Part shown: piece by piece, positions 1 through 64,000 of the stretch
Layout of the letters: every line of letters begins with the position of its first letter
Numbering within the stretch: position 1 is the first letter of the stretch
Origin: Thermococcus aggregans
Lineage (GTDB): Archaea; Methanobacteriota_B; Thermococci; Thermococcales; Thermococcaceae
NCBI RefSeq assembly: GCF_024022995.1
Contig: NZ_CP099582.1
Span: 868,001 to 932,000 of the forward strand
Direction: 5' to 3'
Length of the DNA: 64,000 nt
Notes under the pieces: generated by a model
Told to the model about the DNA's origin: nothing
Database searches by the model: none
Seen by the model: only the letters and a program-made list of their open reading frames with translations
Made by a program: the position numbers and the translations under genes

Positions 1-656
1 TCACCAGCCATTTTATATGCTGCCTCGTTAACGATAACTGGATATGCTATTGTAAAAAATACGGTTAGGATTACCGCGAGGAACATTGCAGTTTCTGCCT
101 TCTTTAAAAGCGTGGAGAGGAGAATTCCAAGACTTAAGAAGGTAAGCATGTAAATAAGCGTGTAAATTGACGCCAAAAGGGCTCTTACTATCGAAGCACC
201 ATCTATGGGAACTCCAATTATGAGGAGGTATCCTATCGAGAAGGTATAGCCAATAAAAACCACTACCACTAATGCAAATCCGTTTCCGATAAATTTGCCG
301 TTTATCACTTGATCCCTATAAACTGGATGGCTCAGGAGCACTTTTATCGTCCCCTCTTCTATCTCTCGATTTAGGGAATCAGCCCCCAGAATTGCGCCAA
401 TGAGTGCCCCAAAAACCGTGAGCACCATTAGGTTTGTGGTTATGGACATTGAGACTGGGGTCATCGCAACTTCGCCCCTAACACCATACACCTCCAGACT
501 CTCAACGCTTATCCTGCCAGCTTGATTTATCATCTGGTCTTTTGAAGCGTGGCTGATAAGGAATATTAAGAGGATGTAAAAGATAAGAAGGCCTACGAAA
601 CGCTTGCTCCTCACTGCCACGTAGAACTCCTTGAATGCTATGTTCAACTCCTTCAT
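1..656 (-). CDS. ABC-2 type permease, C-terminus cut by window edge
   Basis: Membrane subunit of an ABC-2 exporter, probably pairing with the ATPase at 2849-3769. The reading frame opens at the ATG whose complement is at 654-656 and stays open to base 1, so only about 218 residues are seen. The protein starts MKELNIAFKEFYVAV, followed by a first membrane helix (FVGLLIFYILLIFLI), an extracytoplasmic loop, then a helix starting TNLMVLTVFGALIGA, the cytoplasmic signature IEEGTIKVLLSHPVYRDQV and further helices. The same EEGTIKVL..PVYRDQ signature occurs as ERGTLKVMVSKPVYRDQI in the permease at 3796-4773, so the two are paralogues and could form a heterodimer. It follows the NEW3 protein by 4 bases in the same operon. 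The substrate cannot be told from sequence. Confidence 0.85.
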   Translation of the reverse strand, partial: MKELNIAFKEFYVAVRSKRFVGLLIFYILLIFLISHASKDQMINQAGRISVESLEVYGVRGEVAMTPVSMSITTNLMVLTVFGALIGAILGADSLNREIEEGTIKVLLSHPVYRDQVINGKFIGNGFALVVVVFIGYTFSIGYLLIIGVPIDGASIVRALLASIYTLIYMLTFLSLGILLSTLLKKAETAMFLAVILTVFFTIAYPVIVNEAAYKMAG

Positions 657-660
657 AACG

Positions 661-2847
661 CTACCTCCTTCCTATGCGCCTCATCATTAAGATAAGTCCC
701 CCAAATGCCGCGATTAGGATTAGTATTCCAATGTAAGCAGAGCTTGAGCTCTGTGTTACCCTAACAGCAATTTGAGTACTAACTTGCGCTTGGTCTCCTT
801 TTCCAGTAATGGTTATTTGATACGTTCCAGCAGGGGCTGTTTCTGGGACTTTTATCGTAATGGCCAGACGTTCTCTTATTTCCCTTGGTTGTGTTGCCAT
901 GTTGCCTTCCCCAGAATAGGGCGATTTGAGTTCTGGAATCACTTGGGGGGCAACTTTAACGTCCCACCCTTTGGGAGCGCTTATTTCAAATTTTATGTTC
1001 GTTATTGAAGCGGTTCCAGCGTTTTCAAGAGAGACATAAGTGACTCCTTCTTTACCTGCCTTAACGCTCAGGGCAGGGGTTTCGGGATACATCTCGAATC
1101 TGTATTCCCCGATAAGCTTTACTACGAGGCCTATCTTTTTCTGCAGCCCGGAAGAGCTTTTGACGGCAATCGTTAGGTTATATTCCCCCGGCTGGGCGTT
1201 GAAAGGTGGGATTAATTTTAGAGCAACCTCCTTTGATTCCCCTGAATTGAGTTTTATACTTCTCACGGGACTTTCCGCATAGTAAAATTCAGCTGACCAT
1301 TCCTTTGGAATGTCTAAAAGAGAAAGCCGGTACGTGTCCTCATTTTTTCCTAAATTCTTTACATTTAGCTTATAGACCCCTACCGATCCAGTGTTGACGG
1401 CTACTGTATCGCCGCTTCCCTCAAGCTCAAAATAATAAGGAAGCTTCGTTAGAGTTATCTCGAGAGTCTTTTCTTCCCCATCTTCAAGCGTGATATCTTT
1501 CTCAGCTTTTTCATAGCCTTCTTTTTCTACAGTAGCTGTATATATGCCGGGCTTAAGCTCTATTGTAGCTTTTCCATAGCTGTCAGTGAAGAAGGTTTTA
1601 TTTCCAATGTGAATCTTCGCTTTTTGTAAAAAGCCACCCTCTTCATCCTTAACGTTTACGTGCAGTTTTGCGGGTTCTCCTTTGTGAGTTTTGTAAACAA
1701 AAACGCTTATGCTCTTTTCTATTCCATTTATTGAGAACCTTACCTGATGTTCGCCAAGCTCAGCACTCCTCGGAACTTCCACAAAAAGGACGACTTGTTC
1801 CTCTCCCTCTAAGAAAAATGACCTAACCCTCTGATTGTTCATAATGAAGTATGCATTCCAATCCATGGGCTTCTCTTTTACACTCACCTCTACAGTACCT
1901 TCTCCCCTAAGGGTTATCGGAAAAGCAACTTTTTGGCCAGCTTCACTTTCTATGGTAAGGAGCGGAATAATCACGTCAATACTATCCTCTTTAACCACGT
2001 TGAGACTTATCTCTTCGACCTCTTCACCAACCGCAAAGCGAACGCTCTTTGTCCCACTAACATCTTCTGGAACCTCCATAAGAAGGTCTAGAGTCACAGA
2101 GTCCCTAGGGGCTAAGAAAATCTCGTTGATCTCATACCTCCCGCCTTCATCAAGGATTTTAACTTCCCATCCCGCGGGCTTTGAGATGACCCTCAACTGC
2201 AGCTTCAAACCTTCATTACCGTTGTTCTTAACCTCTACGGGAATTTGAATCTGCTCACCAGCTTTTACTTTCAACCCCGTAAACGGACAATACACCTCAT
2301 AATCTTTTCTCGCTTCCTTCCTTACCTCCGTATCAGCATGATAAACCTTCAAAATTCCTCTAACGTATTCTAACGCAAGATTACCATATATCCTAGTGGA
2401 ATTCGTCTTTACCTCTATTTCCTCTCCGTTTATGTTCAGCAGCACGCTTTCATCACTCGCTTCAATTACCTCCAGAGAGTATCCAGCAATTTCAAAAGAA
2501 GCCCCTTCTTTAGGGCTGAACTCTTTCATTAAAGGGGGTTTATACTGTAGAGCTACAAAAATATCTCCATTTTCGACATCATAGCTTCCAAGAATAAGCC
2601 TTATGCTGCCAACTTCGGTGAAATTTCCTTGCCTTGCAATTTTCCTGATTTCATCATTTTCGTAGATTATAGCGTATGGCTTCATTTCCCTCTTTTCCAA
2701 GGTCACCTTTATCTGATACTCCCCCACAATCAGAGTTTCTCCGATTTTCACTCTCCCCTCAAACACCGTTATCCACGGCTGAGCGTTTGTGTAAGGAAAG
2801 CTTGAAAGCAAAAATAGAAAAACTACGAGAAAAGCCGTCTTTTTCAT
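661..2847 (-). CDS. Large secreted, membrane-anchored NEW3/PEGA-domain protein of an ABC exporter operon
   Basis: A 728-residue surface protein. It has a signal peptide (MKKTAFLVVFLFLLSSF, cut probably after NAQ), a beta-rich N-terminal part, several copies of the NEW3 (NPCBM-associated) immunoglobulin-like fold typified by 'NLGKNEDTYRLSLLDIPKEW' (about residues 480-580) and 'ENAGTASITNIKFEISAPKGW' style repeats (about 600-700), a PEGA/carboxypeptidase-regulatory-like domain near 395-470 (HIGNKTFFTDSYGKATIEL), and one C-terminal membrane helix followed by RRIGRR. It lies 1 base after the ATPase and 4 bases before a permease, so it is an integral part of the ABC operon. Family knowledge: NEW3 proteins next to ABC-2 exporters are common in archaea but their function is not established. 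It may act as an extracellular receptor or assembly factor (inference). Confidence 0.8.
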   Translation of the reverse strand: MKKTAFLVVFLFLLSSFPYTNAQPWITVFEGRVKIGETLIVGEYQIKVTLEKREMKPYAIIYENDEIRKIARQGNFTEVGSIRLILGSYDVENGDIFVALQYKPPLMKEFSPKEGASFEIAGYSLEVIEASDESVLLNINGEEIEVKTNSTRIYGNLALEYVRGILKVYHADTEVRKEARKDYEVYCPFTGLKVKAGEQIQIPVEVKNNGNEGLKLQLRVISKPAGWEVKILDEGGRYEINEIFLAPRDSVTLDLLMEVPEDVSGTKSVRFAVGEEVEEISLNVVKEDSIDVIIPLLTIESEAGQKVAFPITLRGEGTVEVSVKEKPMDWNAYFIMNNQRVRSFFLEGEEQVVLFVEVPRSAELGEHQVRFSINGIEKSISVFVYKTHKGEPAKLHVNVKDEEGGFLQKAKIHIGNKTFFTDSYGKATIELKPGIYTATVEKEGYEKAEKDITLEDGEEKTLEITLTKLPYYFELEGSGDTVAVNTGSVGVYKLNVKNLGKNEDTYRLSLLDIPKEWSAEFYYAESPVRSIKLNSGESKEVALKLIPPFNAQPGEYNLTIAVKSSSGLQKKIGLVVKLIGEYRFEMYPETPALSVKAGKEGVTYVSLENAGTASITNIKFEISAPKGWDVKVAPQVIPELKSPYSGEGNMATQPREIRERLAITIKVPETAPAGTYQITITGKGDQAQVSTQIAVRVTQSSSSAYIGILILIAAFGGLILMMRRIGRR

Positions 2848-2848
2848 T

Positions 2849-3769
2849 TCAGTCCCTCCTCTTGTAAACAGTCCTTAAGAAAACATCCTCCAAACTGGGC
2901 TCTTCAACTTCAAGGCTTACAATAGTTGCTCCCTTCTTTGCAAGAAGCTCCGATAGCTGTTCCCTTATGTCTTCTTTCGCAAATATGATGGCCTTATTCT
3001 CACTCAACTTTTCTATCCTTATAGCTTCGGGCAGCTCGATTTGCGGAAGCTTCTGCTTTGTCTCGACCTTTATCGCATATCCCTCAAGCTCCATAAACCC
3101 CTTCCTTATTTCTTCTAGTGTCCCCAATGCTCTGAGCTTCCCTTTGACTATTATGCCCACCCTATCGCTGAGCTCTTCCACCTCGCTAAGTATGTGGGAT
3201 GAGAAAAACACTGTCTTTCCTTTTTTGCGTTCTTCCCTAACGATGCTCTTTACGAGATAAGCCCCCTCGGGATCGAGGCCACTCGTAGGTTCATCAAGGA
3301 TTAAAACTTCTGGGTCATTTATCAATGCTTGAGCAAGTAAGAGGCGCTGTTTCATGCCCTTCGAGAAGGTTTTAACTTTTCTGTATCTTACCTCCCACAG
3401 TCCAACGAGCTTTAAAAGTTCCTCAATGCGTTTTTCTTTTTCTGATTTGGAAAAGCTGTAAAAGTTGGCAAAGAACTCCAGGTTTCTCCATGCGGTTAGC
3501 TCTTCATAAAGGGTTGCATTCTCCGGCAAGAAACCAATCTTCTCCTTGACTTTTATCGGTTCCCTGAAAACATCGCTTCCAAGTATTCTCACGGTCCCCT
3601 TATCAGGGATTATAAGCCCAAGCATGCTCAAGATAGTAGTCGTTTTTCCAGCACCATTCGGCCCTAAAAATCCAAAGATTTCCCCACTGTTAACTTCAAA
3701 GCTCAATTTATCAACTGCCTTGAAGTTATTGTAGCTTTTGGTCAAATTCTCAACTTCTATGGCCTTCAT
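2849..3769 (-). CDS. ABC transporter ATP-binding protein (ABC-2 exporter type)
   Basis: A 306-residue ATPase that powers the ABC-2 permeases on either side. Walker A is GPNGAGKTTT (about residue 37), the Q-loop is LPENATLYEEL, the signature is FSKGMKQRLLLAQAL, Walker B is VLILDEPTSGLDPEG and the switch histidine lies in FFSSHILSEVEELSDR. The C-terminal 80 residues form the extra domain usual for CcmA/DrrA-like exporters. The gene sits between the first permease (26-base gap upstream) and the NEW3 protein (1-base gap), which points to one transcript running from 4773 to beyond base 1. Function as an exporter ATPase is certain from motifs; the cargo is unknown. Confidence 0.92.
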   Translation of the reverse strand: MKAIEVENLTKSYNNFKAVDKLSFEVNSGEIFGFLGPNGAGKTTTILSMLGLIIPDKGTVRILGSDVFREPIKVKEKIGFLPENATLYEELTAWRNLEFFANFYSFSKSEKEKRIEELLKLVGLWEVRYRKVKTFSKGMKQRLLLAQALINDPEVLILDEPTSGLDPEGAYLVKSIVREERKKGKTVFFSSHILSEVEELSDRVGIIVKGKLRALGTLEEIRKGFMELEGYAIKVETKQKLPQIELPEAIRIEKLSENKAIIFAKEDIREQLSELLAKKGATIVSLEVEEPSLEDVFLRTVYKRRD

Positions 3770-3795
3770 ACTACCACCCCCTCGCTTTGAGTCAA

Positions 3796-4773
3796 CTATC
3801 TAATCTCCATCCTGGCAAATTTTGTATATGACACGGAGAAGGGAAAAATGGCGAGTATAACCAGTATCAGAACGTTTTCCCAAACCATGCCTAAACTCTC
3901 GGCTATGCTTCGTTCCTCGACCACGTTGCTTTCGTAAGCTAATGAAGAAACCACCTCATTTATTTGGGGTTTTCCACCAAAGAGTATCCTAATGATTTCT
4001 CCATAATGGTAATTTGGAGAGAAATAGAGTATTTTCTCAGTAGTTGCCACTATTTCACTCAACCACTGCTGGTAAGCCGGATCTTTGATAATAATCTCTT
4101 CAAGTTGCTCCTCAGTTAGGTTTGCTGCGTTTTCAGGAAGATTGGGAATAGGGGGAAGCCCAACGATAGCAAATGCCACTACACCAGCAATTGCTGAAAG
4201 CAAAAAGCTGAAGAATATAAACACAAAAACCGCCATCACAGTAGCGTTTTTAGATTTACCTATGAAGGTTGACATCAGAAGCCCCAAGCTTAGAAAGCCA
4301 ACTCCATAGAGCAAGCTGAAAGGAAACGTCACCAAAAACATTGACAAATCTTTTTTAGTAATCGGGACACCCAAAACTAGCGCAAATGCCACTGTTATTA
4401 CATAGAACAGCACCAAGGATAAGCCGAGAGTTAGAACTCCCCCTAAAAGCTTCCCAAGGAGTATCTGATCCCTGTACACTGGCTTTGAGACCATAACCTT
4501 TAAGGTTCCCCTTTCTTTCTCCCCACTTATTGCGGTAGCCCCCAAAAGAACACCCATCAAGGATATTGAGTAATTGAAGGCATTGGAAAAGCCCGAAAGG
4601 AAAAACATTTGGAAGGGCGTTTTATATAAATCCGCACTTACTCCAAGTTTCTTTGAACTGTATATCATCCCCAGAGAGAGCACCACAAAGAGTGCCACCA
4701 TTATCTGGAATTTTCTTGTTCTAACATTGACTTCGAAATCTTTCACCGCAACGTTCACAGCCTTCACATTCAT
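3796..4773 (-). CDS. ABC-2 type permease
   Basis: First gene of the ABC exporter operon, 325 residues from the ATG at 4773 (MNVKAVNVAVKDFEV). An in-frame ATG 63 bases further upstream lacks a ribosome site, whereas GGTGAT overlaps the chosen start. About six membrane helices are visible. The conserved cytoplasmic ABC-2 signature ERGTLKVMVSKPVYRDQI lies at about residue 85. A long extracytoplasmic loop (about 205-285, rich in charged residues) separates the last two helices, as in NosY/NatB-like permeases. Paralogue of the partial permease at 1-656. Confidence 0.85.
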   Translation of the reverse strand: MNVKAVNVAVKDFEVNVRTRKFQIMVALFVVLSLGMIYSSKKLGVSADLYKTPFQMFFLSGFSNAFNYSISLMGVLLGATAISGEKERGTLKVMVSKPVYRDQILLGKLLGGVLTLGLSLVLFYVITVAFALVLGVPITKKDLSMFLVTFPFSLLYGVGFLSLGLLMSTFIGKSKNATVMAVFVFIFFSFLLSAIAGVVAFAIVGLPPIPNLPENAANLTEEQLEEIIIKDPAYQQWLSEIVATTEKILYFSPNYHYGEIIRILFGGKPQINEVVSSLAYESNVVEERSIAESLGMVWENVLILVILAIFPFSVSYTKFARMEIR

Positions 4774-4915
4774 CACCAGTTCTTGAATAACAATTGATCC
4801 GTTTAAAATAATTACTCTTATGTGTAGTTGCAGCATTAAAACAAATCATGATTGCAGAAGAAAATTTTAAGTGGTGGTTAGATATTCATAAGAGGAAGGA
4901 CTCGGAGTGACAAAA

Positions 4916-5238
4916 GTGGAAAAAACAGCTGTCTTTAGCTTGTCTCTAATTTTTCCTTGGGGGTGCTAGCTGCAACTTACGTGAATATCAAAAGAATAAT
5001 TGTTAGGCCCTTACTTCTCGCCGTTATAGCCTCCGGAATCGCAGGAAGTCTCCTAGTTGCGTTCAGCTCGTCCTCCATAGAGCATGGAACTTTTGCGGTA
5101 TTCCTTGGGATACTATTATGGGGGCACAAGGATCTGATGTTCGATAAATCCAACTTAATGAACAAGATATTGGCTCTGCTGTCTGTATTGAACTTCATCC
5201 TATTTGTTCTCGTGCTGTTAAGTTCTGCAAAATTTTAG
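4916..5238 (+). CDS. Small membrane protein, probably frameshifted at a G run
   Basis: The intact frame from about 4957 (TTG) or 4963 (GTG) to 5238 encodes up to 93 residues with two or three hydrophobic segments (PLLLAVIASGIAGSLLVAF, HGTFAVFLGILLWG, ILALLSVLNFILFVLVLL). It has no good start of its own. Just upstream, GTG 4916 has a well placed GGAGTGA site and reads MEKTAVFSLSLIFPWG before a TAG at 4967. The two frames would join if the five-G run at 4959-4963 had one more G, giving a continuous first membrane helix. I therefore read this as one gene of about 108 codons interrupted by a single-base deletion or a base-calling error. No family recognised. Confidence 0.5.
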
Positions 5239-5295
5239 TGAAAGAAAAGCTCGTGCAGCAATCATACCATCAAAGAAAAGGAAAAACAAAAAGAT

Positions 5296-5625
5296 TCACT
5301 CTTTTTCCAATATCACGGCAGTACCATAGGCGAAAATCTCTGCTGCCCCGGAGGCAACTGCTGAAGTCATAAACCTAACTCCAATGATGCCGTTGGCTCC
5401 CATTTCCTTTGCATGCTGAATCATCCTCTGGAGTGCTACCTCCCTAGCCTCCGCAAGCATCTCGGTATATTCCTTAACTTCTCCACCTGCAATGTTTCTT
5501 AAACCGGCCAGTATATCTTTTCCTAAGTGTTTTGCCCTAACAGTTGCTCCCCTTGCGATTCCAAGGACTTTAACTACTCTATATCCCGGAACATTCTCAG
5601 TTGTAGAAAGAAGAAATTCTTCCAT
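5296..5625 (-). CDS. YbjQ/UPF0145 (DUF74) family protein
   Basis: A 109-residue soluble protein from the ATG at 5625, which is 5 bases after a GGTGA site (an upstream GTG/ATG pair at 5634 overlaps that site). The family marks are GYRVVKVLGIARGATVRAKH near the N-terminus, the central EAREVALQRMIQHAKEMGAN and NGIIGVRFMTS...EIFAYGTAVIL at the end, which match YbjQ (DUF74) proteins forming pentameric rings. Their biochemical role is unknown; some are described as heavy-metal-binding by annotation only. It is divergent from moaC with a 90-base gap holding moaC's promoter. Confidence 0.85.
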   Translation of the reverse strand: MEEFLLSTTENVPGYRVVKVLGIARGATVRAKHLGKDILAGLRNIAGGEVKEYTEMLAEAREVALQRMIQHAKEMGANGIIGVRFMTSAVASGAAEIFAYGTAVILEKE

Positions 5626-5673
5626 TTTCATCACCCAAATACTTCGAACTTCGAGGTAATTTTATATTCTAAA

Positions 5674-5683
5674 GCTTAAATAC
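5674..5683 (+). promoter_or_regulatory. TATA box of moaC-mutS2 operon
   Basis: GCTTAAATAC lies about 39 bases before the moaC start and about 25 before a likely transcript start near 5705. The leader is short and contains the GGGGTGA ribosome site at 5702-5708. Confidence 0.55.
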
Positions 5684-5712
5684 TTTTCTGGAATAATAAG
5701 AGGGGTGAAAAA

Positions 5713-6174
5713 ATGGAACTAACACATGTAGATGAAAAAGGCGTGAAGATGATCGAAATAGGACACAAGGACGTAGTTTTCAGAAAAGCCGTTGCAAAGG
5801 GTAGGATAAGACTAAAACCCGAGACAATAAAACTTATTCGAGAAGGAAAGACAAAAAAAGGCAATGTAATTGCCACCGCACAGATAGCCGGCATCTTGGC
5901 AGTAAAAAGAACCTGGGAGCTAATCCCCCTCTGCCACCCGATACCGCTTACAGGCGTTGACATTTCATTTGAATTTGGGGAGGATTACATTGAAGCAACA
6001 TGTGAAGTGAGGGCTTATTACAAAACCGGCGTTGAGATGGAAGCGCTAACTGGCGTCACTGTTGCTCTTCTCACGATATGGGACATGGTCAAAGCTGTGG
6101 AAAAAGATGAAAAAGGGCAATATCCCTTCACGAGGATTGAGGATATTAAGGTAGTTGAGAAATTAAAAGAGTAG
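5713..6174 (+). CDS. moaC: Cyclic pyranopterin monophosphate synthase MoaC
   Basis: Second step of molybdenum/tungsten cofactor synthesis: turns the MoaA product (3',8-cyclo-GTP) into cyclic pyranopterin monophosphate. The 153-residue protein carries the family motifs [15 protein letters not shown] (about residue 72) and [20 protein letters not shown] (about 115), with the catalytic lysine in DMVKAVEKD. Length fits the family. Tungstopterin enzymes such as aldehyde ferredoxin oxidoreductases are central in Thermococcales, which explains its presence. It is followed after 34 bases by the MutS2-like gene on the same strand, with no evident functional link. Confidence 0.95.
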
Positions 6175-6208
6175 GATTTATAAAACCTAAAGAGGGGTTC
6201 AGTAAGAG

Positions 6209-7918
6209 ATGAAGCTCAACAGTGAAGCAAAGGAAATTTACAAGAATATAAGAAATGAGATAAAAAAGAGAATCCAGCTCAGAGAGAGCTTGGCATATGT
6301 TGACAGATTTTCACCAACAAGCAACAGAGAGGAAATACTAAGGAGACAGAGGTATTTGAAGGAAACTCTTCCGAAAATTGAACCAGAACTCAAGTACATT
6401 CTCTCAAAAATAAAGCCCATAAGATTTAGAAAAGACTACCTCCACGACAGGCTTCTTGTGGTTAGCGAAGAAGAGCTTGAGAAAGCAAAAGCCCTTGGTA
6501 TTTGCGACGTCTCTCTAGAGCCCGAAGAAGGTTACGACTTAATACTAAGCACGACTGGTTATGGGCTGGACGTAGAGCTTTCTATCAGCGAGATAGCCCC
6601 AGAGCTTTACATAATGCCCCTGTGGGAAAACCAAGAAACTCTCAAAGCCTTGGCTGAGATAGGAAAGCTTTTGGGCGCTTCTTCTGTTGCAGAGGACATT
6701 TTAAGGGAACTGAAAAAGTTTGAAGGAGTCGCAAAAAGGAGAGAGCTCATAGATAACCTTGATGAGATAATCCGGAGAGAAGAGCAGAGGCTAAATTCAA
6801 AAATCGAAGAAAAACTAAAAGAGTTCAGCTTAACCCTGAGCGGAAAGGAGCTCTTAGAATTCTTAAAGGAACTAAAGGAAGGAAACTATCAGGCAATATT
6901 CACACATTTTTCACAGGTTGAGAATGAAATCCTGGAGGAAATACGAAAAAGCGAGGAACGTTTGGCTGAATTACTTAACGTTGATGCAGAGGTATTCTCA
7001 AGGGAAAATCTGTATCCAGTGGAGGTTTCTGGGGAAGTTATTGAATTTCTGAGGGCAGAGCTTGAAAAAGAAACGAAAGTCGAGAGCTATTTAATAAGCC
7101 GGGAAATTTTGAGAAAGATAAGGCATCTGCTTCCGAGGCTCAAAGAAGAGCTCCAGAGGGCTTACGAGCTGGAATTTCTGAGGGCTGTAAAGGAGTTTAC
7201 CGAAGGCTTTGTCTTTCCAGAGATTAGCACCGGTGGAATTGGCTTCATAAAAGGAAGGCATTTGTTTATAGAGAATCCCCAGCCAGTCAGCTACGTTGTT
7301 GGGGATATTGTGAACCTTGACGGCACGAAAGGAGAAAGAATTGTCATTCTTACAGGAGCAAACAGCGGTGGTAAAACTTCCCTGCTTGAGCTTATCGCCC
7401 AAATAGCCATCCTCGCCCATATGGGCCTTCCCGTCCCAGCAGAAAAAGCTTGGGTTGAGCCTCTGGATGAGCTGTTCTTCTTTAAGAGAAAGCGCTCTTC
7501 CTACGGAGCCGGAGCCTTTGAAACCGCTTTAAAATCCTTTGCCCGTTCCCTCACAAAAGAGGGCAAAAAGCTGATCCTCATAGACGAGTTTGAGGCAATA
7601 ACAGAGCCAGGTGCTGCTGTAAAGATAATTGGAGAGCTCCTGAAGATAGCATACGAGAAGGGCTTTTATGTTGTGGTTGTCTCGCACCTGGGGGAGGACT
7701 TAAGAAGGGAGCTCCCATTCGCGAGAGTTGACGGGATAGAGGCTCAAGGACTAGATGAGAACCTCAACTTAATAGTAGACAGACAGCCCAAGTTTGGAAA
7801 ACTTGGAAAAAGCACTCCAGAGCTTATTGTGGAGAGGCTTGCAAAGAAAAAGCGCGGAAAGGAGAAAGAAATTTTTGAGAGAGTCTTAAATAGATTTAAG
7901 GGACAATGCCACAGCTAA
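6209..7918 (+). CDS. MutS2-like DNA mismatch-repair family ATPase, no Smr domain
   Basis: A 569-residue MutS-superfamily protein. The N-terminal two thirds are helical (lever/clamp-like, many charged coiled-coil stretches). The C-terminal ATPase has Walker A GANSGGKTS near residue 383, the SSYGAGAFETALKSF signal-motif region near 430, Walker B LILIDEFEAI near 456 and the dimerisation/sensor region VVVVSHLGEDLRREL. It ends soon after the ATPase domain and lacks both the MutS1 mismatch-recognition domain and the Smr nuclease domain of bacterial MutS2. Family knowledge: Pyrococcus MutS2-like proteins bind DNA and hydrolyse ATP but their repair role is unproven. Confidence 0.87.
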   Translation: MKLNSEAKEIYKNIRNEIKKRIQLRESLAYVDRFSPTSNREEILRRQRYLKETLPKIEPELKYILSKIKPIRFRKDYLHDRLLVVSEEELEKAKALGICDVSLEPEEGYDLILSTTGYGLDVELSISEIAPELYIMPLWENQETLKALAEIGKLLGASSVAEDILRELKKFEGVAKRRELIDNLDEIIRREEQRLNSKIEEKLKEFSLTLSGKELLEFLKELKEGNYQAIFTHFSQVENEILEEIRKSEERLAELLNVDAEVFSRENLYPVEVSGEVIEFLRAELEKETKVESYLISREILRKIRHLLPRLKEELQRAYELEFLRAVKEFTEGFVFPEISTGGIGFIKGRHLFIENPQPVSYVVGDIVNLDGTKGERIVILTGANSGGKTSLLELIAQIAILAHMGLPVPAEKAWVEPLDELFFFKRKRSSYGAGAFETALKSFARSLTKEGKKLILIDEFEAITEPGAAVKIIGELLKIAYEKGFYVVVVSHLGEDLRRELPFARVDGIEAQGLDENLNLIVDRQPKFGKLGKSTPELIVERLAKKKRGKEKEIFERVLNRFKGQCHS

Positions 7919-7940
7919 AGTAAGCCCCTTGATTTCATTA

Positions 7941-8000
7941 CAGTTTTTGTTTACTACTTTTTAATAGTGTGCAAATTGTATAGAGAAAGTTTTAAGTGAT
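7941..8000 (+). promoter_or_regulatory. Promoter with inverted repeat, copy A of a duplicated regulatory region
   Basis: An imperfect inverted repeat ACTAC-N6-ATAGT at 7953-7968 is followed by GTGTGCAAA, then GAAAGTTTTAAGTG (TATA box about 7990-7996) and the start of the gene at 8039. The same arrangement recurs at 9308-9366 before the next secreted-protein gene, with about 60 bases clearly alignable and the two TATA cores identical (AAAGTTTTAAGT). Confidence 0.6.
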
Positions 8001-8038
8001 TCTGTGGACAGAGTATTATAAAAATTGGGAGTGATAAG

Positions 8039-8311
8039 ATGGCGACTTTTGCCTTATGGTGGTTTAAGTGGAGTGGCTCGAATTATGAGTCAAGAATGAT
8101 GGTTGGGAGCAGGGAAGCAACAGTACGGGACTTTAAAGACAGAGGTTTTGATTACTTAACAGCTTTGGATGGTGAGGGTAGAGCATCAAACTATAGGGCT
8201 TATTACTTCAGCACGGACTTGAGGGTTATTGACGAGATGGAGAGCTATTGCCAGAACAACTTGGGGGGAGCGGTATGTCTAAGTTTAAGCATGTTTTCAT
8301 TGCCTTTTTAA
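8039..8311 (+). CDS. Uncharacterised 90-residue protein
   Basis: Not recognised. The ATG at 8039 has a good GGGAGTGAT ribosome site and the promoter at 7941-8000, so it is probably real. The product begins MATFALWWFKWSGSNYESR, has no signal peptide, is rich in aromatic and acidic residues (DYLTALDGEGRASNYRAYYF), and ends with a short hydrophobic tail that is encoded by bases shared with the next gene. Its 3' end overlaps the start of the 8275 gene by 37 bases, suggesting translational coupling with it. First gene of an accessory pair or trio (8.0-10.6 kb). Confidence 0.55.
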   Translation: MATFALWWFKWSGSNYESRMMVGSREATVRDFKDRGFDYLTALDGEGRASNYRAYYFSTDLRVIDEMESYCQNNLGGAVCLSLSMFSLPF

Positions 8312-9273
8312 TCTTCTCCTCCTTGGCGAGCTTTGCTTCAGCGGGCATTGTTTATCAGGTCGGATTAGGAGATGGATTTTCTGCATATACGGAAGTTTAT
8401 AGTGACGGAAAAAACGCATTCCTACTTGTCACATACACTTCAACCCAGTGGCCTACACATTTGGGGCCTGTTTGCGAGGACTTCTGGAACTACACTCTCG
8501 AAGAAAAACCATTCCACTGTTATCTTAGCCCAGTCGTCTGGTATTATTTCCCTTTTTATTTTGATGGAAGTAATATGTACTTTGTTGACCCTTTCCTGAA
8601 CAACTCCTCACCCAAATTCTCGGGGATTTCATCCCACCCCCTGTTTTACCGTCAAGATAATGCATGGATCATGGTCTTTTTTGAACAGAAAGCCCCGTTC
8701 TCCTCTCTTGTGTGGCGCTTTGATGGAAATTGCATTGATTATTTAGGAGTGGGAAATTACACAGAGGAGCAGAGAAGCCCAACAACTGCACCCGTTAAGG
8801 GAGTGTTAAAAAATAATGCCGTGATTTTCTCCAATGGTTCACGAACATATGTTATTCCCGTTAAAGAGTTAGAGCCTTATTTTAATGCCAACTTTACGAT
8901 AAAGTACTTAGAGGGTGTGTTCCTTGATAGTGGAGTCATATTTTACCCCGCAGTCTATCGGGGGATTTGGAACGTCACCCCAGGACAGCATGATTACAGC
9001 AAGGTGGTTCTTTTTGGAAAAGAGGAGGGGGAAGCCAAACTCCTAAACACATCAAGTTTGAAGCCATTTCCCGTGTTCTTCTATGATGGAAAGAATCTGA
9101 AGGTTTTTTACATTTTCAAAATTACTGGAGATGGGACATTAGAAGTTTTTGTGGAGGAGGACTTCTTTACTCATTGGCCGGAATGCAGAAAGGAAGGAAT
9201 CTGCGGGCCGGCTTTTATTGTGCTGCCATCTCTGATGATTTTGGCTCTCAAGAGGGGTTTTAGACATGAATAA
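8275..9273 (+). CDS. Secreted protein with CGP-CTERM anchor
   Basis: A 332-residue exported protein of unknown role. The ATG at 8275 is preceded by a GGGGGGAG site and opens directly on a signal peptide (MSKFKHVFIAFLIFSSLAS, with cleavage likely after FASA); an in-frame start 27 bases upstream would spoil it. The body is rich in aromatic residues and N-glycosylation sequons (for example NYT, NNSS, NFT, NVT), as in surface proteins. The C-terminus CGPAFIVLPSLMILALKRGF is a CGP-CTERM sorting/lipid-anchor signal, which is known only from Thermococcaceae. Likely co-transcribed with 8039-8311. Confidence 0.75.
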   Translation: MSKFKHVFIAFLIFSSLASFASAGIVYQVGLGDGFSAYTEVYSDGKNAFLLVTYTSTQWPTHLGPVCEDFWNYTLEEKPFHCYLSPVVWYYFPFYFDGSNMYFVDPFLNNSSPKFSGISSHPLFYRQDNAWIMVFFEQKAPFSSLVWRFDGNCIDYLGVGNYTEEQRSPTTAPVKGVLKNNAVIFSNGSRTYVIPVKELEPYFNANFTIKYLEGVFLDSGVIFYPAVYRGIWNVTPGQHDYSKVVLFGKEEGEAKLLNTSSLKPFPVFFYDGKNLKVFYIFKITGDGTLEVFVEEDFFTHWPECRKEGICGPAFIVLPSLMILALKRGFRHE

Positions 9274-9307
9274 TGTTTTTTGAAGGTTTTTAATTCCTGT
9301 TATCCTA

Positions 9308-9366
9308 CGCTTTTTGCTTACTATTTTTGATAGTGTGTAAAATTTGCATGGAAAAAGTTTTAAGTA
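9308..9366 (+). promoter_or_regulatory. Promoter with inverted repeat, copy B
   Basis: A perfect inverted repeat ACTAT-N5-ATAGT (9320-9324 and 9330-9334) lies about 22 bases before the TATA core GTTTTAAGTAC (about 9357-9365). The position upstream of the TATA box would suit an activator rather than a repressor (inference from archaeal promoter rules). Aligns with 7941-8000. Confidence 0.6.
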
Positions 9367-9405
9367 CTTGATGGCAAAGTATTGCGAGAGTCGTGGGGTG
9401 GTTAA

Positions 9406-10587
9406 GTGCAACAAAAAGTAGCATGGTTTATGGTTGGGGTGCTCCTCGGGAGTCTATTCTTTGTTATAGCAGAACAGAACAGCGACATTCCCGAATTAGG
9501 AGAAGAAAACAACGTCCAAGTAGAGCTGCTAAACTTCCAGAACCATACGGCGTTTCTGCTCTACGGTACTCCGAAAAATCCCTTAACACCATCTCTGATT
9601 TCTCAAAAAATGGATGAGATAATGAAGTTGGGTAAAAGCGGGTATAAAATGTATGCAATCCCCATTGAAACCCCTGGCAGCAAGATAATCGGATATGGGA
9701 TAAAGATACATCAAGATGGCACAGTGGAGATCAAAATTCAAAGAGTGAGGAGCAGAGCCGCAAACATTACTAAAATTCACGAGAACTTGAGAAACTGGGC
9801 AAAAGAACCTTTCCAAAGAGCTCCAGATATAAAAGCAGAACGTCCTATCGGGGTTCCCAAGGGGTACGCTGTAAAAGCTGTAAGAAACGATGGATCAGAA
9901 ACTGTACTTGCCCAAGGCACAACAGAGCCATACTGGCACAACTTTGGTTCCATAAAAGATGAAGTCTTTGACCCTCCTTATGGAAATGTCTATGCAAAGG
10001 CTTACTACTGGGGGCTTTGGGATGATAATGACCCAAACAGGGAATATTTTATGGTGGCAGGCGATCAGTATGGAACGGGAGCTTATTACCGGAGCGATCC
10101 CGGATATGAGCTAAGAAATGAATGGGGTAATTCCGATTACTTGCCCTATAGGAACTACGAAGGAAACATATATCATAAATGGAAGCTGGAACCTAGTCTC
10201 TATCCTGACTCAGACTTTGGCCTTGAGGTGGTTGAACCGGGAACCCCTTTGGATGGTTCAGCGACTTACACACTGTCAATTGGATATGGAGGTGTCTCAT
10301 TACCCATAGTAGTTGTGGTTCCAAGTTATGGCATGTATGTAGCTGTGGATGGAGGGGAAGAGAGAGTCAAATGGGGGCTCAACTTTGATATGTATTCCAA
10401 TTCAGGGATGTACTCTTTTCAGACAAGAGTGGCATCAGTGGCAAGTGTAAGCGAAAGTGCACTCAAAGATGGCCAGTGGCATAGCATTGTTGAGACAGAT
10501 TATGAGGTTACGTTTGCCAATCCCCTCCATATCTCTGACTCTGACACTGCTCGTGTTGGATGGATTTGGATGGTAAAAGTCGATTGA
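9406..10587 (+). CDS. Uncharacterised exported protein
   Basis: A 393-residue protein starting at GTG 9406, five bases after GGGGTGG. The N-terminus (MQQKVAWFMVGVLLGSLFFV) is a signal peptide or membrane anchor. Residues about 60-150 hold a short alpha/beta segment (NPLTPSLISQKMDEIMKLG; GSKIIGYGIKIHQDGTVEI). The rest is rich in Tyr, Trp, Gly and Asp, such as AKAYYWGLWDDNDPNREYF and LSIGYGGVSLPIVVVVPSYG, and looks like a beta-sandwich surface domain. No cysteines suited to metal binding and no known catalytic motif were recognised. It shares its promoter architecture with the gene pair at 8039-9273, so all three may be regulated together. Confidence 0.65.
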   Translation: MQQKVAWFMVGVLLGSLFFVIAEQNSDIPELGEENNVQVELLNFQNHTAFLLYGTPKNPLTPSLISQKMDEIMKLGKSGYKMYAIPIETPGSKIIGYGIKIHQDGTVEIKIQRVRSRAANITKIHENLRNWAKEPFQRAPDIKAERPIGVPKGYAVKAVRNDGSETVLAQGTTEPYWHNFGSIKDEVFDPPYGNVYAKAYYWGLWDDNDPNREYFMVAGDQYGTGAYYRSDPGYELRNEWGNSDYLPYRNYEGNIYHKWKLEPSLYPDSDFGLEVVEPGTPLDGSATYTLSIGYGGVSLPIVVVVPSYGMYVAVDGGEERVKWGLNFDMYSNSGMYSFQTRVASVASVSESALKDGQWHSIVETDYEVTFANPLHISDSDTARVGWIWMVKVD

Positions 10588-10658
10588 CGATGCACAACTC
10601 CAGAACTCCCTTTTTATTTTTAGACGAGTTCTGTTATTGCCGCCCTCAAACGTCTTAT

Positions 10659-11333
10659 TTAGCCTTTAACCCAGCTCCTCTCCCTGTATCTGCCGCGGCT
10701 CTCGATTTCGTCTAACTTTGCTTCAACTTCTTTCCTCTTCTCAGAGCCTCTAATCTCCTCATAGCCATTTAAAACCTCTTCAAACCCTTTCTCGAACCAC
10801 TTGTAGTGCGTGCTCTCCATGGCCCTCCTGAGGAGATGGAGGTCAACGCCTTGAGCCTCAAGGGATGAATCGAATTCAGCAAGGCCAAAGTCAATGAAGT
10901 AGATTTTGCCCCCTCTGAGAATCATATTTGATGTTGTCAAGTCACCATGCACTATTCCGGCCTCATGGAGCTTGCCCATCTGCTTGCCGATTTCTCTGCA
11001 GAGCTTCAACCTTTCCTCCATGGAGATTGCCTCGAGGTATTCCTTAAGTCTCTCGCCCTCGATGTACTCCATGACTATCTTCATATCTTTTAGGTCAACT
11101 TCATACACATAAGGAACGTTAACGCCGAACTCCTTTGCCCTGTGGAGAATTCTTGCTTCTCTGACTGTTCTCTCTTTTCTAAGCTTTTCATCGATCTCCT
11201 TTATACGGTAGCGCTTTGGGATGCGATGCTTTATGATAACCTTTTCCTCATTAAATGGGAAGTACAGTTCTTCAAAGCTCGCGAGATATATCTTCGCCTC
11301 TGCTCCCTGCTTTATCAGCTTCATAATCTTCAC
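10659..11333 (-). CDS. bud32: KEOPS complex kinase Bud32
   Basis: Small atypical RIO-like kinase/ATPase of the KEOPS complex, which with Kae1 makes the t6A modification at position 37 of ANN-decoding tRNAs. At 224 residues it is the free-standing form usual in Thermococcales, not fused to Kae1. Motifs: nucleotide-binding loop IKQGAEAKIYLA, the lysine in VIIKHRIPKRYR, helix EARIL, catalytic loop GIVHGDLTTSNMIL (Asp and Asn of HxDxxxxN) and metal-binding DFGLAEF. The C-terminal GRYRERSWVKG resembles the basic tail of Bud32 proteins. ATG at 11333; a second ATG 9 bases inside is possible. Confidence 0.95.
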   Translation of the reverse strand: MKIMKLIKQGAEAKIYLASFEELYFPFNEEKVIIKHRIPKRYRIKEIDEKLRKERTVREARILHRAKEFGVNVPYVYEVDLKDMKIVMEYIEGERLKEYLEAISMEERLKLCREIGKQMGKLHEAGIVHGDLTTSNMILRGGKIYFIDFGLAEFDSSLEAQGVDLHLLRRAMESTHYKWFEKGFEEVLNGYEEIRGSEKRKEVEAKLDEIESRGRYRERSWVKG

Positions 11334-11552
11334 CCACTTCTATTCTTCAAGTTTTTTTCATGCCGTATTTAAGCTTTTCATCTTTGTTTTTGAGGATATC
11401 ATCTAAAGAATGCTCTGTTCTCTATTTGATATCTCCCAATTTATATTCTGAAATTGTCTCTGAGACCTTCTTAAGCCTTTTAACGCCTTTAATCTTCACA
11501 GTACCCCCTGCATTTTGTTCTTGCAAGCTATTGTCTTGGCATTTAACGAAAA

Positions 11553-11588
11553 TTTTAAATACTTTGTCAACTTACATAGGTTGACAAA
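11553..11588 (+). promoter_or_regulatory. TATA box and perfect 9-bp inverted-repeat operator
   Basis: TTTTAAAT (11553-11560) is immediately followed by TTTGTCAAC (11563-11571), an 8-base spacer, and GTTGACAAA (11580-11588), an exact inverted repeat. It sits between the TATA box and the start codon and covers the expected transcript start, the classic place for an archaeal repressor. The operon behind it ends with an HTH gene. Confidence 0.7.
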
Positions 11589-11606
11589 AACGCGATGGTG
11601 AGCTTG

Positions 11607-12290
11607 ATGAAAGTTGAGGGAGCATGGCCTGTAACACCTTCCGGACCTTCGATAGTTCTTGCCACATTAGGCTTTTCTTTAATGATCGCAGGATTAATTC
11701 TTCGAGACTATGCCCCGGAGCTCGTTTTTAGCGCAATTACTCTTTTTGTACTATCTACGGGAAAGAGCGTAGAAATTAAAGAAAATATGCTTATCTTAAA
11801 GTATCCTTTTTGGAGTGTTAAAATACCTTTTGAAGAAATCAAAGAAGTTATGCTTGCGAATGAACTTAAGGGCGTTAAATTATTTAGATACGCTTGGAAG
11901 AACGCGGCCTTTATGATATTGCTATTTTTTATAGCTCTCATAAAAGCACCATGGAAGGAATTTCCCCTCCTTTTTCTTTGGATTTTCGTTATGTATGTTG
12001 TTTATTTTCTATACTTCTTCATTCCACTTTATACAATTTGGGAAAACTTTGGGAAGATTTTTCTAGGCATCGTGTTGTTACTCCCCATATTTTGTGTATT
12101 AGTTGGTATAAGTCCCGTTGTTGGAATTTTTCTTGGGATTACATTCCTTGTGTTCCTCATTGTTTACACAAGATTTGATTATATAATTGTCAATACAGAG
12201 AGAAGAGGTGTTATTGTAATAGGATGTCCGGATGGTAAAAAAGCTATCAAGCTGTTTAGGGGTGTTGAAAATGAAACTGAAGGGGATTAG
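11607..12290 (+). CDS. Membrane protein, paralogue 1 of a tandem pair
   Basis: A 227-residue multi-pass membrane protein of unknown function. ATG 11607 is chosen because it is preceded by GGTGAG and because the resulting N-terminus (MKVEGAWPVTPSGPS) lines up with that of the next gene (MKLKGIRPSNFGG). Two hydrophobic segments come first, then a short soluble strand-rich part (ENMLILKYPFWSVKIPFEEI) with the spacing of a bacterial-PH-like domain, then two long hydrophobic stretches and a soluble tail (NTERRGVIVIGCPDGKKAI). The PH-like reading is inference from the strand pattern. Overlaps the next gene by 20 bases. Confidence 0.65.
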   Translation: MKVEGAWPVTPSGPSIVLATLGFSLMIAGLILRDYAPELVFSAITLFVLSTGKSVEIKENMLILKYPFWSVKIPFEEIKEVMLANELKGVKLFRYAWKNAAFMILLFFIALIKAPWKEFPLLFLWIFVMYVVYFLYFFIPLYTIWENFGKIFLGIVLLLPIFCVLVGISPVVGIFLGITFLVFLIVYTRFDYIIVNTERRGVIVIGCPDGKKAIKLFRGVENETEGD

Positions 12291-12978
12291 ACCTTCAAAC
12301 TTTGGAGGAGTCCCATTGTTAATTGCTATTCTGGCCTTTGTCTTTATGATAGGGGGTATGGAACTCTTATCTTGGAGGATGTGGATCATTGCATGGGTTC
12401 TTATTTTTGCTTCATGGGGTGTATCAGCTGAAATTAAAAATGGTACCTTAATTCTGAGATACGGCTTTGGACTGTTACCCATAAAGCTCAAAGCCGAAGA
12501 TATTGAAGAGGTTTTAGTTTTAAACAGACTGGAAAAGGGTGTTCTTTTAAGATATTTTCCGGGAATTGGAGCAACTTACATGGGCATGCTTATCTATGTC
12601 TTGTACCGTTATTTTACGTTCCCAGATAACCTTCTGCCCGGATATTATTTTGGAGCCCTCGGAATGATTGTCATCTCAAGCTCTGTGCTGATTTCTTTAG
12701 CAATACCTCCCGGAAAAACACGGCATAAACTCCTCACAGCAGGTTTCATATTCATTGTTAGTGCACTTCTTCTGGGGTTTAAGGTTCGTGCAGTTGATTC
12801 AATTCCGATAGTAGTGGTCTTAGGTATGATAGCTCTTTGGACGGTATACGATATGGACATCCAAGACTACATTGTTCTAAAAACAAGAAAAGGAAAGTAT
12901 CTCCTAACTTCCAATGCTCCCAGAGATAAAGTGGAAAAAGCCATAAAAGCAATTATGGAGGTTCTGAGCAATGATTAG
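12271..12978 (+). CDS. Membrane protein, paralogue 2 of a tandem pair
   Basis: A 235-residue protein with the same plan as its neighbour: MKLKGIRPSNFGG, two hydrophobic segments, EIKNGTLILRYGFGLLPIKL followed by EDIEEVLVLN, then hydrophobic stretches and a tail (VLKTRKGKYLLTSNAPRDK) like the KGKYY..P..k end of PH-like membrane proteins. ATG 12271 follows GGGGTG; an in-frame start 39 bases upstream would lie deep in the previous gene. Stop overlaps the HTH gene start by 8 bases, so the three genes form one operon. Confidence 0.65.
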   Translation: MKLKGIRPSNFGGVPLLIAILAFVFMIGGMELLSWRMWIIAWVLIFASWGVSAEIKNGTLILRYGFGLLPIKLKAEDIEEVLVLNRLEKGVLLRYFPGIGATYMGMLIYVLYRYFTFPDNLLPGYYFGALGMIVISSSVLISLAIPPGKTRHKLLTAGFIFIVSALLLGFKVRAVDSIPIVVVLGMIALWTVYDMDIQDYIVLKTRKGKYLLTSNAPRDKVEKAIKAIMEVLSND

Positions 12979-13363
12979 ACTCCCAGAAAGTATGGAGAGG
13001 ATTTGGACAATGAGGGCCAAGGGGATGAGAGAAATAGAAATAGCAGAAAGCCTTGGAATTTCAAGGCAGGCTGTAAACAAAGCTCTGAAAGAGGCTAAAG
13101 CTAAGCTATTTGAGGCATTTTTTGCTTTAGCTGAGACCTTTTCGTGGGAGATTGTTAGAGTAAACGCTGAAAAGGGATTTATGGTCGCAAGGGGGAGATG
13201 CGGCGATAGAGCAACGAGAGTTTATGCATTTTACATACCCCAAACGGGGATAAGGGGATTTTTTAATGATGAAGTCCCAGAATTCATCCTCCAGCACGCT
13301 TTAGAGCTTGGAATTATTAAAAAACCGGACAAGAAAGAACTGATAAAAGTTTTAGAAAGATGA
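12971..13363 (+). CDS. HTH DNA-binding protein, probable regulator of its own operon
   Basis: A 130-residue protein. The N-terminal 45 residues are a sigma-70-region-4/resolvase-like helix-turn-helix: ERIWTMRAKGMREIEIAESL then GISRQAVNKALKEAKAK, close to the HTH of archaeal Tn-resolvase-like regulators. The remainder (FSWEIVRVNAEKGFMVARG ... IPQTGIRGFFNDEVPEF) is a small unclassified domain. It is translationally coupled to the two membrane proteins. The perfect inverted repeat at the operon promoter is a natural candidate target (inference). Confidence 0.75.
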   Translation: MIRLPESMERIWTMRAKGMREIEIAESLGISRQAVNKALKEAKAKLFEAFFALAETFSWEIVRVNAEKGFMVARGRCGDRATRVYAFYIPQTGIRGFFNDEVPEFILQHALELGIIKKPDKKELIKVLER

Positions 13364-14006
13364 TTAACCTCTTTTCTTGCCAATTCTCTTCTCCCAGTCC
13401 AAGAATTCCCTTATTTTTGCTCTCCCCTTGGTCACTTCAATGACATAGTTTACAAACTCATCCTTTTGTTCCGGTATGATACCAACTACAAACCTGACTT
13501 CGACACTAAAATCCCTCTCAAGAACCTCCGCTTCAAATTTTTCAATGGCCTTTTCAATCACATTGTAGAGGTTGTACGGGAAAACAATTTCAATATGCTC
13601 TTTTTTGACGATTTCAATTATTCCTGCCTTTTCAAGGGCTTCGCTTGCTGTTTCGCTGTATGCCTTTATTAATCCTCCATATCCAAGCTTAGTTCCGCCA
13701 AAATACCTCGTCACAACAACCACAACGTTTTCCAAACCTTTATATTCAAGAACTTTAAAAAACCGGCTTTCCGGCACTCCCCCTTGGCTCTCCGTCGTCA
13801 TCGTAATAGCTTAGAAGAGTATTTCCTTCCCTCACCCTATAGGCAGAAACGTTGTGTGTTGCATCTGCATGTGCTTCTTTAACCTTCTTAATGAACTCTT
13901 TAGCCTCTTTTTCTGAGTTTACTGGAATTGCATAGCCTATGAAAAGTGAGTCCACATAGAGTTTCTCAACTTTTCCAAAGCCTCTGATTGTTTTGTAGCC
14001 TTCCAT
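13364..14006 (-). pseudogene. YigZ/IMPACT family protein, split by +1 frameshift
   Basis: Two adjacent frames together make one YigZ/IMPACT protein of about 213 residues. Frame one (14006 to 13755) gives MEGYKTIRGFGKVEKLYVD ... HNVSAYRVREGNTLLSYYDD, DGEPRGSAGKPVF then TAA. Frame two (about 13756 to 13364) continues exactly where the family continues: KVLEYKGLENVVVVVTRYFG, GTKLGYGGLIKAYSE and a ferredoxin-like C-terminal domain. The break is at a run of six T (13757-13762 on the complement): GTT TTT TAA A. Removing one T restores the frame. It may be a mutation, a sequencing slip, or translational slippage at TTT-TAA; the sequence alone cannot decide. Function of the family: ribosome/translation-linked, poorly defined. 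Confidence 0.85.
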
Positions 14007-14116
14007 AGGAAATCTTAAGGAAGATCAACCTTAAGAATCTTTTGCAATTAGTTTTTTGTAATTTGTTCAATACATTCTGAGGTTTATTGACATTTATTCT
14101 ATAAAATGTGTAAAAT

Positions 14117-14167
14117 CTAGCCTTTTAAATAGAAATATTTTTATAGAGCACTAACGAAAGGCTAGTG
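14117..14167 (+). promoter_or_regulatory. Thermosome promoter with heat-shock-type operator
   Basis: A TATA box (ATTTTTATAG, about 14136-14145) is followed by the inverted repeat CACTA-N9-TAGTG (14149-14153, 14163-14167). The inner bases read T-N2-C-N5-G-N2-A, the core of the published Phr heat-shock repressor site of Pyrococcus; the outer TTTA/TAAA parts of that consensus are not matched. A longer inverted repeat CTAGCC...GGCTAG (14117-14122 and 14160-14165) brackets the TATA region. Confidence 0.5.
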
Positions 14168-14190
14168 TTTAAACAAAGGAGGAATTCGAA

Positions 14191-15843
14191 ATGATGGTAG
14201 GACAAGGAGGACAACCGGTTGTTATTCTTCCAGAGGGCACTCAAAGATACGTTGGAAGAGATGCCCAAAGATTGAACATTTTGGCTGCTAGAGTTATAGC
14301 AGAAACCGTAAGGACTACTCTTGGTCCAAAAGGTATGGACAAAATGCTTGTCGACAGCCTTGGAGACATAGTAATCACAAACGACGGTGCAACAATTTTG
14401 GAACAAATCGATGTTCAGCATCCAGCTGCCAAAATGATTATTGAAATCGCAAAGACCCAAGACAAGGAAGCTGGAGATGGAACTACATCAGCAGTTGTTA
14501 TCGCAGGTGAGCTTTTGGCAAAGGCTGAGGAGCTCTTAGACCAGAACATACACCCAAGCATAATCATTAAGGGTTACACCCTTGCAGCTGAGAAGGCCCA
14601 AGAAATAATCGACAGCATTGCAATCCCAGTAGAGCCAGACAACGAAGAGATTCTCACAAAAATAGCATCAACTTCAATAACTGGTAAAAACGCGGAAAGC
14701 CACAAAGAGCTTTTGGCAAAGCTTGCCGTTGATGCAGTTAAGCAGGTTGCTGAGAAAGTTAATGGCAAATATGTTGTTGATATTGATAACATCAAGCTTG
14801 AGAAGAAGGAGGGTGGAAGCGTAAGAGACACCCAGCTCATCAAGGGTGTTGTCATCGATAAAGAAAGAGTCCACCCAAGGATGCCAAAGAAAGTTGAAAA
14901 CGCAAAAATAGCCCTCATAAACGATGCTCTTGAAGTTAAGAAGACTGAAACAGACGCAAAGATAAACATTACAAGCCCTGACCAGCTCTATGCATTTCTT
15001 GAGCAAGAAGAGAAGATGCTCGAGGAGATGGTGGAGCAAGTAGCTGCAACCGGTGCAAACGTTCTCTTCTGCCAGAAGGGTATTGATGACCTTGCTCAAC
15101 ACTACTTGGCAAAGCACGGCATTTTAGCAGTTAGAAGAGTCAAGAAGAGCGACATGGAGAAGCTCGCCAAGGCCACAGGTGCAAAGATCGTCACAAACGT
15201 CAAAGACCTAACAAGCGATGATCTCGGATATGCCGAGCTTGTTGAGGAGAGGAAGGTTGCTGGCGAGAACATGATCTTTGTCGAGGGCTGTAAGAATCCA
15301 AAGGCAGTGACAATCCTCATCAGGGGTGGAACAGAGCACGTGGTTGATGAGGTTGAGAGAGCCTTAGAGGATGCAATCAAAGTCGTTAAAGACGTCATGG
15401 AAGATGGTGCAATTTTACCAGGTGGAGGAGCAACCGAAATTGAGCTTGCAATTAGGCTTGACGAATATGCGAAGCAAGTGGGTGGAAAAGAACAGCTTGC
15501 AGTTGAGGCCTTTGCCGACGCATTGAAAGTCATTCCAAAGACCCTCGCAGAAAATGCTGGTCTTGACACAATAGATGTTCTTGTGAAAGCCATCAGTGAG
15601 CACAAGAACAAAGGAAGAGCAATTGGTGTAGACGTCTTTGCGGGAGAGCCAGCTGATATGCTTGAGAGGGGCGTAATTGAACCAGCAAGAGTTAAGAGGC
15701 AAGCAATAAAGAGTGCAGGTGAAGTTGCAATAATGATACTCAGGATTGACGACGTCATAGCAGCAAAACTCTCAAAAGGCGAAGGAAAAGGCGGAGACGG
15801 AGAAATGGGCGGCGGAATGGGTGGAATGCCCAACATGATGTGA
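14191..15843 (+). CDS. Thermosome subunit (group II chaperonin)
   Basis: ATP-driven chaperonin subunit forming double-ring cages that refold proteins, especially after heat shock. 550 residues. Equatorial ATP site: [19 protein letters not shown] (about 38-56), [14 protein letters not shown] (about 93-106) and the late [16 protein letters not shown] (about 411). The C-terminus is the Gly/Met-rich tail [11 protein letters not shown] typical of archaeal thermosomes. Ribosome site GGAGGA is 8 bases before ATG 14191. The promoter carries a Phr-like operator, consistent with heat-shock control. Thermococcus species often have two paralogues (CpkA, CpkB); only this one is in the window and I cannot tell which it is. 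Confidence 0.96.
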
Positions 15844-15944
15844 TTTCCTTATTCTTAACCCTTTTTACTCTTCTCTCTTTAAGAAATAAGGAGCATTCAA
15901 AAACCCAAACTTGAGAGGAAAATTCTAAATAAAGAAAGAAGAAA

Positions 15945-17078
15945 TCAGCCAAGTACTGAGAGGAGAACTCCAGCGACTACAGCTGTTCCAATAACACCAG
16001 CGACGTTTGGACCCATTGCGTGCATTAATATAAAGTTCCCGGGATCTTCTTTTGCAGCAATCTTTTGGACAACTCTGGCACTCATTGGAACTGCCGAAAC
16101 TCCAGCAGCACCGATCATTGGGTTTATCCTTCCACCGCTGAGCTTCATCATGAGCTTGCCCAATAGCACTCCACCAGCTGTGGCTGAAGCAAAAGCAACG
16201 ACACCAAGGAGGAGAATCTTTATTGTGCTTACGGTTAAGAAGCTCTCTGCTTGCATTGTTGATCCAACACCGAGACCAAGGAAGATTGTAACAATGTTCA
16301 TGAGCTCTTCTCTGGCAGCTTTGCTGAGCCTTTCAACAACTCCACTCTCTCTGAAGAGGTTTCCAATCATGAGCATTCCAACTAACGGGGCTGCTGAAGG
16401 CACAAGAAGCCCAATGATTATCATTGAGGCTATTGGGAAGATTATCTTTTCCCTCTTTGAAACAGGTCTTAGTTGCTCCATTCTGATTTTCCTCTCTTCT
16501 GGAGTCGTTAAAGCCTTAATAACAGGGGGCTGAATTATTGGAACAAGGCTCATGTAAGAGTAAGCGGCGACGGCAGTTGCGCCGAGCAAATGAGGAGCGA
16601 GCTTGGTAGTCAAATAGATTGTCGTTGGACCATCGGCACCGCCTATGATACCGATAGAAGCCGCTTCTTGAAGGTTAAAGCCCAATGCAACTGCAGTAAG
16701 CATTGCAATGAAAACACCAATCTGTGCAGCAGCACCAAGCAAAGCAGTCTTTGGATCAGCAATCATTGGGCCAAAGTCCGTCATTGCACCGAGACCAAAG
16801 AAGATTAACAATGGAACGACTTCCGTGTCAATGAGATAGTGCTTTATTAGGTAAAACAGCCCTGGGTGGTGTGGGTCAGCGCTTAAAATGCCAGTCAACG
16901 GGAGGTTTACTAGCACCGCACTTATTCCAATTGGGAGCAGCAGCAGAGGCTCCATCTCATACCTTATAGCTAGGTATATTAGGATAAACCCGACAAGTAT
17001 CATTATTACGTTTCCTACCGTTAAATGGAAGAGACCTATGTTAGCGAAAAAGTCAAGTATTGCCTGTTCAAGCCCCAT
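15945..17078 (-). CDS. mmdB: Sodium-pumping decarboxylase beta subunit (methylmalonyl-CoA/oxaloacetate type)
   Basis: Integral membrane subunit that decarboxylates carboxy-biotin and couples it to export of sodium ions. 377 residues with about nine hydrophobic segments. Family signatures: [20 protein letters not shown] with the functionally important Asp, and [20 protein letters not shown] in the central re-entrant segment, plus the near C-terminal [20 protein letters not shown]. Last gene of the four-gene operon (alpha, gamma/delta, biotin carrier, beta), 6 bases after the biotin carrier gene. In Thermococcales this complex is thought to act on methylmalonyl-CoA made during amino acid breakdown. 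Confidence 0.93.
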
Positions 17079-17084
17079 TCTCCA

Positions 17085-17576
17085 TCACCCAAGTTCTATT
17101 AGTGGTTGGCCTGTATCAACGGTGTCGCCTTCTTTCACGAGGATCTTCTTCACAACACCATCCTTCGGCGAAGGAATCTCATTCTCCATCTTCATAGCCT
17201 CTAAAACAAGCAACCCCTGACCAACCTTAACCTGCTCACCCTCCCTCACAAGAATCCTCAATACTTTGCCAGGCATGGGCGCAGTGACCACATTCTCACC
17301 AGCCGCCGGTGCCGGAGCCGCTGCTTCAACAGGCGCCGAAGGAGTTGAAGCCGAAACAGAAGGAGATGAAACAGAAGACACACTCACAGGTTGAGCTGGC
17401 ACTTGTTGAGCAGGCGCTTGAAGTGCTTCCATTGGAATTCCAAGGTCTTTCGCTTCAACTTCATAGCTCTCTCCTTCAAAGCTGACTTTGAATTTTCCCC
17501 CACCAAGTTCTTCAACTTCAACCTCATAAGGAACTCCATCAACGATGACCTTAACTTTACCTTTCATTATCACCAT
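17085..17576 (-). CDS. mmdC: Biotin carboxyl carrier subunit
   Basis: Carries the carboxyl group from the carboxyltransferase to the membrane beta subunit. 163 residues: an N-terminal domain (KGKVKVIVDGVPYEVEVEEL), a Pro/Ala/Ser linker (about 55-90, PAQQVPAQPVSVSSVSS), and a biotinyl domain with the site EAMKMENEIPSP, the biotinylated lysine being near residue 128. The linker is of the flexible type found in such carriers. Start overlaps the stop of the preceding gamma/delta gene by 7 bases; MVIMKG offers two possible ATGs 9 bases apart. Confidence 0.93.
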   Translation of the reverse strand: MVIMKGKVKVIVDGVPYEVEVEELGGGKFKVSFEGESYEVEAKDLGIPMEALQAPAQQVPAQPVSVSSVSSPSVSASTPSAPVEAAAPAPAAGENVVTAPMPGKVLRILVREGEQVKVGQGLLVLEAMKMENEIPSPKDGVVKKILVKEGDTVDTGQPLIELG

Positions 17577-17956
17577 GCCCCCATTTCATAATTGAAATTC
17601 TCAACTTCTTCAAGTTGGGATTGGATACCATACAAACGCCAGGCATCGGAAGGCTTTTTCTTAAATGGCAAAGGCCTAAGTTGGGCATTCTTTTCTGCTA
17701 TGTAAGCCAAAATCGCGGCTGTAATTACTGCAAGCTTCTTTGGTTCAATTGAAGGCTTCTCTTCAACTTTTACTTCTACCTTCTCTTCTTTTGGTTTAGG
17801 AGCAGCTTCAGCAGGTTTTGCCCTTTCGATTAATGCCCTCTCAAGATAGCCGATCCCGTACATTGCCAGGGCTAGTATTGAAAGCACTAGGAAAACTACT
17901 GTAACACCTAAAATAGTAATATAAAGGCCCTCAAGAAAGAACTCCCACGTGACCAT
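17570..17956 (-). CDS. Decarboxylase gamma/delta (OadG-like) membrane subunit
   Basis: A 128-residue subunit that anchors and assembles the sodium-pumping decarboxylase. ATG 17956 is chosen because GAGGTG lies 7 bases before it. One N-terminal membrane helix (GLYITILGVTVVFLVLSILA), a charged Ala/Pro/Lys-rich linker (PAEAAPKPKEEKVEVKVEEK), then a second segment (LAVITAAILAYIAEKNAQL) which resembles the OadG C-terminal domain. Sits between the alpha subunit and the biotin carrier. Confidence 0.8.
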   Translation of the reverse strand: MVTWEFFLEGLYITILGVTVVFLVLSILALAMYGIGYLERALIERAKPAEAAPKPKEEKVEVKVEEKPSIEPKKLAVITAAILAYIAEKNAQLRPLPFKKKPSDAWRLYGIQSQLEEVENFNYEMGAW

Positions 17957-17967
17957 TTTTTTGCACC

Positions 17968-19536
17968 TCACAGTGGAATGTTTCCATGCTTCTTTGGTGG
18001 AAGCTTCACGCGCTTGCTTTCCAATGCCTCTAACGCCATGATTATCTTTCCTCTCGTTTCTGCTGGGTCAATCACGTCATCAATGTAACCCCTGCTTGCA
18101 GCAACGTATGGGTTGGCAAATTTCTCTCTATACTCTCTAATCTTCTCTTGTCTGACTTTTTCTGGGTCTTCTGCACTGGCGATTTCTTTCCTAAAGATGA
18201 TGTTTGCTGCTCCTTCTGGTCCCATAACAGCTATCTCAGCTGTCGGCCAAGCGAACACGAAGTCTGCTCCAAGGTGCTTTGAACCCATTGCCAAGTAGGC
18301 TCCACCATAGGCCTTTCTTAAAATGACCGTAACCATTGGAACAGTTGCTTCTGAATAAGCGTAAAGCACCTTTGCACCGTGCCTTATGATTCCTCCATAT
18401 TCTTGCTGGACTCCCGGGAGATAACCGGGAACATCAACGAGCGTTACTATTGGAATGTTGAAGGCATCACAGGTTCTAACAAACCTTGCTATCTTATCGG
18501 AGCTGTCTATGTCAAGAACTCCCGCAAGGTGAATTGGGTTGTTTGCTACAATTCCAACAGTTTGACCGTTCATTCTTCCAAATCCGACGACGGCATTTGG
18601 AGCGAAGTACGGAAGTATTTCGAGGAAGTCTGGGTTTCCGTTAGCGTCTCTGTCCACTATCTCGTAGATAACCTGCCTAACGTCATAACCCTTGTTGGGA
18701 TCGTCTGGGACTATCTCATAGAGCCTATCGCTCTTTCTGAAGGGTGGATCGTTGGTTGGGTACCTTGGTGGCTTTTCCATGTTGTTTGATGGTAGGTAGC
18801 TTAGTAGTCTTCTTATGAGCATTAAAACTTCCTCATCGCTCTTGCCTATTAAATGGGCTTGTCCGCTCTTTTGAGCGTGAACCATTGCGCCACCGAGCTG
18901 AATTGGAGAGACTTCAACTCCAGTAACTGCCTTTACCACCTGGGGACCTGTGATAAACATGAAGCTTGCAGGGTTGTCAACCATGAGAATGAAATCACCT
19001 ATTGCTGGGCTGTAAACTGCTCCACCTGCACATGGACCCATGATAGCTGTAATTTGCGGGACAACACCGCTGAGAATTGTGTTCATTTTAAAGATTTCAC
19101 CATAGCCCTTGAGCGCGTCAACACCCTCTTGAATTCTTGCTCCACCGGAATCGTTGAGTCCTATCACTGGAGCTCCAGCTTCTAAAGCCAGCTCCATGAT
19201 GCGCTTTATCTTTGCCGCGTGCATTTCTCCAAGAGAACCACCCATAACAGTGAAATCCTGAGCATAAACGAAAACCAATCTGCCATCGATGGTTCCATAT
19301 CCCGTTATTACTCCATCCGCAGGCAGTTCCATCTTATCAAGGCCAAACTCTGTCCCGCGGTGCTTAACGAACATTCCTATTTCCACAAAGCTTCCCGGGT
19401 CAAGGAGTTTCTCGATTCTTTCTCTTGCTGTGAGTTTCCCTTTTTCATGCTGCTTTGCTATTTTGTCTTCTCCACCCATTTTGAGAATCCTCTCTTTCTT
19501 TTCATAGAGTTCCTTCACTTTCTCCTCCATGCTCAT
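17968..19536 (-). CDS. mmdA: Methylmalonyl-CoA decarboxylase alpha subunit (carboxyltransferase)
   Basis: Transfers the carboxyl group of methylmalonyl-CoA (possibly propionyl-CoA carboxylase in reverse) to biotin. 522 residues of the crotonase-like carboxyltransferase fold, with two halves: ARERIEKLLDPGSFVEIG at the N-terminus, LNDSGGARIQEGVDALKGYG and MGPCAGGAVYSPAIGDFI in the first half, and VTLVDVPGYLPGVQQEYGGI with ILRKAYGGAYLAMGSKHLGA in the second. ATG 19536 is chosen for its GGGGG site; an ATG at 19557 would be almost leaderless, given a TATA box (CTTTTAAAGG) near 19590. First gene of the operon. Confidence 0.93.
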   Translation of the reverse strand: MSMEEKVKELYEKKERILKMGGEDKIAKQHEKGKLTARERIEKLLDPGSFVEIGMFVKHRGTEFGLDKMELPADGVITGYGTIDGRLVFVYAQDFTVMGGSLGEMHAAKIKRIMELALEAGAPVIGLNDSGGARIQEGVDALKGYGEIFKMNTILSGVVPQITAIMGPCAGGAVYSPAIGDFILMVDNPASFMFITGPQVVKAVTGVEVSPIQLGGAMVHAQKSGQAHLIGKSDEEVLMLIRRLLSYLPSNNMEKPPRYPTNDPPFRKSDRLYEIVPDDPNKGYDVRQVIYEIVDRDANGNPDFLEILPYFAPNAVVGFGRMNGQTVGIVANNPIHLAGVLDIDSSDKIARFVRTCDAFNIPIVTLVDVPGYLPGVQQEYGGIIRHGAKVLYAYSEATVPMVTVILRKAYGGAYLAMGSKHLGADFVFAWPTAEIAVMGPEGAANIIFRKEIASAEDPEKVRQEKIREYREKFANPYVAASRGYIDDVIDPAETRGKIIMALEALESKRVKLPPKKHGNIPL

Positions 19537-19668
19537 AAGAGTTTCCCCCATAACCATTGGTTAACTAATTTGTAGTTTGTAAACCCCTTTAAAAGGATTT
19601 TCATGGCTATAAAATGCCCAGAAGGATACATGCACACAGAATAAAAAGGATGAAATATGGAAAAAGAT

Positions 19669-20091
19669 TCAGAGATGAGCTATTGGGGTTTCAGCACCAC
19701 AGGCTTCACACTTCAAGAAGTGGAAGCGCTCTTTCTTGACAATCTTTGTATCTGGTGAACCACATACGGGACAGATAACGTACTCTTTGAGGTACTTCTT
19801 CATTTTGTTGGCTATGAGATATGGCGTAAAGCGTCCCTGAAGGATTACTCTCCTTCCCTCTAAAACACCTGCCGTAGCAACTTCCCTCAAGATAAACTTA
19901 AGCAGGTGATTTGGATCTCTGTTCATAGCTTCAGCAATGTCCCTAAAGTTCTCGATTATTGTTTTGTTGCCTTCAATTGTTACGGCAGCAGCAGGAACCT
20001 CAAATCTTGATTCATGATGCTTGACATTCTCTGGAAGTTCTTCATAAGCTTTCTCCAAAAGCTTCTCGTAATCATAATAATCGTACTCCAT
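19669..20091 (-). CDS. eif2b: Translation initiation factor aIF2 subunit beta
   Basis: Subunit of the aIF2 heterotrimer that brings Met-tRNAi to the small ribosomal subunit. 140 residues from ATG 20091, four bases after GAGGTGAG. It has an N-terminal helix ([16 protein letters not shown]), the central alpha-beta domain ([20 protein letters not shown]) and a C-terminal zinc ribbon with two Cys-x2-Cys pairs (CPVCG and CEACGAE). Placed just downstream of mcm and gins23, an order also known from Pyrococcus. Confidence 0.96.
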
Positions 20092-20136
20092 TTTTCTCAC
20101 CTCGCTATAGGTTCTAACTTCACCTTATTAACCTTT

Positions 20137-23100
20137 TCACAAGACTTTGTAATAGCCTGACCGCGGTTCGTATATCATTGAATTGGCTTTAAGCTCTTCC
20201 AGTATCTTCTCAACCTCGCTCTTTCCAATTCCATGTTTGCTTGCCTCTTTTATTATTTCTTCCCTTGGAGCCCCGTAGTCTTCCAGGTCTTGGAGCTCCT
20301 TTATTATGCTGAGGATTCTATCCATCTTATTGATCTTCTTTGATGATTTTCCGACCTCCAAGATGCTGACGTCTATGTTTCCTTCCTCGTCCATCGCGGT
20401 CTTTCTTAGAGTGTATTCCATAAGCTCAATAGCCGCCCTAGCATCTTCTTTTGTAACTATTTCACTCAGCCTCATTTTTGCATGCGCTTCACTGAGCCTT
20501 ATGAGAGCCTCAAGCTGTCTTGCGGTAATTGGAATTGGTTTGACTCCATCATCACTGCCGCCTCTTCCTATTGTTTTTCTCATCTTGACGTAGTAGCGCT
20601 TAATTTCTTCCATGGCTTCTTTACTGAGCACAGGCTTAATGTTCTTCCTAGCGTAAGCGATATACTTTTTGAGAAGGTCAGGAGGTATTTTCGGGGCAAC
20701 GGCTTCTGCTTCACCTTTCCTAACATTGAGTATATGCTCAGCTATCTCTGCATCTAGTTTTTCATCTGGCTCATCGAGAAGAACAAAGATAAGATCAAAC
20801 CTGCTTAAAAGAGTTGGGGGCAAATCAACTTGCTCTGGGAGGGGCTTCATTCTGTTGAACCTTCCATACTTTGGATTTGCGGCTGCTATAACCGTCGTCC
20901 TTGCGTTTAACGTTGCCGTAATTCCCGCTTTTGAAATGCTTACTGTGTTGTGGAGAACCAGTCCGTGGGAGACAAAGAGATGATATGGCTCGACGGTTAC
21001 ATCGTAGACCCATTTCCAGCGGTCATTAGGCAGTTCCTCGATTTTTGTAACTCTGAGGAAGCGCAGGTTGCCTTCGACAATAGCCTTAATCTCTCCAAGT
21101 TTTTTCTCAGCTTTTCTCAGTTTTTCGTTCGCGAGTTCAATCAGTGCTTTAACGGTTTCCTCATGTTTACGTTTGAGTCTGTAGAGCACGGTTGAATAGG
21201 GAATGTTTATTCTTTTGGACAATTCTCTCACCGTTACGAAACCTCTTATCCTTTCAACATCTCTTCTTTCAATCGCACCTTTGAGTTCGGCAATCTTTTC
21301 CTCTGCCTTCTTTACGTATTCCTGCACTCTCTCCCTGTTCGCGTTTTGTCCCGCTTTTATGTTGTTTGTTAGACCACCATCATTTATGTGGAGTGAATTG
21401 AGAACCGCTCTTAGCTCCTCAAGAACTTCTGTAGGGATAACATCGCGGTAGTTGCGCTTCCTCCGGGAGGTCTTGATAAGCTGTTCTATCCTTGTTATCC
21501 TGGGGTCATCGCCAACAATCTCGGCAAAGCGCTCAATATCCTCCGTACCGCTCACAATGACCTTGTAGTAAGTAGTCTTTCCACGCCTCTCCTCAAAGAT
21601 GTACGAGTATATGCCAAGGCTTAGCAAGACGTCCTGGAGATCCTCTGCCATCGCCTTTGATGATGTCGTGAAGCCAACCCTGTATTTATCGACGAATCCG
21701 TCTCCTTTGAAGAAAGCATTGAGGAAGGCTTTCTTTGCCCTCTCATCAGCTCCCAGGATTTTTGTTGGAAGTCTCTTTCTCCGAGCTGGCCGTTCATTGC
21801 TCTTCTCAGGAAATACCTCCGGAAACTCCTCCTTGAGTTTTAGGTAAAAGTCTTTTGAAATTGTCCGAACTGTGTAGAGCTTCTTTTCACCTGGCCTTTC
21901 CCTTGTTTGGATATCGTATTTGACGCCAAGTTTCTTGAGAACTCCTTTAAATTCCTCAACAATTCTCTTGTCAGTGTTTGTGAATCCAACCTCGTAGTAG
22001 CCGTTTGATGGATTGGCATAGGTGAACCCCTCCGAGAGGAGGAAGCCAAGGAACTTCGCTGTTGGTTCGTCGAGGTTCTTCCCTCCCATTTGGGGGTAGC
22101 GCCTAACCGCAAGTGCGAGGTCATCGGGCCTGATTTTTTCAGCAGGTTTCTTCCTGATTTTTCCGTTCTCCCAGACCATAATCGGGTGCTCCGGTGTTAC
22201 GGTTATTTCCCTGCCGTTCGAGAACTTCAGCCTTATAAACTTCTCCGGGGCCTTATGTCTGCTCACGCGGTCAGCCTTGACCCTAACTATTTCTTTACTT
22301 TCAAGGTCGTAGGCGAGTAGCTCTATGTCATCAACCGGCAGGATCTCCGTGTTCTTGCCGAGAATTACTTTATCGCGGTTGGCTTCAATGAGTGAATCCA
22401 CCAGCTCGCCTATTTTCACCTTCCTGCCATCCGCAAGGAGGATCTCGAAGTCGTGGTGATAGCTCTGCTGCTCAAGAGCCTCGTGGATAGAGCTCCTATC
22501 CCTGTCGCTCATCTTATCAATCTCATCTATACATGCTACTCCCATATCGGCCAAGACAAGTACTCCAGCTTCTAAAACCCACGAGCCGGTGAGCTCGTCG
22601 CGCACAGCGGCAGCGGTAAGCCCCGCGGCGCTTGAACTCTTACCACTTGTATAAATCGCCCTTGGCGCTAAATTCGCCACATAACGGAGGAGCTGGCTGT
22701 TGTGGACAAAAATGTCGTTGGCGATGAAGTTGTGGTGCTCTGGGACCTGAAGGTCATAGACCCACTCGTGCTCTGGCTTGTACTCTTCAATCTCCGCTAC
22801 CCTGTCCCAGAAGATGTCTGACTCTTCAAGAAGTTTCCTGAGGTGTTCATCTTCTGTTTTGGGAACTATTTTTGGTTCATTTTCTTTCCTCGGCACGGCT
22901 ATAAAGTCGCCCACTCTAAGCTCTTTCGCCTTCCTCGTCTTGAACTGCCCGTTTTCAAAGGTAAAGAACGGGTGGGTTGGAGTTACACGGATCTCACGCC
23001 TGCTCGCGGTCTTTATCCTGAACATCCTCTCCGGAGCTGTTCTCTTCCAAGCGATGTTTGCTCTGGCCTTCTTGACCTTCAACGTTTTCGCATCGAGGGC

Positions 23101-24255
23101 ATAAAGTTCGAGATCAATAGGTGCATAGAAGCCATCATCAACCCTTCCAAGCTTCCCTTCCGCCTTGGCTCTCTCAATAGCCTCTTCGATTACTTCACCA
23201 ATCTCTCTCAAGCTTCCATCGGCGAGGAGAACCTTCGTGTGATAATCAACGCACTTAGCAACACCTGGGTCTCCAACGAGCAAAACGTGGCTTTCTCCTC
23301 TTAGTCTTGTCCCATCAGGGAGTTGCTTTGTGTTGCCACCAAATAAAGCAAGAGCAATGCCAAGTTTTTCCTTTCTCATGCCGTAAATAGCCGGAGCAAT
23401 CGAATCAACTATAACATCGACAATGTCCTTCCTTTTTGCAAGCTCTTTAATCTTCTGCTCATCCTCTGGGGTTATTTCAAGCTCTTCTATCTCTTTGCTT
23501 AGCTGCTCTACGTAGTTCGCCTCTATTATTTTCCTAAATATCGGTCTCTTGTCCTTTTGCTCCAGAACAACCCTCAAAATTCCAGTTATAATGACCCTAT
23601 CTCCTGGAAGAGCGATATCTACAAGGTCATCAAGCAAAATCACGTCAACAAAACGTGGCATTTGCCCACCTTTAAGGCTCTCAGGCCTGTCTTGAAGTCT
23701 AAAGCTCTGAAAGTTAAGAAAAGTGCTCTTGTCAACATCAAGCTCAATGTTCCTGCTTCCGCAGGCTTCACACTTGTTGGGCTTTACTAACGCTGCATAC
23801 GGCTTTTGGAGCCTTACCATCTCATGCCCGCAGTCCTTGCAGATGTAAACCGCTCTGGAAACAAAGGGCTTAACCTCGGTCATTCTTGTTATTATCCCCT
23901 CGACCTGGATGAATTTGTTTATGTGCTCACTCCCAAGCTCTTTCACAAGATAGCTCTTTGGCAAACCATAGAAGCGGGCGTGAATTGGAAGGGGCTCTTT
24001 TCTGAAAAAGTCCTCCTGAAGGACTATTTGAATAGCATCCTCAGCTGCCAAGATGACTTCTTCAGGATTATCTATAAGCTCTCCCGCAAGTTCGGGATCA
24101 AAGGCGTTTAAATGCTCCCAGTTTATTGCAATATGTCTTCTAGGTATAACGGTCAGCACGTCTCTTATTTCATCTAAGTAAACCTTATTCCCATTATCAT
24201 CGGTGTACTCCCGGATGAATTTAACAAACCTCTCAATCATCTCCTCTTTATCCAT
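20137..24255 (-). CDS. mcm: Replicative helicase MCM with two inteins
   Basis: Hexameric 3'-5' helicase of the archaeal replication fork. The open frame codes for 1372 residues; removing two inteins leaves 681, the normal MCM length. N-terminal domain with a zinc finger (Cys near 139, 142, 162, 165); AAA+ core with Walker A GDPGVAK-S (split between Lys334 and Ser520 by intein 1), Walker B ACIDEIDKM (about 574-582), sensor-1 VIAAANPKYG (about 1122) and arginine finger LLSRFDLIF (about 1150); winged helix at the C-terminus. Intein 1 is residues 335-519, intein 2 residues 598-1103. It overlaps gins23 by one base at the junction (24255), and transcription runs gins23, mcm, aIF2-beta. Confidence 0.97.
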   Translation of the reverse strand: MDKEEMIERFVKFIREYTDDNGNKVYLDEIRDVLTVIPRRHIAINWEHLNAFDPELAGELIDNPEEVILAAEDAIQIVLQEDFFRKEPLPIHARFYGLPKSYLVKELGSEHINKFIQVEGIITRMTEVKPFVSRAVYICKDCGHEMVRLQKPYAALVKPNKCEACGSRNIELDVDKSTFLNFQSFRLQDRPESLKGGQMPRFVDVILLDDLVDIALPGDRVIITGILRVVLEQKDKRPIFRKIIEANYVEQLSKEIEELEITPEDEQKIKELAKRKDIVDVIVDSIAPAIYGMRKEKLGIALALFGGNTKQLPDGTRLRGESHVLLVGDPGVAKCVDYHTKVLLADGSLREIGEVIEEAIERAKAEGKLGRVDDGFYAPIDLELYALDAKTLKVKKARANIAWKRTAPERMFRIKTASRREIRVTPTHPFFTFENGQFKTRKAKELRVGDFIAVPRKENEPKIVPKTEDEHLRKLLEESDIFWDRVAEIEEYKPEHEWVYDLQVPEHHNFIANDIFVHNSQLLRYVANLAPRAIYTSGKSSSAAGLTAAAVRDELTGSWVLEAGVLVLADMGVACIDEIDKMSDRDRSSIHEALEQQSYHHDFEILLADGRKVKIGELVDSLIEANRDKVILGKNTEILPVDDIELLAYDLESKEIVRVKADRVSRHKAPEKFIRLKFSNGREITVTPEHPIMVWENGKIRKKPAEKIRPDDLALAVRRYPQMGGKNLDEPTAKFLGFLLSEGFTYANPSNGYYEVGFTNTDKRIVEEFKGVLKKLGVKYDIQTRERPGEKKLYTVRTISKDFYLKLKEEFPEVFPEKSNERPARRKRLPTKILGADERAKKAFLNAFFKGDGFVDKYRVGFTTSSKAMAEDLQDVLLSLGIYSYIFEERRGKTTYYKVIVSGTEDIERFAEIVGDDPRITRIEQLIKTSRRKRNYRDVIPTEVLEELRAVLNSLHINDGGLTNNIKAGQNANRERVQEYVKKAEEKIAELKGAIERRDVERIRGFVTVRELSKRINIPYSTVLYRLKRKHEETVKALIELANEKLRKAEKKLGEIKAIVEGNLRFLRVTKIEELPNDRWKWVYDVTVEPYHLFVSHGLVLHNTVSISKAGITATLNARTTVIAAANPKYGRFNRMKPLPEQVDLPPTLLSRFDLIFVLLDEPDEKLDAEIAEHILNVRKGEAEAVAPKIPPDLLKKYIAYARKNIKPVLSKEAMEEIKRYYVKMRKTIGRGGSDDGVKPIPITARQLEALIRLSEAHAKMRLSEIVTKEDARAAIELMEYTLRKTAMDEEGNIDVSILEVGKSSKKINKMDRILSIIKELQDLEDYGAPREEIIKEASKHGIGKSEVEKILEELKANSMIYEPRSGYYKVL
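20947..22464 (-). other. MCM intein 2 (506 residues, LAGLIDADG endonuclease)
   Basis: Self-splicing protein insert between EALEQQ and TVSISKAG of MCM. It starts with Ser598 (SYHHDFEILLADGRKVKIGE, block A), has block B REITVTPEHPIMVW, two LAGLIDADG-type motifs (FLGFLLSEGFTY near 735 and FLNAFFKGDGFVD near 844) and ends with VYDVTVEPYHLFVSHGLVL then HN, followed by extein Thr. Both homing motifs keep an acidic residue, so the endonuclease may be active. A segment near 1005-1030 (VTVRELSKRINIPYSTVLYR) looks like a helix-turn-helix, a less common extra in inteins. Confidence 0.93.
22699..23253 (-). other. MCM intein 1 (185 residues, mini-intein in the P-loop)
   Basis: Insert between Lys334 and Ser520 in the Walker A motif. 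Begins CVDYHTKVLLADGSLREIGE, has block B SRREIRVTPTHPFFTF and ends WVYDLQVPEHHNFIANDIF then VHN before extein Ser. At 185 residues it has no room for a homing endonuclease, and none of the LAGLIDADG motifs is present, so it is a mini-intein that can splice but not spread by itself. Confidence 0.93.
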
Positions 24256-24749
24256 TACTTCTCACCCAGCCACTCATTTCTAAGTTGAGATATTTGGAGA
24301 TATATTCTCCTTTCCTCCAACGATAGTCTGCTTAGGATTTCTAAGCTGCCGGGTCTGAATATTATCGCATTGATTATTTTACTGAAGCGAAGCCTCTTGA
24401 GGTACTGGTACTTTCTCTTTAAATTGGAAAGCTTGGTCATTTTGGCATTTAGAACTTCTACATCAACGTCTGGTCTATTTCTTACGTAGTTCTCAAGGTA
24501 GTAGATATAGAATTCCGCCCTCTCATACAGCCCTTCTGGAATAGCCGTTATGGGCTCGCTGTTTTTCTCTTCGTTTATAACGTTCTCAAGCTCACGGATA
24601 ATCTTCTCGCTCTCATCTATAATCTCAACTATGCCGCTCTCCCATAGTTCTTTAGCCTTCCAATCCTCAACTAACAGCGTATCCCCCACTTTCCAGCTAC
24701 CAAATGATTTTAACACCTTAACCGGGATCAATGCCCTGCCAACCAGCAT
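24255..24749 (-). CDS. gins23: GINS complex subunit Gins23
   Basis: Part of the archaeal GINS tetramer, which binds MCM and the Cdc45/GAN protein to form the active helicase. 164 residues. The N-terminal strand domain is VGRALIPVKVLKSFGSWKVG followed by TLLVEDWKAKEL, and the rest is helical (RKYQYLKRLRFSKIINAIIF). Weak similarity is the rule in this family; assignment as Gins23 rather than Gins15 rests on its position directly before mcm, as in Pyrococcus furiosus, and on the strand domain coming first. The stop shares one base with the mcm start. Confidence 0.85.
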   Translation of the reverse strand: MLVGRALIPVKVLKSFGSWKVGDTLLVEDWKAKELWESGIVEIIDESEKIIRELENVINEEKNSEPITAIPEGLYERAEFYIYYLENYVRNRPDVDVEVLNAKMTKLSNLKRKYQYLKRLRFSKIINAIIFRPGSLEILSRLSLEERRIYLQISQLRNEWLGEK

Positions 24750-24860
24750 TACCTTTCACCCTCTCCTCGCATAGATTGTTGATGACCTGACTTATTAAGC
24801 TTTAGCCCACGAAGATAAAAACTATAAATTCACACCCTAAGTATAGAGAGGTGAGTAAAA

Positions 24861-25373
24861 ATGCTGATAGGGATAATGAGTGACACACATGATAACCTTC
24901 CGGCTATAGCAAAGGCTGTTGAGTTATTCAACAAGGAAAAGGTTGACCTTGTTCTCCATGCAGGTGATTATGTAGCACCTTTCGTCAAAAAAGAACTTTC
25001 AAAGCTAAATGCACCCTTAAAAGGGGTCTTCGGAAACAATGATGGAGAAAGAGAAGGTCTCAAAAGGGCAATTGACATAGAGGATGAGATACTCGAGCTG
25101 GAAGCAGATGGCCTTAAAATCGTCCTTCTGCACGGCACGAACGAGAAGATAGTCGAGGCATTTATAAGAAGCCAGCTTTACGACGTTGTAATAAGGGGGC
25201 ATACCCATAAATATGAGATAAGGGAAACCGGAAGGAGCATAGTTCTTAACCCAGGTGAAGTTTGCGGATACGTCACGGGAGTAAAAAGCGTAGCGTTCTT
25301 GGACACGAGAAACAGGGAAATAAGAATAGTAAACCTTGACACGGGAGAACCGCTTGGCTTTATGAGCCTCTGA
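24861..25373 (+). CDS. YfcE/MJ0936-type phosphodiesterase
   Basis: A 170-residue calcineurin-like phosphoesterase with two metal ions. Motifs in order: IMSDTHDN (Asp, His), VLHAGDYV, VFGNNDGE, LLHGT and RGHTHKYE, then a closing VVLNPGE-like stretch (IVLNPGEVCGY). This full set matches the MJ0936/YfcE family, which hydrolyses phosphodiesters in vitro; the physiological substrate is unknown. Good GAGGTGAG site before ATG 24861. Followed after 34 bases by an unknown gene that overlaps rtcA. Confidence 0.92.
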   Translation: MLIGIMSDTHDNLPAIAKAVELFNKEKVDLVLHAGDYVAPFVKKELSKLNAPLKGVFGNNDGEREGLKRAIDIEDEILELEADGLKIVLLHGTNEKIVEAFIRSQLYDVVIRGHTHKYEIRETGRSIVLNPGEVCGYVTGVKSVAFLDTRNREIRIVNLDTGEPLGFMSL

Positions 25374-25407
25374 AAAGAATATAAGAACAAAAAGCAAAGG
25401 GAAAATC

Positions 25408-27592
<2,185 letters not shown>

Positions 27593-27593
27593 G

Positions 27594-28439
27594 TTACTCT
27601 TCCAGCTCCACCCCATAAACCTTTTTTGGGTTCTCCACGTGGATTTTGTATGCGGTTTCTTCACTCATAAGGCCTTGCTGAATAAATGCGAGTGTTCTCC
27701 TTGGGACGGTTTTTGGCCCTAAAACTGCCCCTGGCCTTCGTTTATCGTCTATGTAATCCGTCTCCATTAAAAACCTGTCACCCTGCATTAGGGCTTCCAT
27801 GAGAGCCTTTTTGCTTGCTAAAATTGATGGAAACACGCCAACTTCTTCCGCTACTTTCACCAGCGGAGGAGAGTAGTGCTTAACTACTTTATAGGGCTTT
27901 ATGCCGACTTTTTTGACTATTTCACCTAGCTCTCTAAACTTTTCTTCAGTAAAGCTCTCCGTATGGAGCTGAACTGCACAGTCCGCTTCTTTTGCCAATT
28001 CCATTCCATAAATCATGACCTCTATGCTTGCCTCCCATATTTCCTTGCTCACTTCATAATGCGGCCTTCCTATCTCACCTATTGCTATTGCTTTTCCCTC
28101 AAGGCAGAGCTTTTGTGCGTATTCTAATGATTTCATGACCTCATTTTTTGCGTATTCGATGCCTTTCTTTTCAGCTAGGTACGCAAATTCCGCGGGATGG
28201 ACTCCTACGACTGCAAATGCCTTAACGGGAGTTTCCTTATTTATCCTCTCCACTAGCTCAATATGGAAATCCATGGCTTTCATGAAGTCCTCTGCTTTAG
28301 TTCCACTAAAGCCGTAGTCATGAGCGCTCTTATAAACAACGTTCAGATGCGTTCCTCCAGCCCTGTGGAACTCCTTCACTGCCTCCAAGAAAAGCCCCTT
28401 AAATGGGTCAACATGAAAGTGATTATCAAATATTATCAT
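27594..28439 (-). CDS. TatD-related metal-dependent hydrolase
   Basis: A 281-residue TIM-barrel amidohydrolase of the TatD-like group found in archaea. ATG 28439 follows GGTGGTAGCG. Motifs: FDNHFHVDPF (metal-binding His-x-His at the N-terminus), VGVHPAEFAYLAEKKG, AIGEIGRPHYEVSKEIW (Glu), CAVQLHTESFTEEKF (His), VVKHYSPPLVKVAEE (His) and FLMETDYIDDKRRP (catalytic Asp). All metal ligands are present, so it should be active; TatD proteins are 3'-5' exonucleases in bacteria, but the archaeal group's substrate is not known. Convergent with rtcA, one base apart. Confidence 0.85.
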   Translation of the reverse strand: MIIFDNHFHVDPFKGLFLEAVKEFHRAGGTHLNVVYKSAHDYGFSGTKAEDFMKAMDFHIELVERINKETPVKAFAVVGVHPAEFAYLAEKKGIEYAKNEVMKSLEYAQKLCLEGKAIAIGEIGRPHYEVSKEIWEASIEVMIYGMELAKEADCAVQLHTESFTEEKFRELGEIVKKVGIKPYKVVKHYSPPLVKVAEEVGVFPSILASKKALMEALMQGDRFLMETDYIDDKRRPGAVLGPKTVPRRTLAFIQQGLMSEETAYKIHVENPKKVYGVELEE

Positions 28440-28482
28440 CGCTACCACCAAAAAGGTATAAGCGAGATAGTTTTAAAAGCCC

Positions 28483-28794
28483 TTAGCATTGGTAGACTTT
28501 AACAACTTCTCCAACTTTTACGTCAATATTGTCCTCTAAAACTAATTCAACGTGATCCCACTGTAAGGCAAAATCAATTCTTTGGCCCTCTTTTTGTATC
28601 TCTCTTATCAGCGCTGCATCTTCTCCTTTCACTTTATAGCCCGGGTAAATAACTCCCTCAATAACATCTCCAACTAGGACTTTTCTGCCAAAGACTTCAA
28701 AAGTCTTTTCCACTTTAAATTTCCCAACAGACTTTCTCGAAAATATTTCGACTTTTTCTTTTTCTCTTTTTTTGAAAGTATCAAAGAGCCCCAT
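28483..28794 (-). CDS. Small protein resembling tRNA-binding Pbp11
   Basis: A 103-residue protein from ATG 28794 (a GGTGGTG site precedes it). The N-terminus is basic (MGLFDTFKKREKEKVEIFSR); the rest reads as a beta barrel like domain 2 of translation GTPases (VGDVIEGVIYPGYKVKGEDA ... DFALQWDHVELVLEDNI). From memory this matches the Thermococcales family annotated as tRNA-binding protein Pbp11. Family assignment is by recall of sequence pattern, not by a search. In an operon with two DUF257 genes upstream, overlapping or nearly so. Confidence 0.6.
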   Translation of the reverse strand: MGLFDTFKKREKEKVEIFSRKSVGKFKVEKTFEVFGRKVLVGDVIEGVIYPGYKVKGEDAALIREIQKEGQRIDFALQWDHVELVLEDNIDVKVGEVVKVYQC

Positions 28795-28796
28795 AT

Positions 28797-29468
28797 TCAC
28801 CACCGGAGCACTTTCTCAAGGGAGATCTCAAACTCTTTTCCTAAAAACTCTATAAACGGATTCTTTCCAAAATTAACCTTACCTTTCCCGTATTCTCCCC
28901 TGAGGTATGCCACAGTTGTTGCTATTTCCTCTAACTCCGGAAGTGGGTTAAACTTGAGGTTTGAAGCAATATTTTTGTCTATTATGTAGAACGCCTTTCT
29001 GTTCTTATTTCCTAAGAATCCTCGAATGGAGTCTAGTACTGTATAAAACCCACGGGATTCCTCCAAGAAAGCAAAAAGCCTTTCAAGACCGAGGACTATG
29101 TTAATATACTTTCCTTCAGAAAAGACTTCGTTGGCCATACTCTCATACCTGCTTAAGTATATCACTGGCTCTGTTTCTAGGGGAATCCTTTTAACCACCC
29201 TCCCAACATCCATTTTTCCTCCAGTCTTGATGACAATAGCATCAGAAAAGTCCTCATGAACGCCAAGGAGTTCAAGGTGCTTTTTTACTAAGAAAAGAGT
29301 GTCTAAATTGTCGTCAATCATTATTTTCATTCCCCTCTCACGGGCGTATCTCACAAGGGCGTATGTCACCACAACAAAGCCGTAATCGATTTCATCCTCA
29401 ATAAGGACTAAGTTTCCAAAGGGGGTCTTGTCTATCATCTCAAAAACAATTTCCTTTGTCATTTCCAT
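28797..29468 (-). CDS. DUF257 family protein, paralogue B
   Basis: A 223-residue member of a Thermococcales family of unknown function (DUF257). The fold appears to be RecA/KaiC-like without a P-loop: TPFGNLVLIEDEIDYGFVVV, MKIMIDDNLDTLFLVKKHLE, VIKTGGKMDVGRVVKRI, then VLGLERLFAFLEESRGFYTV and GNKNRKAFYIIDKNIAS. It lines up end to end with the next gene upstream (29459-30130), with which it overlaps by 10 bases. The conserved pattern IDDN.D.L..V.KHLE followed by KTGG..DVG is shared by both, suggesting a nucleotide-binding-like site. Confidence 0.8.
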   Translation of the reverse strand: MEMTKEIVFEMIDKTPFGNLVLIEDEIDYGFVVVTYALVRYARERGMKIMIDDNLDTLFLVKKHLELLGVHEDFSDAIVIKTGGKMDVGRVVKRIPLETEPVIYLSRYESMANEVFSEGKYINIVLGLERLFAFLEESRGFYTVLDSIRGFLGNKNRKAFYIIDKNIASNLKFNPLPELEEIATTVAYLRGEYGKGKVNFGKNPFIEFLGKEFEISLEKVLRW

Positions 29469-30130
29469 CCTACCACCCCGATAGGAACTTCAATTTTCTT
29501 TCCAAGTAAATCCAAACTTGCTGCTTTTTTGAAAGTAAAAATACCACTTGTAGGGGTTGGAAAGGCTTCAATTACAGTGCTTGCGATTCTTTCGAGTTCT
29601 GGGAGGGGATTAAAAGGAATTGAGGACGCAATATCCTTATTGACCAAATAGAATGATTTCCTTTTTTCATTTCCAAGGAAGGATTGAGTCGCAATAATGA
29701 AGGAGTAAAATTCCGGTATTGATGAAATAAACGAAAACAGTCTTTCAAGACCGAGTACAATGTTTATGGACTGTTCAATCTTTGAAAAAGCTGCTTTACC
29801 AGCCTCTTCGTAGTTTCTCATGAGTATAACCGGTTCGCTAACAAACTTCACTCTCGCAACAACGTTTCCAACGTCCCTTTTTCCACCGGTTTTAACGACA
29901 AGAGCATCTCCAAAGTCTTCGTCAATGCCAATAAATTCAAGATGCTTCTGGACAACGTGGAGAGAATCGAAGTTATCATCGATTATAACGGGCAAACTTC
30001 TTGATCTCCCGTAGTGCAAAAGACCAAGAGTCATGAGCTCAGGTATGAAGGAGCGATGGTATTCAACAAGAACAATCTCTCCAAACTTTATCTTATCTAT
30101 GAGTTCAAAGACACTCTCCAGAGACTCCAC
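29459..30130 (-). CDS. DUF257 family protein, paralogue A
   Basis: Also 223 residues and clearly a tandem duplicate of its neighbour: KFGEIVLVEYHRSFIPELMT, LPVIIDDNFDSLHVVQKHLE, VVKTGGKRDVGNVVARVKF, VLGLERLFSFISSIPEFYSF, GNEKRKSFYLVNKDIASSI and FNPLPELERIAST match in order. First gene of the three-gene operon that ends with the Pbp11-like gene. Both paralogues keep the presumed ligand site, so neither looks degenerate. Function unknown. Confidence 0.8.
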   Translation of the reverse strand: MESLESVFELIDKIKFGEIVLVEYHRSFIPELMTLGLLHYGRSRSLPVIIDDNFDSLHVVQKHLEFIGIDEDFGDALVVKTGGKRDVGNVVARVKFVSEPVILMRNYEEAGKAAFSKIEQSINIVLGLERLFSFISSIPEFYSFIIATQSFLGNEKRKSFYLVNKDIASSIPFNPLPELERIASTVIEAFPTPTSGIFTFKKAASLDLLGKKIEVPIGVVGWK

Positions 30131-30215
30131 AGTCTCACCTCATAATCAAACTAGTAATTCAATCCATATAACTTTTTGCATTATGCGTTAGGATACATTG
30201 AAAAATTAAAAGAAA

Positions 30216-30529
30216 TCAAAGCCTAACAAGATGCACAGAACAAGAGATACATGGATCAAATGCCCTCACCGTTTCTTCCAGCTTCTGAAGAAATGTCGCT
30301 TCATCCGAGCTTCCATACCTTTTTCTCGCTTCTTCGTAAAGGCTGGAATCTCGAGCTCACTCGCAGGATTGGCTTCCTCCAGTAGAGGCCCTCTGCATTC
30401 GATACACCCAAGATGGGACTTCACGCATACAGCATTGCACCCGCCGAGAGTTATCGAACCCAAACACGGAATGTCCCTCTTAACAAGAACGCACTCGAGA
30501 GCGGCGAGAAAAGCAGGGTACGACGTCAA
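30216..30529 (-). pseudogene. Remnant of a [NiFe] sulfhydrogenase operon (hydD tail joined to hydA tail)
   Basis: Two overlapping reading frames on the minus strand carry the ends of two hydrogenase subunits. Frame one (about 30529 to 30330) reads ECVLVKRDIPCLGSITLGGC then NAVCVKSHLGCIECRGPLLE, the cysteine-rich C-terminal iron-sulfur region of the small (delta) subunit. Frame two (about 30356 to the stop at 30216-30218) reads LQKLEETVRAFDPCISCSVH then LVRL-stop, the C-terminal nickel-ligand motif (DPCxxC) of the large (alpha) subunit. In Thermococcales hydD is followed by hydA, so this is what is left after an internal deletion fused the two genes. There is no start or ribosome site. Evidence is the motifs; it cannot form a working enzyme. 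Confidence 0.8.
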
Positions 30530-30633
30530 GAGCCTGTTTAACTTTTACCTGGCCTTCTGCTTTTTCTTTTTCTAACCTTTCGTTCACGAAATTTTGATAA
30601 AGCTATTTTTCGAAATTTCCCACGGTGATTCTT

Positions 30634-31170
30634 ATGGATTTCTTTGAAGTCGTTAAGAAAAGAAGGAGCATTAGGAAATACCAAGATAGAAAGGTGCCAA
30701 GAGAATACGTGGAGAAAATCCTTGAGGCAGCATTCTATTCCCCAAGCTCAAGGAACAGGAGACCGTGGCATTTTGTGGTAGTTGATGATAAAGAGCTCAT
30801 TAAAAAGCTGGCAAACACTAGACAAGCGTTAAGGTTTCTCGAAACTGCACCCCTGGCGATAGTGGTCTGCGGAGATGAAAGGATAAGCTCAGCGTGGGTT
30901 TTTGATGCTTCAATAGCCGCTGAACACATCCAGCTGGCAGCAACAGCCTTAGGCTTAGGAGCATGCTGGGGCCACGTGCTGGACAGACAGCACAGCGAAG
31001 AGAAGAGCGCCGAGGATTATGTAAGGGAGCTTTTAGGGATTCCTGACCACATTAGGGTTCTGTGCGTGATTGGAATCGGCTATCCGGCGGAGCACAAAGA
31101 GGAACACAAGGAAGAGGAAATAATGTGGGATAGGGTTCACCTAAACTATTTCGGCAGGCCGTTTAAATGA
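30634..31170 (+). CDS. Nitroreductase family protein
   Basis: FMN-dependent oxidoreductase of the nitroreductase fold; 178 residues from ATG 30634, five bases after GGTGA (a GTG at 30625 overlaps that site). Motifs: KRRSIRKYQDRKVPREYVEK for FMN phosphate binding, SPSSRNRRPWHFVVVDD, then AAEHIQLAATALGLGACWGH and GIPDHIRVLCVIGIGYPAE. All expected FMN contacts are present. Electron donor and substrate cannot be told. It overlaps the asparagine synthetase gene tail-to-tail by 8 bases and begins about 105 bases from the hydrogenase remnant. Confidence 0.88.
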   Translation: MDFFEVVKKRRSIRKYQDRKVPREYVEKILEAAFYSPSSRNRRPWHFVVVDDKELIKKLANTRQALRFLETAPLAIVVCGDERISSAWVFDASIAAEHIQLAATALGLGACWGHVLDRQHSEEKSAEDYVRELLGIPDHIRVLCVIGIGYPAEHKEEHKEEEIMWDRVHLNYFGRPFK

Positions 31171-32068
31171 CTGCCGGGAGTCCAGGGATTCTTGGGAACG
31201 GCTGAACCTCAGCGATGTGCTTTGCACCCACCATGTACCTAACAAGTCTTTCAACACCTATGCCAGCTCCAGCAGAAGGCTTGAGCTTTCCAGCCTTTGC
31301 AACCTCGAGATAAGGCCTAAAGGCTTCCAAGCTTAATCCGCTCTCTTTTAGCTTTCTTACTATCACCTCATATTGCCACTCCCTCTCTCCACCACTTGAA
31401 ACTTCCCCATAACCTTCTGGCAGAACCAAGTCGTAGTTTCTAAAGTGTCCGGGCTTTTCTGGATCTTCTCTATCGTAGAATTCTCTGGAGATGTCTGTTA
31501 TCCAGAATGGTTCATCCATGGCTCTGCTAGCTTCTTCATCGTCGCCAAACTCTTCTTCAATCTCAGCCATTGTAAAGCGCTTAAACGGAGCTTTAACTCT
31601 AGGCAGTTCTCTCCCTTCAAGTTCCTCCCACTTTCTTGCTTCTTTGAAAAGACCTGTTATAAGCTCTTCAATTAGTCCCATGACGTCGTCCATACTTGCG
31701 TAGGCTATTTCGAAGTCAAGCTGGGTAAACTCGTAAGCGTGTCTTCCATCGTCCCTATCTCTCTCCTCAAGCCTTATGTTTGGAGAAAGTACAAATATCT
31801 TCTCCAGCCCCATTGCAATGGCAAACTGCTTATGGAGGATCATGCTGTGCATTAGCTTGAGCTTTGTGCCGTAGGCTTCAATTTCCGGAGCCTTCATTTT
31901 GCTTGCCGCTGGATCGGGCCATAAAGGATCGGTTATAGAGCTCAGCATAACCGGCAAGAGCCACTTAAAGCCCCTCTTTACGAAGAAGTCTGTCATATAA
32001 TCTATCACTTTGGTCTGTACTCTTATTGCCTTCTCAATATCCCTGCTCACCAGCTGAACAGCGTTCAT
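31163..32068 (-). CDS. Archaeal asparagine synthetase (AsnRS-related)
   Basis: Makes asparagine from aspartate and ATP; the archaeal type descends from asparaginyl-tRNA synthetase but lacks the anticodon-binding domain (described for Pyrococcus abyssi). 301 residues from ATG 32068, preceded by GGTGATG; an in-frame start 84 bases upstream has no support. Class II motifs: motif 2 NIRLEERDRDDGRHAYEFTQ with QLDFEIAY, and motif 3 GAGIGVERLVRYMVG. Close to the family length (about 294). A normal AsnRS would have about 130 more N-terminal residues, so this is not a tRNA synthetase. Confidence 0.9.
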   Translation of the reverse strand: MNAVQLVSRDIEKAIRVQTKVIDYMTDFFVKRGFKWLLPVMLSSITDPLWPDPAASKMKAPEIEAYGTKLKLMHSMILHKQFAIAMGLEKIFVLSPNIRLEERDRDDGRHAYEFTQLDFEIAYASMDDVMGLIEELITGLFKEARKWEELEGRELPRVKAPFKRFTMAEIEEEFGDDEEASRAMDEPFWITDISREFYDREDPEKPGHFRNYDLVLPEGYGEVSSGGEREWQYEVIVRKLKESGLSLEAFRPYLEVAKAGKLKPSAGAGIGVERLVRYMVGAKHIAEVQPFPRIPGLPAVI

Positions 32069-32152
32069 GATCATCACCACTATGACAACATTCATCAACC
32101 CTATATGTATTTTGTGCAAAAAAACTTGGAAAAATGGTAAATAAATCAGCAC

Positions 32153-34087
<1,935 letters not shown>

Positions 34088-34156
34088 ATTTTTGTTTTAT
34101 TTGCGAAGAATGGCTAAGTTTGTCATTTATATTTCAAAAAGCTGGGGGAGGAGTAC

Positions 34157-35668
34157 ATGGGACGAAAAAAAGTAGTCGTTGTTGGAGCAGGTGTTGTAGG
34201 GGCATCTATTGCTAGGGTTTTAAGTCAGTACAATGAGTTGGATGTTTATCTGTTAGAAAAGAACGCGGATGCGGGGATGGGGGTAAGCAAAGCAAACACT
34301 GCAATAATTCATCCAGGGCATGAAGACGATCCAAAGAAATACCCGCTAAGGGCAAAACTCTGTGTTAAAGGCAACAGATTGTGGCATCAGTGGGTCAAGG
34401 AACTTGGAATTCCCGCCAAGTTCCCAGGAGAGCTTATGATTGCAGTAGAAGAGGAGGACTTAAAAGTTGCGAAGCACTATTTGGAGCTTGCTCGAAAAAA
34501 CGGCGTGCCGGGAGTTAGACTCGTTGATAATGAGGAGCTGAGAAAGCTTGAGCCTAATGTAAATCCCAACGCAGCTGGAGCATTATGGGCACCTACCGCA
34601 GGTGTGATGGCATCTCCAATGGCAGCTCCTGCGTTGGTAGAAAACGCAGTTACCAATGGCGTTAAATTCCTTCCAGAAACAGAAGTCCGGGGAATAAAGA
34701 TTGAAAAAGGAGAGGTAAAAGGAGTCGAAACAAACAGGGGCTTTATAGACGCAGACCTCATAATAAACGCCGCTGGCTTGTATTCAGATAAAATCTCAAA
34801 GATGGCGGGAATTGATTATTTCACGATTCGCCCAAGAAAAGGTCAATATTATGTATTTGACGACGATGCCACGCCAAAAGTGACAAGGATACTGCACCAA
34901 ACGCCCACACCCATGACAAAAGGAGTCTATGTAATAACTGAAATGAATGACGGATTAATGATAGGACCAACGGCTGAAGATCTACCTGAAGATGCCAAAG
35001 AAGACACGTCCACTACAAAAGAAGGGTTAGATTTCGTGTGGGAATGGGCTCAAAAGCTTGTAAAGGAACTGCCCCCGAAAAACAAAGTCATCCGCACATT
35101 TGCAGGACTAAGACCTGAACCTCCAGATGGCAGATGGATTATAGAGGCATATGACGACCCATGGGGCTTCATAAATGCCGCTGGAATAAGATCTCCTGGA
35201 CTTACGGGAGCTCCAGCAATAGCGTACTATATAGTTGAAGAACTTATACAAAAGAAACTTGACATTAAACTTACCAAAAAATCTCACTGGAACCCATACA
35301 GAAGAGCATTTTGGTTTAAACACTTACCCCCAGAGAAGCAGAATGAACTAATCCAAAAGAATCCCTCTTATGGTAACGTAGTGTGTATGTGCAGAGAAAT
35401 AACGGAAGGAGAAATAGTCGATGTTATAAAGAGAATGAAAAATATGGGTGTCCAAACCATAACTCTTGACGGAATAAAGATGAGGACAGGCGCAATGGCA
35501 GGTACTTGCCAAGGTTCTTACTGCAGAATCAGGATTGCAAGGATAATAGCCAGAGAAACTGGCATTCCCTTGTGGGAGGTTTCTCTCAAAGGAAAAGGAA
35601 CTGAGTATGGAATAGGAGACGTTAAAGTCCTATTGAGAGAGAATGGGGGCGATAAAAATGCAGAATGA
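34157..35668 (+). CDS. FAD-dependent glycerol-3-phosphate dehydrogenase (GlpA-like)
   Basis: Oxidises glycerol 3-phosphate to DHAP. 503 residues. N-terminal Rossmann motif VVVVGAGVVGASIARVL, the DAO-fold region KANTAIIHPGHEDDPKKYPL and RPRKGQYYVFDD, the C-terminal FAD motif PWGFINAAGIRSPGLTGAPA, then a BFD-like [2Fe-2S] domain with cysteines in VVCMCREI and GTCQGSYC (about residues 414-457). The iron-sulfur domain is typical for the anaerobic GlpA type. Overlaps the next oxidoreductase by 11 bases. Operon: glpK, this gene, the FAD/NAD oxidoreductase, DUF1667. Confidence 0.92.
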   Translation: MGRKKVVVVGAGVVGASIARVLSQYNELDVYLLEKNADAGMGVSKANTAIIHPGHEDDPKKYPLRAKLCVKGNRLWHQWVKELGIPAKFPGELMIAVEEEDLKVAKHYLELARKNGVPGVRLVDNEELRKLEPNVNPNAAGALWAPTAGVMASPMAAPALVENAVTNGVKFLPETEVRGIKIEKGEVKGVETNRGFIDADLIINAAGLYSDKISKMAGIDYFTIRPRKGQYYVFDDDATPKVTRILHQTPTPMTKGVYVITEMNDGLMIGPTAEDLPEDAKEDTSTTKEGLDFVWEWAQKLVKELPPKNKVIRTFAGLRPEPPDGRWIIEAYDDPWGFINAAGIRSPGLTGAPAIAYYIVEELIQKKLDIKLTKKSHWNPYRRAFWFKHLPPEKQNELIQKNPSYGNVVCMCREITEGEIVDVIKRMKNMGVQTITLDGIKMRTGAMAGTCQGSYCRIRIARIIARETGIPLWEVSLKGKGTEYGIGDVKVLLRENGGDKNAE

Positions 35669-36908
35669 TTATGATGTTGTTGTAATAGGAGGTGGCCCCG
35701 CAGGTTTGGCAGCTGCAATAAAAGCTAAAGAGCTTGGATTGAAAGTATTACTCTTGGAAAATAGAGAAACACTTGGAGGAGTTCCTCTCCAGTGTATACA
35801 CCCCGGATTTGGACTTCACTACTTCAAGGAGGACTTAACGGGAACTGAGTTTATCTACAGATTCATACACAAATTTTTGGACATGGGCATAGAGCACTAT
35901 ACGGGAGCACACGTAGTCTCTATAGAGCCATACTCCGACCTAGAGAAGAGGTTAAGGGTTGTTACGTCAAAGGGTGTCCTTGATATAACTACCACTACCC
36001 TCATCTATGCCACTGGAGCAAGGGAAAGACATCCATTCGAAATAGGACTAACCGGCCACAGGCCTGCTGGAGTTTACACTGCAGGTGAAGCCCAAACGAT
36101 GATGGACATTGATGGCATAATGCCCGGCAAAGAGATAGTTATCGTAGGTTCTGGAGACGTCGGGCTTATAATGGCAAGGCGTTTTGCTCTGGAAGGGGCT
36201 CACGTAAAAGCCGTTATAGAAATAATGCCCTATCCGGGAGGCTTAACAAGGAACATAGTCCAGTGCCTCCAAGATTTTGGAATCCCGCTTTATCTCAGCC
36301 ATGCGGTTACCAGAATCGAGGGGACTAAAAGGGTCGAAAAGGTCATTGTTACTAAAGTTGACGAGAACCTAAAGCCCATTCCTGGAACAGAAAAGGAGAT
36401 AGAGTGTGACACCGTTGTGATTGCAGCAGGACTCGTGCCTTATCTAAAGGTGCTGGAAAGAGTCGGTGTTATAATAGACCCAGCAACCAGAGGGCCTGTA
36501 GTAAATGAATACCTCGAAACGAGCATTCCTGGAGTATTTGTGGCAGGTAATGCCCTTGTTATAAATGATCTAGTAGATTATGTTGTTGAACAGGGGGAAC
36601 TGGCCGCAGAGAGTGCTTACCTTTACGTTCAAAATAAGGGCATCCCGACCAAAAAGTGGAAGAAACTTGTAAAGGGCAAGAACATACGGCTAGCTGTTCC
36701 TCACTATCTAAGCGGTGATAATGACGTTGTAATCTACGCCAGAGTCCAAAAACCCGAAGAAAACGTAAAGCTCCGCTTCCCAGAGATAAACAAGGAAATA
36801 AAGCTCCCATTTGTTAAACCAGCAGAGATGATAAGGATTAAACTAAGAAAAGAAGACATAGCAAAAGCAGAAGACAAAATAACAATGGAGGTTGTCCCCA
36901 ATGAGTGA
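35658..36908 (+). CDS. FAD/NAD(P)-dependent oxidoreductase of the glycerol operon
   Basis: A 416-residue pyridine-nucleotide-disulfide oxidoreductase-like protein. Two nucleotide sites: FAD at YDVVVIGGGPAGLAAAIKAK and NAD(P) at GKEIVIVGSGDVGLIMARRF; it ends with the FAD motif SIPGVFVAGNALVINDLVDY. ATG 35658 follows GGGGGCGAT, within the end of glpA. It probably passes electrons from GlpA to NAD(P) or ferredoxin (inference from position; the operon order is conserved in many anaerobes). The TLGGVPLQCIHPGFGLHYF loop is a useful family mark. Confidence 0.9.
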   Translation: MQNDYDVVVIGGGPAGLAAAIKAKELGLKVLLLENRETLGGVPLQCIHPGFGLHYFKEDLTGTEFIYRFIHKFLDMGIEHYTGAHVVSIEPYSDLEKRLRVVTSKGVLDITTTTLIYATGARERHPFEIGLTGHRPAGVYTAGEAQTMMDIDGIMPGKEIVIVGSGDVGLIMARRFALEGAHVKAVIEIMPYPGGLTRNIVQCLQDFGIPLYLSHAVTRIEGTKRVEKVIVTKVDENLKPIPGTEKEIECDTVVIAAGLVPYLKVLERVGVIIDPATRGPVVNEYLETSIPGVFVAGNALVINDLVDYVVEQGELAAESAYLYVQNKGIPTKKWKKLVKGKNIRLAVPHYLSGDNDVVIYARVQKPEENVKLRFPEINKEIKLPFVKPAEMIRIKLRKEDIAKAEDKITMEVVPNE

Positions 36909-37287
36909 AATCAAGCACTTTAAACTCACGTGTATTATATGCCCGCTTGGCTGCGAGATTGAAGTTAAGATGAAAGGAGACAAAATCATCGAGATTACAG
37001 GGTTCAGCTGTCCCAGAGGAAAAGACTATGCAATACAAGAAGTTACTACACCTAAAAGAGTAGTTATGAGTGTTATAAAGGTAAAAAACGGAGATTTTCC
37101 AACAGTATCAGTCAAAACAGATAGACCTGTTCCCAAGGAGCTCATACCTGCAATTATGAAGGAGCTAGCCAAAATAGAAGTGGAAGCTCCAGTCGAAATT
37201 GGCCAAGTGATAATAGAAAATGTTGCCAGTTCAGGAGCAAATATTGTAGCCACAAGACCTGCTAAAAGGGTTTCTTCAGCTTCCTAA
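36901..37287 (+). CDS. DUF1667 protein with cysteine-rich iron-sulfur-type motif
   Basis: A 128-residue protein from ATG 36901, which follows GGAGGT. The N-terminus has LTCIICPLGCEIEVKMKG and FSCPRGKDYAIQEVTTPKR, that is four cysteines in a C-x2-C-x3-C...C arrangement like the molybdopterin-type [4Fe-4S] motif. The C-terminal part (VPKELIPAIMKELAKIEVEA) is a small helical/beta domain. DUF1667 proteins are regularly last in glpK-glpA-type operons and may be a small electron carrier subunit (inference). Overlaps the previous gene by 8 bases. Confidence 0.9.
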   Translation: MSEIKHFKLTCIICPLGCEIEVKMKGDKIIEITGFSCPRGKDYAIQEVTTPKRVVMSVIKVKNGDFPTVSVKTDRPVPKELIPAIMKELAKIEVEAPVEIGQVIIENVASSGANIVATRPAKRVSSAS

Positions 37288-37453
37288 CTCCTAATCCTTA
37301 TTTTTGAGCAATAGACCGCAAAAACTAAGAAATCTCAAGTATTCTTTAATTCTTTATGAATATGAAATTCCTTATTTTACACCAAAACCTACGATAATAG
37401 AGTAAACTTAGAATAGAATAGAAAAGATTTATGGAAACAAAAGGCTCTAAACA

Positions 37454-39652
37454 TCACTGCTGTGGACAGACGTCCTTCTCTGTTGGTGGGTTTGGATCGA
37501 GACCTTTTCTTTGCCTTATCTGTCTTATAATGTTTATTGCAAGCTCGTTTGGTACTCTCTTGAAGCCAGCGTGCTCTGTACTCCACAACGCTCTACCGCT
37601 TGTTGCACCTCTTATTGCTCCAGCAAATCCGAACATCTCTGCTACAGGAGCCTCTGCGATGATTATCATTACTTCACCCTCTTGTCTCATGTCAATAAGC
37701 TGTCCTCTTCTCTGGGTAATCTCTCTGCTAACTGCTCCCATGTATTCGTATGGAACGTTAATTATGACCTTTTGGTATGGCTCGTAGAGGACTGGACCAG
37801 CCTTCATCATTGCACAGTGGATGGCAGTTCTAATTGCTGGATAGATCTGGGCTGGGCCTCTGTGGACGTTGTCCTCGTGGATCTTTGCATCTACAAGTCT
37901 AACTATGACCTTCATCACGGGCTCTCTGGCAAGTGGTCCCTCATCCATTGCCTGGTGGAAGCCATCTATAAGGAGATCCATAACTTCGTTGAGATACTGG
38001 ATACCCTTGGTGTTGTCGAGGAACATGTTTCCGTTGTAAATGTCAACGATGCCCCTTGCAATGTCATAGTCCATTCCAAGCTCGGCAAGCTTCTTTGCAA
38101 CGGTCTTTGGATCTTTTGGTCTTCCTTCTGGGATTTCACCCTCCCTAATTGCTTGGTAAATCTCGTCCGGCATTGGCTCAACAACAATGTAGAACCTGTT
38201 GTGCTTGTTTGGTGACTTTCCTTCTACTATTGGGCTTGGCTTTGTTATGCTCTCTCTGTAAACGACAATTGGCTCTGAGACGTCAACATCAACGCCCCAC
38301 TGCTCCTTAAGGTGCACAAGCTTAACCTCAAGGTGGAGTTCACCCATACCGCTGAGCAAGTGCTGCCCGGTCTCTTCATCGATCTTAACGTGGAGTGTTG
38401 GATCTTCCTTAGCGAGCTGTCTAAGGGCTTCAATAAGCCTTGGTAAGTCTTTCACATTCTTGGCTTCAATAGCAACTGTAACTACCGGCTCGCTTGTGTA
38501 GTGTAGGGCTTCGAATGGCTCAATTTGCTCTTCGCTAACTGTTTCACCAGCCATTGCATCTCTCAAACCTGTTACAGCAACTATGTTACCAGCTGGAACA
38601 GCATCCATGTTAATTCTCTCTGGACCCATGTAGATACCAACTTGCTGTATTCTTGCCTTCCTCTTGCTGTTGATTAGGTAGACCTCTTGACCAGTCTTCA
38701 CAGTACCGCTCCAGACTCTACCAGTTGCAACCTCACCAGCGTGCTTGTCAATGATGATCTTTGTAACGACCATTGCCATCTTTCCATTTGGATCACAGTT
38801 GAGCATTGCTTGCCCAATCTCGCTCTCGATGTCTCCCCTCCAAAGGTGAGGAATCCTGTATTTCTGGGCTTGCAGTGGGTTTGGAAGGTGCCTAACTACC
38901 ATGTCCAAAACAACTACGTGAAGTGGGGCCTTCTTTCTAAGGGTCTTCAAATCGCCAGCGTTTGTAAGGTCGATGATGTCTTTGAATGAGACTCCTGTCT
39001 TTCTCATGTATGGAACGCTCAATGCCCAGTTGTAGTAGGCACTACCAAAGGCGACGCTACCGTCTTCGACTTTGACAAGCCACTTGTCCCTAAACTCTGG
39101 AGGAGCATATCTCCTAATCAAGCGGTTTACATCGGTAATTACCTTAACGAACCTCTCCTGCATCTGCTGTGGGGTAAGCTTGAGCTCCTTAATAAGCCTG
39201 TCAACCTTGTTTATGAAAAGAACTGGCTTGACGTACTCCCTAAGGGCTTGTCTAAGAACTGTCTCGGTCTGGGGCATGACACCTTCAACAGCATCAACTA
39301 CTATAATTGCACCGTCAATTGCTCTCATGGCTCTTGTGACGTCACCACCGAAGTCAACGTGACCCGGAGTGTCAATGAGATTGATGAGGTACTTTTCTCC
39401 CTCATACTCGTGGATCATTGAAACGTTAGCGGCGTTAATGGTGATACCTCTAGCCTGCTCCTGCTCATCGAAGTCAAGCACAAGCTGCTTTCCTGCGAGC
39501 TCTTCACTAATCATCCCCGCTCCAGCCAGCAGGTTATCGCTGAGAGTCGTCTTACCATGGTCAATGTGAGCGGCAATACCCATATTTCTAATTCTCTCCG
39601 GTTGAGTCATCAATTGCTTGATCGCCTTAATCATCTCTTCCCTTTTTCCCAT
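37454..39652 (-). CDS. fusA: Translation elongation factor EF-2
   Basis: GTPase that moves the ribosome along mRNA. 732 residues. G1 [19 protein letters not shown] (about 27-45), switch 1 [14 protein letters not shown]3 [15 protein letters not shown]4 FINKVDRL, and domain IV with [20 protein letters not shown], where the His before Arg-Gly is the one turned into diphthamide in archaea and eukaryotes. C-terminal domain [20 protein letters not shown]. No intein. The gene has its own TATA box (39706-39714) and a GGTGGT site in front of the ATG. Confidence 0.98.
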
Positions 39653-39705
39653 ATCGCACCACCTAAAACATTGATCGTCAGTTCATCATTCACTTCAAAA
39701 GTCCA

Positions 39706-39714
39706 GTTATAAAT
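39706..39714 (-). promoter_or_regulatory. TATA box of EF-2
   Basis: Complement reads GATTTATAACT about 55 bases before the EF-2 ATG, with a leader of some 30 bases ending in TTTAGGTGGTGCGAT. Confidence 0.6.
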
Positions 39715-39724
39715 CTTTCCATAA

Positions 39725-40525
39725 TTACTTTCCAAACCTTCTGTGCCGTTTTTGATATTCTCTTATTATCCTCAAAAAATCAATCTTTCTGAATTCCGGG
39801 AAGTAGACATCAACGAAGAAAAGCTCGCTATAAGCAATCTGATAAAGAAGGAAATTGCTTATCCTCACTTCCCCACCCGTTCTTATGACCACATCTGGAT
39901 CCGGCATATTAGGCACATAGAGATATTTCTTCAAAAGTCCTTCATTTATCTCATTTTTGTTTAGCTTTCCGGCTTGGACGTCTTCAACAATTCTTTTTAC
40001 GGCATCAACAATCTCGCTTCTTCCACCGTATGCAACAGCGATGTTTAGAGTATAGTTATTGTACTTCCTCGTAGCTTTCTCTGCTTCCTCCGCAGCTTCT
40101 CTCACGTTTTTTGGCAACAAATCTTTTCTGCCAAGAACATTAACCCTTATGCCATACTTGTGCACTCTTTCGTCATGAAGGAGTTCCTTAAACTTCTTTT
40201 CAAAGAGATCCATGAGCATCTTTACTTCTTCCTTGCTCCTCTTAAAGTTCTCAGTTGAGAAAGCGTAAACTGTCAGGGTTCTTATGCCCAGCTCCCTACA
40301 CCATTCAAGTATTTCCTCCAGTTTTCTGGAGCCAAAAAGGTGGCCGTACCAAGGAGGCTTGTCCAAAAGCCTTGCCCACCTTCTGTTACCATCCATTATG
40401 ATTGCCACGTGTTTAGGTATTTTTTCCGGCTGAGATTTGACCTTTTCAAAGAGATAGGACTCATACAGATCATAAGCGGGTTTAAATAAAATATGAGGAA
40501 TTTTGGAAACAATTCTATAGAGCAT
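39725..40525 (-). CDS. uppS: Cis-prenyltransferase (polyprenyl diphosphate synthase, UppS-like)
   Basis: Builds long cis-isoprenoid chains (in archaea the precursor of the dolichol-type glycan carrier) from isopentenyl diphosphate. 266 residues with the family motifs PKHVAIIMDGNRRWARLLDK (catalytic Asp near 44), GHLFGSRKLEEILEWCRELG, TVYAFSTENFKRSKEEV, VAYGGRSEIVDAVKRI and RTGGEVRISNFLLYQIAYSE followed by LFFVDVYFPEF. In front of the core it has about 35 residues with a hydrophobic-basic helix, as in other archaeal homologues. Overlap-free operon partner of the gamma-carbonic anhydrase gene 6 bases upstream. Confidence 0.95.
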   Translation of the reverse strand: MLYRIVSKIPHILFKPAYDLYESYLFEKVKSQPEKIPKHVAIIMDGNRRWARLLDKPPWYGHLFGSRKLEEILEWCRELGIRTLTVYAFSTENFKRSKEEVKMLMDLFEKKFKELLHDERVHKYGIRVNVLGRKDLLPKNVREAAEEAEKATRKYNNYTLNIAVAYGGRSEIVDAVKRIVEDVQAGKLNKNEINEGLLKKYLYVPNMPDPDVVIRTGGEVRISNFLLYQIAYSELFFVDVYFPEFRKIDFLRIIREYQKRHRRFGK

Positions 40526-40531
40526 CTTTCT

Positions 40532-41056
40532 TCACTCAATCCTCTTTCTCTTTGCTATGTGCATTTCAGCAAGCTCAATATAAATTTCGGCATTTTTCTT
40601 TGTCATTTCTATTTCCTCTTCACTGAGCTGCCTTACAACTTTGCCTGGGACACCTACAACAAGGCTGTAATCTGGAATCTCCTTCCCCGGAGGTATTAGA
40701 GCTCCAGCGCCTATAATAACGTGATTCCCAATTTTAGCCCCATCCAGAACCACAGCCCCCATTCCTACAATAACGTAATTTCCAATCTTTGCTCCGTGGA
40801 CAACGGCATTGTGACCTATTGTAACGTATTCCCCTATTATCGTGGGCATCCCATGAGAAGTGTGAATGCTAACATTGTCCTGAATGTTGGAACCCTTGCC
40901 TACGTATATCTGCTCTATGTCCCCCCTCAACACTGCCGAAGGCCAAACACTCGTTTTCTCCTCCAAGACGACGTCTCCGATTATGTAAGCGTTCTCATCC
41001 ACAAAAGCGGTTTCGTGAATTTTAGGCTTCTTTCCATTTAGCTCGTAAACCACCAT
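40532..41056 (-). CDS. Gamma-carbonic anhydrase family protein
   Basis: Left-handed beta-helix hexapeptide-repeat protein of 174 residues; the ATG at 41056 is preceded by GGTGGTAATC, and an in-frame start 48 bases upstream is not credible. Repeats of the form [IV]G-x4 are clear (IIGEYVTIGHNAVVHGAKIG, NYVIVGMGAVVLDGAKIGNH). The metal-binding histidines are in SIHTSHGM, IGHNAVVHGAKI (three His in total). Pyrococcus homologues (Cap) bind zinc and calcium. Whether it is a true carbonic anhydrase in vivo is not known. Confidence 0.92.
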   Translation of the reverse strand: MVVYELNGKKPKIHETAFVDENAYIIGDVVLEEKTSVWPSAVLRGDIEQIYVGKGSNIQDNVSIHTSHGMPTIIGEYVTIGHNAVVHGAKIGNYVIVGMGAVVLDGAKIGNHVIIGAGALIPPGKEIPDYSLVVGVPGKVVRQLSEEEIEMTKKNAEIYIELAEMHIAKRKRIE

Positions 41057-41130
41057 GATTACCACCAGTAATGGCTGGGTAAAACAACTTATAAACTTTA
41101 ACACCCTAAAAGGTATGTGGTGGAACGCTA

Positions 41131-41535
41131 ATGAGATACCGAAAAGGTGCCAGTGCTGAAAGAGAGCTCATAAAGATGCTGGAAAAAGAGGGGTTTGCAG
41201 TTTTGAGATCAGCCGGAAGCAAAAAAGTCGATATAGTTGCGGGAAACGGTAAGCTTTACCTTTGCATTGAAGTCAAAACCACGAAAAATGATAAAATCTA
41301 TTTAAGTGAGGATGAGGTTGAAAAGGTAAAAAGCTTTGCAAGCACCTTTGGGGGAAAGGGGATCATTGCGATTAAATTCATAAACAACGGATGGTATTTT
41401 TTTGAGGTTGAAAAGCTAAAAAAGAGCGGGAAAAATTATAGAATAACCCTTCAGATAGCAAAACATAAGGCTAAGACCTTTGATGAAATCCTCGGTAAGC
41501 AAAAGTCTCTAATCGAGGTGATTGGAAGTGAATAA
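41131..41535 (+). CDS. hjc: Holliday junction resolvase Hjc
   Basis: Structure-specific nuclease that cuts four-way DNA junctions in recombination. 134 residues (archaeal Hjc is about 120-135). The catalytic set is Glu in ASAERELIKMLEKEGF, Asp in SKKVDIVAGNGKLYLCIEVK and the E-x-K in LCIEVKTTK. N-terminal basic MRYRKGASAE resembles the DNA-binding start of Pyrococcus Hjc. It is divergent from the carbonic anhydrase and overlaps the next gene by 8 bases. Confidence 0.95.
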   Translation: MRYRKGASAERELIKMLEKEGFAVLRSAGSKKVDIVAGNGKLYLCIEVKTTKNDKIYLSEDEVEKVKSFASTFGGKGIIAIKFINNGWYFFEVEKLKKSGKNYRITLQIAKHKAKTFDEILGKQKSLIEVIGSE

Positions 41536-43066
41536 AAAGGCTGTTTTGATAACAATCCTTTTTTTGCTCTCTGTTTTAGAAGTGAGTGCCCAGCCTTCTC
41601 TGTTACTTGAGGTTGCTCAAGAGAGCTTTGAAGCAAAGCCCGGAGAGACAATCCTAGTTCCAGTTACACTGAGCAATATTGGTAATGAAACTGCAGAGAA
41701 TATAAGCATCTACATCTCGGGACCACTCATTGAAGGCGTCCTCTATAGTCAAGATGTCATAAAAAAGCTGGAACCTGGAGAAAAAGTTGAAAAAACACTG
41801 CCAATATATATTGAAAACCCCAAAGCTGGAGTTTATGACCTCAAAGTGGTTGCAAGGGTAGGAGCGGTGCTCGTTGAAGTTCCCATCTCTCTAAGAGTCC
41901 TCACAAAGGTGGGTTATTCAATTGATGTCGATGTAAAGGATAGGTACCTCCTTGGGGAAGATGTTGCCATAACGCTCAAGGTTTCTTCCTCGTCCAACGG
42001 GATAATTTTCGGAGACGTTTCTTATGAAATTTATAAAGGAAACACCTCAATCGCGGAGAAGTCTATTCATAACATCTTTCTTTACCCCGAATATCCAAAA
42101 AACAGGTGGGAGTACTTAATATTTCTTCCGAAGCCAGACGTGGGAAAATACACGGTTGTTATGAGAGCAAGATTTGGAGGAATATCAAAAACCATCGCAA
42201 AGAGCTTTGAGGTCTATCAAAGGAAGCTGAGGTATGAGACCAAATTCGAGAGGGGCATAATATACGTGAGAGTTTTAGATGAGAAAGGAAACGGAGTAGA
42301 GGGAATACCAGTGACAATAGAAGGTACCGAGCTGAAAACGAATTCCTACGGAATGGCTTTTATTGAGGCAAAAGAACCCGGAACTTACCACATAACCCTG
42401 AATCTCGATGGAAAGATAGTTGAGACATTTGTTGAAGTTAAAAAGCTTTTCATGAACTATGAGCAGAGAAACGAAACGCTTTTAGTCTACGTTAGGGACT
42501 CGGCAGGAAAAGGCATAGGAAACGTGACCATAGAAGCCATAGGACCAATTGGGAAGACATATGGTGTAACGGACGAAAACGGGACGGCATTGATAAATTT
42601 AAACGAAACCGGGTTTGGTAGCATTTCTCTAAAGGCCGAAAGCGATAGGTATCTGGGAGCTGAGGCAATAATAACTGTTAAAGAACCCAAAAAACCGGAA
42701 ACCAAGACTCCAATCCAAACAACTTCCACCCCCATAAACCAGACAACACCAATTCAGCCAGTAAAGCCGAAAGACTATGGAAACTTACCCATAATCCTGG
42801 TTCTCTCCGCAGTAATCTTTGGGAGCACTTCTTATTTGGCCCTTTTCAGGCCCCTCAAATTTGAAGAACAGCTTGACAAATACTATTTTGTAAAGGTTAG
42901 AGCCCCAAGGGTAAGAGAGCTTCACAACTTCAGGTATGAAAAAGCAATAAACGCCGTCGATGCAAGGGCAACAAAGGGGAAGATAACAATAGAAGACGGC
43001 AGAATAATATGGGAGATAGACAAGCTTGAACCCGGGGAGGAAGCCTTTCTTCAGGCAATTCTTTGA
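41528..43066 (+). CDS. Secreted/anchored protein with CARDB and PEGA-like domains
   Basis: A 512-residue surface protein. GTG 41528 is chosen because GAGGTGATT ends 4 bases before it; it opens on a signal peptide (VNKKAVLITILFLLSVLEVS, cut after AQ or SAQ). Domains: a CARDB/NEW3-like adhesion domain (QESFEAKPGETILVPVTLSN, about 30-120), a second similar sheet domain to 215, two carboxypeptidase-regulatory-like repeats (GNGVEGIPVTIEGTELKTNS near 255 and GKGIGNVTIEAIGPIGKTYG near 330), a Thr/Pro linker (about 395-415), a membrane helix (LPIILVLSAVIFGSTSYLAL) and a 75-residue cytoplasmic tail. Domain names are by pattern, not by search. Confidence 0.75.
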   Translation: MNKKAVLITILFLLSVLEVSAQPSLLLEVAQESFEAKPGETILVPVTLSNIGNETAENISIYISGPLIEGVLYSQDVIKKLEPGEKVEKTLPIYIENPKAGVYDLKVVARVGAVLVEVPISLRVLTKVGYSIDVDVKDRYLLGEDVAITLKVSSSSNGIIFGDVSYEIYKGNTSIAEKSIHNIFLYPEYPKNRWEYLIFLPKPDVGKYTVVMRARFGGISKTIAKSFEVYQRKLRYETKFERGIIYVRVLDEKGNGVEGIPVTIEGTELKTNSYGMAFIEAKEPGTYHITLNLDGKIVETFVEVKKLFMNYEQRNETLLVYVRDSAGKGIGNVTIEAIGPIGKTYGVTDENGTALINLNETGFGSISLKAESDRYLGAEAIITVKEPKKPETKTPIQTTSTPINQTTPIQPVKPKDYGNLPIILVLSAVIFGSTSYLALFRPLKFEEQLDKYYFVKVRAPRVRELHNFRYEKAINAVDARATKGKITIEDGRIIWEIDKLEPGEEAFLQAIL

Positions 43067-43141
43067 ATCGTCTTTTTTCTTTGGAAAAATTTTTAAGCTT
43101 CAATGCCTCATTAAGACAAGCATCTAAATGGAGGGATTGGA

Positions 43142-44179
43142 ATGGTTGATTGGAAGCTTATGCAAAAGGTTATCGAGGCTCCAGGGGTTTCTGGATACGA
43201 GTTCATGGGAATCAGAGATGTTGTAATCGAAGCTTTGAAGGATTATGTGGATGAAATTAAAGTTGACAAGCTTGGAAACGTCATTGCCCATAAGAAAGGT
43301 GACAAGCCAAAGGTGATGATAGCTGCCCACATGGACAAAATAGGGCTTATGGTGAACCACATAGACGAAAAAGGTTATCTACATGTTGTTAGAGTTGGGG
43401 GCGTTGATCCAAGGACGCTTGTAGCACAGAGGGTAAGGATATTTGGAGAAAAAAGAGAAATATACGGTGTAGTTGGACACATCCCACCCCATTTAACCAA
43501 GCCCGAAGAGAGAACCAAAGCCGCCGATTGGGACACAATAGTTATCGACATCGGAGCTGATTCAAAGGAAGAGGCAGAGAAGTTGGGTGTGAAGGTAGGA
43601 ACCATAGCGGAATTTGCTCCCGCTTTTACGAGACTTAACGAAAACCGCTTTGCATCCCCATACCTGGACGATAGGATATGCCTTTACGCCATGATAGAAG
43701 CGGCAAGAGCTTTGGAAGAGCACCAAGCAGATATATACTTTGTGGCAAGCGTCCAAGAGGAAGTCGGACTAAGGGGAGCCAGAGTAGCGAGCTATGCCAT
43801 TGATCCAGAGATTGGAATAGCTATGGACGTTACCTTTGCCAAACAGCCCGGAGACAAGGGCAAGATAGTGCCAGAGCTTGGAAAAGGTCCTGTAATGGAT
43901 GTCGGACCAAACATAAATCCAAAGGTTAGAGCATTTGCAGACGAGGTGGCCAAGAAATATGGGATACCTCTTCAAGTAGAGCCCAGCCCAAGACCAACTG
44001 GGACTGATGCAAACATCATGCAAATAAACCGCGAGGGAGTAGCAACGGCTGTCCTTTCGATTCCAATAAAATACATGCACTCCCAAGTTGAGTTAGCCGA
44101 TGCAAGAGACGTTAATAATACGATAAAGCTTGCAAAACACCTGCTTGAAGAGCTCAAACCCATGGAACTAACTCCATAA
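43142..44179 (+). CDS. M42 family TET-type aminopeptidase
   Basis: Cobalt/zinc aminopeptidase that forms dodecameric tetrahedral (TET) particles which degrade peptides. 345 residues. Metal and catalytic residues in the family's order: [12 protein letters not shown] (His, Asp), [12 protein letters not shown] (bridging Asp), [12 protein letters not shown] (catalytic Glu and metal Glu), [12 protein letters not shown] (Asp) and [12 protein letters not shown] (His). Annotation as endoglucanase, often given to this family, is a legacy error. ATG 43142 has GGAGGGAT before it. Substrate preference of the TET paralogue (Leu-, Glu- or Lys-type) cannot be told. Confidence 0.93.
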
Positions 44180-44224
44180 AAAACCTTATCTTTCCTTATT
44201 CCCTAATTATTTTTGGTGTTGTGC

Positions 44225-44644
44225 GTGAAGAAGGAAGATATCAAGTATAAAAAGAAGCTCATAGAAGAAAGCATTCAGAAAGTAAGGTCTTCAATGCCCA
44301 AAACCCAAGAGAGATTTTCAAAAATGGGCCTTGCCAAAGATGGGATATACAAGCAAATTGAATTTGCAATTCAAAACCTCCTCGATGCTCTTAATGAAAT
44401 CTCTTCCAGTTTAGAAATTGAGGCAGTTAGCTATCGCGGGATAATTGAGAGTCTGCATAAGGAGAAAATTATTGGAGATGAACTGAAAGAGAAGCTTGAT
44501 TTTCTGGTTCAGTTAAGAGAAGTCCTGATTTACAATTACGATCTCATTAACGACGAAATAGCCTTTAGGAATATGGAAGAATACCTGCAGTTTCTTGAGG
44601 AGGGTTTGAAATTCTTAAGCTCCTTTTTGGAGGGTGAGGAGTGA
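44225..44644 (+). CDS. HEPN (DUF86/HepT-like) protein with altered active-site motif
   Basis: A 139-residue helical protein from GTG 44225. The C-terminal 70 residues, SYRGIIESLHKEKIIGDELK then LVQLREVLIYNYDLINDEIA and FLEEGLKFLSSFLE, follow the HepT/DUF86 plan of the HEPN superfamily. The RNase motif R-x4-6-H (usually RN.LVH.Y) is LREVLIYNYD here, with Tyr in place of His, so ribonuclease activity is doubtful. No nucleotidyltransferase (MNT) partner is next to it; its stop overlaps the archaemetzincin start by 4 bases. Confidence 0.7.
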   Translation: MKKEDIKYKKKLIEESIQKVRSSMPKTQERFSKMGLAKDGIYKQIEFAIQNLLDALNEISSSLEIEAVSYRGIIESLHKEKIIGDELKEKLDFLVQLREVLIYNYDLINDEIAFRNMEEYLQFLEEGLKFLSSFLEGEE

Positions 44645-45195
44645 GAATAGCTCTACTCCCGCTGGTAGTGAAAGAAGTTGAAAAAGACGTTCTGAAAGCA
44701 GTGAAAGAGCATGTTGAAGAATTCTACTCAAGATTTGGGTTTAAAGTGGAAACCTTACCTCCCAAAACTGCAAGCGACGTCTTTTTCTCCTACAACCCAC
44801 TTAGGGGACAGTTTCTTGGGAGGTTTTTCCTCATGAAAGTTGCAGAGCATAGGAAAGGCTTTTCGGCAGTTTTGGGTGTCACGGATGGAGATCTCTACGA
44901 GGAGGGAATGAACTTCATCTTTGGACTCGCTAACCCACACCTAAAGGCCGCTATAATCTCCCTCGCAAGGTTAAGGCCGGAGTTTTACAACGAAAAGGAT
45001 GGGGAAGTTTTAAAGGAAAGGGCCATAAAAGAGGCAATGCACGAACTCGGCCATGTGTTCGGGCTTACCCATTGCGAAAACCCAAGATGCGTAATGCATT
45101 TTTCAAATTCAATAATTGATACTGACTATAAAGGAAAAAACTACTGTGAAAGGTGCTTGAATAAATTAAAAAGAAACCTGGAGGGGATGATATGA
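44641..45195 (+). CDS. amzA: Archaemetzincin (zinc metalloprotease)
   Basis: Member of the archaemetzincin family of small zinc peptidases; 184 residues from GTG 44641, overlapping the gene before by 4 bases. The active site is HELGHVFGLTHCENPRCVM (HExxHxxGxxH, then Cys-x4-Cys and the Met-turn), followed by two more cysteines in YCERCLNKL; four cysteines are the family's structural zinc site. The position of the motif near the C-terminus (about 138-157) is as expected. Its physiological substrates are unknown. Confidence 0.95.
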   Translation: MRIALLPLVVKEVEKDVLKAVKEHVEEFYSRFGFKVETLPPKTASDVFFSYNPLRGQFLGRFFLMKVAEHRKGFSAVLGVTDGDLYEEGMNFIFGLANPHLKAAIISLARLRPEFYNEKDGEVLKERAIKEAMHELGHVFGLTHCENPRCVMHFSNSIIDTDYKGKNYCERCLNKLKRNLEGMI

Positions 45196-45743
45196 TAGAG
45201 ATCGAACTCAAAGGGCATGCAGACGATAAGGTGTTTGAGAGGGTGAGGGAAAACTTTACCTTCATGAGAAAGGAAGTTCATGAGGACATTTACTTCAGCC
45301 ACCCATGCAGAGATTTTTCAGAAACGGATGAAGCATTAAGGATAAGGATAAAGCGCTTCAATGGCCATTTTGAGGCATTTCTTACATATAAGGGCCCAAA
45401 GATTGACAGCATTTCAAAGAGCAGAAAGGAAATAGAGGTCAGTATTGAAGACGTTGATGCATATCTTGAGCTTCTAAATCTTCTCGGCTTTAGGGAAATT
45501 CTCACAGTGAAAAAGACTAGAGAAAAGTACTATGTGGAAAAAGGCGTCACCATTACGTTAGATGAAGTTGAAGGTCTTGGGAAGTTCGTTGAGATAGAAA
45601 AACTCGCAAAAGATGAAGAAGAAGTGCAAAAAGAAGTCCCAAGGCTCATGGAGATTCTGAAATCACTTGGAATCAAAAAGTTTGAGAGAAAATCTTATCT
45701 TGAGCTGCTAATGGAAAAGCTCAACTCTTCAACAGAGCTCTAA
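45192..45743 (+). CDS. CYTH domain protein (class IV adenylyl cyclase-like)
   Basis: A triphosphate-binding tunnel protein of 183 residues. The N-terminus MIEIELKGHADDKVFERVRE contains the family EXEXK-type motif (IEIELK). Other conserved parts are DEALRIRIKRFNGHFEAFLT, TYKGPKI, SRKEIEVSIEDVDAYLELL and VTITLDEVEGLGKFVEIEKL. Archaeal members include class IV adenylyl cyclases (CyaB) and triphosphatases; which reaction this one does is open. Overlaps the archaemetzincin by 4 bases and the convergent EcfA-type gene by 23 bases. Confidence 0.92.
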   Translation: MIEIELKGHADDKVFERVRENFTFMRKEVHEDIYFSHPCRDFSETDEALRIRIKRFNGHFEAFLTYKGPKIDSISKSRKEIEVSIEDVDAYLELLNLLGFREILTVKKTREKYYVEKGVTITLDEVEGLGKFVEIEKLAKDEEEVQKEVPRLMEILKSLGIKKFERKSYLELLMEKLNSSTEL

Positions 45744-46560
45744 GGGCTTTTATAAGCTCTTTATCATTTAGAGCAGCTTTTTCGAGAAGCCCCTTTCTTT
45801 TCAATTCAGCCCCTATTTTTACGCTGACCGGGATTTTGATGCCAAGCTTCCTTAGGTAATCTGCCTCCTCAAAAATCTCCCTCGGTTTTCCTTCCATTAC
45901 TAGCTCGCCTTTATCAAGAACTATTATTCTGTCAGCAAAATCGAATAGGTACTCGGTATTGTGTTCGACGAGAAGTATTGTAATCCCCTGCTCCTTGTTT
46001 AGAAGGGTTATCAAGCTTAAAACCTGCTCCCTGCCTACAGGGTCGAGCTGGGAAGTTGGCTCGTCAAGCACGAGAACTTCGGGCTTAAGGGCCAAGACGC
46101 TTGCTATTACAAGCCTCTGCTTCTGTCCACCGCTCAAGTTCGGAGGGAATTCTTTCTCAAGCCCTTCAAGCCCGGTAATTTTCAACGCCCAGTGAACTCT
46201 CCTTCTTATTTCTTCAACGTCCAAGCCGAGATTTTCAAGGGCAAAGGCAACTTCTTCCTCAACAGTCATATTAAACAGCTGGGAGTCGGGATTCTGAAGC
46301 ACAAGCCCCACAATCTTCGAAAGCTCTGCCACGCTTGCTTCCTTCGTGTTGTAGCCCTTTACAAAAACATTGCCCCTAAAATCCCCCCTTATCGAATGAG
46401 GGATTATCCCATTGAAAGTTAAACACAGTGTAGACTTGCCGCTTCCGCTTGCTCCCAAAATGCCTAAAAACTCGCCCTTTTTAACCCTAAAACTGACGTC
46501 CTTGAGGGAGTAGTCCTTTGCTCCAGCGTATTTAAAGCTCAGCTCTTCCACTCTTATCAT
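45721..46560 (-). CDS. ECF/CbiO-type ABC transporter ATP-binding protein, solitary
   Basis: A 279-residue ATPase of the cobalt/energy-coupling-factor group. Walker A GILGASGSGKSTLCLTFNGI, Q-loop LVLQNPDSQLFNMTVEEEVA, signature NLSGGQKQRLVIASVLALKP, Walker B EVLVLDEPTSQLDPVGRE and switch LLVEHNTEYLFDFADRI are intact, with the C-terminal subdomain (EADYLRKLGIKIP). ECF modules normally have two ATPases, an EcfT and an S-component; none of these is adjacent. The gene before it, two bases away, is trkH, so they are presumably co-transcribed although functionally unrelated. Confidence 0.9.
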   Translation of the reverse strand: MIRVEELSFKYAGAKDYSLKDVSFRVKKGEFLGILGASGSGKSTLCLTFNGIIPHSIRGDFRGNVFVKGYNTKEASVAELSKIVGLVLQNPDSQLFNMTVEEEVAFALENLGLDVEEIRRRVHWALKITGLEGLEKEFPPNLSGGQKQRLVIASVLALKPEVLVLDEPTSQLDPVGREQVLSLITLLNKEQGITILLVEHNTEYLFDFADRIIVLDKGELVMEGKPREIFEEADYLRKLGIKIPVSVKIGAELKRKGLLEKAALNDKELIKALRALLKS

Positions 46561-46562
46561 AC

Positions 46563-48047
46563 TTACTCCCTCTCCACAAGCCTAGGCAGCATCAGGGCAA
46601 CGCCAAATATGAACACAAGAGTTGAGAATATTTCCAACCTTCCAATCCACATATGAAGGATAAGGAGAATCTTAACGTCTAAAGGCAGCGATGGCGAGGT
46701 TATTCCTATACTCAACCCAACATTTCCTTGGGCTGAGGCAACCTCAAAGAATGCATCCGCCAAGCTGGCCCCTACCCTAAGCATGACCCATATTGTTCCA
46801 ATTAACAGAAAAGCAATGTAGGTCATGGTAAATCCCAAAACCTCTTGCAGGTCTTCTTCCGTAAAAATGTAGTCGCCAATTTTCCTTTTTATGACGGCTC
46901 CCTTAGGGAGAATAGCCTGCTGGATTGTCCACTTTAACGTCTGGAACGTTAGAGTTATGCGGATAAGCTTTATACCTCCGGCCGTACTACCTGCGCCTCC
47001 TCCAACCACCATTAAGAAGCCTATAAGGAGCTTTGCAAGCTCTGGGTATTGAGACAAATCCGAGATAGAAAAACCAGTACACGTTATTGCAGAGACAGCA
47101 TGAAAAACGGCCTCTCTAAAGGATTCCCCAATTGGCACTCCATTGTAAATTAGGAGAGCATACCCAATAAGAGCAATGGCTGGAGCTAAGAAGAAGAACA
47201 TGTACTTAACCTGAATATCCCTGAAGAAAGGTGCAAGAGACCGCTCTTTAAAAAGCTTGTAATGAACGGTAAAGTTTGTCGCACCCATTATCATAAGAAA
47301 GATCGTGATCGCCTCTATGCTGAGACTGTTGAAAAATCCTATACTCAGGTCATGAGAACTCATACCACCGGTCCCAAGACCTGTCATTGAGTGTATCACT
47401 GCATCAAAGAGCCCCATACCGTTTATGTAATAAAGATATACACCCACAATTGTCAAAACTGCGTATATTTTGAATATTACCTTCGAAGTGTTTGCCAAGT
47501 TCGGGAGAATCCTCTCAGTTCTTGCTTCTGCTTTGTAGAGCCTCGCTGCAGCAACCCCAGGACGAATCAAGACGGTCAGGGCAACTAAGACTATGCCAAC
47601 TCCGCCGAGCCACTGCATCCATGCTCTCCAGAAGAGGATTATATGGGGATAGCTTTCTAAATTGCGCATCATTGTCAGTCCAGTTCCAGTCCACGCGGAC
47701 ATGCTCTCAAAATAAGAGTCAACAAAACCCATGCCTGCTATTTTCATGAAAGGAACAACGCTAACAAAAGAGGCAAAAAGCCATACAAAGGCTGCTGAAA
47801 TCATAGCTTGTCTCAGGTTTACATCCTCTATGTGCTCAGAATGTTGAGCTAGCCATGCCCCGAGAAGAATACATGCCAGGCCCGGAAGCACAAAATAAGG
47901 GACATACTTAATCTCCTCTCTGTAAACCCACGTAATCAAGACCGGGATTAGATAAGCAACACCTATACCCTGAAGAAGTGCCCCTATTAGGTTCCTTATG
48001 ACAAAGATGTCATCGGCGATGTTGATGTACTTTCGAAGCTCTAGCAT
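46563..48047 (-). CDS. trkH: Trk-type potassium transporter TrkH
   Basis: Membrane pore subunit that takes up potassium. 494 residues with about ten to twelve hydrophobic segments. The four pore-loop sequences of the Trk family are visible: SAWTGTGLTMMRN, SMTGLGTGGMSSH, AITCTGFSISDLS and AQGNVGLSIG. TrkA, the NAD-binding regulator, is not in the window. ATG 48047. A potassium transporter fits the high internal potassium of hyperthermophiles. Confidence 0.92.
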   Translation of the reverse strand: MLELRKYINIADDIFVIRNLIGALLQGIGVAYLIPVLITWVYREEIKYVPYFVLPGLACILLGAWLAQHSEHIEDVNLRQAMISAAFVWLFASFVSVVPFMKIAGMGFVDSYFESMSAWTGTGLTMMRNLESYPHIILFWRAWMQWLGGVGIVLVALTVLIRPGVAAARLYKAEARTERILPNLANTSKVIFKIYAVLTIVGVYLYYINGMGLFDAVIHSMTGLGTGGMSSHDLSIGFFNSLSIEAITIFLMIMGATNFTVHYKLFKERSLAPFFRDIQVKYMFFFLAPAIALIGYALLIYNGVPIGESFREAVFHAVSAITCTGFSISDLSQYPELAKLLIGFLMVVGGGAGSTAGGIKLIRITLTFQTLKWTIQQAILPKGAVIKRKIGDYIFTEEDLQEVLGFTMTYIAFLLIGTIWVMLRVGASLADAFFEVASAQGNVGLSIGITSPSLPLDVKILLILHMWIGRLEIFSTLVFIFGVALMLPRLVERE

Positions 48048-48141
48048 TGGGTCACCACATTGTCTAAGGAGGATAGGGCGTTAAAAAATTTTCGAGAATC
48101 CAGACAACGTTTTTAAAAACAAAATAGACAGTGAACATTAG

Positions 48142-49041
<900 letters not shown>

Positions 49042-49130
49042 TTTTGTTCTCCTGCCCTTAATTTTTCTATTTGAATGCTTTTTTAATGAAGCAAATAAAA
49101 AGAGGAATAATCATTGTTTTAGCTCGGCAT

Positions 49131-49217
49131 TGGCGCCGGGGCGGGGATTTGAACCCCGGCGGGCAAACGCCCAGTGGATCTCGAGTCCACCGCCTTCCCT
49201 GGCTAGGCTACCCCGGC
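49131..49217 (-). tRNA. tRNA-Ser (anticodon CGA)
   Basis: Read on the minus strand: acceptor stem GCCGGGG pairing with CCCCGGC, discriminator G and an encoded CCA end; D arm GTAGCCTAGCC...; anticodon stem-loop GGTGGACTCGAGATCCACT with CGA at the apex; a long variable arm GGGCGTTTGCCC typical of serine tRNA; T arm GGGGTTCAAATCCCC. Length 87 with CCA. The anticodon decodes UCG. No intron. A TATA box sits about 25-35 bases upstream. Confidence 0.97.
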
Positions 49218-49242
49218 GCTCGATTTTGAATAAAAGAGAGCG

Positions 49243-49252
49243 ACTTATAAAT
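49243..49252 (-). promoter_or_regulatory. TATA box of tRNA-Ser
   Basis: Complement reads ATTTATAAGT about 26-35 bases before the 5' end of the tRNA, the standard archaeal spacing. Confidence 0.7.
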
Positions 49253-49304
49253 CTTGCTGGTTCTTAAGAAGTAGTTATGTAAAAAATCTAAAAATGGAAA
49301 ATTT

Positions 49305-49418
49305 TCACTCATCATCCATGCATGAAGCCAATCCACACAACAACAGTATCGGGAAGTCCTCAAAACTTATTCTGTCCTCGATAATCTTTTTTCTAACAAT
49401 CTCTCTGAGATTTATCAT
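49305..49418 (-). CDS. Small 37-residue protein with own promoter
   Basis: A tiny gene that most gene finders would skip. The ATG (complement at 49416-49418) is preceded by GGAGGAGGTGGGTGAG, an exceptionally strong ribosome site, and a TATA-like AAAATTTAAG lies near 49455-49464, about 40 bases before the start. It encodes MINLREIVRKKIIEDRISFE followed by DFPILLLCGLASCMDDE, a basic amphipathic start, a hydrophobic segment with two cysteines and an acidic end. No family recognised. It lies between tRNA-Ser and hypE. Its promoter, leader and ribosome site make it more than chance; its function is unknown. Confidence 0.6.
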   Translation of the reverse strand: MINLREIVRKKIIEDRISFEDFPILLLCGLASCMDDE

Positions 49419-49521
49419 CTCACCCACCTCCTCCACCGAAAAAAGTCGTGGATTCTTAAATTTTTGTGACTAAAAACAGGTATTAATGAATACAAAAGTG
49501 CATTGAAAATAAGAATAAATA

Positions 49522-50532
49522 TCAGCAAACCCTTGGCACAGGATCTCCAAGAGGCGGCTCCATAAACCTTTTTCCACCAATTCCCGTCTCAAGAATAACT
49601 TTGCCGCGATATTGGTCTATGACTTCTCCTATAATCGCAGCATCTTTTCCAAGTCTGCTCTTCTTCATTGCCTTAAGGGCTTCCTCCGCGTATTCCCTTG
49701 CAACTACCATAACAACCTTTCCTTCATTGGCAACTTCATATGGACTTATGCCCAACATATCGCTCGCAGCCTTTACTTCTGGCTTTACTGGGATATCTGC
49801 CTCTCTAACCAAGATTCCAACGTTGCTCTTTCTTGCTATCTCGTTTAAGGCGTTGCTTAGGCCACCTCTCGTTGGGTCTTTCATCGCGTGGATGTTCTCC
49901 CAGCCTATTGCCTCAGCAACAGCCTTTACTACTTCCCATACAGGAGCGACATCACTTTTAAGCTCTGTCTCGAAGGCTATCCCTTCCCTATGGCTCATCA
50001 AAGCTATTCCGTGATCTCCGACCGTCCCGCTCACTAGCACAACATTCCCTATTTGAGCACCGGCATCACTTATCGGCCTCTCGGCAATTCCGATTCCGGC
50101 GGTTATCACAAAGATTCCTATCTTATCCTCTACAACCTTCGTATCTCCCGTTACTATGGGGACAGGAACTTCTTTCGCAGTCTCGTCCATGGATTTTAAG
50201 ATTTTCTCTAGGTCTTCTCCACTAAACCCTTCTTGGATTATCATAGAATTCGCCAACGCCAGAGGCTCCGCACCCATTACGGCCAGATCATTGACCGTCC
50301 CGCTTATTGCTAATCGACCGATGTCCCCGCCAGGGAAGAAAATTGGCTTGACTGTATGCCCATCTATGGTAAAAACCAAGTGCCTATCCCCAAAGGGAAT
50401 TGTTGCGGCGTCATCTAGGGCATCCAACCCTATTCCGCCAGCGGATTTTAATGTGAGATTTTTGAGAATGACATCCTTAATGAACTCCTCCATTAACTCT
50501 CCGCCCGCACCATGCTCAAGCTTTATTCTCAT
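49522..50532 (-). CDS. hypE: Hydrogenase maturation protein HypE
   Basis: Dehydrates the thiocarboxamide made by HypF on its own C-terminal cysteine to thiocyanate, giving the CN ligands of [NiFe] hydrogenase. 336 residues from ATG 50532 (GGTGG before it). PurM/AIRS-like fold: LEHGAGGELMEEFIKDVILK at the start, ALDDAATIPFGD, FTIDGHTVKP, ATP-binding GTVNDLAVMGAEPLAL, GDTKVVEDK and GGLSNALNEIARKS; the C-terminus is PVPRVC with the essential terminal Cys intact. 60 bases downstream of hypF, same strand. Confidence 0.97.
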   Translation of the reverse strand: MRIKLEHGAGGELMEEFIKDVILKNLTLKSAGGIGLDALDDAATIPFGDRHLVFTIDGHTVKPIFFPGGDIGRLAISGTVNDLAVMGAEPLALANSMIIQEGFSGEDLEKILKSMDETAKEVPVPIVTGDTKVVEDKIGIFVITAGIGIAERPISDAGAQIGNVVLVSGTVGDHGIALMSHREGIAFETELKSDVAPVWEVVKAVAEAIGWENIHAMKDPTRGGLSNALNEIARKSNVGILVREADIPVKPEVKAASDMLGISPYEVANEGKVVMVVAREYAEEALKAMKKSRLGKDAAIIGEVIDQYRGKVILETGIGGKRFMEPPLGDPVPRVC

Positions 50533-50592
50533 CTTTACCACCTGCTATCTTATCTAAGAGAACACTTTAAAATGTTGCTAAAGGGGAAAAAG

Positions 50593-52905
50593 TCAAAGTA
50601 TCAAGTCTTCTTTACTCAAATAGCCCTCTACATAAAGACCTCCAAGGAAAGCCTGGCCCACGTTTATTCCGTTATCCCCCCTCGGAACCTCATAGGTTGA
50701 GTAAAACCTCAGCCCGTTGCTTTCAACGATTTTTCTTATCGTCTTCACTATGAGCTCGTTATATGCAACCCCTCCGCTTATGCCAATGTTTTTAACGCCA
50801 AACTCCTTAGCTTTCTCGACCACAAATTCTCCAAAAGCTCTTCCCAACGCCAAGTGGACAGAATACGCTATGTCCGCCGAGCTTGCTTTGCTTTCAAGAA
50901 CCTGCTCAAAGAGCTCCTCAATTTTCAGCTCTTCGCCCTCAATCGGCACTCTAAATCCTAGGTCGTTTTTGCCTCTAAAGGCAACTCCCTCAAGCTTCAT
51001 AGCAGGTTCTCCTTCATAAGTTCTCCTATAAGCAATGTTGAGCAAAACAGCCATTGCATCAAGCACTCTGCCCGTTGAAGATGCGTAGCTGAGGTTTATT
51101 TCCTTCGCAAGCTGGTTCAATATTACATTAAATTCAACCTTCCCGTACCTGAGGTTTTCAATTGCTTTGGGGCAGTGCTTTTCAACCACATTCTTTATCT
51201 CATTGACATCATAGAGCTTGCTCAAAATCCCCATTAAGGCCCTTAGAGGATAGTAGCTTGCCAGATCACCGCCGGGAAGAGGATAGTAGCTTATATGTCC
51301 AAGTCTTTCAACATCTTCATAGCTTAGGTATAATATCTCCCCACCCCAAGTGTTCCCATCGCTTCCATAGCCAACTCCGTCCACCGCTATCCCTATTATC
51401 TCATCGAGGTTGTGTTCGGCCATAATCGAGGCAATATGAGCGTAATGGTGCTGCACTTGAATAAACTCGGCGTTTTCTTCCTCCGCTATCTCCATTGCCA
51501 GCTTTGTGGTGTTGTAAAGAGGATGAAGGTCAGCAATTATTAAATCGAAGTCTTTAACCCTCAGTATTTTCTTGAAGTGTGCTATAGCGCTTTTCATAAA
51601 CTCTAGAACTTCTATCTTTGAGGTATTCCCTATGTACTGGCTCGGATAAACCCTTGAGCCCTTTACCACTCCAAAGGCGTTCATGAGCTCTGCTCCAACT
51701 GCTAAGCCAGAATACTCAAACGGTATTTCTATTGGTAAGGGAACAAATCCTCTGCTTCTCCTTATAACCGCTCTCTTGCCATCAACAAATCTAACAACAC
51801 TATCATCCGTTCTGTTTAGGATTTTTCTGTTGTGCAGCAAAAAGTAATCCGCCAGATCCTTAAGCTCCTCGAAGGCCTTCTCGTTGTCTATTACCATCGG
51901 CATTCCCGGGTAGTTTGCCGAGGTCATTACATAAACAGGGCTCCTTGAGTAGTGAAAGAGAATGTAGTGAGTGCCAGCATACGGGAGCATGACACCTATG
52001 GTGGGCAAACCTGGAGCGAGGGCTTCTGGCAGTGGGAAAGGCTCCTTTTTCCTTAGGGCTACTATTGGCTTTCTATAGCTTGTGAGCTCTTCTCTTTCCT
52101 CCTCGGTAACTACAGCAAAGCTTTCTATCGTTTCTAAATCCTTGGCCATTATTGCAAAGGGCTGCTGAGGCCTTAGTATTCTTTTTCTAAGCTCCTCCAC
52201 TACCTCTTCATTGGTGGCATCACAGGCTATGTGAATTCCACCTATGCCTTTTATTGCAACTATGTACCCCTTATCTATGAGCTCCGCAGTTCTTTTTAGG
52301 GGATCGCCAGTAAGCTCCGTTCCATCGTTAGTGTAAAGCCTATACCTGGGGCCGCAAACGGGACAGCAGACGGGTTCCGCATGGTATCTCCTGTTTAGTG
52401 GATCCTTGTATTCGCTCTCGCAGTAGTCGCACATGTCAAACTCTCTCATGGTGGTGTTTACCCTATCGTAGGGGAGATCTTCTATTATCGTAAACCTCGG
52501 CCCGCAGTTTGTGCACACTATGAATGGGTACATATAGCGCTTATCTCTCGGGTCAAAAAGCTCTCTGAGGCAATCATCACATATGCTCACATCTGGGGGG
52601 ATAACAGAATCCCCACTTTCCCCTCCAGCAGAGCTCTTTTCAATGTAAAACCTATCAAAGCCCTGAGGAGGGATTTCCTTCACACTTATCTTCTCCACCC
52701 TTGCAAGAGAGGGTGCTTTTTCTTTGAGGTCTCTCAAAAAAGCCTTTACGTTTTCTTCTTTCCCCTCAACTACTATCTCAACACCGGCATCGCCGAGATT
52801 TTTAACATAACCTCTCAAATCATGTTCGTGAGCGATTCTATAAACGAAGGGTCTGAAGCCAACCCCTTGAACAATCCCCTCAACATGAATGTGATAAGCT
52901 TTCAC
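50593..52905 (-). CDS. hypF: Carbamoyltransferase HypF
   Basis: Makes carbamoyl-AMP from carbamoyl phosphate and passes the carbamoyl group to HypE. 770 residues with four domains in order: acylphosphatase (MKAYHIHVEGIVQGVGFRPF), two zinc fingers (CDDCLREL...CTNCGPRF, then CDYCESEYKDP...CCPVCGPRY), a YrdC-like adenylation domain (YIVAIKGIGGIHIACDATNE, then RPQQPFAIMAKDLE), and a Kae1-like domain (QVQHHYAHIASIMAEHNLDE; VDGVGYGSDGNTWGGEILYL; ISGGVAYNELIVKTI). All key metal-binding Cys and His are present. Full length for the family. Confidence 0.97.
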   Translation of the reverse strand: MKAYHIHVEGIVQGVGFRPFVYRIAHEHDLRGYVKNLGDAGVEIVVEGKEENVKAFLRDLKEKAPSLARVEKISVKEIPPQGFDRFYIEKSSAGGESGDSVIPPDVSICDDCLRELFDPRDKRYMYPFIVCTNCGPRFTIIEDLPYDRVNTTMREFDMCDYCESEYKDPLNRRYHAEPVCCPVCGPRYRLYTNDGTELTGDPLKRTAELIDKGYIVAIKGIGGIHIACDATNEEVVEELRKRILRPQQPFAIMAKDLETIESFAVVTEEEREELTSYRKPIVALRKKEPFPLPEALAPGLPTIGVMLPYAGTHYILFHYSRSPVYVMTSANYPGMPMVIDNEKAFEELKDLADYFLLHNRKILNRTDDSVVRFVDGKRAVIRRSRGFVPLPIEIPFEYSGLAVGAELMNAFGVVKGSRVYPSQYIGNTSKIEVLEFMKSAIAHFKKILRVKDFDLIIADLHPLYNTTKLAMEIAEEENAEFIQVQHHYAHIASIMAEHNLDEIIGIAVDGVGYGSDGNTWGGEILYLSYEDVERLGHISYYPLPGGDLASYYPLRALMGILSKLYDVNEIKNVVEKHCPKAIENLRYGKVEFNVILNQLAKEINLSYASSTGRVLDAMAVLLNIAYRRTYEGEPAMKLEGVAFRGKNDLGFRVPIEGEELKIEELFEQVLESKASSADIAYSVHLALGRAFGEFVVEKAKEFGVKNIGISGGVAYNELIVKTIRKIVESNGLRFYSTYEVPRGDNGINVGQAFLGGLYVEGYLSKEDLIL

Positions 52906-53027
52906 TACTCTCCACCTGTTCCAAAATTGGAAAAAGACATTTATATCTTTCTAAAACCAAAAGTTAAAAACTAAGGAAGAGTTCTCAACCAAAGGTTCGA
53001 AGCTGGGAGTTTTTGAAAAATAAGGTT

Positions 53028-53723
53028 TTAATACCCTTCATAAAGCCTGTATGCTAAAAATTTCGGCAAACCTGCTTCTATTATTTTTCTCGCCGCGGTA
53101 TCAACATCGTATTCAACCCTCTCAAATATCACTTCATCGTTTTCCGTGTCTATAAAAGCGTAAGCAGCCCTCCAGTCTCCATCTCTTGGCTGCCCCACTC
53201 CGCCGGGGTTTATTATTCTCCGCCCTTCAATCTCCTTGAGCAGTGGCACGTGAGTATGCCCGACGACAAGGTTTTTCTCTTTGAAGTACTTTAAAACCTC
53301 TCTGAACTCGCTATCAGGAAGCCACGGAAAGAGGTATTCGTCAAGAGGTGCCCTCGGAGAGCCATGAACTATAAGAAAATCTTCGCCGTCAGCTTCAAAC
53401 CTCTCTTTTACCGGCAGTTTTTGGAGAAATTCTATGTTCTCCCGCTTCATAACTCTCTGATGCCACCTTATTGCTTCCCTTGCATAGGGGTTAAACCCCC
53501 AGACCATGTCAAAAGCAACAGCATTGTCGTGGTTGCCCCTCACGCAGAGTATCTCTCTTTTTTTCATTTCCTCTCTAAAAAATTCCACAACTTCGTTGGG
53601 ACTTGCCCCATAGCCTACCAAATCCCCCATGCAAAAAATAACATCAGCTTTCTTAACTTCTCTCCAAACAGCTTTTAATGCTTCAAGGTTTGAATGGATA
53701 TCGCTTATCAATCCTACCAGCAT
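53028..53723 (-). CDS. Metallophosphoesterase
   Basis: A 231-residue calcineurin-like phosphoesterase. ATG 53723 (MLVGLISDIHSNLEALKAVW) is chosen since the family begins there; a TTG 42 bases upstream inside the radical SAM gene is unlikely. Motifs: ISDIHSN, CMGDLVGYG, CVRGNHDNAV, VHGSPRAPLDEYLF, VGHTHVPLL and IINPGGVGQPRDGD, a full active-site set. Homologues without known substrate are widespread in archaea. Located right after the radical SAM gene and partly overlapped by its leader. Confidence 0.9.
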   Translation of the reverse strand: MLVGLISDIHSNLEALKAVWREVKKADVIFCMGDLVGYGASPNEVVEFFREEMKKREILCVRGNHDNAVAFDMVWGFNPYAREAIRWHQRVMKRENIEFLQKLPVKERFEADGEDFLIVHGSPRAPLDEYLFPWLPDSEFREVLKYFKEKNLVVGHTHVPLLKEIEGRRIINPGGVGQPRDGDWRAAYAFIDTENDEVIFERVEYDVDTAARKIIEAGLPKFLAYRLYEGY

Positions 53724-53758
53724 GTTATTTAATCTACCTAAAAGATTAAATCCTTTTC

Positions 53759-55030
53759 TCAGCAAAGCTGTTTAAGACTTCCTACATAGCTTGGGCTTTC
53801 CTCATAGAACTCCTCAATAAGCTTCTGCAGTTTTTTGGAGAGCTCTATTTGAACTCCCCAAGAGCCCTCAATGTAACCCTTGGCCGCCATTCTGCCGAGG
53901 AACTTCTTCATCTCTTCACTCAATGGAGACGGCTTACACCGAGCCCAGGGGGTTCCCGGCAAAGGCATGAAATAATGAGCCCTAACTTTTCCCCCTTTTC
54001 TCATTACCCACTTCATGAACTCAATGCTTTTCCTCTGGCTTTCTTCACTTTCATTTGGAAGACCTACTATGAAGTCAACGACGGGCTCTATTCCGTATTC
54101 AAGCATGTACTCAACGGCTTGCCTGACGTGTTCCGTGGTATGCAGGCGGTGCATTGCCTTGAGCATTTCATCATCTCCACTCTGCGCTCCTATGGCCAGC
54201 CTTCTGTTGTCGGCATATTTTATAAGGAGCTCAAGAGTTTCGGGTTTAACGAACTCCGGCCTAACTTCGCTCGGAAAAGTTCCGTAAAATAATCTCCTTC
54301 CCTCTTTTCTAAGGGGCTGGAGGGCCTTTAAAAGAGCCTCAAGCTTGTCCAACCTCAATACTGCCCCTGGACTTCCATAGGCAAAGGCGTTGGGAGTTAT
54401 GTAGCGCATATCCTTCATCCTTCTTGAGTATTTTACTATCTGCTCTATGGGTCTGTGCCTCATGCGAAAGCCCTTTGCATAAGGTGTCTGACAGTAGTAG
54501 CAGCCAAATGGGCAACCACGGCTTATCTCCATCGGAGCTATTAAGCGAGAGCTCTCAGCAAAAGGAGGAAACTTCGTGAAGTCTTCAACTTTCGCAAGGC
54601 CAGTAAAAACGAAATTATCGCCAAGGTAAAAGGCAAGTCCCCTGATATTCACGAGCTCTTTGGTTATTCTGAAGTTGCTTCTCTTGAGGACTTCTAAAAG
54701 CTGAAAGATGACTTCCTCTCCTTCCCCAACCACCGCTATATCAAAGCCCATCCTTAACGTATGCCTGGGCATTGCAGTTGCGTGGTATCCTCCGGCCACA
54801 AGCAGGGCGTTGGTCTTTTCCTTCAAGAGAGCTATTTCCTTTTCAACATCCCAAACTTCCTCGGTGAAGAAGGAATAAAGAACCACCTTAGGCTTTGCCC
54901 TCAGAATTTCATCAAGGTCTTTTGTTATTAAAAGTTCGCCAATATCAAAGCCTTGAGACTCAAGAGCACCAAGTAGATGTACAAAAGCATTGTGGTTTCG
55001 TCTCGTCATCCTAATGGCTATCTCGCGCAT
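53759..55030 (-). CDS. B12-binding/radical SAM protein (TIGR04013-like)
   Basis: A 423-residue radical SAM enzyme. N-terminal cobalamin-binding-like Rossmann domain (about 1-130, with ALLVAGGYHATAMPRHTLRM and VGEGEEVIFQLLEV), then the radical SAM core with the cluster motif SRGCPFGCYYCQTPYAKGFR (CxxxCxxC, about residue 170), the GYHATAMPRH motif and a C-terminal part with IGAQSGDDEMLKAMHRLHTT and VVDFIVGLPNESEESQRKSI. The B12 site lacks an obvious DxHxxG, so cobalamin may not bind. Substrate unknown; archaeal members of this family are conserved in Thermococcales and methanogens. Confidence 0.87.
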   Translation of the reverse strand: MREIAIRMTRRNHNAFVHLLGALESQGFDIGELLITKDLDEILRAKPKVVLYSFFTEEVWDVEKEIALLKEKTNALLVAGGYHATAMPRHTLRMGFDIAVVGEGEEVIFQLLEVLKRSNFRITKELVNIRGLAFYLGDNFVFTGLAKVEDFTKFPPFAESSRLIAPMEISRGCPFGCYYCQTPYAKGFRMRHRPIEQIVKYSRRMKDMRYITPNAFAYGSPGAVLRLDKLEALLKALQPLRKEGRRLFYGTFPSEVRPEFVKPETLELLIKYADNRRLAIGAQSGDDEMLKAMHRLHTTEHVRQAVEYMLEYGIEPVVDFIVGLPNESEESQRKSIEFMKWVMRKGGKVRAHYFMPLPGTPWARCKPSPLSEEMKKFLGRMAAKGYIEGSWGVQIELSKKLQKLIEEFYEESPSYVGSLKQLC

Positions 55031-55094
55031 AGTTGAGAATCAGAAGAGAGCTTTTAAATGTTTACTCAGAAAGAACAAAAGAAAAGAAAGGCCA

Positions 55095-55298
55095 TCAAGC
55101 CTTGATTGCGAGCTTAATGTCCTCAGCCTTGACGGTCTTTCTTCCAGCGTGCTTTGCAAGGTCTACAGCCTTCTTTGCGATCTCAAGGGCCTTCTCCTCA
55201 AGGTGCTCGGCGAGGACTTTTGCTGCTTCCTCACTAACTCTTGGAGCACCTGCCTTTCTAATCAATCTATCAACTGGGGCAATTGGCAACTCAGCCAT
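55095..55298 (-). CDS. Archaeal histone
   Basis: A 67-residue histone-fold protein that wraps DNA as dimers and larger oligomers. ATG 55298 is preceded by GGAGGTG, and [20 protein letters not shown] is the usual N-terminus. The alpha1-L1-alpha2-L2-alpha3 pattern continues with [20 protein letters not shown] and [20 protein letters not shown]. No tails. A TATA box (55357-55367) lies about 60 bases upstream. Confidence 0.97.
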
Positions 55299-55319
55299 TT
55301 CCCACACCTCCTAAAGTTG

Positions 55320-55920
55320 TCTAAATTGGTATTTGCATTCTATTTTATGAAAGAAGTTATATATAAACCTTTCGGAAAAGAGCCCCTTTGAGCGTAATAG
55401 ATGATGAGTGGTCTCATAATAGGGCACAAGCTAAACATCTCAAGGGCACACATCGAAAGTATGAAATTCTAAGGGATGTAAGTTCCACAGATTAAGAATA
55501 GAGGAATGCACACAGTTGCTGATTCTGTTTTACGTTTATCAAGCACTATAATGTATCATTTTGATTAAAATACGGAACGTGTTTTGATACCACTCTAAAA
55601 ACATTTTGACATAATAAGTGAGCGTCCCTAATCGCTAAAGCCAAAGCGCTAAGACGAGCGTTAACAATCAAGAGCTCTAAACCAGAGTTAATGGCTGCTT
55701 TAACTAATTTTTGGGAACATTGTGATTGAGAATTACTTTCCAACTACAGTCTTACCCAAGCTTTTCATGGCATTTGGAATGCCTTCCAAGTTAAAGTTAA
55801 ACTTCATCAGCAAAATATTAGACCCATTAACAAGCCAGTCCCTTTATCTTTCCTCCTCCTGCTTCCAAAATATAAGATAAAAATGGAAAAGTTACTCAAA
55901 CGTCCCAAATTCTCCAAGCT
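55320..55920. other. 600-base gap between histone and sodium symporter
   Basis: It holds the histone promoter (TATATAAC at 55357-55367 on the complement) at its left end. The rest has only short frames without ribosome sites; a 65-codon minus-strand frame at 55546-55743 (KLVKAAINSGLELLIVNARL) resembles nothing I can name and may be a relic. No tRNA, repeat or transposase motif was seen. It is probably leftover from decayed sequence, since a symporter fragment lies on the other side of the neighbouring gene. Confidence 0.45.
55357..55367 (-). promoter_or_regulatory. TATA box of the histone gene
   Basis: Complement reads GTTTATATATAAC, about 60 bases before the histone ATG, with a leader ending in TTTAGGAGGTG. 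Confidence 0.7.
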
Positions 55921-57384
55921 TCATGATTCTTTATTCTCTTCGGGCTTTATTGCATAGGTCGCGATAACTGCGGCTATTGCTGTCACTATAAATGTCATGA
56001 GCCTTGCTGAGACTTTTGCATCGAGGCCTGAACTTATCCAGAATATTGTAAAGAGCAGTCCTGCAATTATTGTTGGGGGTACGGCCTTTCCGTGGAACTT
56101 CTTCCAGAATAGGGTTAAGATTACAATTACTGAGAATGTGTCACCTATTCCTGCCCAAGTGTATCCAACTATCGTGTATATGAGGTTTGATGGAACTACA
56201 AATGCTGCTACAAGGGCAATTAGACCTAATGTTGCAGTTGTTATTCTTGAAAGTACGAGGCTTCTCTTGGCGTCAACGTCCCCTTTATAGATAAATGGTT
56301 TTATAATGTTCTCTGAGAGCTCTGTAGAAGCTAAGACAAGCAAAGAGTCAGCAGTAGAGAGCATTGCTGCAACTGCTCCTGTAATGAAGAGAGCTGCTAC
56401 TGCAGGTGGGAATAGAGTGAGCATTACCGATGGCATTACTTGTTCTGGGTCTGAAAGCCCCTCTGGTCCAAAAATAGCAATACCAATCCATCCGATGAGA
56501 AGAGCGCCAATGTAAGCTATAATTGTCCAGGCTACTCCAACATTCCTTGCGAGCTTGGCCTGTTCGTCATCTTTTATTGCCATAAATCTTATGCTGAGCT
56601 GGGGCATTCCGCCAAGGTATCCAAAGAACCAAGAAAATTCAGCAATTACAAAGACAATTGCAGAAGTTCCCACGAGCCCGCCAAGGAGGGTGGAATATTT
56701 GGGACCTGCCATTTTGAGAGCTTGGGTAACTGAATGAGCAAAAACATCCGGATGGCTGGCTATATATGCAACTCCTACTATTGGAGCCACTATCAAAGTC
56801 GCTATCATGATGATTGCCTGCACAGTATCTGTGTATGCTACGCTTCCAAGTCCTCCGACTACTGTATAAGGTAGAATTATCAATGCTGTGATTAGCATTC
56901 CGATCTTTGGATCTATGCCAAAGAGCGTGTTGAGAGTCTTCCCTCCCCCAAGGTATTGCGCTCCGACGTAGAAGAAAAAGAAGAACACTATAGTAATGCT
57001 TCCAAAGATTCTTATCCATTTTTCAGCATCTGGATGTCTCTTAGCTATGTAATCCACGAAAGTTACTGCATCATATTTCTCAGCTTCGTTACGTAGTCTC
57101 CGTGCAAACACGACCCATGCAACGACAATCCCAAGTACACAACCAATTGCTGGCCATATAGCAGCTAAACCTGCTGCAAAAGCAAAGCCTGGAAGACCTA
57201 AAAGGGCCCATGCTGACTCTCCAGTAGCACGCTCCGAAAGTGCAGCAACCCATCCGGGCAATTGCCTACCTGCAATCGAGAAATCTTTGCTACTCTTTGT
57301 CTTTCTACCTTGGTAAATTCCAACGCTTATCAAAAACAAAAGGTACACAACTAAAACAAATAATATTTGAGTTTGGGCTTCCAT
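55921..57384 (-). CDS. Sodium:solute symporter (SSS/PutP family)
   Basis: Membrane transporter coupling sodium entry to uptake of a solute such as proline, pantothenate or an organic acid. 487 residues and about 13 hydrophobic segments. Family marks: YLLFLISVGIYQGRKTKSSK at the N-terminus, SIAGRQLPGWVAALSERATG, the loop GGGKTLNTLFGIDPKIG and the SSS signature region GGLGSVAYTDTVQAIIMIAT, with FVPSNLIYTIVGYTWAGIGD toward the C-terminus. The substrate cannot be deduced. The sodium gradient fits the nearby decarboxylase pump in physiology. Confidence 0.9.
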   Translation of the reverse strand: MEAQTQILFVLVVYLLFLISVGIYQGRKTKSSKDFSIAGRQLPGWVAALSERATGESAWALLGLPGFAFAAGLAAIWPAIGCVLGIVVAWVVFARRLRNEAEKYDAVTFVDYIAKRHPDAEKWIRIFGSITIVFFFFFYVGAQYLGGGKTLNTLFGIDPKIGMLITALIILPYTVVGGLGSVAYTDTVQAIIMIATLIVAPIVGVAYIASHPDVFAHSVTQALKMAGPKYSTLLGGLVGTSAIVFVIAEFSWFFGYLGGMPQLSIRFMAIKDDEQAKLARNVGVAWTIIAYIGALLIGWIGIAIFGPEGLSDPEQVMPSVMLTLFPPAVAALFITGAVAAMLSTADSLLVLASTELSENIIKPFIYKGDVDAKRSLVLSRITTATLGLIALVAAFVVPSNLIYTIVGYTWAGIGDTFSVIVILTLFWKKFHGKAVPPTIIAGLLFTIFWISSGLDAKVSARLMTFIVTAIAAVIATYAIKPEENKES

Positions 57385-57937
57385 TTCTATTTCACCTCTT
57401 TCTTATTTTTCTTCTTCGGCTGGTGTCAGAACGAGTTTTCACATCATACACCAACCTTATGAGTTTTCCAATCCAGTAACTGAATTTTATAAGAGAGACA
57501 CAATACCGTATAAATATGACCATCGATGTAAATAAAAAATTTTTGGTAATCAAAATGTCCTATAATTGCCTTTATTTAACACTAATGATTTTTATTTAGC
57601 GTTGTTGCTCGTATGTTCACATCATTAATCATAAATGTAGGTTAGTTTAAACTCTCTTTTTTGTTAGTTATTGGTTGTGAACATCGCAGTTAACAACAAG
57701 TTCAGAATTAACTACGAACTCATCACTTGGGCATAAGATAAAACTTGCGTCGATCACTCGATATTTGTGCAGAAAATGCAAAAGACACACCATTTAAAAC
57801 ACTATTAATATCATTAGTACAGTATAGTGATTTAAAGCCCGGGAGAATTAAAATCCTCTTTGCGGTTTATTTCTGGAGGTTATGCCATCTTATCCTGACA
57901 GTACTTATATACGAACCATTTAACAGGACTGTATTAG
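57385..57937. other. AT-rich gap upstream of the symporter
   Basis: About 550 bases with no gene. Two identical 10-mers TTCACATCAT (57438-57447 and 57616-57625) and an inverted GTGAACAT (57677-57684) are present and could be regulator sites for the symporter, but this is weak. The stretch runs into a relic of another symporter. Confidence 0.4.
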
Positions 57938-58042
57938 CTCGTGCCAGCATTCATCTTTGCCCTAGTAGTCACAATAGTCGTAAGCCCTGTAACAAAGCCT
58001 CCTGAGAATGTAGACGAGCTAATGAAGGACATGACAGAATGA
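57938..58042 (+). pseudogene. C-terminal relic of a second sodium symporter
   Basis: From 57938 to the stop at 58040-58042 the plus strand reads LVPAFIFALVVTIVVSPVTK then PPENVDELMKDMTE, which is the last hydrophobic segment and cytoplasmic tail of a PutP/SSS-type symporter. There is a stop in frame directly before it and no ribosome site, so only about 34 codons survive. Direct similarity to the intact gene's tail (KPEENKES) is limited; the family identification rests on the KPP...DELM tail pattern. Confidence 0.6.
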
Positions 58043-58183
58043 TCTTCTTTTGTAATTTTTCCACTTTATTTTTAACTGTCGATGTTATTTAAAGCAAAAA
58101 TTGTGCAATGAATTGTTTAAAGTTCAAAAATCCGAGGAAAGACCTTTTTTAGATGAAGGTGTAAGGAGCAAAAGGTGATAGGC

Positions 58184-58762
58184 ATGCATCCAGAGGGATT
58201 CTTGGAAGTCATTACGGGGCCAATGTTCGCAGGAAAGACGAGTGAGCTTATAAAGAGAATCGAGAGACAAATTTTCGCAAAAAGGAAAGCTGCTCTCTTT
58301 AAGCCCTCCATTGACAACCGCTACAGTGAGGATAAGGTCGTTGCCCACAACGGATTAAGCTATGAAGCATTTGTGGTGCCAACAACAGAAGAGGGAGTGA
58401 GGAAGATATATCAAAAAACTAAAGAAGAGGGCTTCGAGGTCATAGGCATTGATGAAGTCCAGTTCTTCCCCATATCCATTGTCGAAACTCTAAACAAGCT
58501 CGCCGATGAGGGAGTTTACGTTATTGCAAGTGGTTTAAACTTGGATTTCAAGGGTGATCCTTTTGAAGTAACTAAGGAACTTTTGGTAAGAGCTGATAAC
58601 ATAGTCTATCTAACTGCCATATGCACCGTCTGCGGAAGAGAAGCTACAAGGACGCAAAGACTCATAAATGGAAAGCCTGCACCAAGAGACTCCCCAAGAA
58701 TACTCGTGGGAGGAAGGGAAGCTTACGAAGCCAGGTGCAGGAGGCACCATATAGTGCCTTAA
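58184..58762 (+). CDS. tdk: Thymidine kinase
   Basis: Salvage enzyme that phosphorylates thymidine (and deoxyuridine) with ATP. 192 residues from ATG 58184, after GGTGATAGGC; a GTG 9 bases upstream overlaps the ribosome site. Type II fold motifs: P-loop [20 protein letters not shown], Walker [21 protein letters not shown], the lasso loop [18 protein letters not shown] and the zinc site (ICTVCGREA ... CRRHH). Overlaps alaX tail-to-tail by 4 bases. Confidence 0.95.
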
Positions 58763-59205
58763 AGGACATCAAAGCTTATCTCTAGAAGTTCCCTGCTCTT
58801 CCTAAACCTTACTTTCCTGATTTTTATCTCCCCAATTTCTCCCGTTGTTTTTGTATGCTCTTTGTTGCATGCATTTACATTCCACCCTTCAATAACTACA
58901 ACTCTGAGGGTTTTCACTTCCTCCGGGATTGGAAAGAGATCGTACATGTCCTCACCAAATCTCCTTTCAGCGTCTTCCCTAGGGAGCTCATAGACAAGTA
59001 TAGGGACGTTTTCTCTGATTTTTTCATTGGCGAGCTTTTCTATCTCTTTGATCTCCTCTTTGCTTGGTTTCCTGTTAAATTTAACAGTTAATCTTCCATG
59101 ACTGCCGTTAACATAGACACTTGCAGTCCACTTGGCCTCTTCACCCAAAACCTTCACCACTGCACCTTTGAGCACGTGAAGAGCTGTATGAGTTTTAACC
59201 CCCAT
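58759..59205 (-). CDS. alaXS: Alanyl-tRNA editing protein AlaX-S
   Basis: Removes serine (and possibly glycine) from mischarged tRNA-Ala. 148 residues from ATG 59205, preceded by GGTGATAAAG; the open frame starts 39 bases earlier without support. Zinc site: HTALHVLKG (HxxxH) and [15 protein letters not shown] (CxxxH), with the [17 protein letters not shown]-terminal motif. Length is that of the small archaeal form (AlaX-S), lacking the N-terminal glycine-rich beta-barrel of AlaX-M. Starts inside the leader of the glycerate kinase operon partner. Confidence 0.93.
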
Positions 59206-59227
59206 CTTTATCACCCAAAAATTAAAG

Positions 59228-60568
59228 TTAGAGAATAACGGCAATTATTATTGAATTCACATTCGTTCTCGTCGGGCCTGTTACAAGCAGGGCTTTTGCC
59301 CTCTTCAAAGCCTCATAAGCATTGTGTCTCCTGAGGAATTCTTCCAAATCGATACCTTCCTTTCTAAGGACTTCTAGAGTATGGCTATCCACCAATCCCC
59401 CGGCAGCATTCGTTGGACCATCCGTTCCATCCGTGTCCATAGCCAAAACCGCAATCCCTCTAAGACCCGCTATTTTTCTCGCTATGCTTAAAGCAAACTC
59501 CTGATTCGGCCCTCCAAGGCCGGCTTCGCCCTCTATAGTTACAGTCGTTTCTCCACCAGCTATAAGAACACAAGGCCTCTCAAAGGGCCTGCCGTAATGA
59601 TAAATCTCCTCAATTATCGAACCTAAGGCAATGGCACCCTCCCTGGCTTCACCCTCAAGAGTTGTTGTTAAAATGTAAGCCTTAAGTCCAAGTTCTTTGG
59701 CTTTTCTTTTTGCAGCTTCACATGCTAGAGAGTTGCTCGCTATGAGGAAGTTGTAGACGTTGGGTAGGTCTTCCTTGAGCGTTTCCTCGGCTTTTCCCTC
59801 AAGGCCAAGCCTTATGTGCCTTTTCACGCTCTCTGGGAGCTTATCCCAGAGGTTGTAGAGCTTCAGTATCTTATACGCATCCTGGAAGGTTGTCGGGTCT
59901 TTTACCGTTGGGCCAGAGGCTATGGCTTCGAGGGGATCGCCAACAACGTCCGAAAGGATAAGGCTTATCAAAGTCCCCCTAACGAGCTTTGCCAGCTTCC
60001 CGCCCTTGACCTTCGAGATGTGCTTCCTTACGGTGTTGATCTCATAAATCTTGGCCCCGCTCTTAAGGAGGAGCTCGTTTGTCTTCATCTTGTCCTCAAA
60101 GCTTATCCCATCTTCGGGGAGCATGAAGAGAGCACTTCCGCCGCCAGAGATTAGGACAAGAAGAATATCGTCCTCACTAACTTTCTTTGCGAGTTCAACC
60201 CCAAGCTGGGCCCCTCTCATTGAGTTCTCATCCGGAACCGGATGTCCTGCTTCAATCACCTTTATTTTTTTCAGCGGCAAAGAATAGCCGTATTTTGTCA
60301 CAGCTATGCCTTCAACAATCTTTTCCCCCAAAATCTCTTCCACAGCTTTTGCCATAGAGCATGCCGCCTTACCAAATGCCAAAACGTAGATTTTCCCCTT
60401 TATTGGGAACTCCTTACCCTTAACAACAAGCTTGTTATCCTCAACTTTTAAAGCTCTCTTAACCGCCTCATAAGGATCTGCACTTTTTATTGCTTCATCC
60501 ATCAGCGTTAGGGCAATTTCTTTGGCCTTAACGTCCCCATAGCTTAGAAGTTCGTCTTTGTTTACCAT
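59228..60568 (-). CDS. Glycerate 2-kinase (MOFRL family)
   Basis: Phosphorylates D-glycerate to 2-phosphoglycerate with ATP, feeding glycolysis in the non-phosphorylated branch. 446 residues from ATG 60568, five bases after GGTGAG. Motifs: [55 protein letters not shown] (nucleotide loop), [33 protein letters not shown] and the MOFRL domain [20 protein letters not shown] then [12 protein letters not shown] with the metal-binding [16 protein letters not shown]. Family member crystallised from Pyrococcus (PH0495). Confidence 0.95.
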
Positions 60569-60618
60569 ACACACTCACCATAAGGAGAACGTTAACGAGA
60601 GATATAAATGTTAAGAAT

Positions 60619-61038
60619 TCACTCTTCAACGATTAGCTCAACGATGGCCTTTTGCTCCGGGTTTTTCAGCTTCTCTATTAGTTCTCTCTTAATGTCCTTT
60701 GCCGCTTTGCTGGCCTTTATTGCAAGGGTTCTTCCATCTACATAGTCGCTTTTCCTAATAACCATAGAAAGCTCGCTCTCAAAGCTCAGCCTTGAATCCC
60801 CAAGAGCCTCAACTTCATCGACAATCTCATCGACAATTATCCTTATTTTGATCTTTTTTCCCTGTTTCAAAGCTTCCTTTATCCGTTCATCAAGGTCTTT
60901 GAGTGCTTTGTTGGCCTTTATGCATATTATGCAGTCCCCCCTTGGCGTTAGATAACTCTCTTTCGTTATCTCCAGAGTTGAGCGGTGGGTTGCCTTTACG
61001 TTTTCATGTCCATAGCAGACAATGGTTTCCTTAATCAT
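60619..61038 (-). CDS. DUF371 protein
   Basis: A 139-residue archaeal protein. ATG 61038 is chosen because the conserved N-terminus MIKETIVCYGHENVKATHRS starts there and GGAGGAGGTCAG lies directly before it. Also conserved: TLEITKESYLTPRGDCIICI. It shows alternating strands and helices and a pair of cysteines in DCIICIKANKALKDL that might bind metal. No function is established for this family. The ribosome site is part of the structured element at 61040-61260. Confidence 0.88.
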   Translation of the reverse strand: MIKETIVCYGHENVKATHRSTLEITKESYLTPRGDCIICIKANKALKDLDERIKEALKQGKKIKIRIIVDEIVDEVEALGDSRLSFESELSMVIRKSDYVDGRTLAIKASKAAKDIKRELIEKLKNPEQKAIVELIVEE

Positions 61039-61039
61039 C

Positions 61040-61260
61040 TGACCTCCTCCCCGTCGTGAAGGCGGAGGTTCCCAACATGGGAACTTCGGTTGCGGTAAAC
61101 CGCATACGGCTCGGTCAGAGAGCCCTCCACCCAACGGACATGCCGCTGGGCATCATCAACAATACGTACATTCACAAACATCATAAACTTTACGTAGTAG
61201 TAAAGCGGGCTTTCCTCCACGCTGTGAACGGCAAGGCTTCAGCTCACAATGATGGTGAGA
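61040..61260 (-). ncRNA. G+C-rich multi-hairpin element, likely a solo TnpB-type omega-RNA or other structured RNA
   Basis: On the minus strand the element folds into a row of hairpins: CTCAC/GTGAG (61255-61259 with 61243-61247), CTTTAC/GTAAAG (61200-61205 with 61188-61193), GGCTC/GAGCC (61120-61124 with 61108-61112), GCGGT/ACCGC (61099-61103 with 61092-61096), GTTCCCA/TGGGAAC (61078-61084 with 61068-61074) and CCTCC/GGAGG (61064-61068 with 61043-61047). The last 80 bases are far more G+C-rich than the genome around them. Tandem hairpins ending in GGGGAGGAGGTCAG are what I recall from right ends of IS605/IS1341 (TnpB) elements of Thermococcales. There is no tnpB gene here. It could instead be a leader that regulates the DUF371 gene. 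Confidence 0.55.
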
Positions 61261-61275
61261 ACCTTTGAAGGGAAG

Positions 61276-61309
61276 CTTTATAAATTTGGCTGGGAAAAGT
61301 TTAAAACAG
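61276..61309 (+). promoter_or_regulatory. Promoter region of rps17e with two TATA-like boxes
   Basis: CTTTATAAATTT (61276-61287) and AAGTTTAAAACA (61297-61308) precede the S17e gene by about 80 and 50 bases. The second would place the transcript start near 61330. Confidence 0.55.
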
Positions 61310-61357
61310 CCTCACTTGATTTGAGTGTGGAAATTAAGATTATCGGAGGGATGAGGA

Positions 61358-61561
61358 ATGGGAAACATTAAGCAAGGTTTCATTAAGAGAACCGCGAGAG
61401 AGCTCTTCAACAGATATCCAAACGAGTTCACAAGGGACTTCGAGCACAACAAGAAAAAGGTTGAGGAGCTTACAAACGTCACAAGCAAGACCATAAGGAA
61501 CAGAATAGCCGGCTACATAACAAGGCTTGTAAGGCTTAAGGAAGAAGGAAAAATCCTCTAA
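61358..61561 (+). CDS. rps17e: Ribosomal protein S17e
   Basis: Small-subunit ribosomal protein shared by archaea and eukaryotes. 67 residues: [20 protein letters not shown] then [20 protein letters not shown] and [19 protein letters not shown], matching the family over its whole length. A GGAGGGATG site precedes the ATG. Its stop overlaps the convergent ArsR gene by 4 bases. Confidence 0.97.
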
Positions 61562-62160
61562 ATCAGTTCTTTCTTTACCCTTTTTAACTCTTCGATGATT
61601 TCTCTTGGGAGAACCCCTTCAAATTCCCTCATAAGTTCATCGAACTGCTCTTCGCTTTCTTTGGCAATCCTGCGCATAAGGTTCTTTATGTAAGTCTCGG
61701 TAAGCATTCTAACCTCTTCAAGCTCGCTCTTCATCCTCATATGTTCTTCTATTCTTTGTTCTATTTCACTCAGGAAATCAGAGAGTTCTCTGAGTTTCTC
61801 CTCCACCGGCCCCGGAGACTTTATGAGTTGTTTCATCTCCTCATACTCTCTAGTTTGTCTGGGTGCTTTTGGCTCGTACATCTCGGTGCCGAATGAGTAC
61901 GGCGTGAGAAGAACTTCAAGTCTGATACCTCTTTTTATTTGATAGTACTTCCTAGGCCTGCCTCTTGGAATCTTTTCAACCCTACTCTCAATTAACCCAG
62001 CGCTTTCAAGGATTTTGAGGTGCTCAAGGATAGCCTTTTGCCCTACCCCCAACTCCTTCGAGAGCTCGCTTACAAAGTAAGGCCTCCTAGTAAGTAGGAG
62101 CAATATCCTTCTCCTTGTTTCATTTCCAAGGACATCGAGTAGCTTTCCATGCTCTTCCAT
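61558..62160 (-). CDS. ArsR-family winged-helix regulator with coiled-coil tail
   Basis: A 200-residue transcription regulator. The N-terminal 85 residues are a winged helix: [60 protein letters not shown] and the wing [18 protein letters not shown]. The C-terminal half (about 115-200) is a long charged helix, likely a dimerising coiled coil ([24 protein letters not shown]). No CxxC redox motif or metal-binding cysteines are present, so it is not SurR or a typical metal sensor. Target unknown. GAGGTGAG precedes ATG 62160. Confidence 0.87.
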
Positions 62161-62273
62161 GATCTCACCTCGTAGTCATCGCGACATCCTTACTTTACTC
62201 AACTCATTTTTATCTAACCTAATGTAAATAAAAATCCTACTTAAATTTTTCGGTTTTGATTACATAAATTTAC

Positions 62274-62345
62274 TTTTCCTTGCGAGCCTCGACTCTCGGA
62301 GAGGGAAGACCCAACTCGTCGCCAATAGCGAGGAAGATTCCTTCA
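62274..62345. other. G+C-rich islet with hairpin potential
   Basis: A short stretch far richer in G+C than its AT-rich surroundings, between the divergent ArsR and MBL genes. It contains CTCT-CGG-AGAG (hairpin) and CTCG-...-CGAG (CTCGTCGCCAATAGCGAG), enclosed by CTTTTCC...GGGAAG. On the plus strand one frame reads SLRASTLGEGRPNSSPIARK, vaguely like the end of an IS605-type OrfB, but too short to judge. It may be a small RNA or an insertion-element relic. Confidence 0.35.
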
Positions 62346-62405
62346 CAATGAAAAAAGAGATCAATTTTTAAGGATAACTGAATAATACATTTTGGTGAAT
62401 TTGTT

Positions 62406-63029
62406 ATGAGAGTTATTGGAGATATCCACTTGGTGGATGAAACCTTTGCAAACGTCTACCTAATTGTAAGGGGAGAAAAGCTCTTGGTTGTGGATGCAGG
62501 CCTTCCAGAGGAATACAAGAAGGTTTTAAAGTACATAGAGAAGCTCGGACACCTTCCAGAGGATGTGGAGACAATAATCGTCACCCATGCCCACTACGAC
62601 CATGTGGGTTCTCTGAAAGACCTTAAAGATGCAACCGGAGCCAATATAGCGGCACATAAAGATGAGGTGCCCTATTTGAAGGGAGAGAAAACCTTCAGAA
62701 GTGAGATCGAGCCGGTTGATGTGGAAATAGAGCTGAACGATGGAGACGAGATTCATGGGTTAAAAGTTATCCATTCTCCGGGGCATACCCCGGGAAGTAT
62801 TTGCCTGCTAGATCTAAAAACAAAGGCCCTCTTTGTTGGGGATTTGATTATGGAAGAGAATGGAAAGCTGGAGGAGATCCCACATCATTATTCTCTCGAT
62901 CCAATGAAGAACAGGGAAGCGATAAAGAGGCTTCTGGACTTTGATTTTGTGCATTTATTGCCAAGTCACGGAAAGCCGATCTTGAACGAGGGTAAGGAGA
63001 AGGTGAAGGAGCTGGTGGAGAGGCTTTGA
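62406..63029 (+). CDS. MBL-fold metallo-hydrolase
   Basis: A 207-residue metallo-beta-lactamase-fold protein. Motif TIIVTHAHYDHVGSLKDLKD (HxHxDH), then HSPGHTPGSICLLDLK (His), LFVGDLIMEENGKLEE (Asp) and LLPSHGKPILNEGK (His), a complete dinuclear metal site. It resembles glyoxalase II-like archaeal hydrolases. Substrate not determined. ATG 62406; no obvious strong ribosome site other than GGTGAA 14 bases upstream. Divergent from the ArsR gene with the G+C-rich islet between. Confidence 0.9.
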   Translation: MRVIGDIHLVDETFANVYLIVRGEKLLVVDAGLPEEYKKVLKYIEKLGHLPEDVETIIVTHAHYDHVGSLKDLKDATGANIAAHKDEVPYLKGEKTFRSEIEPVDVEIELNDGDEIHGLKVIHSPGHTPGSICLLDLKTKALFVGDLIMEENGKLEEIPHHYSLDPMKNREAIKRLLDFDFVHLLPSHGKPILNEGKEKVKELVERL

Positions 63030-63142
63030 ATGTTAACTCAAGTTTCATTACTTGTTTTTGAATTCGGGATTACCAAAAAAAGATTAAAATTATAGAAATT
63101 CCTAAATATTTAACAAAGTTTAACAGTAATGGAGGTATTAAG

Positions 63143-64000
63143 ATGGAAGTAGAATTGAAAGATAGAGTCAAGAACATCCTCGAGAACCTTAAACCAAAAA
63201 TGAGAGCTGATGATGCAATCAACATTTTTAGGGATATTTTCGTTGATGTATGGGGCTTCGATTACCATGATGAGCCAATTCCAGAAGGTGAGCTCAATGA
63301 ATTTGTTGCTCAAAACACGAGGATGATCAAGATAATCGCAAAGACCAATCCACCAGAGGGGGACAGCTTCTACATTGTTTATGCCCAAAGCAGAAGCGAT
63401 ACTGTAAAGTACAGGCAAAGAATGGTGAAAGATTTACTCAACTTTACCTATTCTCCCGGCCTGGAATTTGCAAATTTCTTAATTATTCTCGATTATGATG
63501 GATACTGGAAGCTCGTGGTGCCGATTTATAGAAGAGAGCTCGAAAATGCCAAGCTTAACATCTATGTAATTGATCCCGAAGAGAAGAAGTTCAGAACACT
63601 TGTCGAAAATTTAGCCGCTGTTGCTGAAGAATTGAAGAAGTTTAAGGAACATCCATCAGCAATCCAAATAAAAGCAATCATTGATGAGTACATGCAGGTT
63701 AAGCCTCTCACGGAAGAGTTTTTCAAGGAATACAAGGAGTACTACTACAAACTTAAGGGAGAGATAAAGAAGCTCTACGGGAAAAAGCTTGAAGAAGTTT
63801 ACATGGGAGAGTTACCAAAAGAGATATTCGTTGAAAGGGCCGCCAAGACATTTGCCCACACTTTCTTTAACAGGTTGATGTTTGTTTATTTCCTCCAGAA
63901 GAAGGGTTGGATTGTTGAAAAATCAGCTCTTAGAAAGGATCTCCAAGAAAAAGTTAACGTTAAGAACTTTGTGAGATGGCTTCATGACCAATGGGAAGAG
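63143..64000 (+). CDS. Large DNA methyltransferase/restriction enzyme (type IIG, Eco57I-like), N-terminal part
   Basis: The frame opens at ATG 63143 (GGAGGT 8 bases before) and is still open at the window end, 286 codons. The N-terminal part (MEVELKDRVKNILENLKPKM ... NPPEGDSFYIVYAQSRSD) looks like an endonuclease-type domain. The segment FAHTFFNRLMFVYFLQKKGW is the hallmark of the Eco57I/PglX-like N6-adenine methyltransferase group (type IIG R-M enzymes and BREX PglX). The methyltransferase motifs (such as NPPY) would lie beyond the window. Typical full length is over 1000 residues. As a lone gene it most likely combines restriction and modification in one protein; a PglX/BREX context cannot be excluded from here. 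Confidence 0.8.
   Translation, partial: MEVELKDRVKNILENLKPKMRADDAINIFRDIFVDVWGFDYHDEPIPEGELNEFVAQNTRMIKIIAKTNPPEGDSFYIVYAQSRSDTVKYRQRMVKDLLNFTYSPGLEFANFLIILDYDGYWKLVVPIYRRELENAKLNIYVIDPEEKKFRTLVENLAAVAEELKKFKEHPSAIQIKAIIDEYMQVKPLTEEFFKEYKEYYYKLKGEIKKLYGKKLEEVYMGELPKEIFVERAAKTFAHTFFNRLMFVYFLQKKGWIVEKSALRKDLQEKVNVKNFVRWLHDQWEE

Follow-up and report, generated by a model that had tools for sequence, protein, structure and literature searches.

What is the hairpin-rich block that touches the start codon of a DUF371 gene in Thermococcus aggregans, and does it serve that gene? A reading made from the sequence alone placed it at positions 61030–61270 of the 64,000-nt stretch analyzed here (the window), and compared it with the right end of a TnpB-type (IS605/IS1341) element lacking tnpB, acting either as an orphan guide RNA or as a leader regulating translation. 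The sequence does contain the features it described, namely hairpins, a G+C-rich block and a 3′ end that abuts the ATG, and the G+C-rich stretch ends in GGGGAGGAGGTCAG immediately 5′ of the DUF371 ATG.

Empty and occupied alleles of the DUF371 junction

Orthologous sites are empty in seven congeners (G005, G006, and G008 to G012), where nothing lies between the TATA region and the ATG. The empty site reads TATA-TTTTTAC/ATG in G006 and G008, and TATA-..ATAC/ATG in G005 and G009 to G012 (slashes mark junctions). One empty allele is TTTATAAAGCTTCCCTTTAAAGGTTTTTAC/ATG, and the occupied allele of the window is ...TTCAAAGGTTCTCAC/216 bp/ATGATTAAGG. The insertion is precise, directly after TCAC and before the ATG, and generated no target duplication. 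Its mapped limits (61254..61039) fall within the interval of the sequence-only reading. It consists of a left end, its own TATA box and an omega-RNA/HgcC right end, and its neighbors are a divergent S17e gene (61358–61558, PF00833) and the DUF371 gene (61038..60619). The features of the locus are as follows:

61277..61284, minus strand: TATA box native to the DUF371 gene, TTTATAAA; at the empty sites of congeners it is conserved, about 23 nt upstream of the ATG
61255..61258, minus strand: TCAC left flank, the insertion motif and presumed TAM, which flanks nearly all related left ends
61039..61254, minus strand: solo element without tnpB, 216 bp, delimited by empty-site comparison and family alignment
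61205..61247, minus strand: imperfect palindrome of the left end (GTGAGCT..GAAGCC..GGAGGAAAGCCCGC), with some decay, recognized by alignment with other left ends
61181..61191, minus strand: internal TATA-like box AAAGTTTATGA, with AAAGTTTAT conserved in family members
61039..61044, minus strand: GGTCAG 3′ terminus, pseudoknot 3′ strand and TCAG right-end motif
60619..61038, minus strand: DUF371 gene, 139 aa (Pfam PF04027, E 3.8e-51)

As archaeal transcription starts about 23 bp downstream of the TATA box (PMC4247193), the spacing at the empty sites indicates that the DUF371 gene is, by sequence, natively leaderless. Among more distant Thermococcaceae, the majority of readable loci have the same TATA–ATG arrangement. 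A scan of named genomes for DUF371 gave only five loci, of no help in judging occupancy, and no DUF371 was found in the viral contigs screened.

Insertion at a fixed motif without duplication, a hallmark of the IS200/IS605 group, is observed at the empty sites of DUF371 and of a related element of the same genome (L077), and in the TCAC flank of the family. Subterminal palindromes, a second hallmark, occur at both ends: the left one carries one mismatch, and the right-end hairpin is present in weakened form. Drift is visible in the left end (GTGAGCT for GCGGGCT) and in the weak terminal hairpin (CCUCCG..CGGGG), and this decay suggests that mobility may be lost. On these comparisons the 216-bp segment is a non-autonomous, MITE-like element of the IS200/IS605 group and not a native leader.

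Three congeners (G002, G003, and G007) carry at the same junction before DUF371 another tnpB-less element, 408–412 bp long with an HgcC-like 3′ end (L005 1537–1948; L090 2438–2845; locus L004 of G007). Its junctions read TTTTTAC/CACCTGAAAGCC...GGGGAGGAGGTCAG/ATG. The left flanks of this ~410-bp family are mostly TTTAC or TTAC, whereas the family of the window element prefers TCAC. One ancestral insertion common to T. aggregans (G000) and these three genomes was rejected, as the resemblance between the elements is limited to the region of the right end and their flanks differ. To judge from the sequences, the insertion in the window is independent and the junction has been occupied at least twice. 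We built a tree of the locus from three flanking genes, leaving out the flanking DNA because non-homologous flanks distort the tree. Empty G006 falls beside G002, empty G008 beside G003 and G007, and G000 outside. Between G002 and G003, the ~410-bp element is 97% identical and the flanking genes 89%. The empty sisters and this difference in identity indicate that the ~410-bp element was either gained twice or precisely lost.

An HgcC-type RNA and its relatives

At the gathering threshold, Rfam recognizes only a tRNA in the window and nothing at the element. In E-value mode, the covariance search suggested along with the sequence-only reading returned an HgcC match (RF00062) at 61127–61026, covering the full model length (1–130) with 46.7 bits (E 1.2e-9), a score below the 50-bit gathering cut-off. 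Other copies in the same genome score 27–122 bits. The conserved HgcC core, CUGACC ... GUUCCC/GGGAAC ... GGGGAGGAGGUCAG, is present. Over its 3′ 100 nt the element agrees in sequence and fold with HgcC RNA, an archaeal omega-RNA-like end of IS200/IS605 elements, and it has the same terminal GGGGAGGAGGUCAG and guide-side position; it differs by its lower score, by a shorter central domain and by directly abutting a start codon. The predicted RNA comprises:

61039..61160, minus strand: HgcC-like omega-RNA scaffold (Rfam HgcC, 46.7 bits; covariation), with a predicted start near 61160
61150–61130, 61124–61108, 61104–61091 and 61084–61068, minus strand: four supported hairpins
61113..61118, minus strand: CUGACC, pseudoknot 5′ strand pairing with the terminal GGUCAG, paired in five of five sequences

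The fold was assessed on an alignment of five related elements at unrelated sites, two of them close relatives. They have 31 pairs in common, and 98.7% of the cells are paired. Five pairs show the compensating two-sided changes on which the sequence-only reading had staked its proposal, against a shuffle mean of 1.5 (2 of 500 shuffles as high), and no comparable score arose when the pairing was slid along the alignment. The pseudoknot is nearly invariant, with one A-U to G-U change among the five sequences, and is thus backed by complementarity, not by covariation. Folding energy by itself is moderate evidence (z = −2.9 for the transcript against dinucleotide shuffles, 0 of 200 as good; z = −1.9 for the core alone); strong support comes from the homologs. 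The 121-nt core has 61% G+C, compared with 43% for the window, and is better kept than the spacer (106 of 121 and 15 of 32 positions identical to L002, respectively). The conserved AAAGTTTAT box sits ~22–25 nt 5′ of the conserved GATGATG that opens the RNA core, which makes a promoter within the element probable. A pseudoknotted scaffold followed by a flank-derived guide is the organization of OMEGA RNAs, and the predicted RNA has it.

Relatives were sought with the element sequence and a sequence model made from it. Full-length tnpB-less relatives at unrelated loci (L002, 207 bp; L003, 203 bp; L022, 202 bp) share 73–75% identity. In a different genus of the family, several genomes contain 160–177-bp tnpB-less copies, nearly all following TCAC; across Thermococcaceae, tnpB-less relatives span 160–215 bp. 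Such 160–177-bp solo HgcC elements are numerous in G045, G044, G042, and G043 (L158–L169), several of them at orthologous positions. Autonomous versions of ~1.3 kb, with the same left-end palindrome and an HgcC-type right end, were identified in five cases (L077 from T. aggregans itself, L089, L156, L168, and L170). Assignment to a TnpB-type right end is thereby borne out, both by the HgcC match and by these relatives, which also dispose of the objection that no similar element might lie near any tnpB gene in Thermococcales. In all five, tnpB runs antisense to the right-end RNA, and tnpB and the omega-RNA would have divergent promoters. As the HgcC transcript of Pyrococcus furiosus is antisense to its transposase gene (PMC4247193), this arrangement was already known. 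L156, which bears tnpB, has a TACTACTAC..AAAGTTTAT promoter segment in common with the window copy, which suggests an internal deletion of tnpB as the origin of the solo form.

The L077 element (G000:C1:728779–730048; L077 1280–2549) encodes a TnpB of 368 aa that matches PF07282 and whose alignment with solved TnpB/Cas12f structures takes in the RuvC motifs and zinc knuckles. The T. aggregans genome has about ten TnpB genes, this one inside a full element of the same family, in agreement with the suggestion that a TnpB is encoded elsewhere. The solo element has no cognate tnpB of its own, so that TnpB would be supplied solely in trans. Y1 TnpA (PF01797) has no match in this genome and is present in 5 of the 13 congeners.

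Related arrangements have been described. Like the PATEs of Haloquadratum, the element is a transposase-free IS605-type unit with near-terminal palindromes, and some PATEs arose when IS1341-type elements lost their core (PMC3119063); unlike it, PATEs are haloarchaeal with no guide RNA described, whereas the window element keeps an omega-RNA with its own TATA box. The TnpB omega-RNA systems ISDra2 and SisTnpB1 also combine a right-end scaffold, a flank-derived guide and a TAM corresponding to the left flank (PMC8612924, PMC10640517). Their tnpB lies upstream on the same strand; the window element lacks it, and its autonomous relatives carry it in antisense orientation.

Putative ribosome site and predicted guide of the DUF371 gene

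Two further features overlap the junction between element and gene:

61043..61050, minus strand: putative Shine-Dalgarno sequence GGAGGAGG for DUF371, proposed from sequence and spacing statistics
61019..61038, minus strand: presumptive guide, the first 20 nt of DUF371, which, like the guides of TnpB omega-RNAs, follows the right end on its 3′ side

The first GGAGG (61050–61046) is 7 nt from the ATG and the second (61047–61043) 4 nt. Since spacing is 7–9 nt in 22 of the 30 window genes with a Shine-Dalgarno sequence, the value of 7 nt fits, and GGAGG may well be, as first proposed, both the end of the element and a ribosome site. The right end of the element would thus replace leaderless initiation with a normally spaced Shine-Dalgarno sequence, which is partly paired in the fold predicted for the whole leader. 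Right ends do not generally donate a ribosome site: in 13 congeneric genomes, GGAGGAGGTCAG ends touch an ATG in 4 of 144 cases, all four at DUF371.

We consider it very probable that a solo HgcC element inserted after TCAC before DUF371, provided the gene with a leader and a Shine-Dalgarno sequence, and still encodes a predicted guide RNA. An element with opposite-strand tnpB, having probably lost this gene, would have landed downstream of the transcription start of the leaderless gene and upstream of its ATG. The native promoter would now transcribe it as a 216-nt 5′ leader, whose G-rich right end, by its position and spacing, would act as the Shine-Dalgarno sequence, and the internal promoter could produce the omega-RNA alone. 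The same transcript end would remain readable as an omega-RNA guided by the start of DUF371, as the sequence-only reading had supposed. This guide has a single perfect match in the genome, itself, and no second match with fewer than three mismatches, which leaves the element-free DUF371 allele as the only sensible target. With TnpB from elsewhere in the genome, the RNA might cut element-free alleles and so favor persistence of the element.

HgcC RNAs are transcribed in T. kodakarensis, where HgcC4 and gene TK1679 have a common transcription start (PMC4247193). This tnpB-less HgcC, sharing its start with a protein gene, is similar to the present case; it differs in that it was placed inside the 5′ part of a hypothetical gene, with no empty site or ribosome-site role reported. 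The IS605 stem-loops beside lipoprotein genes of Borrelia are likewise solo ends fixed next to host genes, but they lie at gene 3′ ends and donate no ribosome site (PMC2775950).

Several other readings were weighed against insertion of an HgcC element. A native riboswitch-like leader unrelated to transposons would account for the 5′ leader position and the several hairpins; it is refuted by the seven empty congeners, the copies at unrelated loci and the HgcC match. A functional orphan guide RNA, serving a host TnpB in trans as a homing or retention device against insertion-free DUF371 alleles, is a serious possibility that falls a little short of an even chance. It would make the ribosome site a side effect and is compatible with the preferred reading, to which it adds a function in trans. 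Conservation of the core and pseudoknot while the spacer drifted argues for it, as do the TnpB genes of the genome, including that of L077, the lack of another close guide match, and the identity of TCAC plus guide with the inferred empty site; the weakened terminal hairpin near the guide and the lack of TnpA argue against it. The decay of the left end and terminal hairpin, the missing TnpA and the confinement of ATG-abutting ends to DUF371 are what one would expect of a dead transposon relic, with DUF371 translated from a fortuitous GGAGG. Such a relic is conceivable, if somewhat doubtful, given that the window copy keeps 31 of the 31 core pairs and retains the internal TATA box.

Because the GGAGGAGGTCAG used for initiation doubles as the pseudoknot end of the RNA, one may also imagine an exapted regulator, in which the structured leader, and TnpB bound to it, controls DUF371 translation. 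The overlap of Shine-Dalgarno and pseudoknot strands speaks in its favor, and the presence of two unrelated families at the identical junction in four genomes hints that a leader is tolerated or favored. Nevertheless, the insertion is patchy, G006 and G008 being empty despite their close kinship with other occupied genomes, and the window insertion has no ortholog in the genome set; we regard regulation as improbable. The leader and its ribosome site proposed by the sequence-only reading are thus supported by position and empty sites, but no evidence was found for the regulation.

Apparent translation signals at the ends of sister copies

Earlier work had already described HgcC copies that stand alone and tnpB in antisense orientation (PMC4247193), as well as IS605-type units without a transposase (PMC3119063). 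What appears to be new is the empty-site demonstration that a gene predicted to be leaderless gained a leader and Shine-Dalgarno sequence through an element, the finding that two families have each settled at this junction, and an apparent regeneration of stop codons and Shine-Dalgarno sequences by element ends, for which we found no paper among the openly licensed ones searched. The locus offers a clean natural experiment, in which a leaderless archaeal gene acquired a structured leader and Shine-Dalgarno sequence while close relatives keep empty or differently occupied alleles, and it shows HgcC RNAs as stand-alone omega-RNA elements. It is further suggested, in a directly testable way, that some IS200/IS605-group ends may carry translation signals sparing the genes between which they land.

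Many sister copies lie between two genes, and their ends apparently recreate the stop codon of one and the ribosome site of the other. TCAC, the insertion motif, is complementary to GTGA, which combines a stop codon with the tail of a Shine-Dalgarno sequence. On the opposite strand, ...GGAG/GTGA or a close variant, followed by an ATG 8–10 nt past the junction and an open frame, occurs at 10 of 20 distinct left ends (one false match, L093, left out), a small sample of copies that are not all independent, compared with 5.4% of TCAC sites in the window, the single stretch that supplies the background. An upstream opposite-strand gene stops exactly at the TGA of cTGAcc in 7 of the 15 elements with both ends read.

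L077 is an example: in 11 congeners its empty site reads GGGTGAT..ATG. GG/GTGA was split by the insertion; the left end restored GGAG/GTGA, and the right end, read backwards as cTGAcc, restored the upstream stop (GGC TGA for GGG TGA, as the codons read in the sequence). Apparently, then, the right end would restore the stop and the left end the Shine-Dalgarno sequence after insertion, while on the other strand the right end would offer GGAGGAGG to a gene such as DUF371. We consider it rather unlikely that, beyond this, the whole family is designed to reside unnoticed at translation junctions and that its omega-RNA is also a translation module, perhaps one controlled by TnpB. Regeneration of both signals on the strand opposite to the omega-RNA is seen at L077, L022, L129, L133, and L135.
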